From: Acaryochloris sp. CCMEE 5410
Lineage (GTDB): Bacteria > Cyanobacteriota > Cyanobacteriia > Thermosynechococcales > Thermosynechococcaceae
Assembly (NCBI RefSeq): GCF_000238775.2
Contig: NZ_AFEJ02000002.1
Span: forward strand, 1,783,501-1,847,500
Direction of reading: 5' to 3'
Length of the DNA stretch: 64,000 nucleotides
Shown piece by piece: positions 1-64,000 of the stretch. Position numbers and translations under genes: made by a program. Under the pieces are notes generated by a model that was given only the letters and a program-made list of their open reading frames with translations, had not been told where the DNA came from and made no database searches. Every line of letters starts with the position of its first letter. The stretch's first letter is position 1.

Positions 1-897
1 AATGGCAATTCTGGCACAAGGTTCAGGTTCAGTAGAGGCATGGATAACAATATCGCAAGCTTTCATCAAAGCCGGGATGTCTTGGCGAAAACCCAACCAA
101 TGAATTCGATCTGCTAGATCTTTGTCAGCCGCCATTTCTTTGATCATGGCGACATAGTCTTGTTCTCCAAACAAAGCATCGCCCACCAATAACCCATGAA
201 CATCTGGTAAAGACCGCAACGCTTCAATTAAAACATGTTGACCTTTCCAGGGAGAGAGACGACTAAACAGTCCCACCAAGGGTACATTCTCAAGCTTGAG
301 TTCTTGGCGCACAGCTATTGCAGCTTCCGGGGTGACTTGATCAAACCGGTCCGACTCAATCCCGTCATACATCACTTTCACCAAATCAGGACGACCACCC
401 ACAGCGATAAAGGCATCAGCCGTTGCCTGAGATGCAACCCAAACTTGAGCGGCTCGGTTATTCGCCAGCGTAATGGCGACACGACGATTCACACCACTAA
501 AATGTTTGGCAGTCAGGATATCCCGTAAATGCCAAACTAACGGGGGGGTCCCGATCAATGTTGCCAAGCTAGACGCAATAAACGCTTTTTGAGAATTTGC
601 ACAAATAAAATCAAATCCTTGAGAGGCTTTAGCAATCTGCTGCGCCATTTGCCACAGAGCTGGAATCGCTTTGAGGGAAGCCAAGCCACTGGATGTTCGA
701 ATAGACAACAGCGAGTCCGGTGCATTAACAACAGTAACCGGCACCCCAGCCTTTTCTAAAGCCTGGCGAAACGGTCCATCTTCAAATAGCAACATCTGGC
801 TCGTTGCTCGATAAGCAGCAGCAATACTCAAACAGCAATATTCTGCCCCTGCTAGCGCACCAACGTGGTTTACAAATAGAATGCGATGCTGTTTCAT
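1..897 (-). CDS. GT4-type glycosyltransferase, C-terminus cut by window edge
   Basis: The minus strand reads open from the ATG at 897 to base 1 (299 codons) without a stop. The N-terminus (MKQHRILFVNHVGALAGAE) and the later 'LVGLFSRLSPWKGQHVLIEAL' type segment around residues 205-225 are those of GT-B fold family 4 sugar transferases: N-terminal acceptor domain first, then the nucleotide-sugar domain with the phosphate-binding G-x-F-S-R-L-S-x-W-K-G loop. The final part, including the usual E-x7-E motif, lies off the window. It is the most distal visible gene of the polysaccharide cluster, 84 bases downstream of the next glycosyltransferase. The sugar and acceptor cannot be told from sequence. 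Confidence 0.85.
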   Translation of the reverse strand, partial: MKQHRILFVNHVGALAGAEYCCLSIAAAYRATSQMLLFEDGPFRQALEKAGVPVTVVNAPDSLLSIRTSSGLASLKAIPALWQMAQQIAKASQGFDFICANSQKAFIASSLATLIGTPPLVWHLRDILTAKHFSGVNRRVAITLANNRAAQVWVASQATADAFIAVGGRPDLVKVMYDGIESDRFDQVTPEAAIAVRQELKLENVPLVGLFSRLSPWKGQHVLIEALRSLPDVHGLLVGDALFGEQDYVAMIKEMAADKDLADRIHWLGFRQDIPALMKACDIVIHASTEPEPCARIAI

Positions 898-981
898 AGA
901 CTGTTTGCCATTGAAGGTATCAATAAGAGTAAGAGGGAAAAACGGTAATCGGTGTATGCAGATTTATCAGTCCATTACTCC

Positions 982-2130
982 TTATGAGTAGTCATCCATA
1001 ACCTCCTGGTAAGCCCCTTGAACTTGCTGAACAATAACAGACCAGTCGTAGTTTTTACGCACATGATCTTCACAGACTTGAGCACTAGGCAAATGACGCT
1101 TCTCAGAACAAGCTTCCAGAATACCGGCCGCGATATGTTGCGGTGAATATCCCGGTAACACCAAATCTTCACAAAAGGGCCTCAAGATTTCTGGAATCCC
1201 ACCGACAGGGGTCCCTAAGATGGGAGTCCCCGCTGCCAAGGATTCTAAAACCACTAACCCAAACCCTTCCAAGGAGAGGGTGGGTAAAATGGCTAAGTCA
1301 GCTGCACGATAAGCCATCGGCAAAGCTTGATCAGGTAAATACCCAATCATTTGAATATGCTTCGTGAGCCCCAATTCATGTATACGGGCTTTCAAAGCTT
1401 GCTCTTGTTCGCCTTTGCCAGCCATCATTAACAAGACTTCTGGATACTGCCGACAGACATTAGCCATCGCTTCTACTAAATTGTCTAGCCCCATGCGCTT
1501 GGATAATCTGCGTGCCGTAAACAAGATGAAGCGATCTTGTGGCCATTGCAACTTTGTCCTTGCAGTCTCAGGTGATATAGAGGTCGCAAACCGCTCGGTC
1601 TCTACTCCCCCAGGAATAATCTGAACCCGCTCTCCAGGGATATCATAAGTATCATGCAAAATATCTTTGAAGGCTTGAGATAAAACGATAAAACGGTTAG
1701 CACGGCTAAATACAGCTCTTTCCATCGCTTTCCTAGCTTGAAAACCCAGGTTTTTATTGCTTTCCACGATACTTTCTAAAGACCAAGGGCCATGAAAATG
1801 GACAATAAAGGGGCGATGATCCAGCTGGTCCAGCATTGGGAAAGTGTATAGAGCGAAATGAGACACCAATAGCGAAACATCGTCCTGCTGGAGCAGCATC
1901 CGAGCGGTTTGGCGTGCCCCCCATAATCGTTTCAGCAGGGAAGACTGGCGAGGTGCAAAGGCTCTGACCTGGTCATTGGTTTGCTCAGAAACCGTGGGAG
2001 GACCCGTGACCACACCAGCAACCTCAACCCCTACCTGAGGGAGATATCGAGTCAAGTCATAGTAGTAGCGATCTAACCCCCCTCCTTGCTTATCTGGGAA
2101 CCAATCCATACCAATTTGCAAGGTTTTCAT
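982..2130 (-). CDS. GT4-family glycosyltransferase
   Basis: 382 residues with GT-B architecture. The N-terminus (MKTLQIGMDWFPDKQGGGLDR) carries the Gly-rich donor/acceptor loop. The middle has ILFTARRLSKRMGLDNLVEA (about residue 200), the nucleotide-sugar phosphate-binding segment, and near residue 285 there is an E-G-F-G-L-V-V-L-E-S-L-A-A-G-T-P stretch with the E-x7-E motif of family 4 retaining enzymes. It transfers a sugar to a lipid-linked intermediate at the cytoplasmic face in polysaccharide assembly; the exact sugar is unknown. Its start overlaps the stop of the upstream glycosyltransferase by four bases (ATGA), so the two are translationally coupled. Confidence 0.88.
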   Translation of the reverse strand: MKTLQIGMDWFPDKQGGGLDRYYYDLTRYLPQVGVEVAGVVTGPPTVSEQTNDQVRAFAPRQSSLLKRLWGARQTARMLLQQDDVSLLVSHFALYTFPMLDQLDHRPFIVHFHGPWSLESIVESNKNLGFQARKAMERAVFSRANRFIVLSQAFKDILHDTYDIPGERVQIIPGGVETERFATSISPETARTKLQWPQDRFILFTARRLSKRMGLDNLVEAMANVCRQYPEVLLMMAGKGEQEQALKARIHELGLTKHIQMIGYLPDQALPMAYRAADLAILPTLSLEGFGLVVLESLAAGTPILGTPVGGIPEILRPFCEDLVLPGYSPQHIAAGILEACSEKRHLPSAQVCEDHVRKNYDWSVIVQQVQGAYQEVMDDYS

Positions 2131-3278
2131 GTTGAGTCTCGCTTGTTGATCGCTGCTTCATAGGCCGCTAAACGCTGTTGAGCAATGGTGAACCAGCTGT
2201 AGCTCTGGGCCGTTTGATAAGCGTTTTGTTGCAATCGGGCTAATTCTGAACGGTTCTGAATCAATCGTTCTAGGGACTCCACAATAGCTCGACTATCCCT
2301 TACGGGAACGAGCAAGGCATCATGGCCATCTTGAACAATATCTGAAGGGCCAGGGGTCGGCGTTGTCACGGGAGCCAATCCGCAGGCCATCGCCTCAATC
2401 AGAACCTTGCCAAAGCCTTCAGATAGCGTAGGGAACAATTTGATATCAAATCCTTGAAGCAGGGCAGGTAATTCTTCGTGTTGATAATAGCTAATGACGG
2501 TAAGACGATCGTGTACTTGAGGGTCAAAGTCAGCATAAACCTGTTCCGGCACGCCATAACCATTGAGTTCAGTCCCAATTAAGCTGACCTCGACCTCAGG
2601 ATATTTCAGCAAGATCTCATTAAGGGCAGGAGTACTATACTCGATGCCTTTACGCTGCACATAGGTTCCAACCTGAGCAATGCGTATCCGTCCATCCCCA
2701 GGATATTTCAGGGGTAAATTCAGAAAATAATTCGGTAATCCATTAGGAAAAACATGAGCAGTCTCTGGGTTAACTTGTAATTGGTTAACTGCATACTCGG
2801 CATCCACTCGATTCAGAAAAAAGGTTAAATCCGCACATTTCAGGGACTGAGCGATTTCCCACAATTGAATACTGCCCCGGTAAAGGGGATACTTCCAACT
2901 CAGGGTCAGACTCCCCAAAGCTGCATCCTGTAGACGTTCTTCATGTTCTAAATGATCTAAACCATGACTTCTCGTCACGAGTAACGGAGGGTTTGGCGTT
3001 AGGCGACGGAGGAACCGTGCCCACACCCAAACATCTCCGGTAGAGGCATCAATGACATCAATCTGATGCTGTCTCATAATTTGAGCAATCTTGAGGGCAG
3101 TCGCCTCCGGGAAAATGAGATCTTTGAGCTTCATAGAAAGCCATGAAGGCAAGTCATCAAATGAGTAGGTATAGACTTGATGTCCTAATTCTTGATACTT
3201 TTCCTTGAGGTTTAAGGTACTCCCTGCAGCACCTGAATTTGGATCAAGATATTCATGGAGAATCAACAGGATATTCAT
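2127..3278 (-). CDS. GT4-family glycosyltransferase
   Basis: 383 residues, GT-B fold. The N-terminus (MNILLILHEYLDPNSGAAGS) has the Gly/Ser-rich loop. About residue 200 is 'RIAQVGTYVQRKGIEYSTPA', the phosphate-binding segment. Near residue 285 is L-S-E-G-F-G-K-V-L-I-E-A-M-A-C-G, an E-x7-E motif. It is followed by a four-base overlap with another glycosyltransferase and preceded, 113 bases upstream, by a methyltransferase, all on the same strand. The shared operon and the Wzx/Wzy/Wzc genes nearby place it in exopolysaccharide repeat-unit synthesis. Substrate specificity is not readable from sequence. Confidence 0.88.
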   Translation of the reverse strand: MNILLILHEYLDPNSGAAGSTLNLKEKYQELGHQVYTYSFDDLPSWLSMKLKDLIFPEATALKIAQIMRQHQIDVIDASTGDVWVWARFLRRLTPNPPLLVTRSHGLDHLEHEERLQDAALGSLTLSWKYPLYRGSIQLWEIAQSLKCADLTFFLNRVDAEYAVNQLQVNPETAHVFPNGLPNYFLNLPLKYPGDGRIRIAQVGTYVQRKGIEYSTPALNEILLKYPEVEVSLIGTELNGYGVPEQVYADFDPQVHDRLTVISYYQHEELPALLQGFDIKLFPTLSEGFGKVLIEAMACGLAPVTTPTPGPSDIVQDGHDALLVPVRDSRAIVESLERLIQNRSELARLQQNAYQTAQSYSWFTIAQQRLAAYEAAINKRDST

Positions 3279-3391
3279 ACTCAGTTTTGTAATCGCAAAA
3301 GATTCAAAATTAGCAGTAAAAAATTAGCAGTAAGAATAGAAATATCTAAAGCACACCCTATTGCACCCAGTCAGTCTTTTAGAGAATCCGA

Positions 3392-4096
3392 TCAATGTAA
3401 CGTACAGAAATAGATATCATCCTTCTCTATGTCAAATCCAAACCTTTTACGTTCCTCAGAAGTAAACTCTTGCAAATAGGGCATCACTGAGACACAAAAT
3501 CCAGCTTTTTCTAAGCGCTCTTTGTAATCCAACCCATAGACCCGCACATGATCACTTTGACCAAAGAGTTGTTCTCGTTGTTGGGGATCGGTGATGCTCA
3601 AATCTTCATAGGTTTGTTCTCGCAAAATGGGAACTTGAATCACGGCCCAGCCTTCTGGTTTCAATACTCTTGATAGCTCGTGCATCGCCTGTGCATCATC
3701 TGGAATATGTTCCAAAACATGTGAACAATAGATGACATCAAAACTGTTATCTGGGTATTGAATATCCGTCAGATCCATCTTGACCATAGCTGAGTTATTC
3801 AAATCTGCTGTTAAATAGTCAATGGACTCACATTGAGCAAACTTGTCTACTAGGCACTCTTCAGGAGCAATGTGTAGCATCTTTTTAGAATGGGCAGCAA
3901 ACAAGTCCGTTTTCTGCTTAAAAAACAGCCACATCATTCGATGTCTTTCCAAGCTACTACAAACAGGACAAATGGCATTTAGCCGAATTTGAGTAGTATG
4001 CATCGGCTTAAAGAGTCGGACATTTGATTGGCAAATCGGACAATGATGCTGAGTTCCAAAATATAAGGACTTTTTAAGTGTTTTAACAATGGGCAT
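3392..4096 (-). CDS. SAM-dependent methyltransferase with N-terminal Cys-rich segment
   Basis: 234 residues. The first 50 contain two CxxC pairs (CPICQSN and CPVCSSLERHR), a pattern expected for a small zinc-binding head. Behind it is a Methyltransf_11-type class I domain; 'DVIYCSHVLEHIPDD' near residue 120 is motif post-I/II of such enzymes, followed by ELSRVLKPEGWAVIQVP. The usual Gly-rich motif I is weak ('MLHIAPEECLV'), which is typical of this Cys-headed subgroup. Fifteen bases separate it from the upstream Wzy-like gene, so they are cotranscribed. It presumably methylates a sugar of the polysaccharide; the acceptor is unknown. Confidence 0.8.
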   Translation of the reverse strand: MPIVKTLKKSLYFGTQHHCPICQSNVRLFKPMHTTQIRLNAICPVCSSLERHRMMWLFFKQKTDLFAAHSKKMLHIAPEECLVDKFAQCESIDYLTADLNNSAMVKMDLTDIQYPDNSFDVIYCSHVLEHIPDDAQAMHELSRVLKPEGWAVIQVPILREQTYEDLSITDPQQREQLFGQSDHVRVYGLDYKERLEKAGFCVSVMPYLQEFTSEERKRFGFDIEKDDIYFCTLH

Positions 4097-4110
4097 AGTA
4101 TATTAGCATC

Positions 4111-5526
4111 CTAGAATTCTTGCTGCACAATGTAATGAACTTTATAGTACTTATACGCGGCTATACCCAGGCTCAAAAACGTCCAAACGATCAATCCAGG
4201 GATTTCTGGAAAGTATTGACCTGTCAACATCATGGGTAGGAGTCCGACACAAATAATTTTGACGGCAATGAGAAAGTTATCTCGACTTGGCGGTTTAACT
4301 GTCACTATTTTGGCAATCAGCATAAATACACCCATAAAATAGATCATTGTGCCAATTAAACCGAACCATAACAGCATGGGTAAAAAGGTACCGTCTCCAC
4401 TACTAATATTGCTAATGGACTCTAGATAAAAACCAAAGCCTTTACCGACTGGGTTAAATACAATCTTCTCAAATAAGTCAGAAAAAGCTTCTGCTCTAAG
4501 GTTAAGAGCTTCATCACTTTCTAGAGATTGGAAACTTGCAAATCTCTGACTAATACGCTCATTCAATTCACTCACTGAAAAAACAATGGTGAGGATGCTC
4601 GAAAAGGTTAGGGCTAGAAGGCCCAATAATTTTGACTGCTGCTGTGGGCGCAGGGTCGTAATATACAAGCCCATCACGAGTAATAGACACAACCATGCGG
4701 TTCGAACCACCCCAGCTAATAGGGTAATGGCTCCAAATAAAAGCGCTAAGAACTGAGGCCAACTGAGGGGTGGGCAAAGGGATAGTAAGACCCCAGTAAC
4801 CATGGGAAATGATAACTGGTGAGCTGCTGAGGTGGTACTCCACACCCGAATCCCAAAGGGTTCTGGAGTGCCTCTAGCTTGTATACCTGTAAACGTTAAA
4901 TAGAACCGATCCCAATCGGGTGCAACGACATATTGATACAGTCCATAAATGCCCATGACAATGACGGCATAAATGAAGATTTTGTAAATGAATTGGCATA
5001 AGTCAGGATAATTTTGCCAGTGAGAGTATAAGTAATAACCAAATACAATGGGACAAATAAATCCAAGGGCCAAGTCAACCATTGAAAAGTCCCGGATTGG
5101 GTTATTCGCTAGGCCGACTAAAACACCATAGGTCACTGTACCTAGACATAGAATAAATGGCAATCCAACTGACTTTAATTCTCTGGGCAGACTCTTGATA
5201 CAGTTGGGTAAAACAATTAAGCTAACAAGCTCCGGGGTTGTGTAAAATCCTCCCATCGTATACACACCCGCCTGGAAATCAATGATGCGACGGATCAGGC
5301 TACTGAGAAACCATAGCCAAAAGGTATAGGCAATATAGAGTCTTGGGCAGTATTGAAAGAGGTAGATACCGACCGCCAGGGAGCAAACGGGGTAAATCAG
5401 CACCAGAAATCGGCCCGCACCGATCAGAAAAAAGAATATCAGCAGGCTGATTAATCCCCCAATCGCTAGCCATCCATATTTTTCATAGGGAGTGGGTTTA
5501 AGGCTAGCAGTTGAGAGTGTATTCAT
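4111..5526 (-). CDS. O-antigen ligase/Wzy-type polysaccharide polymerase
   Basis: 471 residues, strongly hydrophobic, with about ten to twelve predicted membrane helices and one larger periplasmic loop (about residues 310-385, including RFASFQSLESDEALNLRAEA). This is the layout of the Wzy_C/RfaL superfamily, which joins undecaprenyl-linked repeat units or ligates polysaccharide on the periplasmic side. The large loop carries conserved Arg residues typical of the family. It is a paralogue of the broken gene just upstream (5843-8446): for example IAYTFWLWFLSSLIRRIIDF here against IGFTFWVHFISPEIQRFIDF there. With the paralogue dead, this is the only intact polymerase candidate in the locus. Confidence 0.82.
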   Translation of the reverse strand: MNTLSTASLKPTPYEKYGWLAIGGLISLLIFFFLIGAGRFLVLIYPVCSLAVGIYLFQYCPRLYIAYTFWLWFLSSLIRRIIDFQAGVYTMGGFYTTPELVSLIVLPNCIKSLPRELKSVGLPFILCLGTVTYGVLVGLANNPIRDFSMVDLALGFICPIVFGYYLYSHWQNYPDLCQFIYKIFIYAVIVMGIYGLYQYVVAPDWDRFYLTFTGIQARGTPEPFGIRVWSTTSAAHQLSFPMVTGVLLSLCPPLSWPQFLALLFGAITLLAGVVRTAWLCLLLVMGLYITTLRPQQQSKLLGLLALTFSSILTIVFSVSELNERISQRFASFQSLESDEALNLRAEAFSDLFEKIVFNPVGKGFGFYLESISNISSGDGTFLPMLLWFGLIGTMIYFMGVFMLIAKIVTVKPPSRDNFLIAVKIICVGLLPMMLTGQYFPEIPGLIVWTFLSLGIAAYKYYKVHYIVQQEF

Positions 5527-5842
5527 AAATCAGCGTAATCAGGCCTGTATTGAATCGTTGGAGAGTAGCCAGTCAAGTGAGTAGGAAAGTTAGGAGTGAT
5601 GAGACCCGACTAGTAAATGTTGCGTAAGGAACTGAACGCTAAAGTTAGGAGTGGACATAAAAATGCCCATTCCCCTCTACTAATGTACTCACTTCGCATT
5701 CCAAGTGCCCAATGAAGGACAACTTTTGCTGGCATACTCACGCCATACAATGAATACTCACAACGTTTAAGCGGTCTACGAATCATACTATGCCAGAGTT
5801 CGCAAGCATCACCGCGAGCTAAATCAATGGCATCAGGCATTC
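5527..5842. other. Intergenic stretch between the intact and broken polymerase genes
   Basis: No convincing gene. The minus strand has a 76-codon open frame (5610-5840, starting MPDAIDLARGDACELWHSMI) that begins right after the stop of the broken polymerase gene. I recognise no domain, and its Arg/Trp/Leu-rich composition is unlike the neighbours, so I do not call it. It could be the remnant of an inserted element. No hairpin followed by a T-run was seen. Confidence 0.4.
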
Positions 5843-6311
5843 TTAGTTGTTGATAGCTTCTAGTTTCCGATTAGGTGAAGCAGCAGTTTCGGCCACCTGA
5901 AAATATTTCTGGGATGCGAGGCCAAGGGTTAAGAAACTCCAGAAATAAAACCCTAAAGTTGCCATCAAAACATTATTAAAGGCGATGATGCTCACTGTTC
6001 CAATCACAAATGCTTGTGAAAATAGGGAAAGATAATCTTTCGGACTCGAACGACAGAGCTTCAATACTAATGCCAGTAATCCCACTACATAAGGGATTAT
6101 GCCAATCCAGCCAAAATAAAATAAATATATAAATATGGGAGCATCAACAATATTGAAATCTCCCAAATCTAGAGAACCTGCCAATCCTACTCCAATCAAT
6201 TGGGATATGGCTGAATCAAAATAAGTGTTATATAAATCTTGGCGGATATTCACGCTTATATCATCTTCATAGGAAAACAGGCTGAGCAGTCGAGCAGCAA
6301 CCTTATCATAT

Positions 6312-6320
6312 AAAACATCG
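6312..6320. repeat. Target site duplication, left copy (9 bp)
   Basis: AAAACATCG directly abuts the left end of the ISKra4-type element and is repeated exactly at 7484-7492 beyond its right end. Confidence 0.92.
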
Positions 6321-7483
6321 GGGAGCGTGTCACTTCTTTGAGAGGAAAATGATAATTGATCTTAGATGATCCCTCTTATTGACTATGACACCAGAAGAAG
6401 AACAAGAATTCAATGCTTGCGTCACACGCATTTCAGAACTGCTGTATCAAGACTCCCAATCCCAGTCTCTGCCCATGAAGACTTTGGCAGAGATTGAATG
6501 CACCGTTCGGACTCAACTGCAAACTCATGTGTCGCCTCAAATGGGTCTTTTTTATCGACCAAGTTAGCCCGCCAGATGTCGGAGAATATCGACGGACCTT
6601 AAAAAGCATTCTGGGCAAACTCAACCTCACTCGGACCCAAGCAACAGCCCTCAAGGTCAAGCCCAACAGTCAGTTAAGCCCCTACTTAGAGATGTGCGCC
6701 CTGCGTATTAGTGCCAATGTTTCCTATGCCCATGCATCAGAGGATCTAGCAGTTTTAACGGGTATCACAGTCAGCTCCAAAACGCAGCAGCGTCTCGTTC
6801 ATCGTCAAACCTTCAGTCCACCCTCTTTGACGCAAGGAGTCACTCAGCTCAGCTTAGATGGGGGCAATATTCGGTTGATTACTCCAAAAGGGGAACCCTG
6901 CCACTGGCGTGGTTATAAAGCAGTTCGCATCAATGGCGATAGGGTTGGCTTGGCCTACTATCAAGACCATACTTCCCTCTGCCTGGCGGTGAACCGCTTC
7001 AGATTTGCTGCAAGGGTTTACTGTCTTGGGGATGGTCATGTTGGGATTTGGAAGCTTTACCGACAGATGAGACTGCCAACTCAACAGGAGCAGATCCTAG
7101 ACTGGTTCCACTTGATGGAGAATTTACATAAAGTCGGTGGGTCACTCAAACGGCTGCAGCAAGCTGAAACCTTTTTGTGGAGAGGGAAGATTGATGAGGC
7201 CATCGATTTGTTCTGTGGTTTGAGCAAACCTCAGGCTAAACGGTTCTGTCAGTATTTGCGAGACCACCGAGAGCGGATTCCCAACTATGGTTACTATCAA
7301 GCTGAGGGAATACCCATTGGCTCTGGTGCCGTTGAGTCGCTTGTTAAGCAAATTGACCGAAGGACAAAGATTTCAGGTGCGCAATGGCAAGAAAAACATA
7401 TCCCCAAAGTCCTAGCTCATCGCTGTGCCTATCTCAATCGACAACTTGACTCTATTTTTCTCCTGAAAAAGTGACACGCTCCC
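6321..7483 (+). mobile_element. ISKra4-family insertion sequence, 1163 bp, complete
   Basis: Terminal inverted repeats start GGGAGCGTGTCACTT at both ends (left 6321 onward; right end at 7483 read on the minus strand). The identity continues imperfectly for about 29 bases (CTTTGAGAGGAAAA against TTTCAGGAGAAAAA). A perfect 9-bp direct repeat flanks it, matching the 8-9 bp duplications known for this family. The element holds a transposase in two overlapping frames and is inserted in the opposite orientation to the polymerase gene it interrupts. The exact duplication indicates a fairly recent insertion. Confidence 0.92.
6379..7474 (+). CDS. ISKra4-family transposase in two frames
   Basis: Frame one (6379-6567, 62 codons, MTPEEEQEFNACVTRISELL) gives the N-terminal helical part. 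Frame two, usable from about 6548 to 7474, carries the catalytic domain: SLDGGNIRL (first acidic region), GDGHVGIWKLYRQM (second Asp), ILDWFHLMENLHKV and the C-terminal GSGAVESLVKQIDRR with the final Glu. Joining them needs a +1 shift at the T6 run 6548-6553 (GGTCTTTTTTATCG). Two-frame transposases are known in parts of this family, so this may be programmed frameshifting or transcriptional slippage; a plain one-base mutation is the alternative. The ATG at 6494, inside the overlap, is probably not a real start. Confidence 0.82.
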
Positions 7484-7492
7484 AAAACATCG
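7484..7492. repeat. Target site duplication, right copy (9 bp)
   Basis: AAAACATCG immediately after the right inverted repeat of the ISKra4-type element, identical to 6312-6320. Confidence 0.92.
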
Positions 7493-8446
7493 TTCGTAAG
7501 TATTAAGGCGGACGTTATGACAATAAGAAGCAGGATAATAGCTAATATACGCACTTTATTTCTGCTTTTAATTCTGAATAAGAAGATTGCCAGGGTAATA
7601 AAAAAGCAGAGCCATGCAGCCCTTGCTTGACTTAGCAATAGTCCTAACCCCGCTAAACTTAAAGTAGGAATACGAAGCGGCCAGTCAAATCTATACAAGA
7701 GGATCATCAATCCAATCAGTACGGTCGTAGCAAAGGTTTGAAAATCTGTGGTTCCACTCCATATCCTGATGGCGAAAGCTTCTGGTAATCCATAGGACCA
7801 TTTTTCCACTGATCTAAGCCAATGGATATCCCAGCCCGGTGCAAAAACAAACTGCAAAATACCATATACACCTAAAACCAGCGATCCCCAGAGGATTGTA
7901 TTTTCGATAACTGATTTATAAGTCGGATATCTTTTCCAGTTCAGGTATATATGCAGTCCGAATAGTATTGGACCCACCAAAGCAGAAAACTGCTCAATTA
8001 GGATGAGATCCTGGGGTGGACTTTTAATCAGCGAGATAAATAAGCTATAGACCGAAGCAGATAAGGTGAATAGAAATGGCGATAATTTTTTAATAGGGAA
8101 TCTTGGTTGAATACTGAATTAACGTAAACGCAGAGATTAAAGTGACTGAATTGGCAGCAAATGTCAAATAACCGTGATTAATAGAATTAATTTTGAAGTC
8201 AATAAATCGCTGAATTTCTGGTGAGATAAAATGCACCCAGAATGTGAAGCCTATGTACATTCCTGTTTTTTTAAAGTATAAGTATATGCCTAATAGAATT
8301 GCCGAAATTGGCATTATTTGCATTGAGTATCTTGAAAAGCCAATCGTTAGGATCAGAATCTAAAAAAAGATAAAAGCAAGAATCAACATCCATGCCATTC
8401 GAGATTCCTGATCAGTATTGTTTATATACTCGTTAAGTTTATGCAT

Positions 8447-8910
8447 TACTGAATCATATCTATTTTTATTTATTCGCTATTTAATTAACGCTCAGATATA
8501 CCATTGTTTTCAGCAAAAACATCCCGACTTTCTGTTTGAGAAGAGCCGAGATAATGTCAATAGTTTGGTTAGCTATCTGTCTTTTTAACTGAAGATAGCT
8601 TGGTGTTTAATTCCTAATATATTAAGGCAGTCAGCTGTGAATCGAACCAGTAGGATTCACATTTGTGAGAGAAAAAATACAAAAAATGGCATGGGCTAAT
8701 CCATGTAAAAGCTTATGCATATCACACATAATCAATGTGATAAAATTTTTTCCACTAAATTAAAAACAACCTTGGTGAATTCAATATCATTAGGCAAAGT
8801 TTTTGTGGCTCATCAATCACATCAATAAGCCGCAAGATTCCATTGTTCAAAATCTCTGAATAGATTTAGAACATAAACCTTGAAGCATCTAATTTATTTA
8901 TAAAAAGTTT
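8447..8910. other. AT-rich gene-free stretch
   Basis: No supported open frame on either strand. It holds the upstream region of the broken polymerase gene. One inverted repeat is visible at 8720-8742 (TATCACA, nine bases, TGTGATA), followed on the plus strand by AAATTTTTT. That resembles a weak intrinsic terminator on the plus strand, or an operator. The right boundary is the left end of the IS5-type element. Confidence 0.5.
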
Positions 8911-10044
8911 AGACCTGTCCGAAATATAAATGGTGGAGAAAAAAGATGGTAGAACGGAGTTTTACCGCTCTACCAATGATCAAAAATCCCCTTGATTATA
9001 TTCATAAATATCCCCATCGCAGCAAGCGAGTGTTGGGCATTGAATACCCTCAATTTCTCCAACTGTTGGAACAAGCCGAGTTGAAGCACAACGAGCAAAA
9101 AGCCGAGATAGAGCGACATAAAAGCCGGGTCAATGCCAAAGGAGGAGGACGCAAACCGCTGTTATCCGTCGCAGAGGAGGTTTGCCTGTGCCTGTTCTAC
9201 TTGCGGCACTATCCCACCTTTGAGGTGTTAGGACTCCAGTTTGGGGTGTCCAAGAGTGAGGCAAATGATACGGTTCACTACTGGCTGGCGATTCTACGAG
9301 CACTGCTCCCTGCGAGTTTGTTTGAGCAAGTGGAATCCAACCCGAGCGATTATGCCATTGTCCAGGAGTGGTTAACTCAGTTCCAGTTGATTGTCGATAG
9401 CTTCGAGCAAGCCAGAGAACGCCCCAGCGACAACGAAGAGCAACGCTTGTATTTTTCTGGCAAAAGAAACAGCACACCTTCAAGTCGCAGATTGTGACCC
9501 TGCCTGGCGGCAAAGATATCGTCGATGCTACAGCAGGCGAGACGGGACCCACCAGTGACATTTCTGTGTTTCGAGAGCGACAATCGCAATTTGCTCCAGG
9601 ACAGGGGTTCGCTGCCGATAAAGCCTATGTGGGAGCACAGCATGTACAAACCCCACACCAAAAGCCACGGGGCAAAGAGCTGACACCGCAACAAAAGGCA
9701 CAGAACAAGGAATTTTCCAGTACTCGTCGCATCTTTGTCGAGCATGTGATCCGCGCAGTGCGGATTTTCCGAGTTGCTCAAGAGCGATTCCGTCTGCGTC
9801 ATGAGACTTATGAACAAGTGATTCTTACCGTTTGTGGCTTAGTTCGATTGCGATTGGGCATGATTGTTTTGCCTGGTTTATCTCAGCCTTAAAAAGGGAG
9901 GATGCGATGAATTAGCCGACGCTATCTTTTGGGGCTAAACTAACAGGAACTATCTCCGACCCCCATTCCGTCGTTGAGTCTGCTGTCAAAGCAACCATGC
10001 TCAAAACCAGACACACTATGGGCTGTAAATTTTCGGACAAGTCT
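8911..10044 (+). mobile_element. IS5-type insertion sequence, about 1.13 kb
   Basis: The left end AGACCTGTCCGAAA (8911 onward) matches the right end read on the minus strand, AGACTTGTCCGAAA (from 10044), 13 of 14 bases. Inside is a DDE_Tnp_4-type transposase in two frames. No clean target duplication is visible; the element is flanked by TA on both sides if the repeats are taken to start at GAC. After the transposase stop at 9892 about 150 bases run to the right end with no gene. It lies between the glycosyltransferase gene 10069-11295 and the broken polymerase gene, downstream of the former. Confidence 0.85.
8946..9892 (+). pseudogene. IS5-family (DDE_Tnp_4) transposase split by one-base shift
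   Basis: Frame one (8946-9497, 183 codons) has the N-terminal helix-turn-helix of this type (LSVAEEVCLCLFYLRHYPTF about residue 74, then FGVSKSEAN) and the first catalytic Asp region (QLIVDSFEQ). Frame two (to 9892) carries DIVDATAGETGPTSD, DKAYVGA (second Asp) and FVEHVIRAVRIFR (final Glu). They join at 9459-9470. If the A4 run in GGCAAAAGAAACAG is taken as an original A5, the protein reads SGKKKQHTFKSQIVTLPGG, the canonical motif of the family. A single A deletion is therefore the simplest explanation; programmed -1 slippage is possible but the site is not a classical slippery heptamer. Confidence 0.82.
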
Positions 10045-10068
10045 AATGATCAGGTTCAAACAGCATTC

Positions 10069-11295
10069 TTACATTTGCTTATAAATACGAATTAACTGTT
10101 GTGTGAGCTGGTTGATATTGAAGTGGGATTGAACATAAGCCCGTCCAGACTGCCCCATCTTGACCCAGCGTTCTGAGTGTTCGATGAGATAGATGAGTTT
10201 TTCTGCGATCGCATCTGGGTCTCGCTCCGGTAACAGAAAACCCGACACATCATGTTCCACTAATTCGGGAATACCGCTGTAATGGGTGCTCACGACCGGT
10301 AATCCCATGGCCATGGCCTCCATCAACGCCACTGGAATTCCCTCTTGATCACCCTTTTGACCAGTTACACTGGGAGCTAGTAATAAGTGAGTCTGATTTA
10401 AAATCTCAATCACTTCGTCTTGGGATTTCCATCCCACCAACTTAACCATAGAGCCGACATCTAGCTCTGTGATCAGTTGTTCGATGGAATCTCGTAAGGG
10501 GCCATCACCAACAATGGAATATTTAACTGGAGAAGTGCAATTTTTGAGTTGCGCAATCGCACGAATCCCGTACTCAACCCCTTTCTTTTCAACTAGGCGA
10601 GCCACGGTAGTGATCTGCACAGGCTCACCCTCTTGGATTTGCCTAGCAATCCACAAGAACTGATCACAGTCAATGCCCATATGATGAACTGTAATTTTAT
10701 GGGCAGGGCACCCCAGCTCAATTAATCGATTTTGCCAGTAATGGCTAATGGGTAAGAAGCGCTCGCCTTTGCTAAAGAGTTGTTGATATGCATCTATTCC
10801 AGCTTCTTCCAAATACTCAGTGATATCCCACGCATGAAAGGTGGTGCACAGCTTACCCTGAACAGCGCCAATATCCCGCAGTTGTGATCCTAAGATGCCT
10901 AAATGTCCAAAATGACAATGCACCACATCATAGGTGGGGCGTTGTTTGAGAAACGGAATCACAGCATATAGCAGCCGAAATGATAGGGCTTGCTTGCCAT
11001 AGCGCCAGATATTTAGAGATCGAAAGATGAGAACAGGATCCTTCAAGCAGCCTTTGAGAACCAGCAGCAGTGCTTTCAAACTCCTTAAAAGGTAGTTTGT
11101 TGGCATCGACGGATAGTACTGAGTGCAGTCCAAAAGCTGATATTTTTCAACATCCGGATGAACTGTCGTCATATTCTGAGGGCGACTGGCATACATATCT
11201 ATCGTGTGTTTCTCATCAAGAATATGAGTAATTTGGTTCAGAATAAAAGTTTCTGATATGGATGGAAACGCTCCGACCAAAAAAGCAATTTTCAT
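10069..11295 (-). CDS. WcaL-like GT4 glycosyltransferase
   Basis: 408 residues. The N-terminus MKIAFLVGAFPSISETFILN is the signature of the colanic acid/amylovoran WcaL-like branch of family 4. HCHFGHLGILGS and TTFHAWDITEYLEE sit in the N-terminal domain, TTVARLVEKKGVEYGIRAIA (about residue 230) is the donor phosphate loop, and G-I-P-V-A-L-M-E-A-M-A-M-G-L-P-V-V-S-T near residue 325 ends in the family E-x7-E region. It follows a methyltransferase by 24 bases on the same strand. It probably adds a sugar to the growing exopolysaccharide repeat; donor and linkage are unknown. The IS5-type element lies directly downstream. Confidence 0.88.
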   Translation of the reverse strand: MKIAFLVGAFPSISETFILNQITHILDEKHTIDMYASRPQNMTTVHPDVEKYQLLDCTQYYPSMPTNYLLRSLKALLLVLKGCLKDPVLIFRSLNIWRYGKQALSFRLLYAVIPFLKQRPTYDVVHCHFGHLGILGSQLRDIGAVQGKLCTTFHAWDITEYLEEAGIDAYQQLFSKGERFLPISHYWQNRLIELGCPAHKITVHHMGIDCDQFLWIARQIQEGEPVQITTVARLVEKKGVEYGIRAIAQLKNCTSPVKYSIVGDGPLRDSIEQLITELDVGSMVKLVGWKSQDEVIEILNQTHLLLAPSVTGQKGDQEGIPVALMEAMAMGLPVVSTHYSGIPELVEHDVSGFLLPERDPDAIAEKLIYLIEHSERWVKMGQSGRAYVQSHFNINQLTQQLIRIYKQM

Positions 11296-11319
11296 ATAAC
11301 CCTAAGCAAGAATAAATGA

Positions 11320-12096
11320 CTATTGATTGAAGGGCTTTTTAATGTATTTGTACTTCAGAATGGGCATTATTAACTTGTTTTTTGCTTTAATTCCATACCG
11401 TTTAACCTGTTCTTTGAAGCTAATCCGAGGGACTTCATCATAGGCTAAGTCTTTAGCCAGTACACAATGGACATACTGATTTTTTCGATCTAAGTCCGGG
11501 TAGCCAAAATACTGTAATTTGAAATTCCCATGGGCCGCCCACTGGATCAAATCACCAATTTCAATGGTTTCATCAATCACTTGTAGCTCATCCGGGTTAT
11601 GCAGATGTAGATATCTCTGATATTCAGGACTAGGATAGGTTAAGACCACGACCGCATCCCCAGCCGTAACACGGCCTAAATTCGCGAAAAAGGCTTCATA
11701 GTGGTTTGGAGGAAGATGCTCAATCACATCCACCATCGACACGAGATCCACGGGCTGTTGGATAGTGTCTTCAATTTTTTTAAATTCATTAATAATATCA
11801 ACCTTTAAAAAAGTGATATTTTTATCTATCACTGTTTGTTGGGCATAGGCGATATTTTTATCGGCGATATCACAGGCCCAAACATGCCCTGTCTTAATCT
11901 TGGCCCCAATCTTTTCGGATACTAGCCCGATACCACACCCGATATCCAGAACCTTGCTGTCTGGCCGTGTATATTTCCCAATCAGTTCGACTGCTTTGTC
12001 GATCCGCGGGTTGCCATACAGGCGATAGCTCAACATCCGCGTATCGCGGAATTCATTGTAGTAATTTCTGACTTGTTCTACGTTGTTGGTCATCAA
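11320..12096 (-). CDS. Class I SAM-dependent methyltransferase
   Basis: 258 residues. Motif I is KVLDIGCGIGLVSEKIG (about residue 48), and MVDVIEHLPPNHYEAF (about residue 124) is motif II of Methyltransf_11/23 enzymes. No extra domain is visible, and the C-terminus is basic (KAKNKLIMPILKYKYIKK), which may favour membrane contact. Only five bases separate it from the next upstream methyltransferase. The location between Wzx and a glycosyltransferase suggests O-methylation of a polysaccharide sugar or a capping reaction; the acceptor is not known. Confidence 0.82.
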   Translation of the reverse strand: MMTNNVEQVRNYYNEFRDTRMLSYRLYGNPRIDKAVELIGKYTRPDSKVLDIGCGIGLVSEKIGAKIKTGHVWACDIADKNIAYAQQTVIDKNITFLKVDIINEFKKIEDTIQQPVDLVSMVDVIEHLPPNHYEAFFANLGRVTAGDAVVVLTYPSPEYQRYLHLHNPDELQVIDETIEIGDLIQWAAHGNFKLQYFGYPDLDRKNQYVHCVLAKDLAYDEVPRISFKEQVKRYGIKAKNKLIMPILKYKYIKKPFNQ

Positions 12097-12101
12097 AGGT
12101 C

Positions 12102-12857
12102 CTATATTGATTTGCTTGAGTTGACAAGTGGCCGAGCCACAACTAGATAAACAGCGGAATTTTCTTGACGCTGTTCAGGGGAATAGGAACGGTCTAAACA
12201 GCGAATAACCTGTTGCATCAATACAGCAAATACTCGTTTAAAGGGACTTCTTATCTTAGGGATTAAGGCATCTTGAATCAGGCAGGCTGAAGCGGCTGCG
12301 AATCCCAGCACTCCAGTAATCTCAACCACTTCCCAATGGCAGTCTGTCAACAGCTTGGTGAGACCGGCTCCAGTCCAGCGCCAATAATCCGTCGGAATAG
12401 GATGATAGGGCCAATAGCCATGGGTAGATAAAAGCAAGAGGCCGTTGGCTTTGCAGACCCGATGGGCTTCCGCTAAGTAAGCAGCGGGAGATTCGACATG
12501 TTCCAACACTTGGGTGGAAATCACTAAATCAACACTGTGGTCACCCAGGTCAACACTGCCGGTATCCGGATCAATGGCTAAATCAGCCAGGGGGTTACTC
12601 GCTAAGTCGGCCCCCAAATAGTTCTGAACTGTTGGGGTGAATAAACTACGATAGGGCATCGAGCCACAGCCCATATCGATCGCGGTTAAGTCATGATGCT
12701 GTTGGTGGAAGGGTTGAACATGGTTCGCAATCGTTTGCTCAAGGGCCTGACGAAGCTTCACTAAAATGTAGTAGCGATCGCTGGTCCAGGATGGGTTGAG
12801 ACGAGGCTCAACTTGATTGATCGTGTCGAGCGGATGGTCCGTTGAAGTTGGGGTCAT
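12102..12857 (-). CDS. Class I SAM-dependent methyltransferase
   Basis: 251 residues. AIDMGCGSMPYRSLF (about residue 59) is motif I and DLVISTQVLEHVESPAAYLA (about residue 109) is motif II, followed by HRVCKANGLLLLSTHG. The C-terminal part ('YWPYHPIPTDYWRWTGAGL') is the Trp/Tyr/Pro-rich segment common in methyltransferases of surface polysaccharide clusters. It stands 20 bases after the Wzx-like gene and five bases before a second methyltransferase. The two methyltransferases are not close paralogues and probably act on different positions. Confidence 0.82.
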   Translation of the reverse strand: MTPTSTDHPLDTINQVEPRLNPSWTSDRYYILVKLRQALEQTIANHVQPFHQQHHDLTAIDMGCGSMPYRSLFTPTVQNYLGADLASNPLADLAIDPDTGSVDLGDHSVDLVISTQVLEHVESPAAYLAEAHRVCKANGLLLLSTHGYWPYHPIPTDYWRWTGAGLTKLLTDCHWEVVEITGVLGFAAASACLIQDALIPKIRSPFKRVFAVLMQQVIRCLDRSYSPEQRQENSAVYLVVARPLVNSSKSI

Positions 12858-12877
12858 ATCCAGTCTCTGCCTCTCCT

Positions 12878-14386
12878 TTATGCCGCCTTTAAATCAGACA
12901 TTAATTGTTGCAGATCCCCGAGGATGCGCCTGCCTTTGGGAAGTGTGACTAAAGCCGTAAAAAAGCTGCAGACCGTCACGACAAACGCAAGACAGCACCC
13001 CCAAAAAGGCTGAGGTTGAACAAAGTATCGTAGGGTTCCGAGGGCCAAAAGGGTCCAAATCGTCGCAAAGCCAAGGGGAGCAATGGTTATATAGAAGTCT
13101 TTCGTTTTGACAGGCCCCTGTCGCCCCACCACAAAAAATAGTAAGGGCATCGTGATACCTAGGGCGACACTGGAATAAGAGATGGCCACCCCCAGAGCCT
13201 GCCAGGGTAGGCCAACCCCAAACGAGAAAATGGTAATCGTCGAACTCAAAAGGCCCCATCGGAATAAATCATCCGTTCGATCTTGGGTAATAAATAACCA
13301 GCCTACAGAATTGGCGATGGGCCGCATCAGCCCTGAAATTCCCAGTAATGCAAAGATGGCGCTGGCACCGAGCCACTGAGAGCCCAATAGCACCTGAATC
13401 AGCCAATCTGATGCCGCAATCATAAATAGGATAATCGGCAAGGTCAATAGCATGAGTTTTTCTAAGATGCGCAAATAGACTTGTCGATATCGATGCGGGT
13501 TGTCTACTAAGCGACTGAGCACGGGAACGGCCACATTGGTGATCGGAGCGTTAATTTGGCTAATCGGCAAAAGCAAGAGTTGATAGGCTTTAGCGTAGAG
13601 TCCTAATTGCTGGGAGCCCCAAAACTTACCAATTAACACGTTGTCCAAATTGAGGGACAAGTAGTTCACAATACTGAAGCCAGTGATATTGCTGCCGAAG
13701 ACCATCAGCGATCGCATCTCCGTATTCCAGGTGGGTAAACCCGGCACCCATCGACAGGCTATCCAAATGCCCAGGGTATTGACGCTAATCGTCACCAGGG
13801 AAAGGGCAATCAGTGACCAGTAGCCCCAACCGAACCACACACATAGAAAGGCCGCACTCACTCCAGAGAACTGGGCAAAAATATCGTTAAAAGCTAAGGC
13901 GTTGTAAGACATTTGCCGCTGGAGTAGCGCCGTATGTTGCACCCCTAAGCCCCCCATGACAATGCCACCGGCTAAAGCAATGGTAATCAGGGTCAGCCTC
14001 GGCTCATTGTAAAAGCCAGCGATCAAGGGTGAGAGGCAAGCCGCGAGAATTGCAACTCCTAAGCTAAAGCTCACATTAATCCAGAACAGCGTACTGACCT
14101 GCTCATGATTAATGTCTTCTTTCTGGACCGTTGCCATGGATAGACCCAGATCTTTGAAGATCGTCACAAAGCCCATGACTGCGGTTACCATCCCCACTAA
14201 GCCATAGTCATTCGGGGTTAAGAAACGCCCCAACACAACATTGGCCACAAGGGTCAGCGTAAACTTCAACCCTTGAGCCGTGATCGTGGTGGCACCACCT
14301 CGCACAGCGCGTTGCTTTAAATTGCCTTGCAAATGCTTTGTACTGAAGAAAGCATCTGCAGTATGGTTAGTCTTTCGGATACGCAA
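12878..14386 (-). CDS. Wzx-like polysaccharide flippase (MOP superfamily)
   Basis: 502 residues with about twelve to fourteen hydrophobic helices and no soluble domain. The start region (RAVRGGATTITAQGLKFTLT) and 'VVLGRFLTPNDYGLVGMVTA' near residue 50 match the PST (polysaccharide transport) branch of the MOP superfamily, as does QRQMSYNALAFNDIFAQFSG near residue 155. It flips undecaprenyl-linked repeat units across the cytoplasmic membrane. It lies 34 bases after the Wzc-like gene, the usual partner in Wzx/Wzy-dependent export. Substrate cannot be predicted from sequence. Confidence 0.88.
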   Translation of the reverse strand: MRIRKTNHTADAFFSTKHLQGNLKQRAVRGGATTITAQGLKFTLTLVANVVLGRFLTPNDYGLVGMVTAVMGFVTIFKDLGLSMATVQKEDINHEQVSTLFWINVSFSLGVAILAACLSPLIAGFYNEPRLTLITIALAGGIVMGGLGVQHTALLQRQMSYNALAFNDIFAQFSGVSAAFLCVWFGWGYWSLIALSLVTISVNTLGIWIACRWVPGLPTWNTEMRSLMVFGSNITGFSIVNYLSLNLDNVLIGKFWGSQQLGLYAKAYQLLLLPISQINAPITNVAVPVLSRLVDNPHRYRQVYLRILEKLMLLTLPIILFMIAASDWLIQVLLGSQWLGASAIFALLGISGLMRPIANSVGWLFITQDRTDDLFRWGLLSSTITIFSFGVGLPWQALGVAISYSSVALGITMPLLFFVVGRQGPVKTKDFYITIAPLGFATIWTLLALGTLRYFVQPQPFWGCCLAFVVTVCSFFTALVTLPKGRRILGDLQQLMSDLKAA

Positions 14387-14420
14387 GGGTTCGGCCTGAT
14401 GATTCGGTCGACAGACTCAC

Positions 14421-16712
14421 TTAAGCTTTTAGGTAAGCATAATTTTTGTGGGTGGGATTAACGCCATTTGCCACGAGGCCAATCACATTCAATTTCTTGT
14501 GAGCAGAAATTGCTTTCGATAATTCTAACCGGGTGACTTGTTTCATCCGCCCCACCATCACAACACCATCGCACCCTAAACCGATGGGAATGGTATCGAC
14601 AACGCCCAAAACGGGCGGACTATCAATCAAAATCAAGTCATAGTTATTTTCAAAAGCTTTAAGCACATCTTGCATCCGTTCTAAGCTCAGCAGCTTGACT
14701 GGATCAGCCGATAGCGGCCCCGCCGTTAACACATCAATGCTGAGATCAGACGGAGGCAAGGTACCTGGATCTAGTTCAGACTCATCCCACCGCATATACA
14801 CCCATTGCGGAGTCGTCTGAAGCTCTGCCAAGGTGACATTCCCATTGAGCAGGGTTGATAGTCCTTGGTGGTTATTCAAGTTAAACATGTAGTGCAAGCT
14901 TGGATTTCGCAAATCCGCATCAATCACAAGGACTCGTTGATCTAAGCGGGCAGCACTAATCGCTAGGCCTAAGGCCAAGGTTGATTTGCCTTCTCCAGCC
15001 CCAGCTGAAGTAATCATCAAGGTTTTGTAGGGATTTTTGGTTTGTAACAGCTGGATGTTGGTATAAATCAAGTCCAGAGATTCCCGCAGGGGCTGCCACT
15101 GAAACAGTTCCGGGGTCGTAAAGGTGGGGCTTTGGGTTTCGGCTACCGGCAGAATAAGCGAATCACGCAAGTCAGCGTTTGAAAGTTCAGGAATCGCTCC
15201 CAGTAAAGGCAAGGGGAACTGATTGCCCAAATCATCTGAGTTATGGAACTTATCGTCCATCGCCTCGCGCACAAAGGCCGCGAGCCCCCCTAGAAATAAT
15301 CCCACCACTGCGCCCAACATCAAGTTACGACGGGCATTGGGGCTAATTTGCACTCCCAGTTGGGGGGCCTCGACCACTTGCCAATCAAAGCCACCTCGAG
15401 CAATCTCTAACCCCAGCTCTTGCCGAGCTTCTAGCAGCTTTTGCAACGTTCCTCGCCGAGTGGAAACTTCTGGTTGAAGGCGATTGAACTGGGCTAATAA
15501 CTCCGGGTATTGCTTCAGTTCAGCGGTTAATTTCGCTTCGGTCTGAGCTAAACTGCGATCGCGTGCTTGGAGGCTCTGTAGGTTTTTCTGAAGCTCACTC
15601 AACTGCCTAACGAGGGATAAATCATTGTCTCCAAACTGGCCAGCATTGAGCTGATTCTCGCTGGTGGGCAACTGCCCTGCATCGCCCCCTAAGACCCGAC
15701 CGACTTCCTGCTCTAGTAGGGCCAATTGGTCTCGACGTTGATTGAGTAAGTTGAAAATGACGGGATGATCTTCCGTTAAGGTTTGGCGTTGTTGCGCTAG
15801 CTCTAATTCCGTTTGCTGAATTTGATTCAACAGGGACTGATACCGAGTCGATTCACTTAAACGAGCTGATGTTCGGGCTTGCTCTGGGGCTAGCTGAATC
15901 TGCCGCTGCACACTGGTATAGCTGGCATAGGTTTCCCGGTATTGAGCATCTAACGCCTGTCGTTCGGTTTTGATCCGATCCAAAGCCGTGGATGCCGTTT
16001 GGGCTTGGGTGGCAGGGTCAATCACATTGGTGCCACTGCGAAAGGTCTTTAGAGCCGCCTCTGCTTCTAAAACGCTGCGGCGAACCTCTGGCAATTGCTT
16101 ATCAATAAACGCTAAACCTTTGGACAGACGGAGCTTCTGCTGTTCTAAATTGTAGAGTTGATAAACCGCTAAAACCGTTTCTAAAATCTCTTGGGTTTTT
16201 TCAGGCTGAGTACTGATATAGGTGGCTTTTAAGACTTTAGTCGCGACCTTGCCTTTACCTGTACTATCTGGGGCATACACAGGACTAAAGGACAAGGAGG
16301 ACCTTAAATCCTCAATGGTGATATTTGGATATTCTGTTTGTAGGCGTTCAACGGCCCTAGACAAAACTTCCGACCCCGCCAACACCTGCAATTGCGTTGT
16401 GAGATCCACTTGAACGTTCGGATCAGCGAATCGATTTTCTGCCGTCTTCGGCCCTAAACCATTGGGTTTGGACTGATAGTTAGACTCCACCAAAAGCTGC
16501 ATCGTGCTTTGATACAGGGGCTGAGTTTTCAAAGTTAAGAATATAGAACCAGCGATGGCACCGACAAAGGCACCTAAAAACCAAAATTTCCGCCGGACCA
16601 AGATAGAAAGCAGATGTCCATAACCCCAGTCCTTATCAATGGTTTGGGCAATTAAAGCATCTTGTTGATGAGTAAGCTTATTAGGGGGTTTATATAAACT
16701 GCTTTCAGTCAC
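14421..16712 (-). CDS. Wzc-like polysaccharide co-polymerase with BY-kinase domain
   Basis: 763 residues. A Wzz domain with a first membrane helix near residues 42-62 and a long periplasmic coiled-coil region (about 190-430, Gln/Glu/Leu rich) leads to a second helix (about 463-481). The C-terminal cytoplasmic ATPase has Walker A SAGAGEGKST (about 569), Walker A' VLVIDADLRNP (about 594) and Walker B DLILIDSPPVLG (about 690). This is the bacterial tyrosine kinase architecture that controls chain length and export. The usual C-terminal Tyr cluster is reduced to two residues (NYAYLKA), so autophosphorylation may be limited. It lies ten bases after a glycosyltransferase gene. Confidence 0.9.
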   Translation of the reverse strand: MTESSLYKPPNKLTHQQDALIAQTIDKDWGYGHLLSILVRRKFWFLGAFVGAIAGSIFLTLKTQPLYQSTMQLLVESNYQSKPNGLGPKTAENRFADPNVQVDLTTQLQVLAGSEVLSRAVERLQTEYPNITIEDLRSSLSFSPVYAPDSTGKGKVATKVLKATYISTQPEKTQEILETVLAVYQLYNLEQQKLRLSKGLAFIDKQLPEVRRSVLEAEAALKTFRSGTNVIDPATQAQTASTALDRIKTERQALDAQYRETYASYTSVQRQIQLAPEQARTSARLSESTRYQSLLNQIQQTELELAQQRQTLTEDHPVIFNLLNQRRDQLALLEQEVGRVLGGDAGQLPTSENQLNAGQFGDNDLSLVRQLSELQKNLQSLQARDRSLAQTEAKLTAELKQYPELLAQFNRLQPEVSTRRGTLQKLLEARQELGLEIARGGFDWQVVEAPQLGVQISPNARRNLMLGAVVGLFLGGLAAFVREAMDDKFHNSDDLGNQFPLPLLGAIPELSNADLRDSLILPVAETQSPTFTTPELFQWQPLRESLDLIYTNIQLLQTKNPYKTLMITSAGAGEGKSTLALGLAISAARLDQRVLVIDADLRNPSLHYMFNLNNHQGLSTLLNGNVTLAELQTTPQWVYMRWDESELDPGTLPPSDLSIDVLTAGPLSADPVKLLSLERMQDVLKAFENNYDLILIDSPPVLGVVDTIPIGLGCDGVVMVGRMKQVTRLELSKAISAHKKLNVIGLVANGVNPTHKNYAYLKA

Positions 16713-16722
16713 AATCTGTATT

Positions 16723-17847
16723 TCAACTTATAGAAGGAACAAAAGAATTTTGATTAATGGTTTGGGTCGGATAAATCTGGTTAATAACTTGATGGATTTT
16801 TTGAAAAAAGACGGGCTCAGAAAAGTGTGACAGGGCATGGTCACGGATATATTGATAGTCCCATTCGATCTGTTGCGATCGCACAAGCGCTGCCTGCAAG
16901 GATGAGGCCGTTTGTTGATGGAAAAACACACCTGTTTGACCTGGAACTTGGGTATCGATAACACCACCTGCACCAAAAGAAACCACAGGTGTTCCACTCG
17001 CATTGGCCTCAACGGGAACCAAACCATAATCTTCCAGTGCCGCCACGACCACCGCTTTAGCTTTAGACATCAGATGACAGCGTTCGGCATCAGAGATATA
17101 CCCTAGAAACTCGATATTTGACTTAGCGCGTCGTTCCAAATGCTCCCGTTCCGGGCCATCTCCCATAATTTTTAACGGCCAACCTAACTGATTAAACGCA
17201 TCAATAATAACGTCAACACGCTTATACCCCAACAATCGGGCAGATACCAAGAAAAAATCCTCTTTTTGGTCTGAAAAAGAGAACTTAGAATTATCAATTG
17301 GGTAATTAACTACTATCGCTTGTTTACTGTAAGTCGACTGGATACGGCGGGCGACTTCAGTAGAGTTAGCAATATATAGATCAGGTTCTTGGGCATAGGC
17401 CAGATCAGCCCTCCTCATCACCCGAAACATTTTTTCTATAAAGGGGTAGAGATGCTGATAATCCGCATACTCCCGCAAATATGTTTGGGTATCCCACAGG
17501 AAACGGGTGATGTTATGGCAAAAGCAGATATGTTTGGCATCCGGTCGGGTGCGCACCGCTTTGGCAAAGCTGGTGCTACTGCTAATGATGAGGTCATATT
17601 TCTGTAAATCTAACGCCCTAAACGCTGGGTAATAGAAAGGTGCCAGCAACCTAAAATACCGAGTGGCTCCGGGTAATTTTTGCAGAAGGGTTGTATGGAC
17701 GAGGCGATCTCCCAACTCTATCGTTTGCTGAGGATCATAGAGGGAAGTGAATATATCTGCACTGGGGAAGTGACGACACAACAGCTCGAAAACCCTCTCA
17801 GCGCCTCCGCGCTGGGTCAGATAGTCATGAACTAGGGCAATCTTCAT
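16723..17847 (-). CDS. GT4-family glycosyltransferase (WbaZ/GumH-like)
   Basis: 374 residues. It starts MKIALVHDYLTQRGGAERVF, the typical N-terminus of mannosyl-type transferases such as WbaZ. Later come FFLVSARLLGYKRVDVIIDA (about residue 199), KIMGDGPEREHLE, and a C-terminal A-L-E-D-Y-G-L-V-P-V-E-A-N-A-S-G-T-P stretch with the E-x7-E motif. It is the first visible gene of the polysaccharide operon, ten bases before the Wzc-like gene, with 458 gene-free bases upstream that should hold the promoter. Mannosyl transfer is a guess from resemblance only. Confidence 0.88.
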   Translation of the reverse strand: MKIALVHDYLTQRGGAERVFELLCRHFPSADIFTSLYDPQQTIELGDRLVHTTLLQKLPGATRYFRLLAPFYYPAFRALDLQKYDLIISSSTSFAKAVRTRPDAKHICFCHNITRFLWDTQTYLREYADYQHLYPFIEKMFRVMRRADLAYAQEPDLYIANSTEVARRIQSTYSKQAIVVNYPIDNSKFSFSDQKEDFFLVSARLLGYKRVDVIIDAFNQLGWPLKIMGDGPEREHLERRAKSNIEFLGYISDAERCHLMSKAKAVVVAALEDYGLVPVEANASGTPVVSFGAGGVIDTQVPGQTGVFFHQQTASSLQAALVRSQQIEWDYQYIRDHALSHFSEPVFFQKIHQVINQIYPTQTINQNSFVPSIS

Positions 17848-18305
17848 AATTTCGTTCGTACTTTACCTGCTACTTCACCAGAACCCTTTGTTCAATTTTT
17901 AGAAATCCAACGGATGTGGAGGAATAGGCTCGACAATATCATGAGCTTGACAATACAACACTTCGTAAAAGGATACCTTAAACATTAGAACTCTTGCTTC
18001 ATAAAGACTACAAAACCCCATTCAATAAGTAGCGCAGCTATTTCACTGGTCACCGCATGGGTTACCTACTTTATGGGCTTCAATCTCAATATTTATTGAG
18101 GAAAAGGAGGTAGTCATTCTAAATTTTTCTTTCAGCAATAGTTCCTCGCTTAAATCGTGAGGGGAAATAATGTTTGAAGGTATTGGAAGTAAGTGAAAGT
18201 CTTGAGAAATTGGCTTAATTAGCCCACTTGCACCTCAGCAAGATCAGTATAGCGTGGCATTTTTCCCCTCGCCAGATAATTTAGAAAGTTTTTTGCTGTG
18301 ACCGG
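17848..18305. other. Gene-free spacer between polysaccharide and lasso clusters
   Basis: No supported open frame. It lies upstream of the polysaccharide operon and downstream of the lasso exporter, so it probably holds the operon promoter and the end of the lasso transcript. A short hairpin (CCTCGC, seven bases, GTGAGG, around 18145-18163) is present without a following T-run on either strand, so I do not call a terminator. Confidence 0.5.
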
Positions 18306-20120
18306 TTATCGATAGTTCTGGGCTTGGGTTTCAAACATCGATGCATAGACCCCGTTGAGGTTCATCAACGTATGATGATTACCTTCTTCAACCATGTAAC
18401 CTTGTGACATCACATAGATATAGTCCGCCATCTTGACCGTCGACAATCTGTGACTAATCAAAATAGCGGACTGATCTTGCATAAGTTCTCGAAACTGCTG
18501 GAACACCTCATACTCAGCTTTGGGGTCCATGGCACTCGTCGGCTCATCCAAAACAATCACTTGAGAATCCCTCAGAAAGGCACGCGCCAGGGCGATTTTT
18601 TGCCACTGCCCAATACTGAGTTCTTCTCCTTGATCAAACATCTTGCCCAAAACAGTGTCGTACCCTTGAGGTAACGACTGAATCACTCGATCGGCCCCGG
18701 ACAGCTGAGCCGCCGATCGGATTCGATACTCATCAGCTGGTCTCTCAATATTCCCTAACTGGATATTATCTCGGGCTGTGAAATGATATTTAGCATAATC
18801 TTGAAAAATGACGCTGATATGGCTTTTTAGCTCAAGCTTACTAAAGCTTTTGAGATCGATGCCATCAATTGTGATACTTCCCTCAGTGGGATCATATAGT
18901 CGGCAAAGTAGTTTAATTAATGTCGTTTTTCCAGAGCCATTCTCGCCCACCAAAGCAATAACTTGACCTGGCTGAAGCTTTAGAGAAACATTGTGAATTG
19001 CTTTACGTTCGGTCGTTGCATATTGAAAGCTAACATTATGAAAAACCACACCAGTAGCCAAAGATTTTGGAAAAGGTTGTGGACATGTTGGCTCCAAAAC
19101 CTTTGATTCTATATCTAAAAATTCATATAGATTCGCTAGGAACAAATTATCTTCATAAAGCCCAGACAGACTCTGTAACAAACCCCTCAGACTATTTTGG
19201 CCTTTTTGTAGCGCTTGATAGTAGAGGACTAAGTCCCCCAACTTAAGAACGCCTGCCAAAGTTTGCTGAACCATATAGACAAAAATGGCAAAGACAAACA
19301 GCCCTGCAATCACCTGAGCACCAAAAAAGGCAAAGGACCGTTTAGAAACTATCCCTACTTTTTCCTTGTAAATAAGTTCTCGTAGTTGGGAATATCTATG
19401 TTTGAAATGCTCTCCTAGATTGAATAGCCGAATTTCTTTGGCGAACAAATCACTGGTTTGTAACCATCCCAAATACATTGCCTGCCGTTCTAGCTGAGTA
19501 CGACGACGTTTCCAGTGGTACATTACCCCTGCAAATTTCATCCGCACCAATACAGTCGGAATCGCAGCCACAAACAGCATTCCGACAATGCCCCAATGCA
19601 GGGCCAACAATAACCCCAACATTGCTAGTAATGAAATTGAACTTTGCCCTGCTAAGGCCAACCGTTCCAAGATGCGGGGAGGCCGATAAGGCGCTTCTTG
19701 TTGGGCGCGCTGCAGAGCATCATAATACTGGGCATTTTCGTAATACTCTAAGTCAGCCGAAATCGATTTAGAGTGGATAATGCCCTGCATATAATCCGTG
19801 ACTCGCTGAGCATGGGCAATGGTAACTAAATCTGATAGAGAGGCAAAGAGGGTCGTACTAATCGTCAAACAAGCGGCAACGATCAATAAAGGCACGATAT
19901 CGTTGAGCGCGGCTGCTCGGTTCGAAAGTGCCAAACTAATCGTCACTTGATCGACAATTAGCTTAGTCATATAAATAGAAAATAAGGGTAGTATGCCCTG
20001 AATGATTACCAAGCCAATGCGTGCCAAAGTCCAGTTAGGACTGCTTTGCCAAACCAGTTTTAAAGCTGGGATGAAGTGCAAAGGGCGTTTAAATCTTGCT
20101 TTGATAAATCCAGTCAGCAT
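18306..20120 (-). CDS. Lasso peptide exporter, ABC transporter with fused permease and ATPase
   Basis: 604 residues. A six-helix transmembrane domain (about 30-330) is followed by an ATPase domain with Walker A GENGSGKTT (392-400), signature LSIGQ (501-505, in place of the usual LSGGQ), Walker B VIVLDEP (about 521) and the switch His in AILISHRLST. This half-transporter layout is that of McjD-type exporters, which secrete the mature lasso peptide and give self-immunity. There is no N-terminal C39 peptidase, fitting a system with a separate B2 protease. It is the last gene of the cluster, 379 bases after the precursors and behind a possible terminator, so it may be expressed at a lower level. 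Confidence 0.87.
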   Translation of the reverse strand: MLTGFIKARFKRPLHFIPALKLVWQSSPNWTLARIGLVIIQGILPLFSIYMTKLIVDQVTISLALSNRAAALNDIVPLLIVAACLTISTTLFASLSDLVTIAHAQRVTDYMQGIIHSKSISADLEYYENAQYYDALQRAQQEAPYRPPRILERLALAGQSSISLLAMLGLLLALHWGIVGMLFVAAIPTVLVRMKFAGVMYHWKRRRTQLERQAMYLGWLQTSDLFAKEIRLFNLGEHFKHRYSQLRELIYKEKVGIVSKRSFAFFGAQVIAGLFVFAIFVYMVQQTLAGVLKLGDLVLYYQALQKGQNSLRGLLQSLSGLYEDNLFLANLYEFLDIESKVLEPTCPQPFPKSLATGVVFHNVSFQYATTERKAIHNVSLKLQPGQVIALVGENGSGKTTLIKLLCRLYDPTEGSITIDGIDLKSFSKLELKSHISVIFQDYAKYHFTARDNIQLGNIERPADEYRIRSAAQLSGADRVIQSLPQGYDTVLGKMFDQGEELSIGQWQKIALARAFLRDSQVIVLDEPTSAMDPKAEYEVFQQFRELMQDQSAILISHRLSTVKMADYIYVMSQGYMVEEGNHHTLMNLNGVYASMFETQAQNYR

Positions 20121-20499
20121 AAATTGCCATGTGACAATGCGTAGTGCGAAACTATCCTAACCCTGTAAGCAGAACTCAGCGAGGGAGATGATCGATATAA
20201 CCGACCTTCACTACAAGTCTGGGTCAAGAGAATCTGCTATGCCGATCACAAAGTCGAAACCTCTGAAAGACCAACCAACAGATTAAAAAGACGAAGTCGA
20301 GAGGACCATAACTCAGCCTAAAAAGACAGCATCACATAAGCTAGGACTCTTGTAGCAAAGCTCAAATCGTTAATACTTGGCATGCCCTACTTAGGAGGGT
20401 GCGATTTTTTCCGTTTCAGCTTAAACAAATAGAGCCAGCATTTGGAAGGCTGACTCTACTCGCTTCAATATTCAGTTGAAAAATAACTGAAAAGGATGA
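20121..20499. other. Spacer between lasso precursors and exporter
   Basis: No third precursor: neither strand shows another YxxPxL leader. The stretch contains a hairpin at 20430-20458, described separately. The remainder has no recognised feature. Its length, unusual in an otherwise tight cluster, suggests that the exporter may also have its own promoter. Confidence 0.45.
20430..20458 (-). terminator. Hairpin downstream of lasso precursor genes, likely attenuating terminator
   Basis: On the minus strand TAGAGTCAGC and GCTGGCTCTA pair over ten bases (one G-T wobble) around a nine-base loop. TTTGTTT follows, a moderate T-rich tail. It is 42 bases after the stop of the first precursor gene. 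Such a hairpin after an abundant precursor message and before the exporter gene is common in RiPP clusters. Confidence 0.55.
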
Positions 20500-20640
20500 C
20501 TATGACGTTACATCATCAATATCACCAGCGGGGATTGTCCCGAAAGGCACATCTGTAGCATTCAATGACGGTGAATTCTTAGTCATATCCTCTACGCTGC
20601 CGTACACCTTCAATTGGGGTGCACCATAAGTTCTCTTCAT
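20500..20640 (-). CDS. Lasso peptide precursor 1 (46 residues)
   Basis: ATG at 20640, stop TAG at 20502-20500. An AAGGAG ribosome site lies 12-17 bases upstream. The leader (residues 1-21) has Y5, P8, L10 and G14 and ends M19-T20-K21, the YxxPxLxxxGxxxxxT pattern bound by the B1/PqqD domain and cut by B2, with Thr at the penultimate leader position. The predicted 25-residue core starts at N22. NSPSLNATD gives a ring of nine, with the N22 amine joined to the D30 side chain; a loop/tail follows, beginning VPFGTIP and ending DIDDVTS. The terminal Ser is a likely site for the cluster's kinase. Asn at core position 1 is unusual, since Gly is commonest. Closely similar to the second precursor. Confidence 0.87.
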   Translation of the reverse strand: MKRTYGAPQLKVYGSVEDMTKNSPSLNATDVPFGTIPAGDIDDVTS

Positions 20641-20722
20641 GGTCTTAGCTTACTCCTTACTTAATCTGTGGCTGTTTTAGCATATGCAAGCATTTGCAAG
20701 TTAACAGCATCTAACATTAGTC

Positions 20723-20773
20723 AATTAGGTGTTTTACCCCCCAGGTCAGCTGTGAAACAATTCACGCTGGACC
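20723..20773 (-). promoter_or_regulatory. Duplicated upstream element of precursor 1 with hairpin
   Basis: 20723-20760 is almost identical (one extra T) to 21061-21097 upstream of the other precursor. On the minus strand 20773-20744 can fold: GGTCCAGCGTGAA pairs with TTCACAGCTGACC over about twelve base pairs with two single-base bulges. A G6 run and TAAAACACC follow. It lies roughly 85-135 bases before the start codon, so it may be part of the 5' leader RNA or of the promoter. Function is unknown; no known riboswitch class is recognised. Confidence 0.5.
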
Positions 20774-20824
20774 AGGACGCCCATATTCTAGCAACAATCA
20801 AAAATTAGTGACTGGATAAAATGA

Positions 20825-20965
20825 CTAGGATGTAATGTCGTCAATATCTCCGGCAGGAATGGTTCCAAATGGCACATCAATAGCATTGATTGATGGCGCA
20901 TTCTTCGTCATATCTTCTACGCTTCCGTAGGTTCTGAGTTGAGGTGAGTCATAAAATTTTTTCAT
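20825..20965 (-). CDS. Lasso peptide precursor 2 (46 residues)
   Basis: ATG at 20965, stop TAG at 20827-20825, with TAAGGAG about 12 bases upstream. The leader has Y5, P8, L10 and G14 and ends M19-T20-K21. The predicted core begins N22: ring NAPSINAID (N22 to D30), then VPFGTIP to DIDDITS. Against precursor 1 the core differs only at core positions 2 (A/S), 5 (I/L), 8 (I/T) and 23 (I/V); the loop is invariant. It comes first in transcription order, 290 bases after the cyclase gene. The two genes and their upstream elements look like a tandem duplication of one cassette. Confidence 0.87.
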   Translation of the reverse strand: MKKFYDSPQLRTYGSVEDMTKNAPSINAIDVPFGTIPAGDIDDITS

Positions 20966-21048
20966 GGCCTTAGCTTGCTCCTTAAGTCATCTACTTTTAT
21001 CAGCTGTTCTGGTTTACTTATATGGGTTTCCATACAAGTTGACAGCGT

Positions 21049-21066
21049 CTAATTAAATTTAATTAG
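21049..21066. promoter_or_regulatory. Perfect 18-bp palindrome upstream of precursor 2
   Basis: CTAATTAAATTTAATTAG is its own reverse complement and directly adjoins the duplicated upstream element. The matching place before precursor 1 (around 20711-20728) keeps only the outer CTAA/TTAG. It could be an operator for a dimeric regulator; no regulator gene is seen in the cluster. Confidence 0.4.
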
Positions 21067-21112
21067 GTGTTTACCCCCCAGGTCAGCTGTGAAACAAGTT
21101 TCTAGCCGGACC
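21061..21112 (-). promoter_or_regulatory. Duplicated upstream element of precursor 2
   Basis: 21061-21097 matches 20723-20760 almost base for base, including the G6 run on the minus strand. The flanking half (21098-21112) has diverged from its counterpart but keeps partial complementarity to the conserved half (GGTCCGGCT against AGCTGACC). The fold here is weaker than at precursor 1. It lies about 95-145 bases before the start codon. Confidence 0.45.
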
Positions 21113-21255
21113 TTGATGCCATTATGTGAGGCATTACCCAGAGGGTAAATGTACCAAACAGACATCAATTCAGCATACAAATCCAGTTAAGCTATTATAG
21201 CTTCTCAAATTTATTGGGGGCATTCCAATCCTTAAATATTCATAAGATTTGATTG

Positions 21256-23223
21256 CTATGACAGGAATTCTAAAGGATTGTCCCTTAGATTGGCTTGTTG
21301 TAGCCAAAGAGTCAGGTTGACGGCAATCCATATCAGTAAAGTATCGTTAGCTTCGGCTTCTCCCCTTTGCCATCGCTGAACTAGCTGACTTAGCTCTTGC
21401 ATATCAAGAAACATCTCAATGGCATCAGGTGGATGACTGAGGACTTGATGGATCAGGTCTATGCCGTACTTTTCTAGAGTATGGTCAAACGCTGTGCCCA
21501 AATTTCCTTTACCGGCACGCCATTGAATTTGGGGAGGGAGAATACCGTCCAGTCCGCGTCGGATAATCAACCGCGTCCAACCATTTTGCATCTTTTGCTC
21601 TTCGGGTAGAGAGACACAAAATTCCACCAACCGCTTATCCCAAAAGGGGAACCTCAATTCCACTTGGGAGGCGGCAGCGGTTCGATCCATTACTTCTAGG
21701 GTCGCAGAGACTAAGCCAGATGTAACGTCAACGATATGTTCGTGACGCTGGGAAGGTTGGGCACCAAAGCGCTGACGACGCAGGTGTTTATAACGCTGCA
21801 GCACGGATGCTCGATCAACAAAGTCTGGGGTGAGGGGGATGGCCCATGGCCTAGCTGGAGACGCCTCAGACGTATTCTGCTGCCCACGGGATTGCCAGGT
21901 TTTGACTTTACCTAAAATTTTGGTAATCTTTGTTTTTTTTAGGAGGGGATTGATGCCAAATTTACGGACATAGGACCGATACAAGGGCCATAAATCGTAA
22001 CCAAAGCTTTGGCAAAACCCCTTCATCTCGCGCCATAACTTGAACCACCGCCCTGCTTTGGCCAAGGTGCGTAAATACCCAACACCATGGGATACCGCCT
22101 GATCACCATCAAAGCCATCCAATAACACCCTGACCGATTGGCTTTGAGCGATTTGATATAAGGCATGGGTTAAATGAGCGTTACAGGCAAATAAGGGTTC
22201 GTCTTGGAGAGCCAGCATATGCTGATAATCGGTCCAGGGGCTGAGTTGATCGCCTTGTACATACTGAGGCTCGATGGGTCGCTGATGAATCACGGCATTC
22301 ATAAATTCCTGCTCATCAGATGCCGTAATTTCATTAAACACGGCGGAGAAAGTGGGGAATTTAGTGGTCTCTTGCGCCTCCTGTCTCAACTGGGCTGTCA
22401 TACAGGTAATCGAGGAAGAATCAATTCCGCCACTTAACATGGTGCCGATGGGAAATGCACTTCTCAGACGGCAGCGCACGGCTTCGGTGAAAATGGATTG
22501 AAACTGTTCCGCATAGGCTTGATCGGAGTCCAGCTGAAGTTCAAAATCAGGATCGAGGGACCAATAGGCTGAGATGTTCAGACTATTTTGGCTCACTGTC
22601 ATCCGATGGGCAGGAGGGAGACGAACAATCTGCTCATAAAAAGTCGTTTCTGCATCAAATAGCATCAGGGTCAGATAGTCAGCGACCCTGGTTTCATTGA
22701 GGGCTTTAGGCACTTCTGGCAAATGAAACAGCGCTTTCATTTCGCTGGCAAAGGCAAAGACTTGTTCGGAGGCATAGTAAAAGAAGGGCTTGACGCCAAA
22801 ATGATCGCGAGCACAAAACAAATGCTGTTGAGTTGCATCCCAAAGGGCAAAGGCAAAATCACCCAAGAGATACTCAGGGCATTGTTCGCCCCATTTTTCG
22901 TAGGCAGCAAGAATAAGGGCGCTATCGGTAATCACTGCTGAGGGAGACTCTTCCAGACCCAGCTGGATCATTAGGTCCGCACGATTATCAATCCGGGCAT
23001 CTGCCGTCAGCACTAAAGTTTGGGACGTATTGCTGAGGGGGAGGGTTTCAAACCGGGATTCTGGGGTGGTCTGTAATAAACAATGACCCAAGCCAACCCT
23101 ATCTTGACTCCATTCATTGGTTCCATCCGGTCCCCGATGGGACAGGGATTGGACCATTTGATGCAAATAATCACGCCTTTCAGGGAGAGGGTGAGGATAT
23201 ACAAAGCCAGTAATTGCGCTCAT
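21256..23223 (-). CDS. Lasso cyclase, asparagine synthetase homologue (C protein)
   Basis: 655 residues. The N-terminal glutaminase-like domain (about 1-200) starts MSAITGFVYP: the Cys2 nucleophile of true asparagine synthetases is absent, so it cannot use glutamine that way. The C-terminal synthetase domain has the ATP pyrophosphatase loop LSGGIDSSS (about 264) and the later VELRFPFWDKRLVEF. In lasso systems this enzyme adenylates the ring Asp/Glu side chain and closes the macrolactam with the freed core N-terminus. It lies between the precursor genes and the JmjC gene, 20 bases downstream of the latter. A plain asparagine synthetase is the alternative; missing Cys2, the B1/B2 genes and the precursors argue against it. 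Confidence 0.9.
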   Translation of the reverse strand: MSAITGFVYPHPLPERRDYLHQMVQSLSHRGPDGTNEWSQDRVGLGHCLLQTTPESRFETLPLSNTSQTLVLTADARIDNRADLMIQLGLEESPSAVITDSALILAAYEKWGEQCPEYLLGDFAFALWDATQQHLFCARDHFGVKPFFYYASEQVFAFASEMKALFHLPEVPKALNETRVADYLTLMLFDAETTFYEQIVRLPPAHRMTVSQNSLNISAYWSLDPDFELQLDSDQAYAEQFQSIFTEAVRCRLRSAFPIGTMLSGGIDSSSITCMTAQLRQEAQETTKFPTFSAVFNEITASDEQEFMNAVIHQRPIEPQYVQGDQLSPWTDYQHMLALQDEPLFACNAHLTHALYQIAQSQSVRVLLDGFDGDQAVSHGVGYLRTLAKAGRWFKLWREMKGFCQSFGYDLWPLYRSYVRKFGINPLLKKTKITKILGKVKTWQSRGQQNTSEASPARPWAIPLTPDFVDRASVLQRYKHLRRQRFGAQPSQRHEHIVDVTSGLVSATLEVMDRTAAASQVELRFPFWDKRLVEFCVSLPEEQKMQNGWTRLIIRRGLDGILPPQIQWRAGKGNLGTAFDHTLEKYGIDLIHQVLSHPPDAIEMFLDMQELSQLVQRWQRGEAEANDTLLIWIAVNLTLWLQQANLRDNPLEFLS

Positions 23224-23243
23224 GGGGGCAGAAGGATCAAAAT

Positions 23244-24494
23244 TTAGACATCAGAAGCGGGGGCAATCTCTTTAATCATCAAAAATCCCTCTTGGATCAA
23301 GTTCTGGGCTAAGGACAATCGTCCAGCATCGTTAATCAAGCCACCGATGTCTTTGACGGCCAGATAGGGATGGTCAATTAGATCGGTCAGAGAAGCCGCT
23401 AGAAAAATAGGAAAGGTTAGACTTTTTTGGTAGAAGTTCAAAGCAATTTGGGTTGGACTTCTATCAACGGAGAAAAGAATATTAGGTCGGCGGGCAACAA
23501 CAGAGTTGAGATTGAGCTGTGACAGATGAAGCAGATCTTGGAATCGACCTTGGTCTTCAGATTTGCGATCGCACAGAAATACCTTATGCTTCCGCTCTAC
23601 CAGCTCTTCCGTCTTCACTTTACTCATTAGGGCCTGACTCAGGGTTTGAAACGACTCATAAAAAGCCTGCTGTTGCTCAGAACTGGAAAAACCGTGGGGA
23701 ATCGCTTTCCGAAAAGCTGGGTCAGCCTGGGCGATGGTGACCAACTCCTCTAAGAGTTCATAGGCGAAGGTGGGATATAACCCTAGGGATGCATGCACGG
23801 AGGTGGTCTCTTGACTAGCCGCTTGATGGACTACCCCCCGAGGAATATAAAGCAAATCACCGGGCTGGAGCATCACCGTTAATTCTGGCTCCGCCAGTTC
23901 ATGGCGGCCAATACTTTGATCTCGGATGTGAGAGGGAAGCTCAACAGGGGAATGGTAGAGTTTCCATTCCTTCGCCCCCGTAATTTGGAGAATAAACACA
24001 TCATGTTCATCGTAATGAGGGGCTAAGCCCTGGGCCTGGGGAGGCGTGATATAGATATTGGTTCGTAGCTTAAACTTCAGCTCGCATTCTAGGGCACTAC
24101 AAAAATGTCTCAGCTTGGGAATTTTCTTATGCGCCCCATTGATGGTCAAGGTTAAGCCCTGATGCAACAGGCTATAAAGCCTGTCGTTATTAATAAAATA
24201 CTGTTGGGATTTTGAGTGGCGATCGCACCAGTCTTCCAGGCTGAGCTTATTACCCTGATCCACTAGGCGAAAGTTATTGTAATCCGCCAACAAAGCTTTG
24301 TTTTGCAGCAGGAGATCGATGTCATCTGGGTTTAAAACAGACTCATAAAATGAGGCATCATTCCTTGGCAAATACAGGGTTTTTGTTTCCCAATAAGTCT
24401 GGAAAAAATCCTCAATCGTGCAAGGAGAGATTAAACGGGCAAATTGAGACTCAACCTTCATGGGCCAGGATGTGATTTTCAACGAGGGTAGCAA
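23244..24494 (-). CDS. JmjC/cupin-type 2-oxoglutarate Fe(II) oxygenase (RoxA-like)
   Basis: 416 residues. The cupin core has PHYDEHDVFILQITG (about 159) with the HxD metal pair and QPGDLLYIPRGVVHQA (about 210) with the distal His, the pattern of the Cupin_4/RoxA hydroxylase group. Such enzymes hydroxylate side chains of proteins or peptides. The frame opens at 24494, overlapping the kinase gene by 44 bases; a second Met at 24461 (MKVESQFARL) leaves an overlap of 11 and may be the true start. Its place in the cluster suggests beta-hydroxylation of a precursor residue. Its target is not known and there is a second, unrelated oxygenase three genes upstream. Confidence 0.82.
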   Translation of the reverse strand: MLPSLKITSWPMKVESQFARLISPCTIEDFFQTYWETKTLYLPRNDASFYESVLNPDDIDLLLQNKALLADYNNFRLVDQGNKLSLEDWCDRHSKSQQYFINNDRLYSLLHQGLTLTINGAHKKIPKLRHFCSALECELKFKLRTNIYITPPQAQGLAPHYDEHDVFILQITGAKEWKLYHSPVELPSHIRDQSIGRHELAEPELTVMLQPGDLLYIPRGVVHQAASQETTSVHASLGLYPTFAYELLEELVTIAQADPAFRKAIPHGFSSSEQQQAFYESFQTLSQALMSKVKTEELVERKHKVFLCDRKSEDQGRFQDLLHLSQLNLNSVVARRPNILFSVDRSPTQIALNFYQKSLTFPIFLAASLTDLIDHPYLAVKDIGGLINDAGRLSLAQNLIQEGFLMIKEIAPASDV

Positions 24495-25356
24495 TGTCCG
24501 GCAGTAAGTCGAGGGAGGCTGGCCGTAAGAGACGCAAAAGCGGCACCTGTTGAGCCAAGAGCATTAGTTGCTTAAAATGGTTGGCTCCTCGCTCCTGCAA
24601 TAAAGTTTGCTCAAAGCGGGTGACATAGGAGTTTTGCATCAAATGTTGAATAATCTCCTGGGGCGGTAACGGCTTAATGGCGACTTCATCCCCCTGTCCC
24701 AGCACAAAAATATATCGCAGGGGCAGAATGTCAGACATAAAGCCAGAAGAGAGCTGATGATTGCGCTTTTCTAAGCGGGCCCCTAATCGCGGTAAATCTT
24801 CGGGCTGCTTGCCAATACAGGTGACCGCATCAGGCCACAGCTTAATTTGTGGAAAGGCAGGCTGCACCTGAATTTGATGGCGTTGGACCTCTAGGGCCAC
24901 CACATCATCCGCAATCAAGCTATGGCCCCGATCATGCAAGGTTGCTGCCATCGTGGATTTGCCCCATCGCTTTTGACCAATAAAGGCCACTGCTTCTCCT
25001 TCTAACGCCACAGCACTGGCATGGAGGACCAAAAATCCGCGTTGATGCAGCACAACTCCCATGATCGCCCCCAGAATAAAGAGTCGGAGACGATCCTCAT
25101 CGAGATCAATCTCTAGATCAATCAGAACATCCTGGCCTTCCTGAATCAAAAACGTACCCACCCCTTGCCAATATAAATACATTCCTGAATCGGTATTTTG
25201 ATAGCAATGCAGGGTGTTTCCCGTCTGCAAAGGACTATCGGTAATGGCATCGAAATGAATCCAGACATCCGCATCCGTTGCCAGGGTGGGAATCAGTTCT
25301 GGCAGTTTAATTTCAGACTGAAGGGTCAAGCCATAGGCTGAATAAAAGTGGGACAT
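24451..25356 (-). CDS. HPr-kinase homologue, probable lasso precursor kinase
   Basis: 301 residues. The N-terminal part is variable. The kinase core has LVLHASAVAL (about 109), Walker A FIGQKRWGKSTMAATL (about 126) and HSLIADDVVALE (about 145), matching the C-terminal catalytic domain of HPr kinase/phosphorylase. It lacks the N-terminal regulatory domain of classical HprK, as in the lasso kinases PadeK and ThcoK, which phosphorylate the C-terminal Ser of precursor peptides. Both precursors here end in Ser. Cyanobacteria do not generally run a HprK-controlled sugar PTS, which also favours a peptide role. It overlaps the JmjC gene, so they are coexpressed. Confidence 0.85.
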   Translation of the reverse strand: MSHFYSAYGLTLQSEIKLPELIPTLATDADVWIHFDAITDSPLQTGNTLHCYQNTDSGMYLYWQGVGTFLIQEGQDVLIDLEIDLDEDRLRLFILGAIMGVVLHQRGFLVLHASAVALEGEAVAFIGQKRWGKSTMAATLHDRGHSLIADDVVALEVQRHQIQVQPAFPQIKLWPDAVTCIGKQPEDLPRLGARLEKRNHQLSSGFMSDILPLRYIFVLGQGDEVAIKPLPPQEIIQHLMQNSYVTRFEQTLLQERGANHFKQLMLLAQQVPLLRLLRPASLDLLPDIATLVENHILAHEG

Positions 25357-25485
25357 AGCAATTAGCGGCTATCCAGACTCAAAGAATAACGTTTTTAAGG
25401 GATTTTTGCCTTCAGCAGTCAGGGTGACCTATGGGAGCAAAGTAGCAGATCATCAGCGGGACAAACCTGCAGATTGAAACCGCCC

Positions 25486-26409
25486 TTACCGTTGGTCCCT
25501 AGGCAGTAATTTCTTGAGTTTGGATCTTAGTTTTTTGAGCAAGGGTTGAGGGGGTTGAGGCTCGTTTGCCGTAAACAGTTTATAAATTAATGCTTCGAAC
25601 CGGGGATTTGGCGCCATAGAGTCCGGATGAATGATGGCATCTAAATTCAAATTAAAGGTTGGCAACTCATTTAAACCTTGGTTCCCTTGGGTATGACTGC
25701 CTTGAGTGCCAATATTGGAAATCAGATTGACCTTCGGTACAACGGTGAGACCGTCCTGAGCGAGACAAGAATAAAACCATGGAATATCCCAAACCTGTTG
25801 GTTCTGATAGGCCCAGTCAAATAATTGGGTCACCCAATCCGTGAGGGCCTGTTGCTCAAAAAATTGGGGTTGGGTTTGCTTGAACTGGGGCCATCCCGTC
25901 ATTTTGAGGTCGTTGTCTTGCCACGCTCTGCGCCAAGAGGCCCATCCCCAAGACACAAAAAATTTAGAGAAGGCATAGGTCTGGGGAATAGAAAGGGTAT
26001 CTCGCAAAAAATTACTCCCCGAGATGGTCTTGACTTGGGATTGATGGCGGTATTGAGCTAACATCGCTTGGCAAAATGGGAAAAAGCTGGGATGGGGAAG
26101 ACAGTCATCTTCTAAAATGATTGCTTCTTCCACCTGAGAGAACACCCAATTTAACCCCTGGACATTACAACACCGCCCTCCCAAGTTCGAGTCGGCAAAA
26201 CGAGTGAACACCTCGCATTCCCAATTCACTTGATCAACAATCGCTCTTGCTTGTTGGCATAAATCGTCATCCTCAGGCACATCAGCTCTCGGACCATCCG
26301 CAACGATAAACAAGGTTGACGGTTTGACTTGGGCAATCGCCGCAAATACCTGATGCGAATAGTGCGGACGATTGAAAATATGAAGGGCAACGGGAGTGGG
26401 AAAAAGCAT
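25486..26409 (-). CDS. HlpA-like glycosyltransferase in lasso cluster
   Basis: 307 residues, single GT-A type domain. The start FPTPVALHIFNRPHYSHQVF, 'FIVADGPR' (about 34) and AIILEDDCLPHPSFF (about 96, acidic metal/nucleotide-sugar motif) are characteristic of proteins annotated as hemolytic protein HlpA-like. FFVSWGWASWRRAW (about 160) is the conserved Trp-rich acceptor region. No signal or membrane segment is visible. It sits inside the cluster, 15 bases after the 2OG oxygenase, and so may glycosylate the peptide, perhaps on a hydroxyl made by an oxygenase or a native Ser/Thr. A link to surface polysaccharide is the alternative. Confidence 0.8.
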   Translation of the reverse strand: MLFPTPVALHIFNRPHYSHQVFAAIAQVKPSTLFIVADGPRADVPEDDDLCQQARAIVDQVNWECEVFTRFADSNLGGRCCNVQGLNWVFSQVEEAIILEDDCLPHPSFFPFCQAMLAQYRHQSQVKTISGSNFLRDTLSIPQTYAFSKFFVSWGWASWRRAWQDNDLKMTGWPQFKQTQPQFFEQQALTDWVTQLFDWAYQNQQVWDIPWFYSCLAQDGLTVVPKVNLISNIGTQGSHTQGNQGLNELPTFNLNLDAIIHPDSMAPNPRFEALIYKLFTANEPQPPQPLLKKLRSKLKKLLPRDQR

Positions 26410-26423
26410 GGGAGAAGCAGAAT

Positions 26424-27032
26424 TCAGACAAACCAGCTGACAATGGTGAAGCGCTCACCGTGGGTGACCGGTTTAACTTCATGCCAGAGATCGGATCGGA
26501 AGGCGATCAGCTGGCCTTGTTCCGGTTCTAGGGGAAAACCATAGTTTTGACCGCGAGCATCGTTGAGTAATCCGTAGAGGGCTAAGGCTCCCCCTCCAAA
26601 GGTCTGAGGTCTAGGCTCAGCAGACATGCCGTTGAGAAAAATAATTAAAGACACTAATCGATTTTTTTCAAACTTGGAGCCCGGTAGGCTCGGATCGATC
26701 ACATCTCGATGCAGGCCAAAAAAGTCGCCCACTTGATAGCGGTAGCAGGAGGGAGGTTCAAGGGCATGGAGTTGAACCTCAAAATGAGTTTCTAATCGCG
26801 GTTTGATGGCCATTAAGCGCTCACGAATACCCTTGATCGTGGCTGGGCTGATTTGCAACTGGCCTGTTTTCCGCCGACTATCATCGGTCACAGCCTCCCC
26901 GTATCGGGTAAGACGAGCAGGCTCACAGGGGCAGGTCTGTGCTTCCGTGAGGTAAGACTCACAGAATTGTGGTTCTAAAAAGTCAGGGTCTACAAATACT
27001 CCCAAGCGTTCAAAAAAGTCAGCCCTTGGCAT
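26424..27032 (-). CDS. 2OG-Fe(II) oxygenase, prolyl 4-hydroxylase-like
   Basis: 202 residues, one double-stranded beta-helix domain. The facial triad is visible: H108 and D110 (GLHRD), H184 (DLWHEVKPV), with R194 (GERFTI) for 2-oxoglutarate. Near 145 is GGGALALYG, and SLIIFLNGM precedes it. These are the marks of the P4Hc/2OG-FeII_Oxy_3 group. It stands 70 bases after the B2 gene and 15 before the glycosyltransferase. It probably hydroxylates a residue of the lasso precursor (core Pro3, Pro11, Pro16 or an Asp are candidates). Iron/2OG hydroxylases modifying Asp are known in lasso clusters. Confidence 0.84.
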   Translation of the reverse strand: MPRADFFERLGVFVDPDFLEPQFCESYLTEAQTCPCEPARLTRYGEAVTDDSRRKTGQLQISPATIKGIRERLMAIKPRLETHFEVQLHALEPPSCYRYQVGDFFGLHRDVIDPSLPGSKFEKNRLVSLIIFLNGMSAEPRPQTFGGGALALYGLLNDARGQNYGFPLEPEQGQLIAFRSDLWHEVKPVTHGERFTIVSWFV

Positions 27033-27102
27033 TGCTCTGAACCTTTTATTCAGTGATAAAAAAATATTTAATATTTTAGGTCAAGTCCCCAGAGGATGGG
27101 AC

Positions 27103-27573
27103 TTAGATTTTGGACTCAAACGATGGCATCGGCGTAAAGCGAGATAAGTCCTTCACAAAACCCATGATCACTTGCCCTTGTAGTTCAACCCAGGCATGGG
27201 CTTCAAGGGAATGATCCTCTGCTTTTGCTACCCCAATTTTTAGCTCGGGTTCATAGCCTCGTCGGCAAATTAAGACTTGCGTAACAAGGGCTCGGGCTAA
27301 ACATTTCACGTGTCCTGGCATAAAGCGGCTACTGGTATTCACTGCCCAGACCACTTTTCCGACAGTTCTACGACTAATCTTTCTGAGGGTAGGGGGTTGA
27401 TAGTAGGCAGGGGGGTTGTGAAAATTGACCAGCCATTTCTGCAGGATTTTGAAAGGGAGCAACCACAATCCCAATCGAACCAAACCCAACAAAACGTAGG
27501 TTTTGATCAGGAGAGTGCGATCGCAACTTTGCAACCGCAAAAATTTAAGCAGTGGCGACATCTTTGATCTCAA
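27103..27573 (-). CDS. Lasso peptide leader peptidase B2 (transglutaminase-like)
   Basis: 156 residues. A hydrophobic N-terminal stretch (about 20-50) is followed by the Cys protease core: CLARALVTQVL with C91, SLEAHAWVEL with H126 and a following acidic residue (D142 region) as catalytic triad candidates. This is the transglutaminase-like fold of B2 proteins, which cut the leader after the penultimate Thr. It overlaps the end of the B1/PqqD gene by 29 bases, the usual split-B arrangement. The frame opens at 27573; Met at 27561 is an alternative start. Catalytic residues are assigned from spacing only. Confidence 0.87.
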   Translation of the reverse strand: MRSKMSPLLKFLRLQSCDRTLLIKTYVLLGLVRLGLWLLPFKILQKWLVNFHNPPAYYQPPTLRKISRRTVGKVVWAVNTSSRFMPGHVKCLARALVTQVLICRRGYEPELKIGVAKAEDHSLEAHAWVELQGQVIMGFVKDLSRFTPMPSFESKI

Positions 27574-27850
27574 TCAAATCTGATTCAACCATTTCATTTA
27601 GCAACCTGAGGACATCTTGTTCACACTGATCTGACTCAACTTCGTACTGGTCCAAAATTTGGTCGCAGATGTCTTTAACGGAGCGAGGTTGCTGAACTAA
27701 ATTCCAAATACTTGCACCCACTTCATTCAAACCGAAGTACATTCCTGTCTTCAGGTTGAGAATTACTGATTCCCCTGCTAAGTCAGATGAGACTTGCTCT
27801 GGGGTCGCAACAACCGTTGTATTCGTTGAAATAGTGGTAGTCAAACTCAT
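27545..27850 (-). CDS. PqqD-like lasso peptide B1 protein (RRE)
   Basis: 101 residues. The PqqD-like winged fold is shown by VILNLKTGMYFGLNEVGASIW (about 28-48, one run shortened here in meaning: N-L-K-T-G then F-G-L-N) and the helical end DQCEQDVLRLLNEMVESDL. These RiPP recognition elements bind the leader through the Tyr and Leu of YxxPxL, both present in the two precursors. It is the first gene of the cluster, and the next gene overlaps it by 29 bases. The 187 bases upstream (27851-28037) are AT-rich and should hold the operon promoter; no confident -35/-10 pair is called. Confidence 0.87.
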   Translation of the reverse strand: MSLTTTISTNTTVVATPEQVSSDLAGESVILNLKTGMYFGLNEVGASIWNLVQQPRSVKDICDQILDQYEVESDQCEQDVLRLLNEMVESDLIEIKDVATA

Positions 27851-28037
27851 AACCCTTTAAAACAATTAAATAATGCAGATTTCGTATAAGTTAGCACAGA
27901 TATTTTATATTTATCCGTAGGAATTAAAACATTTAAGGATTAGCTTTGGCGTGATTGTAGCCCTGCTTTCCGCTAAAAGACCTAGACCTATTTTAAACGG
28001 TATTGATGATGCCACTGCCAGACTGTATTACTGCAAC

Positions 28038-29237
28038 TTACTGATTGGAATGGCAGAACTTTTCAACGCAGCGCACAAAAATCTCCACACCCATAGCTAA
28101 GGCAGTCTCATCAAAATCGAACTGGGGATGGTGATGGGGATAGGCTAAGCCGCGATCGGCGTTGGCTGAGCCTAAAAAGAAGTAACAGCCCGGCACCTCT
28201 TGTAAAAAGAAGGACATGTCTTCTCCACCCATGGTTTGGCAATTGGGAACCACGCCTGTCGGTGTTTCAATCACTTCAGTACTGACGGAGCGAATCAAAT
28301 CTGCGATCGCAGCATCGTTAATCACGGGGGGATACAGTCGCCAGTAATTGAGGTCGTAGGTGGCTCCCCAGCTTTGGCAAATCCCTGTGAGAATATCCTG
28401 CATGCGTGGCTCAATCAGATGGGCCAATTCTGGATCAAAGTAGCGAACCGTACCGCTCATAAAGCTGGAGTCAGCAATTACATTAGACGCGGTACCTGCA
28501 TGGAGCTGTCCGATAGTCACTACGGCTGAATCGAGGGGATTGACATGGCGAGCCACAATCGCTTGCAGGGCGTTGACGATTTGAGCGCTAATCACTACTG
28601 CATCAGTGGTTTGATGGGGCATGGCTCCATGGCCTCCCTTGCCCTGAATCTTGCATTCAAATAAATCCACAGCAGCCATCAGTGGACCCGATTTCACCCC
28701 AACCGTACCGAGGGGAAGGTTATTCCATAGGTGGAGGCCAATAATGGCATCGACTTGCGGGTTTTGCAGAACACCTGCTTCAATCATGGGCTTGGCCCCA
28801 CCGGGAGACTCTTCCGCAGGCTGGAAAATGATCTTGACCGTACCGGCAAAGTCTTGGCGATGCTGAGATAAGTAGCGAGCGGTTCCTAGGGCAATGGCCG
28901 TATGCCCATCATGGCCACAGGCATGCATCACTCCATCATGGCGTGACCGATAGGAAACCGTATTCTCTTCCTGAATGGGCAAGGCATCCATATCGGCGCG
29001 AATGGCTAATACTGGCCCCAGTTGCTCTCCAACGATGGTAGCCATTATGCCCGTTTCAGCAATGGCAGTTTGATGTGCAATGCCCCATTCTGTCAGGCGT
29101 TGAGCAACAAATTCAGCAGTAAGATGCTCTTTGAATCCAAGTTCTGGGTATTGATGCAGATGCCGTCGCCAAGACACCAAGTCCAGTTGTTGGATATCAG
29201 AACGAATAGAGGTATCAGATGGAGGAGAAGACAGCAT
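28038..29237 (-). CDS. M20D-family amidohydrolase
   Basis: 399 residues. Metal-binding motifs of the M20 family are visible: MHACGHDGH (about 107), FQPAEESPGGAKPM (about 140), IIGLHLWNNLP (about 166) and the final QTMGGEDMSFF / HHHPQFDFDE near the C-terminus. This branch (IAA-amino acid hydrolase/N-acyl-amino acid amidohydrolase, HipO-like) cleaves N-acyl or amino-acid conjugates using two metal ions in the cytoplasm. Its upstream region faces away from the lasso cluster, although it is on the same strand; no feature ties it to the lasso pathway. The precise substrate is not predictable. Confidence 0.9.
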   Translation of the reverse strand: MLSSPPSDTSIRSDIQQLDLVSWRRHLHQYPELGFKEHLTAEFVAQRLTEWGIAHQTAIAETGIMATIVGEQLGPVLAIRADMDALPIQEENTVSYRSRHDGVMHACGHDGHTAIALGTARYLSQHRQDFAGTVKIIFQPAEESPGGAKPMIEAGVLQNPQVDAIIGLHLWNNLPLGTVGVKSGPLMAAVDLFECKIQGKGGHGAMPHQTTDAVVISAQIVNALQAIVARHVNPLDSAVVTIGQLHAGTASNVIADSSFMSGTVRYFDPELAHLIEPRMQDILTGICQSWGATYDLNYWRLYPPVINDAAIADLIRSVSTEVIETPTGVVPNCQTMGGEDMSFFLQEVPGCYFFLGSANADRGLAYPHHHPQFDFDETALAMGVEIFVRCVEKFCHSNQ

Positions 29238-29435
29238 GATGCTTTTACCAAAGCGGGGAAATGGCCTATTACCTTCCTAGAATACTATTCCTAGAATTTT
29301 CAAAACCGTTAATCCAAGAGCCATGGTGGCTACAATCACCAAGAGAAGCATGGCCTAGCTTGTTGTTTCAAATAGGGATGTAGCATTCTTGTGTATAACC
29401 ATTAGAGAAGCATTCGTTCAAAAATTATTAGTCTG

Positions 29436-29849
29436 TTGACAAAAGATAGTGAGATTTACTTTGCATACTCTGCTTCACTTCGTGTTATTGATGCACCGGA
29501 GCTCCACGCCGAGATTGAAAAGGTGACTGGTTTGAAACCTTCACACGTCCACATCAGAGGCGAGAGCGTAAATAAAAGATCCAAACGTCGCTGGGAAAAC
29601 GACATCTGGCTTCTATCATCTCCATTGCAAGAGACAGTCGAATTATCGGAACATCTCAACTGGTTGTGGCAACAAACACAACCACATCAGGTCTATCTTC
29701 GCTCCCTCATAAAATCTGGCGTGAAAGTAGATATTTTTTGTGGCTACAGATCCAATTGTGACCACAGTGGGTTCGGAGTTAACCCCAGTGCAATTGAGAT
29801 TGCTAAGGAGTTGGACGTCAGACTAGAATTCTCCGTTATTATTACGTGA
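29436..29849 (+). CDS. DUF4279-like protein
   Basis: 137 residues starting at a TTG (MTKDSEIYFAYSASLRV). The beta-strand rich order, with IYFAYSASLRVID, the middle RRWENDIWLLSSPL and the end FCGYRSNCDHSGFGVNPSAI, resembles DUF4279 proteins, a family often found as lone genes and suggested to act as immunity proteins against contact-dependent toxins. No toxin gene or secretion gene is nearby, and no clear ribosome site precedes the TTG. It has no obvious operon partner. Resemblance is by motif memory only, so the family call is moderate. Confidence 0.62.
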   Translation: MTKDSEIYFAYSASLRVIDAPELHAEIEKVTGLKPSHVHIRGESVNKRSKRRWENDIWLLSSPLQETVELSEHLNWLWQQTQPHQVYLRSLIKSGVKVDIFCGYRSNCDHSGFGVNPSAIEIAKELDVRLEFSVIIT

Positions 29850-29952
29850 TAAATATTTTCAACCCAGTATGTGGTGTTGTGGTCAAATATACCCTGCATA
29901 AAACAAGCGGGCCTTGTGTCCTGGACTCTTCACATGCCTCAAATATAGGGCT

Positions 29953-30852
29953 TTAAGTCACAGCATATAGCTGATCTGCCAGTGTAGAGATCTCATTTTT
30001 CATCGTTAATCGATCTAGCCAATGGCTAGGAATACCCTGCACACCATAGAAAGCACCTGCCAACTGCCCACAGATAGCAGCCGTAGTATCCGCGTCATCT
30101 CCTAAATTAGTCGCCTTCAAAACCGCCTGTTCAAAGTTTTCTGAGGTCCAGAAACACCAAAGAGCCGCTTCTAGACTTTCGACCACATAGCCTGAACCGC
30201 GAATCTCCATGACTGTTTTACGTTGATATTCTCCCTTAGCGATAGCTCGTATCGACCGAGAGGTTATCTCATCTAAATCATGTCCGACTAGAATTTCTTC
30301 TTTTTTAGCCCCAGAAAGCGCCCGGAAGAGCATGTCGCCAAATAAGCGACTGGCCTCAACACATTCCGTTGCTCCATGCGTGGTGCGCGAACTTTCGCCA
30401 GAAAAATACACGGTGCGATCGCGATCGGGGTAACAGAACATTGGTACCGGAGCCAAGCGCATCAAACACCCATTCCCAGCCGATTTGGGATGTGTAGAAC
30501 CACTAAACGGGTTCCCTGTCTTCTTGTATTGGTTTAAAGCTTGTGTGACCGTATTGCCAATATCAAAACAGGTGCCCGTACTGCTCAGATAGCCGTTCTC
30601 ATACCAGTCACAATAGCGATTCATTTGATCCGCCGCATCAAATTGTCCCTTTTCAATCAGACTCGTGGCCAGACATAACGCCATGGAGGTATCGTCGGTC
30701 CATTGCCCCGGCTCCAGATAAAACGGACCGCCGCCCACCATATCGGTAACAGGTGCAAAAGTCCCTCGGGGTTGAAATTCTACAGTGGTGCCAACTGCAT
30801 CGCCAACCGCCAGTCCTAATAAACATCCTCTGAATCGTTCGGATATATCCAT
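29953..30852 (-). CDS. ADP-ribosylglycohydrolase family protein
   Basis: 299 residues from the ATG at 30852 (MDISERFRGCLLGLAVGDAV), chosen because GAGGAG lies seven bases before it; the frame is open to an earlier start at 30942 without such a site. Metal-binding motifs of the DraG/ARH family are present: LGLAVGDAVGTTVEF, GQWTDDTSMALC and LGDDADTTAAICGQLAGAFY near the end. Members remove ADP-ribose from proteins or small molecules in the cytoplasm using two Mg ions. There is no adjacent nitrogenase or ADP-ribosyltransferase, so the substrate is open. Confidence 0.87.
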   Translation of the reverse strand: MDISERFRGCLLGLAVGDAVGTTVEFQPRGTFAPVTDMVGGGPFYLEPGQWTDDTSMALCLATSLIEKGQFDAADQMNRYCDWYENGYLSSTGTCFDIGNTVTQALNQYKKTGNPFSGSTHPKSAGNGCLMRLAPVPMFCYPDRDRTVYFSGESSRTTHGATECVEASRLFGDMLFRALSGAKKEEILVGHDLDEITSRSIRAIAKGEYQRKTVMEIRGSGYVVESLEAALWCFWTSENFEQAVLKATNLGDDADTTAAICGQLAGAFYGVQGIPSHWLDRLTMKNEISTLADQLYAVT

Positions 30853-31101
30853 TCTCTGCTCCTCAAATCCATGACTGCTCATTATATTCGGCCAAAAAAT
30901 TTGAAGCGATATCAATGGTATGGACTGCAACCCACCCCTCATCTATGAAGGTCGAGGTAGTAAAAGGTTACTTCATTGCTTGCTCAGGCTGGGTGGCTTA
31001 CGTCATTGCCATTCAAAATCACATCACCCTGAGCTTAAATCTGCAAACAACCTAATCTTGTTTCAGAGCTGGAGAATCTCTGCTAACATAAATACGCTTT
31101 A

Positions 31102-31175
31102 GGGCTTGTAGCTCAGTGGACTAGAGCACGTGGCTTCGGACCACGGTGTCGGGGGTTCGAATCCCTCCTGGCCCG
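31102..31175 (+). tRNA. tRNA-Arg, anticodon TCG
   Basis: A 74-base cloverleaf. Acceptor GGGCTTG pairs with CTGGCCC (one T-G wobble and one T-T mismatch at 6:67). The D-stem is GCTC/GAGC and the anticodon stem CGTGG/CCACG around loop CTTCGGA, giving anticodon TCG (Arg, reading CGA). The T-arm is GGGGG TTCGAAT CCCTC. The discriminator is G73. CCA is not encoded. A hairpin terminator follows. Confidence 0.93.
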
Positions 31176-31180
31176 TTTTT

Positions 31181-31212
31181 AATCAACTCAAGTGCCATCG
31201 CTTGAGTTGATT
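31181..31212 (+). terminator. Rho-independent terminator after tRNA-Arg
   Basis: AATCAACTCAAG and CTTGAGTTGATT form a perfect twelve-base stem around an eight-base loop; GTTGTTTC follows. It starts six bases after the tRNA end and precedes trmB. Confidence 0.75.
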
Positions 31213-31238
31213 GTTGTTTCTTGAGTTAACCTCACAGT

Positions 31239-31883
31239 ATGGGTGTTCGAGTTCGTCAGCACGTTAACCCCCTGAGCAAAAAATTCCAACATGCGATCGC
31301 ACCCCCGGATTGGCCTGCAATCTTCGCCCAGCCAGAGCAACCCCTTTACTTAGATATTGGCTGTGCCCGTGGGCAGTTTTTACTGGAGATGGCTCAACTG
31401 CGCCCCCACCATAATTTCCTAGGCGTCGAAATTCGGCGGCCCATGGTTAAATCTGCCCTGAAACGTCGGGATGCCTTACAACTCACCAATCTCCATTTTC
31501 TGTTCGGCAATATCAATACGTCCCTCGATTCTCTAGTAGGTGCTCAAGCGGTTACGGGTGTGACAATCCAATTTCCTGACCCTTGGTTTAAGCGTCGCCA
31601 TCAAAAACGGCGCGTCGTCCAACCCCAGTTAGTGAATGAACTCGCCATTTGCCTTAAACCAGAGGGATTATTGCTGATCCAATCAGATGTGTTGGAGGTG
31701 GCGATTGATATGTGCGATCGCATCGCCGAACATCCTGCCTTTACAGGCACAACACCGCCCCACCATTGGCTAGCAGAAAACCCTTTCCCCGCTGCAACTG
31801 AGCGAGAAAAGTTGACTTTATCAGAAGGGTTACCGGTCTATCGTTATTTATTTCAAAGGCGAGTCGAGCCAGAGTCTAAATAA
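31239..31883 (+). CDS. trmB: tRNA (guanine-N7-)-methyltransferase
   Basis: 214 residues. [17 protein letters not shown] (about 34) is the SAM-binding motif [13 protein letters not shown] follows; [21 protein letters not shown] (about 107, first part F-P-D-P-W) is the TrmB-specific PDPW motif with the basic run. It forms m7G46 in tRNAs. The start ATG at 31239 gives [13 protein letters not shown], the normal cyanobacterial N-terminus. The 3' end overlaps that of glgC by eight bases on the opposite strand. Confidence 0.95.
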
Positions 31884-33171
31884 TCGTGTTATCCGGAATC
31901 TCAACATTCTTCAGCACCACAACAATACCGCTGCGGATGTAAAAGCCATGCTCCTCCTGGTTGGACTCCTCAACATTGTCCTTATTGACGATTTTGACGT
32001 TGCGGCCAATGCGGGCATTTTTATCAATAATGGCGCGACTAATCTTTGTATTCTCACCAATGCCGATGGGGATACTCGTATCACCCATTCCTGAGGCCCG
32101 CTCTGCAAAAGGCTGATAATAGTCAGCACCCATCACCAAAGCATTATCCAGGGTGCAGCCGGATTCGACCCGCGATCTCACGCCCAATACCGAGCGATTA
32201 ATCTGGCAATTTTTGATAATGCAGCCTTCCGCAATCATCGATTCCGTCACATGGCAATCGAGCTGCTTGGTCGGAGGCAAGTAGCGAGAGCGGGTGTAAA
32301 TAGGCGATTTTTCGTCATAAAAACTAAAGGGAGGTTGAGGCTGGCGGGTTAACGCTAAGTTCGCCTCATAAAACGCTTCAATCGTCCCAATATCTTCCCA
32401 ATAATCATTGAAGAGATAGGCTTGGACATTGTAGTCCTTCGCTGAACTAGGGATAATCTCCTTACCGAAGTCGGTGGAATCCGGTGAATTCTTGAGCAGA
32501 TCAATCAAGACATCTTTCTTAAAGACATAGATGCCCATTGAGGCAATAAACGGCTTTTCTTGGGCTTCTTCTGGGGTCAGTCCGAGGGTGGTGGTATCCA
32601 CCTTCATCCGCTCCAGTTCTTCGCCTTGGGGCTTCTCACTAAAATCAACCACACGCCCCGACGACTCATCAATTTTCATCAAGCCAAACGCAGGGGCACG
32701 ATAGGCATCAATGGGCAGTACAGACAGGGTAATATCTGCATTCGTACTCCGATGGCGCTCAATAAAGACGCTATAGTCCATTCGATACAGGTGATCCCCA
32801 GATAAAATCAGGATTTCATCCACATCCCGCTGTTCGGCAAACATCCACATATATTGGCGAACAGCATCTGCTGTTCCTTGAAACCAATTGGGATTTTCAG
32901 GGGTTTGTTGAGCAGCCAGCACCTCAGCAAAACCATCGCTAAAGCTGGAGAAATGATAGGTTTGGGAAATGTGGCGATTCAAAGATGCAGAGTTAAACTG
33001 CGTCATCACATAAATTTTGTTGATTTCCGAATTGATACAGTTACTCATCGGAATATCAATGAGGCGATACTTACCTGCTAAAGACACCGCAGGCTTTGCA
33101 CGCTGCTTGGTAAGAGGATATAGGCGTGTACCAGCACCACCACCCAAAACAATTGCTAGAACTCTATTCAT
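31876..33171 (-). CDS. glgC: Glucose-1-phosphate adenylyltransferase (ADP-glucose pyrophosphorylase)
   Basis: 431 residues. [21 protein letters not shown] (first part of the N-terminal nucleotide loop), [12 protein letters not shown] (about 120) with the catalytic Asp, FSEKPQG (about 198) for glucose-1-P binding, and a C-terminal left-handed beta-helix with [15 protein letters not shown]-type repeats. It makes ADP-glucose for glycogen. Length matches cyanobacterial GlgC subunits, which are activated by 3-phosphoglycerate. It ends convergently with trmB. Confidence 0.96.
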
Positions 33172-33259
33172 ACTTTAAATGACACCTTCACTGCCTATCG
33201 CCTCCACACTCCAGTGTCGGACGGTCCGTTACAGTTGACAAGGGCAAATTAGTTAAGAG

Positions 33260-34660
33260 CTATGGTTCGATCGCGTTCAAATCTTCCAGGGCTGTCTGAA
33301 TAGATTGAGTCAATTCATCCACGGCTTTCTTGGCTCCCTTGCGGTTGGCACTATAGGTAGGCCACAAGTCCGTCACGGATATGGGATCGCTAATGGTCAG
33401 CTTCAAGGATTGGGCACCGAGCTGTGGTGGGGAATGGGAATCGCCTCCCTGCATGAAGGTCATGATTTTCCACACAATCAGCACAATCTCGGCAAATCGA
33501 TCCCCCGTTGGTTTTTCCAAAATATAGTTACCACTCACCATTGTGAGTCGCTCAACCATGCGCATATGTCCGATGCGGAGGCTTGCCTCTTGGGCTAACC
33601 AATCCGCCATGCCATGCTCCAAGGGGGTCAGCTGCTCCAAGTCTTGCCGATAGATGCGATCAAAACTCGCCTGTTCGAGACGTCGGCAGCGATCCACGAT
33701 CTCCCCTTTGGCCGTGATGCCGAAATAAGATTCAGCAGCCTGCAGGGCAATATCTAATTGTTGCTTGAGTTGAAAGGCCAGTTTGGCATTGCGATCAGAC
33801 GGATCATAGGGCAATGGGTCCACCACGGGCCGAGACAGATGATAGTACTTGCTATAAAACCGATCCATTTCAGCCAACAGACACTCACCCAAGCGCAGGA
33901 CTCGACCATATAAAACATCTTTTTCAGGATCCTTAAGTAGGCCGGATGGTATCACTTCGGCAGTCAACTCCATTTGATCTTCTAGCTGCCCAAGTAAATT
34001 CTTAATCGCTTTCCAAGGCGGAGAAACATACCGATACCGAATCCGTAACGGCACAATATAAACCGATTCCGACCGGTTCGCTTTTAGTAGATCTTCGATA
34101 CACCAAAAGCCCATTTGGGCGACCCCTGGCTCTAGCGGACTCACCAGCTCATTATGTTCGTTGGTGCCTCCTTCTGGAGCGATGGCAATGGGATAAGGGC
34201 TATTGGCAAAGATGTCCCGGGCTGCTCGCAAGCCCACCCGATCGGCTTTCCCCCTCAGAATCGGTGTCCCCCCCAATCTCGGGAATAACCAAGACACAAA
34301 TTCTCCTGCCCACAACGGAATACCACGGTCATACATAAAGTGGCTGTAGGTGGGTCTTTTAAACCGAATACCCGATTTGTGCGCTTCCTTGGGGACGAGC
34401 CGCCACAGCATATAAGACATGGCAAAGGGATCTTTGGTACTAGGATGCCGGAAGGCCATCAAGAACCGAGTATTACCGGCCTGGAATTCTTGGTACAGCT
34501 TGACTAAAACCTCTAAGTTTTCGGCCTCGACAGACGTCACAGAGAGTTTCCAGGGCATCCAGACTGGTAACAAAAATCGGACAGTTTCGATCACCCAAGG
34601 CGTGAGACGTTGCGGAATAAATGCTAAAGGCGGTTGAGCTTTAGAAACGAACTTGGGCAA
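33260..34660 (-). CDS. PlsC-like 1-acylglycerol-3-phosphate acyltransferase
   Basis: 466 residues, longer than bacterial PlsC (about 240). The acyltransferase core has the H-x4-D motif in FRHPSTKDPF (about 86), GTPILRGKADRVGL and the IAPEGGTNEHNE substrate motif (about 160). The C-terminal 200 residues are an extra helical region of unknown role. This long form is typical of cyanobacterial acyltransferases acting in membrane lipid synthesis. It is 88 bases before glgC on the same strand but with no functional link. Confidence 0.82.
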   Translation of the reverse strand: MPKFVSKAQPPLAFIPQRLTPWVIETVRFLLPVWMPWKLSVTSVEAENLEVLVKLYQEFQAGNTRFLMAFRHPSTKDPFAMSYMLWRLVPKEAHKSGIRFKRPTYSHFMYDRGIPLWAGEFVSWLFPRLGGTPILRGKADRVGLRAARDIFANSPYPIAIAPEGGTNEHNELVSPLEPGVAQMGFWCIEDLLKANRSESVYIVPLRIRYRYVSPPWKAIKNLLGQLEDQMELTAEVIPSGLLKDPEKDVLYGRVLRLGECLLAEMDRFYSKYYHLSRPVVDPLPYDPSDRNAKLAFQLKQQLDIALQAAESYFGITAKGEIVDRCRRLEQASFDRIYRQDLEQLTPLEHGMADWLAQEASLRIGHMRMVERLTMVSGNYILEKPTGDRFAEIVLIVWKIMTFMQGGDSHSPPQLGAQSLKLTISDPISVTDLWPTYSANRKGAKKAVDELTQSIQTALEDLNAIEP

Positions 34661-34745
34661 GGATAGCAGCTCCCTATTCAGGTTTAGTTGATCACGCTAC
34701 CCTAAGAGAATAGCTTGTTTATATTGGACGACAAGACTGAACTGT

Positions 34746-35438
34746 ATGGCCGAAACACCCCTCCAGCGACCCACGACAACCGTTGTTTTGGCGATGAGTG
34801 CAGACGGCAAAATTGCCGATGCCCAACATTCTCCCCCTGAGTTTGGGTCTGATGAAGATTATGCCCATTTAGAGCGACAAGTTGCGGCTGCAGATGGCAT
34901 ACTTTTTGGATCGGCCACCCTCAAAGCTGGGGAAACCGCCATGCGAGTGGTGACCCAAGCTCTCATTAATGCCCGTTTAGAACGAGGCCAGCCCGAACAA
35001 CCTGCCCAAATTGTCTGTACGCGGTCGGGGGATTTAGACCCCAACCTTAAATTCTTCCAACAAGCCGTCCCCCATTGGTTGGTCACCACCCAGGCCGGTG
35101 GCCAATCTTGGCAAGGGACCTCCCATTTCGAGCAAATTTTCACCTATGAAACGGCTGACCAATCCATCGATTGGGGGTCAACACTAGCAGCAATGCCTGC
35201 CTTAGGCATTCACAAAATAGCCGTCCTAGGGGGCGGCCAAATTGTGGCTGCCCTATTGGCGGAAGATCTGATTGACGAACTTCACCTAACCGTTTGCCCA
35301 CTCTTAATTGGTGGAACGTCCACTCCCACCCCTGTGGCAGGTCAAGGCTGGCTACAGCAAGATGCACCTGGGTTGGAGCTGCTTTCTGTTAAGCAAGTTG
35401 AGAACGAGTTGTTTTTGCACTATCGTCGTCGTCGTTAG
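34746..35438 (+). CDS. RibD C-terminal-type reductase
   Basis: 230 residues with the RibD_C/dihydrofolate reductase-like fold: TTTVVLAMSADGKIADAQHS at the N-terminus, then DGILFGSATLKAGE (about 53), and KIAVLGGGQIVAALLAEDLIDELHLTVCPLLIGG near the C-terminus. The stand-alone form without a deaminase domain reduces 5-amino-6-ribosylamino uracil phosphate in riboflavin synthesis, or related pteridine-type substrates. It is divergent from the acyltransferase gene 85 bases away. The riboflavin role is the likely one but not certain for a stand-alone copy. Confidence 0.82.
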   Translation: MAETPLQRPTTTVVLAMSADGKIADAQHSPPEFGSDEDYAHLERQVAAADGILFGSATLKAGETAMRVVTQALINARLERGQPEQPAQIVCTRSGDLDPNLKFFQQAVPHWLVTTQAGGQSWQGTSHFEQIFTYETADQSIDWGSTLAAMPALGIHKIAVLGGGQIVAALLAEDLIDELHLTVCPLLIGGTSTPTPVAGQGWLQQDAPGLELLSVKQVENELFLHYRRRR

Positions 35439-35486
35439 GAAGCGTCTTCTAGCGCAATACTCGGGGTCAGGTTTTGCTAACCACGA

Positions 35487-35813
35487 TTACTCTGAATCAG
35501 ACTCGTCTTCATCTGCATTGGCGGTAGGACCCTCATGCTTAAGAGTCAGGTAGCGAATTACCTGTTCGCTAATGCGCATTTCACGTTCTAATTTTGCGAT
35601 CGCATGCCCCTGACCGTTGTAGTTCATCTGGATATAGACGCCTTCACGGAAATTCTGGATCTCGTAGGCCAATCGACGCTTGCCACGGTGTTGAGTATCA
35701 ATGTCCTCAACCCCTTGTTCTTTCAGCAGGTCTTGGTATTTATTAATCGCCTGATCCAACTGCTCTTCGCCTAAGTCTGGGCGCAGGATATACATGGTCT
35801 CGTAAGCAGTCAT
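35487..35813 (-). CDS. rpsF: 30S ribosomal protein S6
   Basis: 108 residues. [20 protein letters not shown] at the N-terminus, [20 protein letters not shown] in the middle and [14 protein letters not shown] near the end match bS6. The C-terminus carries an acidic tail (DEDESDSE), the site glutamylated by RimK-type ligases in some bacteria. It binds 16S rRNA with S18 in the small-subunit platform. The ATG at 35813 has a GGAGAG ribosome site just upstream. It is a single gene, not in an rpsF-ssb-rpsR operon here. Confidence 0.95.
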
Positions 35814-35984
35814 TCAATTCTCTCCTTATGGGCTTGAGGCTTCTTCAAGCTAGCTGGCAGTGCTCACAGGGAGCCACGCACGATCCAACTCTTTAAGAAG
35901 CAAGGATCTAGAATTCTAACATTCAATGCCCTGGCAAAAACCATCTTTTACCTCTCTGGCACCAAGGAATTTTTCAGGCAACCC

Positions 35985-36749
35985 CTAACCAGGAGACAGA
36001 TTTAAATGAGTGGTAATCGACCTGAAACTAGGTTTGGCAAAATAATAGCCTTGAAATAGCTGAATATCCATTTGCTTGAGCACAGCCAATTCCGCTTCGG
36101 TCTCTATCCCCTCTGCAATAGGCTCAATAGCTAGCTCACGACAGACTTGAATAATCCCTCTGACAATGGCTTGCCGACCTTTATCTTGGTCAATATTACG
36201 GATTAACGCCATATCCAGCTTAATAAAATCCGGCTGAAAATCAGCTAAAAAGTTCAAGCCAGAATAGCCAGCTCCAAAGTCATCTAATGCCGTTTTAAAT
36301 CCTAATTTTTGGTAATGCTCAATGATGGCGCGGACATGAGCATAGTCCTTCACCTTCTCAACTTCCGTTAACTCAAACAGAATTTTGTTCAATGGGAAAT
36401 TGAATTGTTTAGCCGTTTCGATCGTAGTACGAATACAAAGATCGGGCTGATAAACGGCATTCGGAAGAAAATTGATACTGACCATTGACTGGATTCCCAG
36501 CTCAGCCGCTAGCTGAATCGCCCGAACTCGGCAGGCTTGGTCAAAACGATATCGACTTTGATCGGTCACCTGGCCAAGAATACTCGCCGCCGACTCATTA
36601 TTAAGACCACGAACTAGGGCTTCTTGCGCAAAAATAGTGCCGTTTCCCAAGTTCACAATGGGCTGAAATGCCATTGTGAAGTCAAACTGCAGTTCAGGCG
36701 TACTCAGACACCCAGAACATCCCACTGACAGAGTTTCTTGATCCACCAC
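35985..36749 (-). CDS. EAL-domain cyclic-di-GMP phosphodiesterase
   Basis: 254 residues made up almost entirely of one EAL domain. The motifs needed for activity are all seen: QEALVRG (about 47), SINFLPN (about 92) with the metal Asn, ELTEVEK (about 127), LDDFGAGYSG (about 156), FIKLDMALI (about 175) and AEGIETEAEL (about 212). It should hydrolyse c-di-GMP in the cytoplasm. There is no sensor domain, only a short N-terminal segment with a GCSGC pair that might bind metal. It could affect motility or polysaccharide output; there is no operon partner to show which. Confidence 0.9.
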   Translation of the reverse strand: MVDQETLSVGCSGCLSTPELQFDFTMAFQPIVNLGNGTIFAQEALVRGLNNESAASILGQVTDQSRYRFDQACRVRAIQLAAELGIQSMVSINFLPNAVYQPDLCIRTTIETAKQFNFPLNKILFELTEVEKVKDYAHVRAIIEHYQKLGFKTALDDFGAGYSGLNFLADFQPDFIKLDMALIRNIDQDKGRQAIVRGIIQVCRELAIEPIAEGIETEAELAVLKQMDIQLFQGYYFAKPSFRSITTHLNLSPG

Positions 36750-36950
36750 GATAGTGTTTTGAAATCACAGATAAAAAACCGAAGCTACCGCACATGGCTA
36801 TTGACTAGGTAGAAATCCATCTCATCCAAATACATGGAATCAAAATCTCAGCGATATGCAGATATGGTTAGTGTGCCCCAAAAGGACGAACGCACCACAT
36901 AGAAGCCGTCCACCCATATTTCTTTCTACAGCGTTAGATCACGCAACGAT

Positions 36951-37460
36951 TTAGATCTGCATATTAACCGCATTTGAAATCGCAGGAATCTCAGCATATT
37001 GGCCTTGAACAGTTTTAAAGACACTGTAAGCAAACGTTGCGAAAATACCCAGAAAAATAGTGTTAAATAGCGTTTCAGTCAACAATTCAAGCTGAATTCC
37101 CTGACTAATAATCGGTAATACCAAATTGCACACCATTAATATGAGATCGAGCAAAATCGCCTGCAACACATTAAAGCGAATAAAACGGCTTATATTTTCA
37201 TTCCGAACAACGGCAAAAAACAATCCCATAAATAGGATCAAGCCAGCAAACGGAATCAGCCGAATAAATTGGGCATAGATTTGCACAAACGGAATGATAG
37301 GCAATAGGCCAATGCTAGTAATCGTGGGGAATTGGCGCATAATGTACTGACCATCACCATAGACAATGGCATCCATCAAAGGCAGTAAATAAGGCAGCGC
37401 ACCAAACACTCGTTCGGACCAAGGGGTTGAATCATCCCAACTCATTGCATCGTCTCCCAA
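36951..37460 (-). CDS. Tic20-like membrane protein
   Basis: 169 residues with about four membrane helices. Layout ERVFGALPYLLPLMDAI, FIRLIPFAGLILFMGLF, then V-V-R-N-E-N-I-S-R-F-I-R-F-N-V-L-Q-A-I-L-L and a last helix pair, as in cyanobacterial Tic20 relatives. In plastids Tic20 is part of the inner-envelope import channel; the cyanobacterial role is not settled. The frame opens at 37460; Met six residues in (MSWDDSTPWSERV) is also a possible start. A close homologue lies directly upstream (37561-38076). Confidence 0.84.
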   Translation of the reverse strand: MGDDAMSWDDSTPWSERVFGALPYLLPLMDAIVYGDGQYIMRQFPTITSIGLLPIIPFVQIYAQFIRLIPFAGLILFMGLFFAVVRNENISRFIRFNVLQAILLDLILMVCNLVLPIISQGIQLELLTETLFNTIFLGIFATFAYSVFKTVQGQYAEIPAISNAVNMQI

Positions 37461-37560
37461 ATTATGGATTCATACCGTTTCATCAATGTAACGTATCTCC
37501 ATTCCTGTTTTGGGAGACGCAACAAAAGACCTAACAATTGGCTAGAACTATAGCCAGAGG

Positions 37561-38076
37561 CTAATCACGAGTTTGAGCATAAGCTGCATTAGAAAGCAAA
37601 GGCACTTCAGCATGATGTCCTCGCAACGATTGCACAACTGAGAACACCACTATGCCTAAGGTTCCTAGGAATAAAACATTGAACAGTACCATGACAAATA
37701 GCCCGCCTCCTGGAGTCGCGCTACTAAATGCACTGCCCAAAATCCCCACTAACCGCAGAATCCACAAGATCAGAGATAAAGAAATACCGAGCATGATCGC
37801 CTGCATAGCGTTGTAGCGGATGAGGTGACGAATACGGTTATTCCTAACAACACCAGCGTATAGACCCATAAAAACCAACAGCGGTACAATAGCCAATCCC
37901 CCACCTCCCATGTGATAAATGGGCATGAGCAATTCTATAGGGTAAAACAGCACTCCTAACAAGGGAAATTGACCGAATAAAAAAATGCCAAATGGGTACG
38001 TATTCAACAAAGGTACTAGAAACGGTAAACAGGACTGAAGCCGCTCTTGTGTTGTTGTTGCTCCACGCCAAGCCAT
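37561..38076 (-). CDS. Tic20-like membrane protein, tandem copy
   Basis: 171 residues, four predicted helices. ERLQSCLPFLVPLLNTYPFG, then G-V-V-R-N-N-R-I-R-H-L-I-R-Y-N-A-M-Q-A-I-M-L match the neighbour at 36951-37460 in the same order (VVRN..I..FIR.N..QAI). The two are a tandem duplication, 100 bases apart and on one strand. The start ATG at 38076 gives MAWRGATTTQERLQSC. Role as for other cyanobacterial Tic20 proteins, unsettled. Confidence 0.84.
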   Translation of the reverse strand: MAWRGATTTQERLQSCLPFLVPLLNTYPFGIFLFGQFPLLGVLFYPIELLMPIYHMGGGGLAIVPLLVFMGLYAGVVRNNRIRHLIRYNAMQAIMLGISLSLILWILRLVGILGSAFSSATPGGGLFVMVLFNVLFLGTLGIVVFSVVQSLRGHHAEVPLLSNAAYAQTRD

Positions 38077-38221
38077 ACAAGCCCCTCTTTCAAATGTGGA
38101 TTATGGATAATCTTCACTCACTATAAGGGATAGTCCCCAATCGCTGAGTTCCCCTGATATTAAGTCCTTGAACATCCAGCAACAGCGGTCGGGTGGGTCT
38201 ACCTGCAGCAAAGCTGCCTCC

Positions 38222-38434
38222 CTATCCTTCCACTTCAGCCACTCGAAATCCCATTTGGCACTGGTATTGCTTCAGCTGTAACTCAGTTTCTGAAATTTGT
38301 TCTAATAAGTGACCACAGCACAATTTGTTTTGGTGCCATCGAGGTTGCCCCTGACGATTGGCCAGTAAGCAAGACTGACAAACGACTTGAGGCGAGAGTA
38401 ATTGATCTTCAGTTAGGATGACTAACATTATCAA
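38222..38434 (-). CDS. Small Cys-rich hypothetical protein
   Basis: 70 residues, not recognised. It has CQSCLLANRQGQPRWHQNKLCCG, i.e. C-x2-C about residue 19 and C-C about residue 39 with a His between, which could form a small zinc or iron site, followed by an amphipathic Gln-rich helix. Start may be at the third codon (MLVILTEDQLLS). Composition and codon use fit the neighbours. Function is unknown. Confidence 0.6.
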   Translation of the reverse strand: MIMLVILTEDQLLSPQVVCQSCLLANRQGQPRWHQNKLCCGHLLEQISETELQLKQYQCQMGFRVAEVEG

Positions 38435-38727
38435 CCTCCAGACACTTGGATCAGCTCTAGCACTATTTTAGGCGACTCATCTGGGAGTTGTCTGCTGTGA
38501 GCTGTTAAGAATTACGCAAAAGGGTGAGCAGAGTCTGTCATTTTTCTCAGCCTCCAGTCACCTTGAGCCGAGGTGTTAAGGACGCTTATAGGCGTTAAGA
38601 TGATTACTTTAAAGATCGTTGTTATCCGTTGGGAAAGCAAGAAAAATACGCAGCACAGGACCTAAATTAATGGATTGATGCTGTTCGATCTTAGCTTTGT
38701 TGACACTGGAAAAGGATAGGCTGTGCC

Positions 38728-40008
38728 ATGCAAACTAGCTTAGATATTTTGACAGAAACCGATCCTGCGATCGCAGGGATACTACAGCAGGAATTACAAC
38801 GCCAGCGCGATCATTTAGAGCTGATTGCCAGCGAGAACTTCACCTCAGCAGCAGTCTTGGCCGCGCAAGGGTCGGTCCTAACCAATAAGTATGCAGAAGG
38901 GCTACCTGGCAAGCGGTATTACGGTGGCTGCGAAATTATCGATGCAGCCGAACAGCTCGCTATTGATCGAGCCAAAGAACTATTTAAAGCAGCCCATGTA
39001 AATGTCCAGCCTCACTCTGGTGCTCAGGCAAACTTTGCCGTCTTTCTCACTTTGCTGCAGCCAGGCGATACCTTTATGGGCATGGATTTGTCCCATGGGG
39101 GTCACTTAACCCATGGCTCTCCAGTGAATGTCTCAGGGAAATGGTTCAATGTCGTCCAGTACGGTGTCGATCCAGACTCAGAACAGCTCAACTACGATAC
39201 GATTCGCGAGCTAGCCCTTAAGCATCGCCCCAAAATGATTGTCTGTGGATACTCTGCCTATCCTCGCATCATTGATTTTGAGAAGTTTCGGGCCATCGCT
39301 GATGAGATCGATGCCTATTTAATGGCAGACATTGCCCATATTGCTGGCTTAGTCGCATCCGGCCATCATCCCAATCCACTCCCCTTCTGTGACGTGGTCA
39401 CCACCACCACGCACAAAACCCTCCGAGGTCCCCGAGGCGGCCTGATCATGACCAAGGATCCCGAGCTGGGTAAAAAGTTTGATAAATCCGTTTTCCCGGG
39501 TACCCAAGGCGGACCGCTAGAACATGTCATTGCGGCTAAGGCCGTGGCCTTCGGTGAAGCCCTCAAGCCTGATTTCACTGATTATTGTGGTCATGTGGTT
39601 GATAATGCCCAAGCTCTAGCCAAACAGTTGCAAGAACGAGGCTTCAAAATTGTCTCTAACGGAACGGACAACCACCTCTTGCTGGTTGATTTGCGCTCCA
39701 TTGGTATGACCGGTAAGCAGGCCGATCAACGGGTCAGCCAAGTTAATATCACAGCCAACAAAAACACCGTCCCCTTTGACCCAGAATCCCCATTTGTAAC
39801 CAGTGGACTCCGGTTAGGATCTCCTGCCATGACTACTCGGGGTATGGGGACAGCAGAATTTACCGAGATCGCTAATATCATTGCGGATTGCCTGCTAAAA
39901 CCTGAAGATGCTGCTGTCACAGAAGACTGCCGCCAGCGGGTTGCCAATCTCTGTTCGCGCTTTCCCCTTTATCCTCATCTCACCAGTCCTGTGCCCGCTC
40001 TAACCTAG
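38728..40008 (+). CDS. glyA: Serine hydroxymethyltransferase
   Basis: 426 residues. [20 protein letters not shown] (about 33), [17 protein letters not shown] (about 54), and the PLP Lys in [15 protein letters not shown] (about 230) are SHMT signatures. It interconverts serine and glycine with tetrahydrofolate, feeding one-carbon metabolism, in the cytoplasm. Full length. The 293 bases upstream (38435-38727) hold no gene and no recognisable glycine riboswitch; the start ATG at 38728 has GGATAGG at a usable distance. Confidence 0.97.
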
Positions 40009-40145
40009 TCAGTATCCCCCATAGTTTGGCAACGTAACTTGTGTTTATCCCCATTCCTCATGCATGATGTCATTGTGACAGTTCATTAAGACTGTTTTCT
40101 ATTCTGCATGGTTTGCTCAATTTTCTTTACGTAGCAGGATCTCGG

Positions 40146-41195
40146 ATGCCTTATCATCTGGTTGCCTTTCTTGTGGCTGCCCTTGTGGTCCTCTGGAGTA
40201 CACCAATCGTTAAAAAGATTGGCTTAAAGAGTGGCTATGTAGACATGCCCAACCCCCGTAAAGTCCACAAGCGTCCGATGGTGCGTTTGGGGGGCATTTC
40301 GATTTTCATGGGGACCCAAATTGCTCTACTGATTGTTGCCATTTCCGGTGGATTTGGCGACCTGCCCCCTGCCTCGGCCTCCGAAGTTTGGGGGGTGGTC
40401 ATTGGCGGCATACTATACTTCCTTATTGGTCTGGCCGATGACTTATTTACCTTAACGCCATGGTCGCGGCTGTTGATGCAGTTTGCGGTGGCCGGAATGG
40501 CCTGGGGTGTGGGGGTACGTATCGACTTTGTCACCTTGCCTTTCTCGGACCTTGGACTGATTAATATTGAGTGGTTCAGCCTGCCTCTCACCCTAGTGTG
40601 GTTAGTCGGCATGGCCAATGCTGTCAATTTCATGGATGGCTTAGACGGCTTAGCGGCTGGTATTTCAGGCATTTCAGCAGTCGTGATGTTGGTGGTCAGC
40701 TTGTTTATTGACCAACCGGCGGCAGCCTTATTAGCTGCGGCCCTTGCTGGGGGAGCCTTAGGTTTTCTCCGCTACAATTTCAACCCTGCCCAAATCTTTA
40801 TGGGAGATGGGGGTGCTTATTTTTTAGGATTTACCCTGGCAGGAATTGGTGTTATTGGCTTAGTGAAAACGGTAACAACCGTCGCAGTTGTCTTACCCTT
40901 TGTGATTTTGGCAGTCCCCATCTTTGATACATCTACGGTAGTCCTCAATCGGTTACGTCGGGGTAAGTCTCCGTTTAGTGCCGATAAAGGCCACCTTCAC
41001 CATCGCCTTCTAGATGCAGGACTTTCTCAGCGACGTAGTGTTCTCCTGATCTATGCCATTGTGTTTTGGGTCGGTAGCTTAGCCATTGCCATCGCGGGCA
41101 TCCCAGCGGGTAATGCCTATGCTCTAGGTGCAACGCTACTTCTGTGTTACGCCATCTGGCGAGCTTGGCAGCGATTGCAAGAACCCCGCACTTAA
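40146..41195 (+). CDS. WecA/MraY-type sugar-1-phosphate polyprenyl transferase
   Basis: About 349 residues from the ATG at 40146 (MPYHLVAFLVAALVVLWSTP); the frame is open to a TTG at 40113. About ten membrane helices. Motifs of the family: NPRKVHKRPMVRLGGISIFMG (first part), LIGLADDLFTLTP (DD motif), VNFMDGLDGLAAGIS with its Asp triad, IFMGDGGAYFLGF and DKGHLHHRLLDAGLS (HLHHRL is the WecA-type UDP-GlcNAc mark). It should load a UDP-HexNAc sugar phosphate on undecaprenyl phosphate, starting a polysaccharide chain. It might prime the exopolysaccharide made by the left-hand cluster, since none of the visible genes there is a clear initiating transferase; that link is inference. Confidence 0.9.
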   Translation: MPYHLVAFLVAALVVLWSTPIVKKIGLKSGYVDMPNPRKVHKRPMVRLGGISIFMGTQIALLIVAISGGFGDLPPASASEVWGVVIGGILYFLIGLADDLFTLTPWSRLLMQFAVAGMAWGVGVRIDFVTLPFSDLGLINIEWFSLPLTLVWLVGMANAVNFMDGLDGLAAGISGISAVVMLVVSLFIDQPAAALLAAALAGGALGFLRYNFNPAQIFMGDGGAYFLGFTLAGIGVIGLVKTVTTVAVVLPFVILAVPIFDTSTVVLNRLRRGKSPFSADKGHLHHRLLDAGLSQRRSVLLIYAIVFWVGSLAIAIAGIPAGNAYALGATLLLCYAIWRAWQRLQEPRT

Positions 41196-41292
41196 CGTAA
41201 AAGCGTCAACGACTCACCCAACCCATCGGCGTTCCACAAACATTTCCCTAATCATCTATAAATCCGATTCTTTTTGCAGATGGTAACGGACT

Positions 41293-41302
41293 GGAGCAGA
41301 GT
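41293..41302. repeat. Target site duplication, left copy (10 bp)
   Basis: GGAGCAGAGT directly before the left inverted repeat of the ISAs1-type element; identical to 42465-42474. Confidence 0.93.
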
Positions 41303-42464
41303 CAGGGTTGTTTTACGTTACTCCTAGAAAAAATAGGATGGTTCTACTGACCAACAGTAGAGAGACCGATGAGCCATCTAATCGATACTTTGAAGCAAGT
41401 CCCGGATTTCCGCAGTGCCCATGGCCGTATTCATCCGTTATGGCTGCTGTTGCTATTGATGGTGATGGGCATGCTTGCTGGATATCAAGGGTACCGTCCG
41501 TTAGAAACCTTTGTGAGCGATTATCGCCAGCCTTTAAGTGAGCTATTGGGGCTTGAGAGCCTCGAAGTTCCGTCTCACTGTACCTTTCGTCGAGTGATGA
41601 AGGGGCTTGACTTCCAAGCGTTGAGCCACCAATTTGAAGCATGGATGCTCTCGAAAGCCCAGACTCACTCTCCCGATAATTATGCAGCCTCCATTGATGG
41701 CAAACGGATTCGTCAGGGGCTTACAGATGCCAAGGGGAAGCAGCGTTTGTGGGCTTGGTGAGTTTATTTGCGGTGGAAGCAGGCATCACCCTCAAGCTCG
41801 AAGCCCTCACTCAGGAGGATAATAGCGAAATCAAAGTCGTGCAGGCACTGTTGGAAACCCTTCAACTCGATGGCTTACTGATTACCATGGATGCCTTACA
41901 CGCCCAAAAAACACTTGAGAAGATTGTGGCCTCGGGTAATGACTATCTCGTGGCGGTCAAATCCAACCAGGGAAGACTTTACGACCACCTCCAGACTTAC
42001 TTTGAGTGTCTTAAACCCATGGCTGAGCACATCCACTCCGCCCAAAGTAGAGGACGAGATGAACATCGGTGTATACAGGTTTATGAGCCTGTCGGCATAG
42101 CCCTACAAGAATGGACAGCAATTCGCTCTGTACTTTGTGTCCAACGATGGGGTACTCGCAAAGGAAAGGAGTATCACAATACCGCCTATTACATCAGTTC
42201 AGCTGCCACCTCACCCAGCATTGGCAATCTCTGGTCCGAGAACATTGGGGCATTGAAAATCGGTTGCATTGGCCGAAGGATGTTGTTTTGGCGAAGATGA
42301 TTATCGACTCGAAGATGAACAAGCACTGCTCAATTGGTCAGTGCTTAGAACTATTGGGATTAATATCCTGCGGCTAAACGACTATCAATCCCTCAAAACC
42401 GCGATGACTAAGCTGGCTAATCGGGTCGATATTATTTTTTCGCTGCTAACTTAAAACAGCCCTG
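41303..42464 (+). mobile_element. ISAs1-family insertion sequence, 1162 bp
   Basis: Inverted repeats CAGGGTTGTTTTACGTTA (left, 41303) and, read inwards from 42464, CAGGGCTGTTTTAAGTTA (16 of 18 bases the same). A perfect 10-bp direct repeat flanks it, within the 8-10 bp range of the family. The interior holds a transposase gene with at least three frameshifts. It sits between the WecA-like gene and cinA and breaks no gene. Confidence 0.93.
41369..42454 (+). pseudogene. ISAs1-family transposase with three frameshifts
   Basis: Frame one (41369-41761) reads MSHLIDTLKQVPDFRSAHGR and ends after SIDGKRIRQGLTDAKGKQR. Near 41748 the frame must slip back one to continue as FVGLVSLFAVEAG, with LITMDALHAQKTLEKI and DYLVAVKSNQG (catalytic core). 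Around 42200 a second slip gives LVREHWGIENRLHW, and at the T4 run in GATGTTGTTTTGGCG (about 42283-42295) a third gives FGEDDYRLEDEQALLNWSVL, the C-terminal part. All three look like one-base deletions; a T5 run would restore DVVFGEDD. The ends and target duplication are intact, so the gene decayed after insertion or the copy moved with help from another element. Confidence 0.88.
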
Positions 42465-42474
42465 GGAGCAGAGT
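42465..42474. repeat. Target site duplication, right copy (10 bp)
   Basis: GGAGCAGAGT directly after the right inverted repeat of the ISAs1-type element; identical to 41293-41302. Confidence 0.93.
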
Positions 42475-42637
42475 CGAAGTTGGTAATCGGCCAATCTAAA
42501 GCCGTGGCTTTAGATTGGGTATCAGTAAACACCATGGCCTTCATTGACCCCATTGGTACCCAAACCGAGACAGCTCGCCCCATTTACGCTAGAAGTAACG
42601 ATACAGTGTTGAGGATAAGTCAACGAGATAAAAGGGT

Positions 42638-43897
42638 ATGAGCCGAAGTGCTGAGGTCATTTGCGTGGGGACAGAGCTTCTCCTTGGAGAAGTACTGAAC
42701 TCAAATGCTCAGTTTTTGGGGCAGGAATTGGCTCGATTGGGTATCGCTCATTTTCATCAGACCGTGGTGGGAGATAACCCTACTCGTATCAAACGTGCGA
42801 TCGCACTCGCCTGTCAACGCTCTCAACTCTTGATCTTCACAGGGGGCCTAGGTCCAACCCCCGATGACCTGACCACAGAAACCTTGGCTGATTTCTTCCA
42901 AGCTCCATTGGTCAACCATCCCGAAATTTTGGAAGATATTGCCCGTAAGTTTGCCCAGCGCAACCGAGTGCCGAGTCCCTCCAACGATAAACAAGCTTTA
43001 CTCCCTGACGGGGCTCAAATACTTCCAAATCCCATCGGCAGTGCCCCAGGTATCATTTGGCATCCACGCCCCGAGCTAACCATTTTCACCTTTCCCGGTG
43101 TACCCAAAGAGTTTCATCGGATGTGGCAGGAAACCGCCGTGCCCTATCTACAATCCACGGGTTGGGTGACCGCCCAAATTTATAGTCGGGTGCTTCGGTT
43201 CTGGGGAATCCCCGAATCCACTCTCGCGGACCAGGTTGCGCCCCTACTGGCCTTAACCAATCCCACGGTTGCCCCCTATGCCAGCAAAGGACAGGCTCGA
43301 TTACGAATTTCCACCCGCGCTACCTCCCAAGAGACCGCCCATCAAGTTATTGCTCCCATCGAACAACAAATTCGGCAGATTTGCGGACTGCACTGTTTTG
43401 GGGGGGATGATGAAACCTTAGAATCCGTCGTTGGCAAGCTCCTGCAACACCGAGGAGAAACCTTAGCCGTAGCCGAATCCTGTACAGGCGGAGGGCTAGG
43501 GCAACGAATCACGGGGATATCGGGCAGTTCAACCTATTTTTTGGGAGGGGTGATTTCCTACGCTAATGCCGCTAAACGAGATTTGCTGAAGGTTAACGCA
43601 GCGGACCTCGAACAATACGGAGCCGTAAGTGCAATCGTAGCAAAACAAATGGCAGCAGGGGTGCGATCTCAACTCCATAGTACTTGGGGCATTAGCATTA
43701 CTGGCATTGCAGGTCCAGAGGGGGGGACCAAGGCGAAACCCGTAGGCCTGGTTTATATCGGCTTGTCCGGCCCACCAGGAACCCAAAGCTTTGAATATCA
43801 GATTAGTCCCTTAAGAGGCCGGGACTGGGTTCGACAAATGAGTACGTCCCACGCCCTTGATCGCTTACGTCGCCAACTGCTGGCAAACGAATCATAA
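42638..43897 (+). CDS. cinA: CinA-like protein with NMN deamidase domain
   Basis: 419 residues. The N-terminal MoCF-like domain (AEVICVGTELLLGEVLNSN, then FTGGLGPTPDDLTTE about 67) is followed by a C-terminal deamidase domain (about 265-415) with ETLAVAESCTGGGLGQRITG and VSAIVAKQMAAGV, then SITGIAGPEGGTKAKPVGLV. The C-terminal domain turns nicotinamide mononucleotide into nicotinate mononucleotide in the pyridine nucleotide cycle; the N-terminal domain has an ADP-ribose pyrophosphatase activity in some bacteria. Full length. It is a stand-alone gene, not joined to recA. Confidence 0.94.
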   Translation: MSRSAEVICVGTELLLGEVLNSNAQFLGQELARLGIAHFHQTVVGDNPTRIKRAIALACQRSQLLIFTGGLGPTPDDLTTETLADFFQAPLVNHPEILEDIARKFAQRNRVPSPSNDKQALLPDGAQILPNPIGSAPGIIWHPRPELTIFTFPGVPKEFHRMWQETAVPYLQSTGWVTAQIYSRVLRFWGIPESTLADQVAPLLALTNPTVAPYASKGQARLRISTRATSQETAHQVIAPIEQQIRQICGLHCFGGDDETLESVVGKLLQHRGETLAVAESCTGGGLGQRITGISGSSTYFLGGVISYANAAKRDLLKVNAADLEQYGAVSAIVAKQMAAGVRSQLHSTWGISITGIAGPEGGTKAKPVGLVYIGLSGPPGTQSFEYQISPLRGRDWVRQMSTSHALDRLRRQLLANES

Positions 43898-44077
43898 AAT
43901 TGCTAGCGTATACATCCGAGCTTCCACGCAATTTGGTTACAGAGATCACACAATCAATCAGTAAATATGCTACGTTAAAGAAACGTTATAACATTTTTTG
44001 GTTTATAACCATCTGTAAAAACAATCATAACGTTTTGCTGATGCGTTACAACGTCACTGCGAGGGATTATTTACTCA

Positions 44078-44206
44078 ATGGACTATTTAGATAAAATCAT
44101 CGAAAAAATCAAGAATTTTGCTCGTAAGCTTGTTGAAGTCCTCGTTGGTCCGGAAGTTGAGCCTGAACTAGAGATGATTCCTATCCCTGTTCGAGATCGA
44201 CGCTAG
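44078..44206 (+). CDS. Small hypothetical protein, 42 residues
   Basis: ATG at 44078, stop TAG at 44204-44206. Sequence starts MDYLDKIIEKIKNFARKLVE, an amphipathic basic helix, then VLVGPEVEPELEMIPIPVRDR, an acidic/proline-rich end. A GAGGGAT element lies 11-17 bases upstream. The helix plus Glu/Pro/Ile tail design looks like small conserved cyanobacterial proteins, but I cannot name a family. It lies between cinA and aroQ. Function is unknown. Confidence 0.55.
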   Translation: MDYLDKIIEKIKNFARKLVEVLVGPEVEPELEMIPIPVRDRR

Positions 44207-44345
44207 CCTTATTTCACTACTGATTACTGATCAGCATATTTTTGATCCGTTAAACATCTAATCTATCCATCTTGCTGCTAAACAGTGTTTAGAACCACCA
44301 TGTTCTAAATATTGTGGCCAACCAGTCTTTTTTAACTGATTTTTT

Positions 44346-44795
44346 GTGAGCCGTCCTAACATTCTGGTCCTGCACGGTCCCAATCTAAATCTCCTCGGCC
44401 AGCGTGAGCCTGGTATTTACGGTTCAGTCACCCTAGAAAAAATTAATCAGCAACTGCTATCTCTAGCAGAATCGCTGCAATGCGATATTGAATTTTATCA
44501 TTCCAACCATGAAGGCAACCTAGTCGATTCCATTCAGGAAGCCTTGGATTGTCATAACGGCATTCTCATCAATGCAGCCGCCTATACCCATACTAGTGTT
44601 GCGATTCGTGATGCTTTAGCAGCCGTCGCGATTCCCGCCGTCGAAGTCCATCTCAGCAATATTTATCGACGCGAAGACTTTCGACACCATTCCTTTATTG
44701 CTCCCATCGTAATCGGTCAAATTAGCGGATTCGGTGCCCAGAGTTACTCGTTAGGGCTTCAGGCGCTAGTCCACCACTTACAAACCCAGACTTAA
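44346..44795 (+). CDS. aroQ: 3-dehydroquinate dehydratase, type II
   Basis: 149 residues from a GTG start. [21 protein letters not shown] (first part) has the catalytic Tyr in [25 protein letters not shown] (short part SNHEGNL) is the substrate loop, [19 protein letters not shown] with the conserved His region and [19 protein letters not shown] complete the active site. It dehydrates 3-dehydroquinate in the shikimate pathway. Dodecameric cytoplasmic enzyme; length is normal. Confidence 0.95.
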
Positions 44796-44908
44796 TCCTG
44801 CTCTAGGCAATTCGTTACGAAGTCTAGACTATAATGAACTTTTGTTGCTGAAATACGGGATTGTCGAGGGAGAATTCCGTGAGCCTGCTGTTGGTATCGG
44901 AGTTCTAA

Positions 44909-46612
44909 ATGCTAAGACTGGAACATATAAGTAAGGTCTACCCCACGGGCGAAATCCTCAAGGATGTGAATTGGGAGCTAAAGCCTGGCGATCGGATTGG
45001 CTTAGTGGGAGTCAATGGTGCAGGTAAATCCACTCAACTCAAGATTATTGCTGGCGAAGTTGAGCCAACCTCAGGAGAAGTCATTCGTCCCAACAGCCTG
45101 CATATTGCCTATCTCAACCAGGAGTTCGATGTTGTCACGAGTCGAACGGTACGGGAAGAATTTTGGACCGTTTTTACAGAAGCCAACCAAGTTCAGCAAC
45201 AGCAGCACCACATCCAACAGCAAATGGAAAGTGCTGATCCAAATGCCCTCGACGACTTAATCCATCAACTGGATCGGCTACAGCGCCAGTTTGAGGCCCT
45301 TGATGGCTACGGCTTAGAGTCTCGCATTGAAAAAATCTTGCCGGAGATGGGCTTTAGCGCTGAGGATGGAGACCGCTTAGTCAGCGCCTTTAGTGGCGGT
45401 TGGCAAATGCGAATGTGCTTAGGCAAAATCCTGCTGCAAAGCCCCGATATTTTGCTACTGGACGAGCCAACGAACCATTTAGATTTAGAAACTATTGAGT
45501 GGTTAGAAACCTATTTAAAGGGACTCACAACCCCCATGGTCATTGTGTCCCACGATCGCGCCTTTATGGATCGGCTCTGTAACCGCATTGTCGAAACCGA
45601 ACAGGGAGTGGCAACCGCTTATTTGGGCAACTATTCTGCCTATATCCAACAGAAAACAGAACAGCAGTCGGCCCAACTCAGTGCTTTTGAACATCAGCAA
45701 AAAGAACTTGAAAAACAGCAGGCCTATGTCGATCGGTTTCGCGCCAGCGCCACCCGCAGTACCCAGGCTAAAAGTCGCGAAAAACAGCTCAATAAAGTCG
45801 AGCGCATAGAAGCCCCGACTGCCGACGTCCGCACCCTCAAGTTTCAGTTCCCTCCTGCCCCTCGCAGTGGTCGGGAAGTCGTCATCGTCAAGGATATGGT
45901 TAAAACCTATGGAGACGATATTCTTTTCCTAGGGGCCAACCTCTTGCTGGAACGGGGCGATCGGGTGGCCATCTTAGGCCCGAATGGGGCCGGGAAATCC
46001 ACCCTTCTCCATATGCTGATGGGAACGGAGCCCCCCGATGAAGGGACCGTCAAATTTGGAGAGCATAACGTTATTCCAGGGTATTTCGAGCAAAACCAAG
46101 CTGAGGCTTTGGATCTGTCAAAAACTGTGATGGACACCATTCATGATGAAGTGCCTGACTGGAAAAACGAAGAGGTTCGAACGCTGTTGGGCCGCTTTCT
46201 TTTCAGTGGTGAAACTGCGTTCAAACAAGTGGAGGCCTTAAGTGGAGGGGAGAAAGCTCGCCTGGCTCTAGCAAAAATGCTGCTCAGTCCCGTCAACTTA
46301 CTTATTTTGGATGAGCCGACCAATCACCTCGATATTCCCGCAAAAGAGATGCTAGAAGCGGCATTACAGGATTATGACGGCACGGTCGTGATTGTCTCCC
46401 ATGACCGATATTTCATCTCCCAAGTCGCAACTAAGATTGTGGAAATCAACGAGGGAGAATTGATTCTCTATCGGGGTGATTATCAGTACTACCAGGAAAA
46501 ACTAGCGGCTGCAGCCGAGAAAGCCAAGCAAGAGAAAATTGCCTCTGAGAAAGCAGCCAAAGCTGAAGCAAAGCGAGCCAAGAAACGCAAGAAAGCTAAA
46601 GCCAAAGTTTAG
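44909..46612 (+). CDS. ABC-F family ATPase
   Basis: 567 residues with two ATPase domains and no membrane segment. Domain one: Walker A GVNGAGKST (about 36), signature FSGGWQMRM (about 155), Walker B LLLDEPTNHLD. Domain two: GPNGAGKST (about 354), LSGGEKARLALA (about 440), LLILDEPTNHLD. The linker between them (about 225-300) is a Gln/Lys-rich helical pair and the C-terminus is a Lys/Ala-rich helix. ABC-F proteins act on the ribosome; Uup/YheS-like members are the nearest resemblance. It starts at 44909 after a long untranslated lead. The following hairpin probably ends the transcript. Confidence 0.9.
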   Translation: MLRLEHISKVYPTGEILKDVNWELKPGDRIGLVGVNGAGKSTQLKIIAGEVEPTSGEVIRPNSLHIAYLNQEFDVVTSRTVREEFWTVFTEANQVQQQQHHIQQQMESADPNALDDLIHQLDRLQRQFEALDGYGLESRIEKILPEMGFSAEDGDRLVSAFSGGWQMRMCLGKILLQSPDILLLDEPTNHLDLETIEWLETYLKGLTTPMVIVSHDRAFMDRLCNRIVETEQGVATAYLGNYSAYIQQKTEQQSAQLSAFEHQQKELEKQQAYVDRFRASATRSTQAKSREKQLNKVERIEAPTADVRTLKFQFPPAPRSGREVVIVKDMVKTYGDDILFLGANLLLERGDRVAILGPNGAGKSTLLHMLMGTEPPDEGTVKFGEHNVIPGYFEQNQAEALDLSKTVMDTIHDEVPDWKNEEVRTLLGRFLFSGETAFKQVEALSGGEKARLALAKMLLSPVNLLILDEPTNHLDIPAKEMLEAALQDYDGTVVIVSHDRYFISQVATKIVEINEGELILYRGDYQYYQEKLAAAAEKAKQEKIASEKAAKAEAKRAKKRKKAKAKV

Positions 46613-46618
46613 GAGTGG

Positions 46619-46643
46619 CCTGCGGTAAAGTCGCAGGTGTTTT
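46619..46643 (+). terminator. Likely terminator after ABC-F gene
   Basis: CCTGCG, a seven-base loop, then CGCAGG, followed by TGTTTT. The stem starts seven bases after the stop codon of the ABC-F gene. The stem is short, so the call is moderate. Confidence 0.5.
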
Positions 46644-46741
46644 AGGCCATTGACCAACACCTTAGATCCTGGTGCAAGGTATCCGATGGTCTATTTTTCT
46701 CCGTGCTAGAGTATGGTCTGGTGGCGATCTTTCAGCATTAT

Positions 46742-48523
46742 ATGGTGTTTAAAAATTTTACGTATCCAGCTGTGGCGTTTATGGGAGTTGCAGCCGTTGC
46801 AATTGCACCTCATCCCGCCCAAGCCCTCAGTCCTGACCAAATTAGTGGCATTGCCAAGCAAGTCACGGTGCTCATTGATGGTCAAAATCCTGGATCAGGG
46901 GTCATTATCAATCGGAATGGCGATACCTATACAGTCCTCACGGCGTTTCATGTAGTCGGTACCCCCGATGAATACGATGTCGTCACTCCCACCGATCAAC
47001 GCTACAAATTAGACTACAAAACCGTTAAACGCTTACCGGGTGTCGACTTAGCCGTTCTCAAATTTAAGAGCAATAAAACCTATAAGGTTGCCGACCTGGG
47101 GAACTCCACCCAAGTACAAGAAGGGAAGCCCATCTATGTGGCTGGATTTCCGCAGCCCACCCAAGCCATTAACTTATCCATTTATCGGTTTACAGAAGGG
47201 CGACTCACGGCCAACTCATCGAAACCCTTAGCCGATGGTTATGCCCTGGTTTATAACAATTCCACCCGACCCGGTATGAGTGGTGGCCCCGTCCTCAATG
47301 ACCAAGGTGCCCTAGTCGGCATTCATGGTCGCTCAGATGCTCAGCAACAGGGCAATGTCTACTTCAAAAATGACACCAACTTAGGGATTCCCATCGATAC
47401 CTTCTCAACGATGGCCCCTCAAATAGGGGTGAAGTTAGATTCAATTCCCGGGCCCTCGACCCCTAGCACATCCATTCCCTCAACTGTTCCTGCACGCCCA
47501 CCCACGCCGCCGGTCCCTCAAGGACCAAGGGCAGGGGATTTTTACCTCCAGGCCACTGATAAGTTGCAACGGGGAGACTCCCAAGGTGCTTTACGGGACT
47601 TGAACCAAGCGATAAGCCTAAATCCCAATTATGCCAGTGCCTATGGCGACCGAGCCACGATCAAATTCCAGCAAGGCGATCGAAAAGGGGCGCTCGCGGA
47701 CTTAGACCAAGCCATCCAGATTGATCCTCAGTTAGCGGACGCCTACGGCATTCGCGGACTGTATCGAGTGGTTACAGGCAATATTCGTGGCGCTCAATCC
47801 GATGTCGAGAAAGCGGTTCGTCTCAAACCTGAGATCGGCTATGCTTCTCGAGGCGTGGTGCGCTGGTATCGCAGTGATTTGGCAGGCGCTCAATCTGATT
47901 TTGACCAGGCGCTCAGTCTCAAGGATTCGTTCAAGGACGCCTATGCCGTCCACTATTTTCGTGGGTTTGTCCGGTGGCAGCTGGGCAATTTTGATGGTGC
48001 CCTCCAAGATCTCAATCGCTCCATTCAGCTGAACCCCAAATATCTAGAAGCCGTCGGCATTCGAGGGATTCTGCGATTCCAAATGGGGGATGAGGTTGGC
48101 GCTTTACGAGACTTTGATGAAGGTATTCGCATCAACACGGGCAGTAGTGATATCTACACCATCCGCGGCATGATTCGCCTCACCCAGGGCGATAGTCAAG
48201 GCGCGATCTCTGATTTTGATCAAGTGATTCGCATCCAGCCCGGCAACGTCGCGCTAGCAGATATGTATGGCAGTCGGGGGATTGCCTACTTCCAGGCTGG
48301 TAATGATGAACAAGCCTTAGCCAGTCTTCGCCAGGCCGTTCAACTTGCCAAAGATGCCGGAAGCCGAGAATCCTATCAAAAGTTAGGCAACGCTATCAAC
48401 AACATACAATCTCAGCCTGCTTTACGCCCTAAGATGAAGGCCTATATTCAGACCTTTATGCAAAGCTACCTAAAACGATATATCGGCCAGTATGTGCAGT
48501 CCTATCGTCCGTTGCAGGGCTAA
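46742..48523 (+). CDS. Secreted trypsin-like serine protease with TPR repeats
   Basis: About 593 residues from ATG 46742, chosen because MVFKNFTYPAVAFMG then ends in a signal peptide cut site (PHPAQA); the frame is open to a GTG at 46703. The protease domain shows the full triad: LTAFHVVG (His), GVDLAVLKF (Asp) and RPGMSGGPVLN (Ser). A Pro/Ser/Thr linker (about 240-265) leads to six or more TPR units, each with the D-[FL]-D/N-[QR] A-I pattern, such as GALRDLNQAISLNPNYASAY. It is expected in the periplasm or thylakoid lumen. The TPRs suggest docking of partner proteins; its substrates are unknown. Confidence 0.87.
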   Translation: MVFKNFTYPAVAFMGVAAVAIAPHPAQALSPDQISGIAKQVTVLIDGQNPGSGVIINRNGDTYTVLTAFHVVGTPDEYDVVTPTDQRYKLDYKTVKRLPGVDLAVLKFKSNKTYKVADLGNSTQVQEGKPIYVAGFPQPTQAINLSIYRFTEGRLTANSSKPLADGYALVYNNSTRPGMSGGPVLNDQGALVGIHGRSDAQQQGNVYFKNDTNLGIPIDTFSTMAPQIGVKLDSIPGPSTPSTSIPSTVPARPPTPPVPQGPRAGDFYLQATDKLQRGDSQGALRDLNQAISLNPNYASAYGDRATIKFQQGDRKGALADLDQAIQIDPQLADAYGIRGLYRVVTGNIRGAQSDVEKAVRLKPEIGYASRGVVRWYRSDLAGAQSDFDQALSLKDSFKDAYAVHYFRGFVRWQLGNFDGALQDLNRSIQLNPKYLEAVGIRGILRFQMGDEVGALRDFDEGIRINTGSSDIYTIRGMIRLTQGDSQGAISDFDQVIRIQPGNVALADMYGSRGIAYFQAGNDEQALASLRQAVQLAKDAGSRESYQKLGNAINNIQSQPALRPKMKAYIQTFMQSYLKRYIGQYVQSYRPLQG

Positions 48524-48562
48524 GGGCAACCATGAGGCCCAGCCAGAAGGGATTCTCCACTC

Positions 48563-49168
48563 ATGTTGGTAGAGGTTAGCCCTCTACAGGCCCAAGACTT
48601 AGCCGATGCAGTGGCCTTAGATCTGCAAATTTTTGGGGGCTGGTGGAGCTTGCAAGGGTACCAGCAGGAATTAGACCGGCTGAGTAGTACTTTATTGGGA
48701 CTAAGAGTGCGCCGGGAGCGCTCAGCTTCTACTGTCCCTCATGATGAAACATCGTCCTCCCCTCCCTTAGTCGGTATCGGCTGTCTCTGGCGAGTCGAAG
48801 ACGAAGCCCATATTACGATGCTGGGTATACACCCTCAATATCAAAGTCGAGGGCTGGGCCAAGCCTTACTCACATCCCTCTTAGCATTGGCCAGGCTGGA
48901 GCAAGCCAACCGAGCCACGTTAGAAGTCAATGTTGCCAACTCGGCGGCCGTGAAGCTGTACCAAAAATTGGGGTTCAAAACCGCTGGGCGGCGGCCCCAT
49001 TACTACGACAATGGTGAGGATGCCCTCATCCTATGGCAAGGAAGTTTACAGGCCCCTCAATTTCAGCAGTCGCTTGAGGAATGGCAACGGGATACTGAGC
49101 ATCGACTCGCCCGATGGGGGTGTACAGGTCTAAATCTGATCTGGGGTGAACCTAAGGCAAGCTCTTAA
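48563..49168 (+). CDS. rimI: Ribosomal-protein-alanine N-acetyltransferase (RimI-like)
   Basis: 201 residues, GNAT fold. HITMLGIHPQYQSRGLGQAL (about 91-110) has the acetyl-CoA loop Q-S-R-G-L-G, and TLEVNVANSAAVKLYQKLGF (about 124) is motif B of RimI-type enzymes. Such enzymes acetylate the N-terminus of ribosomal protein S18. Longer than E. coli RimI (148), with an extra C-terminal tail and an inserted Ser/Pro-rich piece near residue 60, as seen in cyanobacteria. The exact target is by family resemblance only. Confidence 0.85.
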   Translation: MLVEVSPLQAQDLADAVALDLQIFGGWWSLQGYQQELDRLSSTLLGLRVRRERSASTVPHDETSSSPPLVGIGCLWRVEDEAHITMLGIHPQYQSRGLGQALLTSLLALARLEQANRATLEVNVANSAAVKLYQKLGFKTAGRRPHYYDNGEDALILWQGSLQAPQFQQSLEEWQRDTEHRLARWGCTGLNLIWGEPKASS

Positions 49169-49396
49169 AGTAATTTCGTAATATCCACACCCCAGTTTGA
49201 TCATTTATGACCCAATTGTTGGAAAGATAAATCTACAATGGATCAAAGGAAAAAGCTGTTTTGGTCAAAAATAGGATTTTTCGTTTGCGAAAGCTCCTCA
49301 TCGATCCAGTGAGAATCCTTATGTAATCGCCAATTCAGCCGATCTATCGTGCTAAAATTGGGTTTACCAGCAAGCAGCAGGTTGTGGGAAAACGCC

Positions 49397-51865
49397 ATGT
49401 TTGAACGCTTTACAGAAAAAGCCATTAAAGTCATCATGCTGGCTCAAGAGGAAGCCCGCCGCTTGGGGCACAATTTTGTCGGCACAGAGCAAATTCTTTT
49501 AGGGCTCATTGGAGAAGGAACTGGCGTTGCCGCCAAAGTTTTGAAATCCATGGGGGTTAACCTTAAAGATGCTCGCGTTGAAGTAGAAAAAATTATCGGT
49601 CGCGGTTCTGGATTTGTTGCGGTAGAGATTCCCTTTACCCCCAGAGCCAAGCGCGTTCTCGAGTTGTCGTTAGAAGAGGCCCGCCAACTGGGTCACAACT
49701 ACATTGGCACGGAGCACTTGCTGTTAGGACTCATCCGTGAGGGTGAAGGGGTCGCCGCCCGTGTTCTAGAAAATCTTGGAGTTGACCTAGCGAAGGTACG
49801 CACCCAAGTCATCCGCATGTTGGGTGAAACAGCGGAAGTCTCTGCTGGCGGTGGTCAAGGACGCACCAAGACTCCAACCCTTGATGAGTTTGGCGCAAAT
49901 CTGACCAACTTGGCATCTGAAGGCAAACTCGATCCAGTGGTCGGTCGCCAGAAAGAAATTGAGCGAGTCATTCAGATCCTCGGCCGTCGGACCAAGAATA
50001 ATCCCGTTTTGATTGGTGAGCCAGGTGTGGGTAAAACTGCGATCGCAGAAGGTCTCGCCCAGCGAATCGCCAATGGGGATATTCCTGACATCCTGGAAGA
50101 GAAGCGCGTCGTCACCTTGGATATTGGTCTGCTGGTTGCCGGTACCAAATATCGAGGGGAATTCGAAGAGCGCCTCAAAAAAATCATGGATGAGATCCGT
50201 CAAGCCTCCAACGTCATTTTGGTGATTGACGAAGTTCATACCCTGATCGGTGCAGGGGCTGCTGAAGGAGCCATTGATGCTGCCAATATCCTCAAGCCTG
50301 CTTTGGCGCGGGGTGAACTCCAGTGCATCGGTGCCACTACCCTAGATGAGTATCGCAAGCATATTGAGCGGGATGCGGCCCTGGAACGTCGTTTCCAGCC
50401 GGTGATGGTGGGTGAGCCTTCTGTAGATGAAACCATCGAAATTCTCTACGGCTTACGCGAGCGCTATGAGCAGCACCATAAGCTCAGCATCTTAGATGAG
50501 TCATTAGAAGCGGCGGCCAAGCTCTCCGATCGCTATATTTCCGATCGCTATCTACCTGACAAGGCCATTGACCTAATTGATGAAGCTGGTTCTAGAGTTC
50601 GGTTAATTAACTCTCAACTTCCCCCAGCGGCTAAGGAATTGGATAAGGAACTGCGCAAAGTTCTGAAAGATAAGGATGATGCCGTTCGCTCCCAAGACTT
50701 TGATAAAGCCGGTGAACTGCGGGACCGCGAGATGGAAATCAAGTCCGAGATTAAAGCCATCGCTCAGAACAAAAAGTCGAGCGAGGACAATAAGGACGAT
50801 TCCCCCAAGGTCACGGAAGAAGATATTGCCCATATTGTGGCCTCCTGGACTGGCGTTCCCGTCAGTAAGCTGACGGAATCCGAATCTGAGAAGCTGCTGC
50901 ATATGGAAGATACCCTGCACCAGCGATTAATTGGTCAGGATGAAGCCGTCCGCGCCATTTCCCGAGCGATTCGTCGGGCCCGTGTGGGTCTCAAGAATCC
51001 CAACCGTCCCATTGCTAGCTTTATCTTCTCTGGTCCAACTGGGGTGGGTAAGACGGAGCTAACTAAGGCTTTGGCCACCTACTTCTTCGGGTCCGAAGAA
51101 GCCATGATTCGCTTAGATATGTCTGAGTACATGGAGCGGCACACGGTTTCCAAGCTAATTGGTTCGCCTCCCGGCTATGTCGGCTATAACGAAGGCGGTC
51201 AGCTAACCGAAGCAGTGCGACGACGGCCTTACACCGTGGTCCTTTTTGACGAGATCGAAAAGGCCCACCCTGACGTCTTCAATATGCTCCTGCAAATTTT
51301 GGAAGATGGTCGCTTGACCGATGCCAAAGGACGGACCGTTGACTTTAAGAATACCCTGCTGATCATGACCTCGAATATCGGGTCGAAGGTGATTGAGAAG
51401 GGTGGCGGTGGCCTCGGATTTGAATTTGCCGAAGATGAAGCGGATTCCCAATACAATCGGATTCGCTCCTTGGTAAACGAAGAGCTGAAGGGCTACTTCC
51501 GTCCTGAATTCTTGAACCGACTCGACGAAATTATCGTCTTCCGTCAGCTCAACAAGGATGAGGTCAAGGAAATTTCTGAGCTATTGCTGAAGGAAGTCTT
51601 CGTCCGCTTAGAAGAGAAGAGCATCACCTTAAATATCACCGAACGCTTCAAAGAGCGTTTAGTGGAAGAGGGTTACAACCCCAGTTATGGGGCTCGTCCC
51701 TTACGTCGGGCGATTATGCGCCTGCTGGAAGACACCTTGGCCGAAGAGATTCTCTCGGGGCGGGTGAAAGAAGGCGATACGGCCATCGTCGATGTAGACG
51801 AAGATCAGCAAGTTAAGATTGCCCCGGCTGAAAAACGGGAACTGCTGCCTCAAGCTGCAGAATAA
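49397..51865 (+). CDS. clpC: ATP-dependent Clp protease ATP-binding subunit ClpC
   Basis: 822 residues from ATG 49397 ([20 protein letters not shown]), the standard ClpC start; the frame is open 16 codons further. Two Clp-N repeats (about 1-150) come first. AAA+ domain one has [15 protein letters not shown] and [17 protein letters not shown]. The UVR-containing middle domain includes [22 protein letters not shown]+ domain two has [15 protein letters not shown] and [13 protein letters not shown]. It unfolds substrates for the ClpP/ClpR protease and works in protein quality control. It is the main, usually essential ClpC of cyanobacteria. A strong terminator follows. Confidence 0.97.
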
Positions 51866-51887
51866 TCAACGACCTGCTAATGCTGGA

Positions 51888-51918
51888 AAAGGGAAATCCG
51901 AAAGGGTTTCCCTTTCTT
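51888..51918 (+). terminator. Rho-independent terminator after clpC
   Basis: AAAGGGAAATCC, GAAA tetraloop, GGGTTTCCCTTT: twelve base pairs with one wobble, closed by a GNRA loop and followed by CTTGTT. It begins 23 bases after the clpC stop and ends before the cation exporter gene. Confidence 0.85.
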
Positions 51919-51949
51919 GTTAAGACCTCTCTCACGCTCAGGACGATCT

Positions 51950-52882
51950 ATGACCGCAGAGACCTCTATCTCCAGCCACTCCCACCATGACCATGAGTCC
52001 TGTGCTCACAGTCATGGCGTCATTGATCCGAGTTTGGCCAGTTCAGAACGAGGCCTATGGGCTGTTCAATGGTCGACGGCTGGGCTTTTAGTCACCGTTT
52101 TACTGCAGATGGGTGCCGTTTATCTATCCGGCAGTGTGGCACTACTAGCCGATTTACTGCACAATGTCGGCGATATCATCTGCGCTTTACCCTTGGGCAT
52201 TGCTTTTTGGATGGGGCGATGGTCGCCCAATCGCCGCTTTCAATATGGCTATGGTCGAGTTGAAGATCTAGCCGGGGTGATGATTATCCTGATTATTGCG
52301 GCTAGCGCTGTGGCCACAGGATACGAATCGATTCAGCGATTTATTCATCCCCAATCCTTGGATCATTTGGGAGCCGTTGCGATCGCAGCCGGTATCGGTT
52401 TTATTGGCAATGAAGCCGTAGCCCTCTTTCGCATTCGAGTCGGCAACGAAATAGGGAGTGCTGCCCTCGTTGCCGATGGCTATCATGCCCGAGTCGATGG
52501 CCTCGTTAGCTTAGCAGTCGTCATTAGTGCCGTGGGGTTATGGCTCGGCTATACCTGGGCGGATCCACTAGTGGGATTAGGAATTACCTTTGCATTAATC
52601 CATATCGTTTGGGAGTCTGGTCAGACGGTTTTGACGCGGTTACTAGATGGCGTTGAACCTGAAACAACCGAAGCGCTACAACAGGCCCTAGCCGGATATG
52701 ACTATAAAAATTTAAAGGCCCGATGGATGGGACATCAGCTTTATGCCCAAGTTTGTCTGGCGGTAGAACCTGAGATGAGTATGGGAGACGGGGATGCGAT
52801 CGCAAATCAGCTTCGCTCTCATCTTCACCAAGAAATTCCGTACTTATCAGACATCAGTATAGAGATGCAGCCAAAATCCTAG
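51950..52882 (+). CDS. Cation diffusion facilitator (CDF) metal exporter
   Basis: About 310 residues from ATG 51950; the frame is open to 51917. His-rich N-terminus (SSHSHHDHESCAHSHG) is a metal-binding segment. Six predicted helices carry the paired zinc-site motifs LADLLHNVGDII (helix 2) and VADGYHARVDGLVSL (helix 5), the H-x3-D pattern of Zn-transporting CDFs (ZitB/CzcD type). The C-terminal cytoplasmic domain (about 225-310) has the ferredoxin-like fold. It moves Zn or a related divalent ion out of the cytoplasm against H+. The metal cannot be set with certainty. Confidence 0.9.
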   Translation: MTAETSISSHSHHDHESCAHSHGVIDPSLASSERGLWAVQWSTAGLLVTVLLQMGAVYLSGSVALLADLLHNVGDIICALPLGIAFWMGRWSPNRRFQYGYGRVEDLAGVMIILIIAASAVATGYESIQRFIHPQSLDHLGAVAIAAGIGFIGNEAVALFRIRVGNEIGSAALVADGYHARVDGLVSLAVVISAVGLWLGYTWADPLVGLGITFALIHIVWESGQTVLTRLLDGVEPETTEALQQALAGYDYKNLKARWMGHQLYAQVCLAVEPEMSMGDGDAIANQLRSHLHQEIPYLSDISIEMQPKS

Positions 52883-53076
52883 CACTGAGGAGGCAGGCTC
52901 TACTTCAAACCTATGTCATTTCACCAAACCGTCTCGAATTACCAATTCCAGTTTCGCTAGGAGCCATCAACAGCCACATACTTCATTTTCCGTAACCTTC
53001 AGGCACAAGAATTCAGCCTATCTAGTCAGATGTTGTACAGTGATCTGCAAAATCTGAATTCCTAGGAGTTGAGCAT

Positions 53077-53505
53077 ATGCATCTTAACCTGGCAATGATG
53101 ATGGTATGGCTGTGTTTAGGGCTAAGTTTGGGATGGTTAGGGATATTACTCACCCTCACTACGGCCAATACTCTCCACAAGATTCAACCCAAACAATCCA
53201 GGAAAAAACTGTCCCTCCCCTTTAATTTCAAATCGTTCTGGCAAGGGTGGTCAGGTCAGATTCAACTTCCAGTCTCCAATCCAACCACCAGCACACTGCT
53301 GAAGAAGATTATCCCAACGGAACAGACTATCCCGACAGCAGCACTTACTCTCCATCATCCTCCCTTAGCCTGTGAGCTGAATATTAGATCCAGCTCCTTT
53401 AGCCCTAGCTGTTGTTTACTCCATACCAAACAGGGAACGCCACTCCATGGAGGTGCCATTTCGACACGGTTAACTCGGCTACGACGGATGGGAGTTCTGT
53501 TATAA
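53077..53505 (+). CDS. Hypothetical protein with one N-terminal membrane helix
   Basis: 142 residues, not recognised. Starts MHLNLAMMMVWLCLGLSLGW, one strong membrane helix (about 5-30), followed by a basic, Ser/Thr/Pro-rich soluble part without motifs, except a short Cys-containing end (FSPSCCLLHT). AGGAG sits nine bases before the ATG. No sign of an operon partner on either side. It may be a genuine small anchored protein or a decayed gene; nothing in the sequence decides this. Confidence 0.5.
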   Translation: MHLNLAMMMVWLCLGLSLGWLGILLTLTTANTLHKIQPKQSRKKLSLPFNFKSFWQGWSGQIQLPVSNPTTSTLLKKIIPTEQTIPTAALTLHHPPLACELNIRSSSFSPSCCLLHTKQGTPLHGGAISTRLTRLRRMGVLL

Positions 53506-53591
53506 AAGTCATCAATTGGGAGTATTTGACATAATTTGTAATAATTTGTTAGGGTGGTTGGCGGAAAGACCCAGGCAAAAAGTAAGTAATT

Positions 53592-53927
53592 ATGCTCAAA
53601 AAATTAATTGTTCCCTTGACCATCGCAGCATCCGTATTGTTTCAGTCTGCTGCCCTGGCTCAAACTGCAACTTACTACAGTGATTATTACCAAGGTCGCC
53701 AAACGGCATCTGGCGAAATTTTCGATACTTGGGGTAATACTGCAGCCCACCCCAGCCTACCCTTCGGTACTTGGGTTCAGGTTACCAATTTGAATAATGG
53801 CGCTTCAGTCAATGTCCGTATCAACGATCGATGCAACTGCGGAATTGACCTCAGCAAGGCTGCGGCTGGGCAGATTGGTCTGCTACAAACCGGCGTTGCA
53901 CCTGTTTCCATCCAAGTTGTACGGTAA
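53592..53927 (+). CDS. rlpA: RlpA-like double-psi beta-barrel protein, secreted
   Basis: 111 residues. Signal peptide MLKKLIVPLTIAASVLFQSA ends at ALAQT. The double-psi barrel has ATYYSDYYQGRQTASGEIFD (first part), AAHPSLPFGTWVQVTNLNNG and VRINDRCNCGIDLSKAAAG, giving the catalytic Asp and His positions of RlpA lytic transglycosylases. It lacks the SPOR domain of longer RlpA, so it would not bind bare glycan strands in the usual way. Gene name is by family; the short form is common in cyanobacteria. Confidence 0.85.
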   Translation: MLKKLIVPLTIAASVLFQSAALAQTATYYSDYYQGRQTASGEIFDTWGNTAAHPSLPFGTWVQVTNLNNGASVNVRINDRCNCGIDLSKAAAGQIGLLQTGVAPVSIQVVR

Positions 53928-54000
53928 GTGGCTGTCACCAACCGTTGAGTTGGAATAGATCCATCAAAATTTGCTCTGAATTGAGATTTTTATATTTCTA

Positions 54001-54029
54001 GAAGCCTCCTAACCGAGTTAGGAGGCTTC
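54001..54029. terminator. Bidirectional hairpin between convergent genes
   Basis: GAAGCCTCCTAAC, CGA, GTTAGGAGGCTTC: a perfect 13-base stem with a three-base loop. It lies between the RlpA gene (plus) and the hypothetical gene 54094-54699 (minus). On the minus strand it is followed by TAGAAATATAAAAA; no strong T-run follows on the plus strand, so the terminator role is likely rather than sure. Confidence 0.65.
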
Positions 54030-54093
54030 CGTGATCTCTACCCTGAAGTTCACAGTGCGGGTTCCGTGAAAGTTGAACATTAGAATACCTGGA

Positions 54094-54699
54094 TCAACGC
54101 TTCTGTTGCAGTTTTTGGAGGATGCGCAGAAGTAGAGGAATCCCGATCAGCGCAGACGCGATTAACGCCAATAGGATTTTTGCCAGATTCGCCGCTAATA
54201 TTCCTTGATAGAGATACCAGAGTACGCCCACCAGCACGATGGCCCTGAGGATCAGACTTTGGGTCGAATAGGTTATATTGCCTTTTTGCTTGGTTAATGG
54301 CAGTACGGATTGCGTTTCCCAAGCGCGATTTTTATTCAAACCAAATTGGTAATGGTCTCCTGCCACTGTAGAAATCTTGAGGACATATCCCCCCGTTAGG
54401 CTCAACAATACGGCTTCACTCACCGTTGCCAGAGGAATCTCCCAATCCCCACAGAATAGACTGGTTTCTGTCAGAATCAGCATGCCACGCCTAGACGCGA
54501 CCCATCCCAGCTCATACTGAACCGGAGTATCGGCCTCCATCTTTCTGGCTTTCGTCACACTTGCAGCGAGAATCTGAACATCAGGATGTTGCTTGCGGAA
54601 GGTCTGTAAGCGCAACGGAACCAGGTAAAACACGTAACACATCCCATGGCTAAACCCAATCAATATTTGTTCCAGCCAATCAGTAAGATAGGAAAGCAT
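54094..54699 (-). CDS. Conserved-looking hypothetical membrane protein
   Basis: 201 residues. One membrane segment near the N-terminus (ILIGFSHGMCYVFYLVPL), a soluble beta-rich middle (WVASRRGMLILTETSLFCGDW resembles a small PH/GRAM-like membrane-binding unit) and two helices near the C-terminus (IVLVGVLWYLYQGILAA and ILLALIASALIGIPLLL). I cannot name a family. It is convergent with the RlpA gene and divergent from ttcA. Confidence 0.65.
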   Translation of the reverse strand: MLSYLTDWLEQILIGFSHGMCYVFYLVPLRLQTFRKQHPDVQILAASVTKARKMEADTPVQYELGWVASRRGMLILTETSLFCGDWEIPLATVSEAVLLSLTGGYVLKISTVAGDHYQFGLNKNRAWETQSVLPLTKQKGNITYSTQSLILRAIVLVGVLWYLYQGILAANLAKILLALIASALIGIPLLLRILQKLQQKR

Positions 54700-54839
54700 G
54701 GCAGATTGTTAAAGTTCTATCCATCTCGATTTAGGAATGATACTGCCATCTAGATACAACCCCCTATCCTTCAGCATTTGCCCCCTCTGAGTGAACTAAA
54801 TATCCCCCAGTATTGATTGCTCTTTTGTCCAATCTGTTT

Positions 54840-55676
54840 ATGACCGCCACTCAACTCCATCCCTCCAAACAACTGAAAAAGCTACAGGCTCGCCTTAGAG
54901 GACTAGTGGGTAAAGCCATTCGTGACTACAACATGATCGAAGCAGGCGATCGAATTATGGTGTGCTTGTCAGGGGGCAAAGATTCCTACACCATGCTGGA
55001 TATATTGCTGCACCTGCAGCGGGCTGCCCCCATTGAGTTTGAGATTTTAGCCGTTAACTTGGATCAGAAGCAACCGAATTTCCCCGAAACGGTTTTACCG
55101 AATTACCTGGAAAAATTACAAGTCCCCTACCGGATTGTTGAAGAAGATACCTACAGTACCGTCAAGCGGGTTATCCCAGAAGGTAAAACCATGTGTGGCC
55201 TTTGTTCTCGGTTGCGGCGGGGAATTTTATATCGAGTGGCTCAAGAAGAACAGGCAACCAAAATTGCACTGGGTCATCATCGAGAAGACATTATCGAAAC
55301 CCTCTTTCTCAATCTTTTCCATGCAGGCAAGTTAGAGGCAATGCCACCCAAACTACTGAGTGACAATCGCCAGCACATGGTGATTCGCCCCCTCGCCTAT
55401 TGCCCCGAAGCCGATATCCAGCGCTATGCTATTTTGCGTCAGTTTCCGATTATTCCCTGCACACTGTGTGGATCTCAGGACACCCTGCAGCGAGTCCAAG
55501 TTAAGCAAATGCTGCAAACTTGGGAACAGTCTGCTCCAGGGCGACTAGAAACGATTTTTCGCAGCTTACAAAATATCGAATTGTCCCAACTTGCCGATCC
55601 GCAGCATTTTGATTTTGCCAATTTGGCTATTGAATCCACCTTTGGCAGTAATTCACTGGATCAGTCGCAAATCTAG
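54840..55676 (+). CDS. ttcA: tRNA 2-thiocytidine synthetase TtcA
   Basis: 278 residues from ATG 54840 ([20 protein letters not shown]); an in-frame TTG at 54813 is less likely. The PP-loop [15 protein letters not shown] (about 40), the Fe-S Cys pair [12 protein letters not shown] (about 109) and the later IPCTLCGSQ are TtcA signatures. It thiolates cytidine 32 in some tRNAs with ATP and a [4Fe-4S] cluster. Its 3' end overlaps the DUF3747 gene by four bases on the opposite strand. Confidence 0.93.
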
Positions 55677-57163
55677 CGAATCTCAAGAATCCCCTCAATC
55701 CCTTCCAGGCTCAACATATCCAGGCGCTCTTTCGCTTCGACCTGTTGCTCATAAGCACCCACTTGTAAGACAGGTAGGCCTTGATACCTGGAACGAAATG
55801 CATCGGGAACTAAGGTTTTGATTCGCTTGTATTCGGTTGCGTTTGCAGCCTTAACGATCACTCGGTACCGGAGTCTGGATTGCTCATCAAGGGGTGGTGG
55901 TGGTGGATTTTCAGCCTCTGCCATGGCAGTTAACGGTTGGTCCCGACTGGTATCTTGACTGGCGGAATAAATATCTGATGCCGGACTATAACGCCCTAAA
56001 GGAATAGTCTCTTGAGGCACAAGCAGAATATCTCCAGAATTTAGGCTCGGTCCTGGCTCGGGCAAACTAGGCAAGGCGCTAGGGATGGGAGCAATAGCCG
56101 TACGGTGAGGCGGAGGCACTGGAATGGGAATTGGACGGGTAAAGAGTCCCGTTGGCAAGGGTGATTTTGCCGCCAACTTTACTAACTGTCGCCGTTTACT
56201 GGCTGTGCGCTTGGAGTCAGGGCGATATCGGTTGGATTGCGGAGAGGTTACGGGTGGAGGTGGGCTTTCTCCTGATAATTCCGGTAACTCTGGATCAGTT
56301 TCAGGGCGAGGGAGTGCGATCGCACCGGGTGTTTTGCGGGCCTGGGACGGGGGAACCGAAGGCACGGAAGGTTGGGTCTGGTCAGGTACTGGAATTTCAA
56401 TGGGAGAGGTAATGAGATTCGTTAGCTCATCCCGTTCCTGGGATAGCTCTTTTTTCCCCTTTGATTGAGGAGTAGCTTTAGAGGGAGTGGCCTGTTGGGG
56501 CGGTGGCTCTAGGGGCGGAAGGCTCTCTACATCAGCCGTGGGCGGAACGTCCTCCCCATCAAGGGGTGGCACCGCATCAGAGGGTGCTTCAGCAATGGCT
56601 TTTGGCTCGGTACTTGGGACTTGATCGCGGGTGAAATAAATATGACCCAGGGTTTTACCGTTGTAACTTCGCTTGGCAAACCGCCAACCCGGTTCAAGGT
56701 CAATTTTCAAAAATCCATCGGCTAGAGCTTGGGTTTGGCCAATTTTCAGCTTCGGTGCCTGGGGGTTGCGAGAGGGATATCCCATCAGCACTAGGGTACC
56801 GTTTTGTTTCACCACGGACAGGCGATAGTCCAAAGCATAGTCCTGGCCTGCTTGGCGGATGGAATACCCATTGCTGTCCGTACTCCGTCCACAGATACCC
56901 GTGAAGTCAAACTGGAGGAGCAAAGGCTCGATGCCGCCAGGCTGATCCGCTTTTTCTTCCCAGCAGGCTTGGGTTGATGAGATTTGCTCCAGAATAATCA
57001 GGTTATATTGCTTTCCTTCTGCAAACGGAACTGCGATCGCAATAAATTTACTTTGGTCCACTTCTTCTTGGCCAAAGGTATAAGCCTGGGATGAATGCGG
57101 GAGTAGCAGGCTCAGAAATAGGCTGGAAATCGCTACCGTAACCCAACTCAAATGATATTTCAT
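55673..57163 (-). CDS. DUF3747 protein with Pro-rich middle and SPOR-like end
   Basis: 496 residues. Signal peptide (about 1-27, ending SSQA). A DUF3747 domain follows (about 28-185) with [21 protein letters not shown] (shortened), CWEE and [20 protein letters not shown] long Pro/Ser/Thr-rich linker (about 190-420) leads to a C-terminal repeat-like domain ([20 protein letters not shown] to [16 protein letters not shown]) resembling SPOR peptidoglycan-binding units. It is presumably a cell-envelope protein. Domain functions are not established; the SPOR resemblance is mine. Confidence 0.76.
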
Positions 57164-57657
57164 GATGCCTACCCGCTTCCCAAAATATGAGTGATTTGCT
57201 GCTACAACTGGCTAAACTTTTGAAGAAATCCCATACCAAACCTGTGAGCTAAACGTGGATTTACACGGCTGCAAAATCCCATTTAACCCAAAATCAAAAT
57301 GGTCGGTGGTGCCAAATTTTATCCTATTTTTTAGCCAAAGCTAAAAGCGAAATATAAGTTAACAAAACTCGGTCTTATCCAGAGTCTAAAAGGCAAAAAT
57401 CACTGAGTATAAATAGCTATTTTGCTTTCAGATTCTAAAACCTAAATTCAGATTCAGATCAATAATTCACTATGTCTAAAATGTATTTTTAGACACAACA
57501 AAGTTCGATATTTCCTTGCTGAGATCCTTAGCATCACCTCAGAAAAAATATGCGACCTAATTCTAATTTTATTTTCGAAAGATAATAAAGCCGAACCAAA
57601 ATTCTTTTACAGATTCTCCTCAAAATAGAACTGACTCTCTCACTGCCCGTTCAATCT
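57164..57657. other. AT-rich divergent intergenic region
   Basis: No gene is supported here. It divides the minus-strand DUF3747 gene from the plus-strand membrane-protein gene and so must hold both promoters. A perfect inverted repeat is present at 57473-57495. Confidence 0.55.
57473..57495. promoter_or_regulatory. Perfect inverted repeat, candidate operator
   Basis: TGTCTAAAA, TGTAT, TTTTAGACA: nine-base arms, exact, five-base spacer, in the AT-rich region between divergent genes. The centre lies about 175 bases before the ATG of the membrane-protein gene. Could be bound by a dimeric regulator; the regulator is unknown. Confidence 0.4.
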
Positions 57658-58164
57658 ATGCCTCAAACGGTCCATCCTGACACTATGAATAGAAAACGCT
57701 TAGCACACCCCATTTATTCCTGGGGCTATCTCTTAGGTCTACTGATGGCCTACATGGCTGTGGGGTGGATCTTGGCAGCCTATGCCGCTCCCTCAGGGAT
57801 GTGGATATGGACCTTTCTGCTGATTGCCTATGTTGCCTGGGCGGATACTGGTGCGATCGCAGGTGCAATGCTATGGGTGGTTTCTGTCGTGTGGATCGCT
57901 GCATACACCACCGCAACCCCCTTACTGATGCACTGGAAAGGGCCAACTTGGGCAATCTCATTAGTAGGGGTGTGGATATTCGCCATTGGGGTTGTGCTGC
58001 TACTGGCATTTGCTCGATCAGCAATTCAGCCATTGGGCTGGTCTCGAATAAAGACGTTTTATCGTCTGCTGATGCTCACAGGCGCAGGCTTGATCATCGG
58101 TCGTTTACTCTATCTGGGATCAATGCCTACTCCCCAATCGATGGCCCTACTCTATATGACTTAG
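57658..58164 (+). CDS. Hypothetical integral membrane protein
   Basis: 168 residues, five predicted helices (for example YLLGLLMAYMAVGWILAAYA and GVWIFAIGVVLLLAFARSAI). Start may be the first ATG or the internal MNRKRLAHPIYSWGY at codon 9. No family recognised. The next gene follows 18 bases downstream in the same direction, so they probably form a two-gene operon. No catalytic motif is visible. Confidence 0.65.
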   Translation: MPQTVHPDTMNRKRLAHPIYSWGYLLGLLMAYMAVGWILAAYAAPSGMWIWTFLLIAYVAWADTGAIAGAMLWVVSVVWIAAYTTATPLLMHWKGPTWAISLVGVWIFAIGVVLLLAFARSAIQPLGWSRIKTFYRLLMLTGAGLIIGRLLYLGSMPTPQSMALLYMT

Positions 58165-58182
58165 TTACAGGAGATACCTCGG

Positions 58183-58740
58183 TTGCCTCAGTCCTCATTT
58201 TCCAAAGATCGAAATCACACCACCCCCAAAGACCAGACCGTCATATCTTCAACGGATACTCCTTCACAGCCGATCTCTGGGCCTGACTATATCAAACATA
58301 TCGATCCCAGTCTTTTATCCAATTTAAATACATCCCAAGTACTGGAAATCAAGCAATTTATTAGTCAAGCCATTGCCCATGAAGTGACTCAAAAAACAGC
58401 CCATTTAAGCGTCAATCATAATCAGGTTGAAAGTCAAGATTTCACTCGCAAAAAACGTAAATCTAAACTCATAGATATTCGCTTTGTCATTGACTTATTG
58501 TTCTCACGCTTTTACGTTGTATTAATGGTGGGCAAAGACGTCCGCAAAGGCCAGCGTTCTTATCCCACATCTCGAGCCACTAAAGCAGGCAATATGATCG
58601 CCGCTTTTATTCTAATTGTGGCGATGAATCTACTCATCTCTGCCATCTTGCTCTTAAGTCTTTATTTACTCAAGTCGGCTCTAAATATTGACTTAATGCC
58701 TGGACATTTTTCAGATCAGCTAGAAATCTTAAAAAAATAA
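58183..58740 (+). CDS. Hypothetical protein with Ser/Thr-rich head and two membrane helices
   Basis: 185 residues from a TTG start with GGAG nine bases before it. The first 60 residues are polar; then VLEIKQFISQAIAHEVTQK, a basic KKRKSKLIDIRF piece, an apparent helix at about 100-118 and one at about 138-160 (MIAAFILIVAMNLLISAILL). Not recognised. It is translationally close to the previous gene (18 bases). The RKGQRSYPTSRATKAGN segment between the helices is polar and may be cytoplasmic. Confidence 0.6.
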   Translation: MPQSSFSKDRNHTTPKDQTVISSTDTPSQPISGPDYIKHIDPSLLSNLNTSQVLEIKQFISQAIAHEVTQKTAHLSVNHNQVESQDFTRKKRKSKLIDIRFVIDLLFSRFYVVLMVGKDVRKGQRSYPTSRATKAGNMIAAFILIVAMNLLISAILLLSLYLLKSALNIDLMPGHFSDQLEILKK

Positions 58741-58831
58741 GAATATCAACCCTCTTCTGTCTTAGTTGAGTGCTTGTTTCAACTCAACCACTTGATAGGA
58801 TAGAAAAGGTTTATTCGTAATACTTTTTCTA

Positions 58832-59869
58832 ATGATGAATGCAACCTCGACCCTTTATCGCATCTTGGATGCCAACCTCGATCGAGCACGGGAAGGGTTG
58901 CGGGTGATCGAAGAATGGTGTCGATTTGGTCTAGAAGATTCTCAGATGAGTGCTCAGTGCAAGCAGCTTCGTCAGGAACTGGCCAGATGGCATCATCCTC
59001 CCCTACGGATGGCCCGAGATACCCCCAATGATCCAGGCACCCAGCTCACCCATCCCCAAGAGGCAATCCGCACTGACTTGCCAACAGTTGTACAAGCCAA
59101 TCTTTGCCGGGTACAAGAAGCCCTGCGAGTACTAGAGGAATACAGCAAGATTTACGATATCCAGATGGCAGCGGCCTGTAAGCAGATGCGATATCAGGTG
59201 TATACCCTAGACACTCAACTCCACCCCCGCCATCGCTTGCAGCAATTACTTGATGCGCCGCTCTATCTAGTCACGTCTCCCAGCGACCAGTTGACCGCCG
59301 TTGTCGAAGCAGCCTTAAAGGGAGGACTCAAGCTGGTTCAATATCGAGAGAAACAAGCGGACGACGATCAGCGCTTGGCCGTTGCCCAGACTTTATGTCG
59401 GCTATGCCATCAATACAATGCTCTATTTATCGTCAATGATCGAATTGATATTGCTGTAGCCGTGGATGCCGATGGGGTTCATTTAGGACAGCAGGACATG
59501 ACTATGGCGGTGGCCCGTCAAATGTTAGGCCCCGATAAGCTAGTAGGACGCTCCACCACTAATCCACAAGAAATGGAAAGAGCCATCCAAGAAGAAGCAG
59601 ACTATATTGGCGTCGGCCCCATCTATGAAACCCCTACCAAAGCAGGCAAAGCTGCCGTGGGTCATGAGTATATCCGCTATGCTAATCAACATGCACCCAT
59701 GCCTTACTATGCGATCGGTGGCATTGATGAAGCAAATCTAGGAGAGGTGTTGGCGGCGGGTGCCCAACGGGTGGCTGTGGTGAGGGCGATTATGAATGCC
59801 CCTTCGCCAACTCAGAGGGTTCAACAAATGCTGCGACAGTTTCCCACCCCCCTTGCGCCACCCGATTAG
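58832..59869 (+). CDS. thiE: Thiamine-phosphate synthase with extra N-terminal domain
   Basis: 345 residues. The N-terminal third (about 1-130; TLYRILDANLDRAREGLRVIE) is an all-helical domain found fused to ThiE in cyanobacteria, of undefined role. The C-terminal two-thirds is the TIM barrel: LVQYREKQADD (about 167), FIVNDRIDIAVAVDADGVHLG (shortened; NDR and DG-V-H-L-G-Q) and YIGVGPIYETPTKAG with the G-V-G-P phosphate site. It joins HMP-PP and thiazole phosphate to make thiamine phosphate. No TPP riboswitch is seen in the 91 bases before it; only a weak GTTGAGT/ACTCAAC hairpin. thiS lies 2.8 kb downstream. Confidence 0.94.
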   Translation: MMNATSTLYRILDANLDRAREGLRVIEEWCRFGLEDSQMSAQCKQLRQELARWHHPPLRMARDTPNDPGTQLTHPQEAIRTDLPTVVQANLCRVQEALRVLEEYSKIYDIQMAAACKQMRYQVYTLDTQLHPRHRLQQLLDAPLYLVTSPSDQLTAVVEAALKGGLKLVQYREKQADDDQRLAVAQTLCRLCHQYNALFIVNDRIDIAVAVDADGVHLGQQDMTMAVARQMLGPDKLVGRSTTNPQEMERAIQEEADYIGVGPIYETPTKAGKAAVGHEYIRYANQHAPMPYYAIGGIDEANLGEVLAAGAQRVAVVRAIMNAPSPTQRVQQMLRQFPTPLAPPD

Positions 59870-60015
59870 ACCAATTTTTCATGTCCCCTTTTTGTTCCAA
59901 CTTCTGTAGTGCTTTGCCACGTAGACAATGACGGGGTCTACACGGCTTAACTCCTTTGATATCAGGTTTTTTACTTGCAGTCGTGCAATCGAAGTCCCTG
60001 TGGGAGAGCAGTCGT
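59870..60015. other. Short gene-free stretch after thiE
   Basis: Together with 60139-60317 this flanks one doubtful small frame. No promoter, hairpin with T-run or other signal that I would call. Confidence 0.4.
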
Positions 60016-60138
60016 ATGCCCAGTTATGAATTACTTCAGCTTGCTTCACCTCAGTTCTATGCGCTACTGCTGATAGGTTTTCCTACAGGTTCCTTCATAC
60101 TGCTCATTGTTGTTGCATCTGAACACCTGGCAGATTAG
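60016..60138 (+). CDS. Possible 40-residue membrane peptide
   Basis: ATG at 60016, MPSYELLQLASPQFYALLLI then a single hydrophobic helix, ending SEHLAD. GGGAGA lies about eight bases upstream. The frame is open to an earlier start at 59956. The form (short polar head, one helix, acidic end) resembles small photosynthetic-complex subunits but matches none that I know. It may be chance. The 179 bases after it to the DUF2157 gene are featureless. Confidence 0.35.
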   Translation: MPSYELLQLASPQFYALLLIGFPTGSFILLIVVASEHLAD

Positions 60139-60317
60139 AGGCATTGAGCTACTGGTTTGGGCGTTGTTAATAGATTTTGCATGCTGAGTCTAAAACAATG
60201 ACGATGGCATCAACCCGTTAAGAATTTAAGAGCTAAGGCTTTTGTTCGGTTTGGTGAACCCACGGTTGCAGTCACTCAGTTTTTCTGAGGACAAAATATA
60301 GCCATGCGGAGGTACTG

Positions 60318-61760
60318 ATGGTATCAGAGAAGTTTCGCAGTCAATTGCAGCAAGAATCCAAAAAATGGCAGATACAAGGCTTCATCGATGAGTCGCTTTA
60401 CCAAGCTTTATCGGAACGATATCGATTTGGTGACCTTGAACCTGCTGCCAACCTGCGATTTATTAGCCTTATTATCGGAATTGGCTGCATTCTTTTGGGA
60501 TTGGGCGTTATTACGTTCGTGGCTGCTAATTGGCAACACTTATCACGACTCTTGCGCATCATTCTCTTGATGAGTGTATTTATCAGCGTCAATGCAGCTG
60601 GGTTTTATTTCTGGCAATGTCGTCCAGTTCAAGGGGGCTGGCAAAAATTAGGCAAAGGCTTTTTACTCACAGGAGCACTTATCTTAGGGGCCAATATCGC
60701 GTTGATGTCACAAATGTTTCATCAAAGTCGGCCTGGGTACGAACTTTACTGGGTCTGGGGGGTTGGGGTGTTAGCGATGGCCTATAGTCTCCGATTGATT
60801 TCTCTAGGTATATTGGCTTGGATGTTGATCTCTATCGGTTATTTGTGGTCAAATTTTGCCCCACTCCTAGGAGGCACAATGGCGACAGATTGGATCAACA
60901 CTTTACATGGTCATATGGGATTAATCTTCGGTGTCATGTTTGTGCCCTTGGCATATCTATGTCAGTCTCGAACAATATTTGCACTGGCAGCCATTAGTTT
61001 TGCAGTTGCTATGCCGTATGGAATCAGTGTTCGGCTTGACTATATTTCAGCACCTGCTTGGCTGATCGCATGCATTATAATTCTGCCCACTGCTCTTTTA
61101 TGGACCTATGATAGCCACAACTGGCGCTTTAGACAGCGTCCTCATCACCACCGCTCAGGCGTTGCTAAACTCACTGATCCATTCCAATCGGTAGCTCGCA
61201 GTTTATCAATTTGGTGCTTAGGGCCATTGCTGTACAGTTTATCTTTTCGTGGGCTATGGCAATCTACTGGGACCCCCACAGAAATAGCCCAAGTCTGGCA
61301 ACCTTCTTGGCATTACCTGGATCTTCTCGGATACATTTTACTAGCGAGCCTGGGGTGGTTGCGCTTGAGCTGGCCACTGCTCCGATTTAGAGTGCCCCAG
61401 CAAAAATGGGTTAATAGCGGTCTAATTGCTAGCTGTTTGGTTCTGACAGGCATGATGATGTCCTATGAACAGCTCCAACATCACCTCATTGCCCCACTAC
61501 TATTCAATGTAATGCTGTTTATATTAGCGATCGCACTCTTGCATGACGGCTTGATTTTAGGGAAGCGTCGGACTTTCTGGGGCGGCATGGGGCTGCTGAT
61601 ATTGGGGATAGTCAGCCGCATGTTGGAATACAACACAGATTTAATCTTGAAGTCAGTGGTCTTTATGTTGTGCGGAATAGGCGTGATCCTGGCAGGACTA
61701 GTATTTGAGCGCCGTTTTCAGCACATACAACCTTCTCTACCCAGTTCATCTCAGGAGTAA
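60318..61760 (+). CDS. DUF2157-domain membrane protein
   Basis: 480 residues. The N-terminal soluble head (about 1-45; QLQQESKKWQIQGFIDESLY) with the WQxxGxID pattern is the start of DUF2157, followed by about twelve membrane helices, the first being ISLIIGIGCILLGLGVITFV with the FVAANWQHLS end typical of the family. The role is not established. The next gene (GDYXXLXY type) follows five bases later; the two families commonly occur together, so they probably work as a pair in the membrane. Confidence 0.85.
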   Translation: MVSEKFRSQLQQESKKWQIQGFIDESLYQALSERYRFGDLEPAANLRFISLIIGIGCILLGLGVITFVAANWQHLSRLLRIILLMSVFISVNAAGFYFWQCRPVQGGWQKLGKGFLLTGALILGANIALMSQMFHQSRPGYELYWVWGVGVLAMAYSLRLISLGILAWMLISIGYLWSNFAPLLGGTMATDWINTLHGHMGLIFGVMFVPLAYLCQSRTIFALAAISFAVAMPYGISVRLDYISAPAWLIACIIILPTALLWTYDSHNWRFRQRPHHHRSGVAKLTDPFQSVARSLSIWCLGPLLYSLSFRGLWQSTGTPTEIAQVWQPSWHYLDLLGYILLASLGWLRLSWPLLRFRVPQQKWVNSGLIASCLVLTGMMMSYEQLQHHLIAPLLFNVMLFILAIALLHDGLILGKRRTFWGGMGLLILGIVSRMLEYNTDLILKSVVFMLCGIGVILAGLVFERRFQHIQPSLPSSSQE

Positions 61761-61765
61761 AGACG

Positions 61766-62407
61766 ATGACTTCTTCCTTTCCTAACGGGACTCATCAGCC
61801 CTCTTTGATCCCAGAGGATCAAAAAAATCAGCAGTCCCGTCGTTGGTCTCCCTGGCGTTTATGGGCGCCCTTGGCATTCCAAACAATTTTAATTGGGGCC
61901 ATTCCTTTCCAAAGCGCCTTTATTTACCTAAAGGGCCAGCCCGTCACCTTGCAAACTGCTCCTGTTGATCCTTATGATTTTTTGCGGGGGTATTCCCAGA
62001 CTCTGAGCTATGACATTTCCAGGGCTAGTCAACTTAGAGCACTGCCGGGGGGCGAAGCGGTGTTTAAATCTCTAGAAGCAACTGACAAATCTACTCTATA
62101 TGTTGTTTTGCAAGCTCCTGAGAAAATGACTACACCTCCCACCCCGTGGCAGCCCGTTATGGTCAGTGATACTACCTCTATTCCTTTAGCCAATAACCAA
62201 GTATTCCTCAAAGGCCAGTATGAGAATTGGCAAGTCCGCTACAACTTAGAGACTTACTATATGCCGGAAGATCAAAGAGAGCGGATGAATGATCGGATTC
62301 GGAAGGTGCAGTCGCAACAAGCATTTGTTGTCGATATCAAAGTAGACGATCAAGGTAATAGTGTTCCTGTTAGTCTGTGGATTAACCAACAAAACTACAA
62401 GTTCTAG
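61766..62407 (+). CDS. GDYXXLXY-family membrane-anchored protein
   Basis: 213 residues. One N-terminal membrane helix (about 30-53, LWAPLAFQTILIGAIPFQSA) is followed by a periplasmic part with PVDPYDFLRGYSQTLSYDIS (about 66), the D-x2-x-L-x-G-Y-x2-L-x-Y pattern naming the family, and a late YFMPEDQ-like YYMPEDQRERMND segment. Function unknown. It follows the DUF2157 gene by five bases, the usual partner. Confidence 0.82.
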   Translation: MTSSFPNGTHQPSLIPEDQKNQQSRRWSPWRLWAPLAFQTILIGAIPFQSAFIYLKGQPVTLQTAPVDPYDFLRGYSQTLSYDISRASQLRALPGGEAVFKSLEATDKSTLYVVLQAPEKMTTPPTPWQPVMVSDTTSIPLANNQVFLKGQYENWQVRYNLETYYMPEDQRERMNDRIRKVQSQQAFVVDIKVDDQGNSVPVSLWINQQNYKF

Positions 62408-62657
62408 CACAGACCCGTTTGGGCTTTGCAGTAGTCTGAGAGTGCCCCACTAGATGTGGTGAAGAGCAGTATTATAGGATGGCTCCAAAATATCGCACTA
62501 TAAGCTCTAGCTAGAATAGCCACGGTTGATTGAGCTGGCCTCACTGATGTACAGCTATGCGGTTCAAGGTTAGCCTTGGAGTCTTGATCTTGAACCTACT
62601 ATAGAGACAGGCTTAACCGTATCGACTAGCCTTTGTTCAGGATTCCTCAGTTAAAAA

Positions 62658-62861
62658 ATGATTGACATTCAGGTCAATGGAGAACGACAAACCTGCGCCC
62701 CCAGCATGTTATTGCCAGAATTTCTGGTACAGTTAAACCTCAATCCTCGCCTCGTGGCGGTAGAATACAATGGCGAAATTCTGCATCGACAGTTTTGGGA
62801 AACCACCCACTTGCAGATGGGAGATCGCTTAGAAATCGTAACGATTGTGGGCGGCGGCTAA
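62658..62861 (+). CDS. thiS: Thiazole-synthesis sulfur carrier ThiS
   Basis: 67 residues, beta-grasp fold (MIDIQVNGERQTCAPSMLLP), VAVEYNGEILHRQFWETTHL in the middle, and DRLEIVTIVGGG at the end. The C-terminal Gly-Gly is needed for adenylation and thiocarboxylate formation, delivering sulfur to thiazole synthase. It stands alone; the partner genes are not in the window apart from thiE. The 250 bases upstream have no gene; a long imperfect hairpin (GGTTAGCCT...AGGCTTAACC, about 62567-62619) is present, but it does not match the TPP riboswitch pattern. Confidence 0.92.
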   Translation: MIDIQVNGERQTCAPSMLLPEFLVQLNLNPRLVAVEYNGEILHRQFWETTHLQMGDRLEIVTIVGGG

Positions 62862-63043
62862 GCAACCCTCAGCGCGATCTCAAGTCACGATTCTGAAGTT
62901 CGATCATTGTCTTGGAGTCTTTCTAAACTAGTGTGTACCTGAGCTGCATAGCTCTATCAGAAATATTGGTCATTTGTCAATGCTTTACCCAGACAATGTT
63001 GTTAAAATAAGTAACAGAGTTTAACAAAGGCAATCATCAGGTT

Positions 63044-64000
63044 ATGGGCCGTGTCGGTGTTCTATTACTGAATCTAGGGGGACCAGAACAGCTAAAGGAT
63101 GTACGTCCTTTTTTGTATAACCTGTTTGCTGACCCAGAAATTTTACGGTTGCCATTTGCCTGGATGCAAAAGCCTTTTGCCGGGCTAATTTCAACCATGC
63201 GAGCCCGAACGTCTCGGGACAACTATCGGCAAATCGGAGGCGGATCCCCCCTACGACGGATCACAGAAGCCCAAGCCCACGCGCTCCAAGATGACTTACA
63301 GGCTAAGGGATGTGACGCCCAGGTGTATATCGGCATGCGTTACTGGCACCCTTTTACAGAAGAAGCCGTCAACCGCATCAAACAGGATGGCATTGAAGAG
63401 CTGGTCATCCTGCCCTTGTATCCTCAGTTTTCTATTAGTACCAGTGGTTCGAGTATCCGGTTATTGGAAAAGATCTGGTCTGAAGATCCAGCATTACAAA
63501 AAATCAAGTACACCGTTATTTCCTCTTGGCACAATCGCCCTGGCTATGTTCAAGTTATGGCTGACTTTTTGCGTCAAGAGCTGGATCAATTTGAGAATCC
63601 AGACCAAACGACCGTGTTTTTTAGTGCCCATGGTGTCCCTCTCAGCTATGTCACTGAATCGGGTGACCCCTATCAGCAAGAGATTGAAACCAGTACTCAG
63701 CTGATTATGGAAGCGTTAGAACGCCCTAATCCCCATATCTTGGCCTATCAAAGCCGAGTGGGACCGATGGAGTGGTTACGCCCCTACACCACGAATGTGA
63801 TTGCCCATTTAGGTCAGCAAGGGGTGAAAGATTTAGTGGTGGTCCCCATTAGCTTTATCTCAGAACATATCGAGACTCTCCAAGAAATCGATATGGAATA
63901 CCGGCATTTAGCCCTGGAATCTGGCATTGAAAATTTTCGTCGGATGCCAGCTGTCAACACCCATCCAGACTTTATTGATACCCTCAGTGAAATGGTGCTG
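63044..64000 (+). CDS. hemH: Ferrochelatase, C-terminus cut by window edge
   Basis: 319 codons open to the end of the window from ATG 63044. [20 protein letters not shown] at the start, [19 protein letters not shown] (about 64), [19 protein letters not shown] (about 119), [11 protein letters not shown] (about 190, catalytic His) and [21 protein letters not shown] (last part carries the SEHIETL-E motif). It inserts Fe2+ into protoporphyrin IX, the last step of haem synthesis, at the membrane. Cyanobacterial forms usually have about 390 residues with a chlorophyll-binding-like C-terminal helix; that part is outside the window. Confidence 0.95.

Follow-up and report, generated by a model that had tools for sequence, protein, structure and literature searches.

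The question raised by this locus is what a lasso peptide cluster would make when four further tailoring-type genes lie among its core genes, and whether such a combination is new. The window (the whole 64,000-nucleotide stretch of Acaryochloris sp. CCMEE 5410 that was analysed) carries at 18306-27850, on the minus strand, a complete lasso peptide cluster made up of B1, B2, cyclase, two precursors and exporter. Four additional genes are located inside it on the same strand, encoding a 2OG-Fe(II) oxygenase, a glycosyltransferase-like protein, an HPr-kinase homologue and a PF08007 JmjC oxygenase. ORF and family searches confirm what the earlier note had reported, namely these genes at these positions and on this strand, a complete cluster, four tailoring-type genes within it and a cyanobacterial host: B1, B2 and the cyclase score above the curated cut-offs, and the exporter passes that of PF00005.

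28038..29237, minus strand: M20 peptidase family gene, upstream flank common to relatives, outside the pathway
27545..27850, minus strand: B1, PqqD-like leader-binding protein (RRE); NF033536 86.9 bits, cut-off 80; PF05402 E 3.8e-22
27103..27573, minus strand: B2 leader peptidase; NF033537 118.5 bits, cut-off 33
26424..27032, minus strand: 2OG-Fe(II) oxygenase; PF13640 57.5 bits, cut-off 27
25486..26409, minus strand: glycosyltransferase-like protein; assigned from homologues; EDD at 100-102
24451..25356, minus strand: HPr-kinase homologue, paeninodin type; His112, Lys133, Asp150, Asp151
23244..24461, minus strand: JmjC oxygenase; PF08007 107.2 bits, cut-off 22
21256..23223, minus strand: lasso cyclase (asparagine-synthase-like), C; NF033535 902.5 bits, cut-off 525
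21070..21087, minus strand: repeated 18-base element upstream of A1
20825..20965, minus strand: precursor A1, core NAPSINAIDVPFGTIPAGDIDDITS; NF033528 29.7 bits, cut-off 33
20733..20750, minus strand: repeated 18-base element upstream of A2
20500..20640, minus strand: precursor A2, core NSPSLNATDVPFGTIPAGDIDDVTS; NF033528 33.3 bits, cut-off 33
18306..20120, minus strand: D, ABC exporter; PF00005 116.9 bits, cut-off 25; E 1.3e-33
16723..17847, minus strand: GT4-type glycosyltransferase of a polysaccharide locus, downstream flank common to relatives, outside the pathway

Core genes and predicted product

At E 0.001 the genome gives no PqqD match other than B1, whose gene overlaps that of B2. B2 has the residues Cys91, His126 and Asp142; the Cys and His are retained in all 98 aligned loci and the Asp column in 42 of the 98, being different or not covered elsewhere. 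The Rfam search over the cluster returned one match (E 0.95; 21.8 bits, where the gathering score is 90), which was dropped as chance.

Lasso precursors generally carry an acidic residue at one of the ring positions 7-9. Both precursors here have Asp at core position 9 and leaders with Y-17, P-14, L-12 and T-2; A2 passes the cut-off of the lasso_cyano model NF033528 and A1 falls below it. The spacing of these leader residues agrees with a published ruler (YxxPxL at -17 to -12, Thr at -2; PMC10368454, as far as its available text goes), which places the core start at Asn1 and upholds the 25-residue core predicted earlier. Both cores end in TS, and their calculated masses minus water are 2494.22 Da (A1) and 2484.17 Da (A2). 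Asp9 and a C-terminal Ser are present in all five examined cores of the window's cassette type (A1, A2 and those of the genomes G390, G391 and G386).

Judged from the sequence, the product is most likely two hydroxylated 25-residue lassos whose rings join Asn1 to Asp9 and whose Ser25 carries a phosphate, to which a sugar may plausibly be added; we infer a multiply modified peptide. B1 would bind the leader via Y-17, P-14 and L-12, and the kinase, aided by B1, would phosphorylate the C-terminal Ser25 on the linear precursor, which both iron/2-oxoglutarate oxygenases would hydroxylate. B2 would then cleave after Lys-1, C would close the ring around the tail by linking the amine of Asn1 with the side chain of Asp9, and D would export the product. 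For the glycosyltransferase-like protein the probable role is sugar addition: the simplest acceptor would be the phosphoserine, as pseudomycoidin has it, with an introduced or native hydroxyl as the alternative. We give a probability of about 0.6 to the reading that a closely related pair of class II lasso peptides is made and modified here, with cassette exchange at a fixed site. A stronger version, in which a single peptide is the substrate of all four enzymes and ends up with a phosphate, a sugar and two enzymatically distinct hydroxylations, the JmjC protein has its own leader-binding domain and everything behind B1 is swapped, seems doubtful.

Kinase and glycosyltransferase-like protein

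The kinase scores below its family cut-offs (PF07475 29.8 against 33.3; TIGR04352 34.4 against 200) and is identified by the presence of the His-Lys-Asp-Asp residues H112, K133, D150 and D151, a set shared by 100 of the 105 loci that give a kinase match. The earlier note had treated it as a special addition, which it is not: a match occurs in 105 of 114 lasso loci examined, some of them counted twice. It is present in 19/20, 12/13 and 75/79 loci of three sets (at least seven contigs of the 79-locus set repeat those of the other two), and is therefore ordinary. The paeninodin, ThcoK and SyanK clusters resemble the window in combining lasso genes with an HPr-kinase homologue, the same four residues and a C-terminal Ser, the latter being the target of the paeninodin kinase; unlike the window, they have no oxygenase or glycosyltransferase mentioned in the available part of the source (PMC9266682). 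The presence of a kinase does not ensure a C-terminal Ser: among 116 candidate precursors taken from loci with a kinase, 40 ORFs end in this residue, though the set passed a loose filter and includes some non-precursor ORFs. Three loci with 2OG oxygenase and kinase (G118, G387 and G389) have cores ending in NV, SV and AAG. The Bradymonas bsf cluster (BsfK, BsfN) is like the window in having a lasso kinase that works with B1 and a YxxPxL leader ruler, but according to the available text BsfK acts on core Ser3 and not on the last residue, position -2 of the leader is Ile, and ring closure is on Gly1 (PMC10368454).

The glycosyltransferase-like protein of the window has no match in Pfam or NCBIfam with an E of 1 or less, no relative was found in the PDB, and its structure model from a single sequence (mean pLDDT 36) is too poor for use. 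It is likely a sugar-transferase, because GNT-I is matched by 8 of 23 aligned homologues (best E 6.3e-5) and Glycos_transf_2 by 7 (best E 7.5e-4); HlpA-like is the name that the earlier note gave it. A close parallel is pseudomycoidin, described in the accessible account as phosphoglycosylated by way of a kinase, PsmK, and a nucleotidyltransferase, PsmN, so that both systems would have a kinase, a candidate sugar-adding gene and a lasso ending in Ser. PsmN is presumably a member of PF14907. The window has a glycosyltransferase-like gene instead, with no PsmN-type nucleotidyltransferase in the cluster; the nearest PF14907 gene is at window position -2603 to -1353, some 20 kb past D.

Since the family is common and a polysaccharide locus is nearby, a role for this gene in the peptide is only putative. 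It could be a passenger with a function in the neighbouring polysaccharide locus, leaving a product that is only phosphorylated and hydroxylated, and we regard this as a real though minority possibility. The family is present in 84 of 386 cyanobacterial genomes (E 1e-20), and the examined lasso stretches of the six other Acaryochloris genomes contain no homologue, three of the six having one elsewhere. Yet the gene sits among the lasso genes on their strand, 14 bases past the 2OG gene and outside the polysaccharide part. Among the lasso loci examined one other contains a homologue, that of G382, another cyanobacterium, where the kinase, JmjC and D genes are accompanied by a PF14907 nucleotidyltransferase followed, 2 bases later, by a glycosyltransferase of the same family. 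In the tree the G382 copy is not the sister of the window copy, which fits a passenger and suggests that the two may have been acquired separately or be located there by chance; each is on a long branch, and a switch to another substrate would have that effect.

Two oxygenases

The iron ligands and 2OG-binding Arg of the 2OG oxygenase are intact (His108, Asp110, His184, Arg194). Among the loci examined the gene occurs in ten, nearly confined to Acaryochloris, and all ten keep these four residues. A known counterpart is CanE of the canucin A cluster, a Streptomyces 2OG-Fe(II) oxygenase likened to the window's by description only; in the accessible account it beta-hydroxylates the C-terminal Asp of the linear precursor, aided by B1, so Asp may be taken as a precedent for the site. 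Comparison of the cores found no precursor residue that tracks with either oxygenase gene. A ring Asn, suggested as the 2OG site by the cores of the window, G118, G386, G387 and G389, fails in G391 (2OG present, with NAAGVSTVD) and in the loci L114 and L146, which have NSD and in which no 2OG homologue was found. For the JmjC enzyme, F or V after Pro11 in the JmjC-bearing Acaryochloris cores and that of Scytonematopsis (L073) was rejected, since it also occurs in G386 without JmjC, and the JmjC gene of G382 goes with quite different precursors.

JmjC oxygenases are rarer, in six of the lasso loci examined. The most probable start codon of the window gene is the ATG at 24461, not the TTG at 24494, because the G390 orthologue has an in-frame stop just upstream of that ATG; from there the window gene overlaps the kinase gene by 11 bases. 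The HxD...H residues His160, Asp162 and His223 (numbered from the TTG) are intact. The closest solved structures are NO66 and MINA53 (best E 3.4e-30), whose target is His, a residue missing from the window cores. BpmG and the PbsQ-related proteins are likewise JmjC/cupin hydroxylases of ribosomal-peptide clusters; these are not lasso clusters, and PbsQ hydroxylates ornithine, which the window cores do not contain (PMC12257519, available text). Fusions of PF08007 JmjC to RRE-like domains are described from fish and algae, with bacterial homologues of about 30% identity in RiPP-like surroundings; unlike the window's JmjC, they have no lasso context named in the available part of that source (PMC12710340). 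Nor does the available text of the literature found for lasso peptides and JmjC name a JmjC gene in a lasso cluster. A possible RRE-like C-terminus of the window protein scores a probability of 43-49% over 35-36 columns when compared by hhalign with 104 aligned B1 proteins, and a structure model from 4 sequences (mean pLDDT 45) is too poor for use. A JmjC enzyme with its own leader-binding domain, if true, would establish a new enzyme class in lasso tailoring; lasso tailoring would be extended to JmjC oxygenases, in this case stacked on a kinase and another oxygenase. A plasmid search of 187 records for JmjC homologues gave identities of 24-30% among the 30 matches listed, with no lasso gene annotated in three neighbourhoods; in one of these the homologue adjoins a LanM lanthipeptide synthetase.

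It is unlikely that only one oxygenase acts on the peptide here, the other acting elsewhere or on one precursor only. The two genes do occur apart: the G390 and Scytonematopsis loci have JmjC and no 2OG homologue, and the G386-G389 loci have 2OG in genomes that give no JmjC match (three of these four genomes are 87% complete). Against this, G391 retains both together with the kinase in unchanged order, the iron ligands of both window enzymes are intact, and JmjC has a dN/dS of 0.066 against G390.

A proposed fixed site with exchangeable cassettes

The earlier note knew of no characterised lasso cluster with both oxygenase types, a kinase and a glycosyltransferase, and none was found in any other lasso locus examined. 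The nearest are the Acaryochloris relative G391 (kinase, 2OG and JmjC) and G382 (kinase, JmjC and glycosyltransferase). Each part is of a known kind; what is new among the loci examined is the four-enzyme combination. The Acaryochloris loci form a natural series (kinase with JmjC, kinase with 2OG, kinase with both, and all four), and with related enzymes and precursors in such combinations the modifications should be assignable by mixing genes.

A lasso cyclase match, broken in one case, was found in all six other Acaryochloris genomes, and each lies next to one or both of the genes that flank the window's cluster. Three carry subsets of the window genes in unchanged order: B2-2OG-K-JmjC-C-A-D in G391 (on two contigs with 141 identical end bases in common), B1-B2-K-JmjC-C-A-D in G390, and B1-B2-2OG-K-C-A-D in G386 (on two contigs). 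There are two cassette types among the other Acaryochloris; B1 and the gene upstream of it are similar in both, and the sequence downstream of B1 is strongly different. This arrangement points to a fixed chromosomal site at which the part downstream of B1 would be exchanged as a cassette, which makes it well suited to studies of how secreted peptides change in a bacterium; if true, the genus diversifies its lasso peptide by swapping all behind B1 at one site.

Decay may occur in the genus, as the cyclase and kinase of G386 both read in broken pieces unless this is an assembly error, but a decaying window cluster that makes nothing is very improbable: all eight enzyme and transport genes are open over their full length, the catalytic residues of the kinase and both oxygenases are unbroken in alignments to homologues from lasso loci, and dN/dS against G390, given where synonymous change could be estimated, is low throughout and indicates purifying selection (kinase 0.036, D 0.047, B1 0.060).

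Core genes and precursors

The window holds a real, intact lasso cluster whose tailoring enzymes are of known kinds in an uncommon combination. The genome containing it comprises 8.09 Mb on 23 contigs. As the earlier note claimed, the cluster is complete: a PqqD-like leader-binding protein (B1), a leader peptidase (B2), a lasso cyclase (C), two precursors (A1 and A2) and an ABC exporter (D) are present, and the core genes pass curated family cut-offs. At E 1e-100 the genome contains no second cyclase match, and at E 0.001 no PqqD match besides B1. Also encoded are a 2OG-Fe(II) oxygenase (2OG, PF13640), a glycosyltransferase-like gene (GT), an HPr-kinase homologue of the paeninodin type (K) and a JmjC oxygenase (JmjC, PF08007). 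B1 and B2 overlap, K and JmjC overlap by 11 bases (counted from the likely ATG of JmjC), and 14 bases separate 2OG from GT.

18306-27850, minus strand: lasso cluster, in transcription order B1, B2, 2OG, GT-like gene, K, JmjC, C, A1, A2, D
20733-20750 and 21070-21087, minus strand: repeated 18-base pattern GCTGACNTGGGGGGTAAA, upstream of both window precursors
L225 13861-13878 (a stretch of another Acaryochloris genome, G391): 18-base pattern GCTGACNTGGGGGGTAAA, upstream of the G391 precursor

The lasso leader ruler published in PMC10368454 is YxxPxL at -17 to -12 with Thr at -2, and both A1 and A2 match it exactly if the core begins at Asn. Their cores have 25 residues, with Asp at position 9 and Ser last; for the two lassos, masses of 2494.22 and 2484.17 Da were calculated. 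The 18-base pattern is possibly a control site. At no more than one mismatch, its copies in the seven Acaryochloris genomes lie only upstream of A1, A2 and the G391 precursor, and G390 has a degenerate version; with three mismatches allowed, 4 of 100 shuffled windows contained at least two matches.

Rarity of the tailoring set

Three samples were compared. From 386 cyanobacterial genomes drawn evenly across the phylum, 20 had a cyclase match at E 1e-100, and their surroundings were read in 20 stretches, plus three matches of the distant cyanobacterium G096 in two stretches. The second sample comprised the surroundings of cyclase matches in 29 genomes of the family, and the third 79 loci from the best 80 matches kept by a scan that covered genomes from 84,980 species. 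The samples overlap, with at least seven loci of the best-80 set repeating contigs of the other two. Among the 114 loci examined, a count that includes repeats and two continuations of clusters already counted (L225 and L226), homologues of K were found in 105, of 2OG in 10, of JmjC in 6 and of GT in 1. With repeats removed, 2OG occurs beyond the window in five Acaryochloris genomes (G386, G387, G388, G389 and G391) and in G118, JmjC in G382, G390, G391 and Scytonematopsis contorta (L073), and GT in G382.

The kinase therefore belongs to the usual gene content of these loci; what stands out is 2OG, JmjC and GT together. The claim of an unusually large tailoring set thus holds in part: K is ordinary, but in a scan for open frames of at least 120 residues between B1 and D (84 intervals, some of them repeats, with loci truncated at a contig end set aside) only the window had four extra genes of these kinds. 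In the interval of L128, which is titled as archaeal, K is the one recognised gene among five open frames. L106 and L128 are lasso-type loci with a K match on contigs titled Euryarchaeota and Methanobacteriaceae. No lasso cluster with the window's enzyme set was found in the accessible portions of the open-licence literature searched. According to a 2026 review (PMC13352647), lasso peptides glycosylated on Ser are already known, as are lassos bearing several modifications, which means that carrying more than one modification is not in itself novel.

Tailoring enzymes and the predicted peptide

The 2OG iron ligands are kept in all 10 loci with a homologue and those of JmjC in 6 of 6, and the window K carries the H-K-D-D residues. 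Between the window and G390, dN/dS is 0.036 for K, 0.066 for JmjC, 0.060 for B1 and 0.047 for D. Saturation of synonymous sites left many other comparisons without a ratio, and GT had no orthologue for comparison. In the phylum sample the closest relative of JmjC (48%), and the sole close one, lies in the G382 lasso locus; matches in a further 20 genomes are at 28-35%. At E 1e-12, 2OG had a match in 7 of the 386 genomes (the one containing the window, G118 and five of one family in another class), and the G118 homologue (43%) is inside that genome's lasso locus. In a lasso locus of G096, one protein (L065 6251-7234) matches both 2OG-FeII_Oxy_3 and PqqD and seems, from these domains, to be an oxygenase fused to a leader-binding domain.

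The gene content, order, motifs and conservation of the cluster are observed directly. PMC9266682 and PMC10368454 describe Ser phosphorylation of the linear precursor in paeninodin, hydroxylation before threading in canucin, and help from B1 in canucin and bsf. By analogy, K would phosphorylate Ser25 on the linear precursor, hydroxylation would precede threading, and B1 would assist modification. Against the Ser25 step, other K-bearing loci have no C-terminal Ser in the core, including the 2OG-bearing G118, G387 and G389. A loose filter gave 116 candidate precursor ORFs at K-bearing loci: 40 end in Ser, 41 have an internal motif and 35 have neither. At many K-bearing cyanobacterial loci (L027-L034, L080-L105, L141 and others) the cores lack a final Ser and have instead an internal Gly-Ser-x-Asp or similar motif near the tail, and there K may act on the Ser of that motif.

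The GT family is common (84 of 386 genomes of the phylum sample). In its tree the lasso-locus copies of the window and G382 fall apart, both on long branches (1.62 and 1.02; median 0.28), and at such lengths placement is unsure. The G382 copy lies in the lasso locus, 2 bases after a PF14907 nucleotidyltransferase, a family to which PsmN presumably belongs, and this adjacency to a gene of the PsmN kind is the best hint that GT serves the peptide. PsmN glycosylates pseudomycoidin, according to PMC8498205. A PF14907 match occurs at least once in each of the seven Acaryochloris genomes. One such gene lies just outside the window at -2603 to -1353 (L240 4898-6148), beyond a run of glycosyltransferase-like genes adjoining the lasso cluster. 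A second lasso locus in G391 (contig C371, L054) has cyclase, kinase and PF14907 nucleotidyltransferase in a row, a likeness to pseudomycoidin.

A fixed site with differing cassettes in Acaryochloris

A cyclase match is present in all seven Acaryochloris genomes; the one in G386 falls short of the family cut-off and comes in separate pieces. Each of the six other genomes has at least one flanking gene in common with the window: the M20 peptidase family gene upstream of B1 (G386, G388 and G389) or the GT4-type glycosyltransferase of the polysaccharide locus downstream of D (G386, G387, G390 and G391). In the sequence covered for G387 and G390 the M20 gene had no match, and in G389 the GT4 gene had none within about 5 kb. 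Two cassette types occupy the site. The first, B1-B2-[2OG]-[GT]-K-[JmjC]-C-A-D, has Ser as the last core residue and is found in the window, G390, G391 and G386; the second, B1-B2-2OG-C-A-K-D with cores ending in NTAFPSV or NTAFPAAG, in G387 and G389, and in G388, where the sequence is cut after C.

Recombination at a fixed site has probably replaced the cassette behind B1, since M20 and B1 are similar between the window and G388 (92% and 88% protein identity) while B2 and the cyclase differ strongly (52% and 41%), and the main DNA match (27448 to 29341, 81.6%) ends about 125 bases into B2. Past it, DNA similarity is limited to one 248-base cyclase piece (69.8%). Between G388 and G389, which carry the same cassette type, the cyclases are 81% identical.
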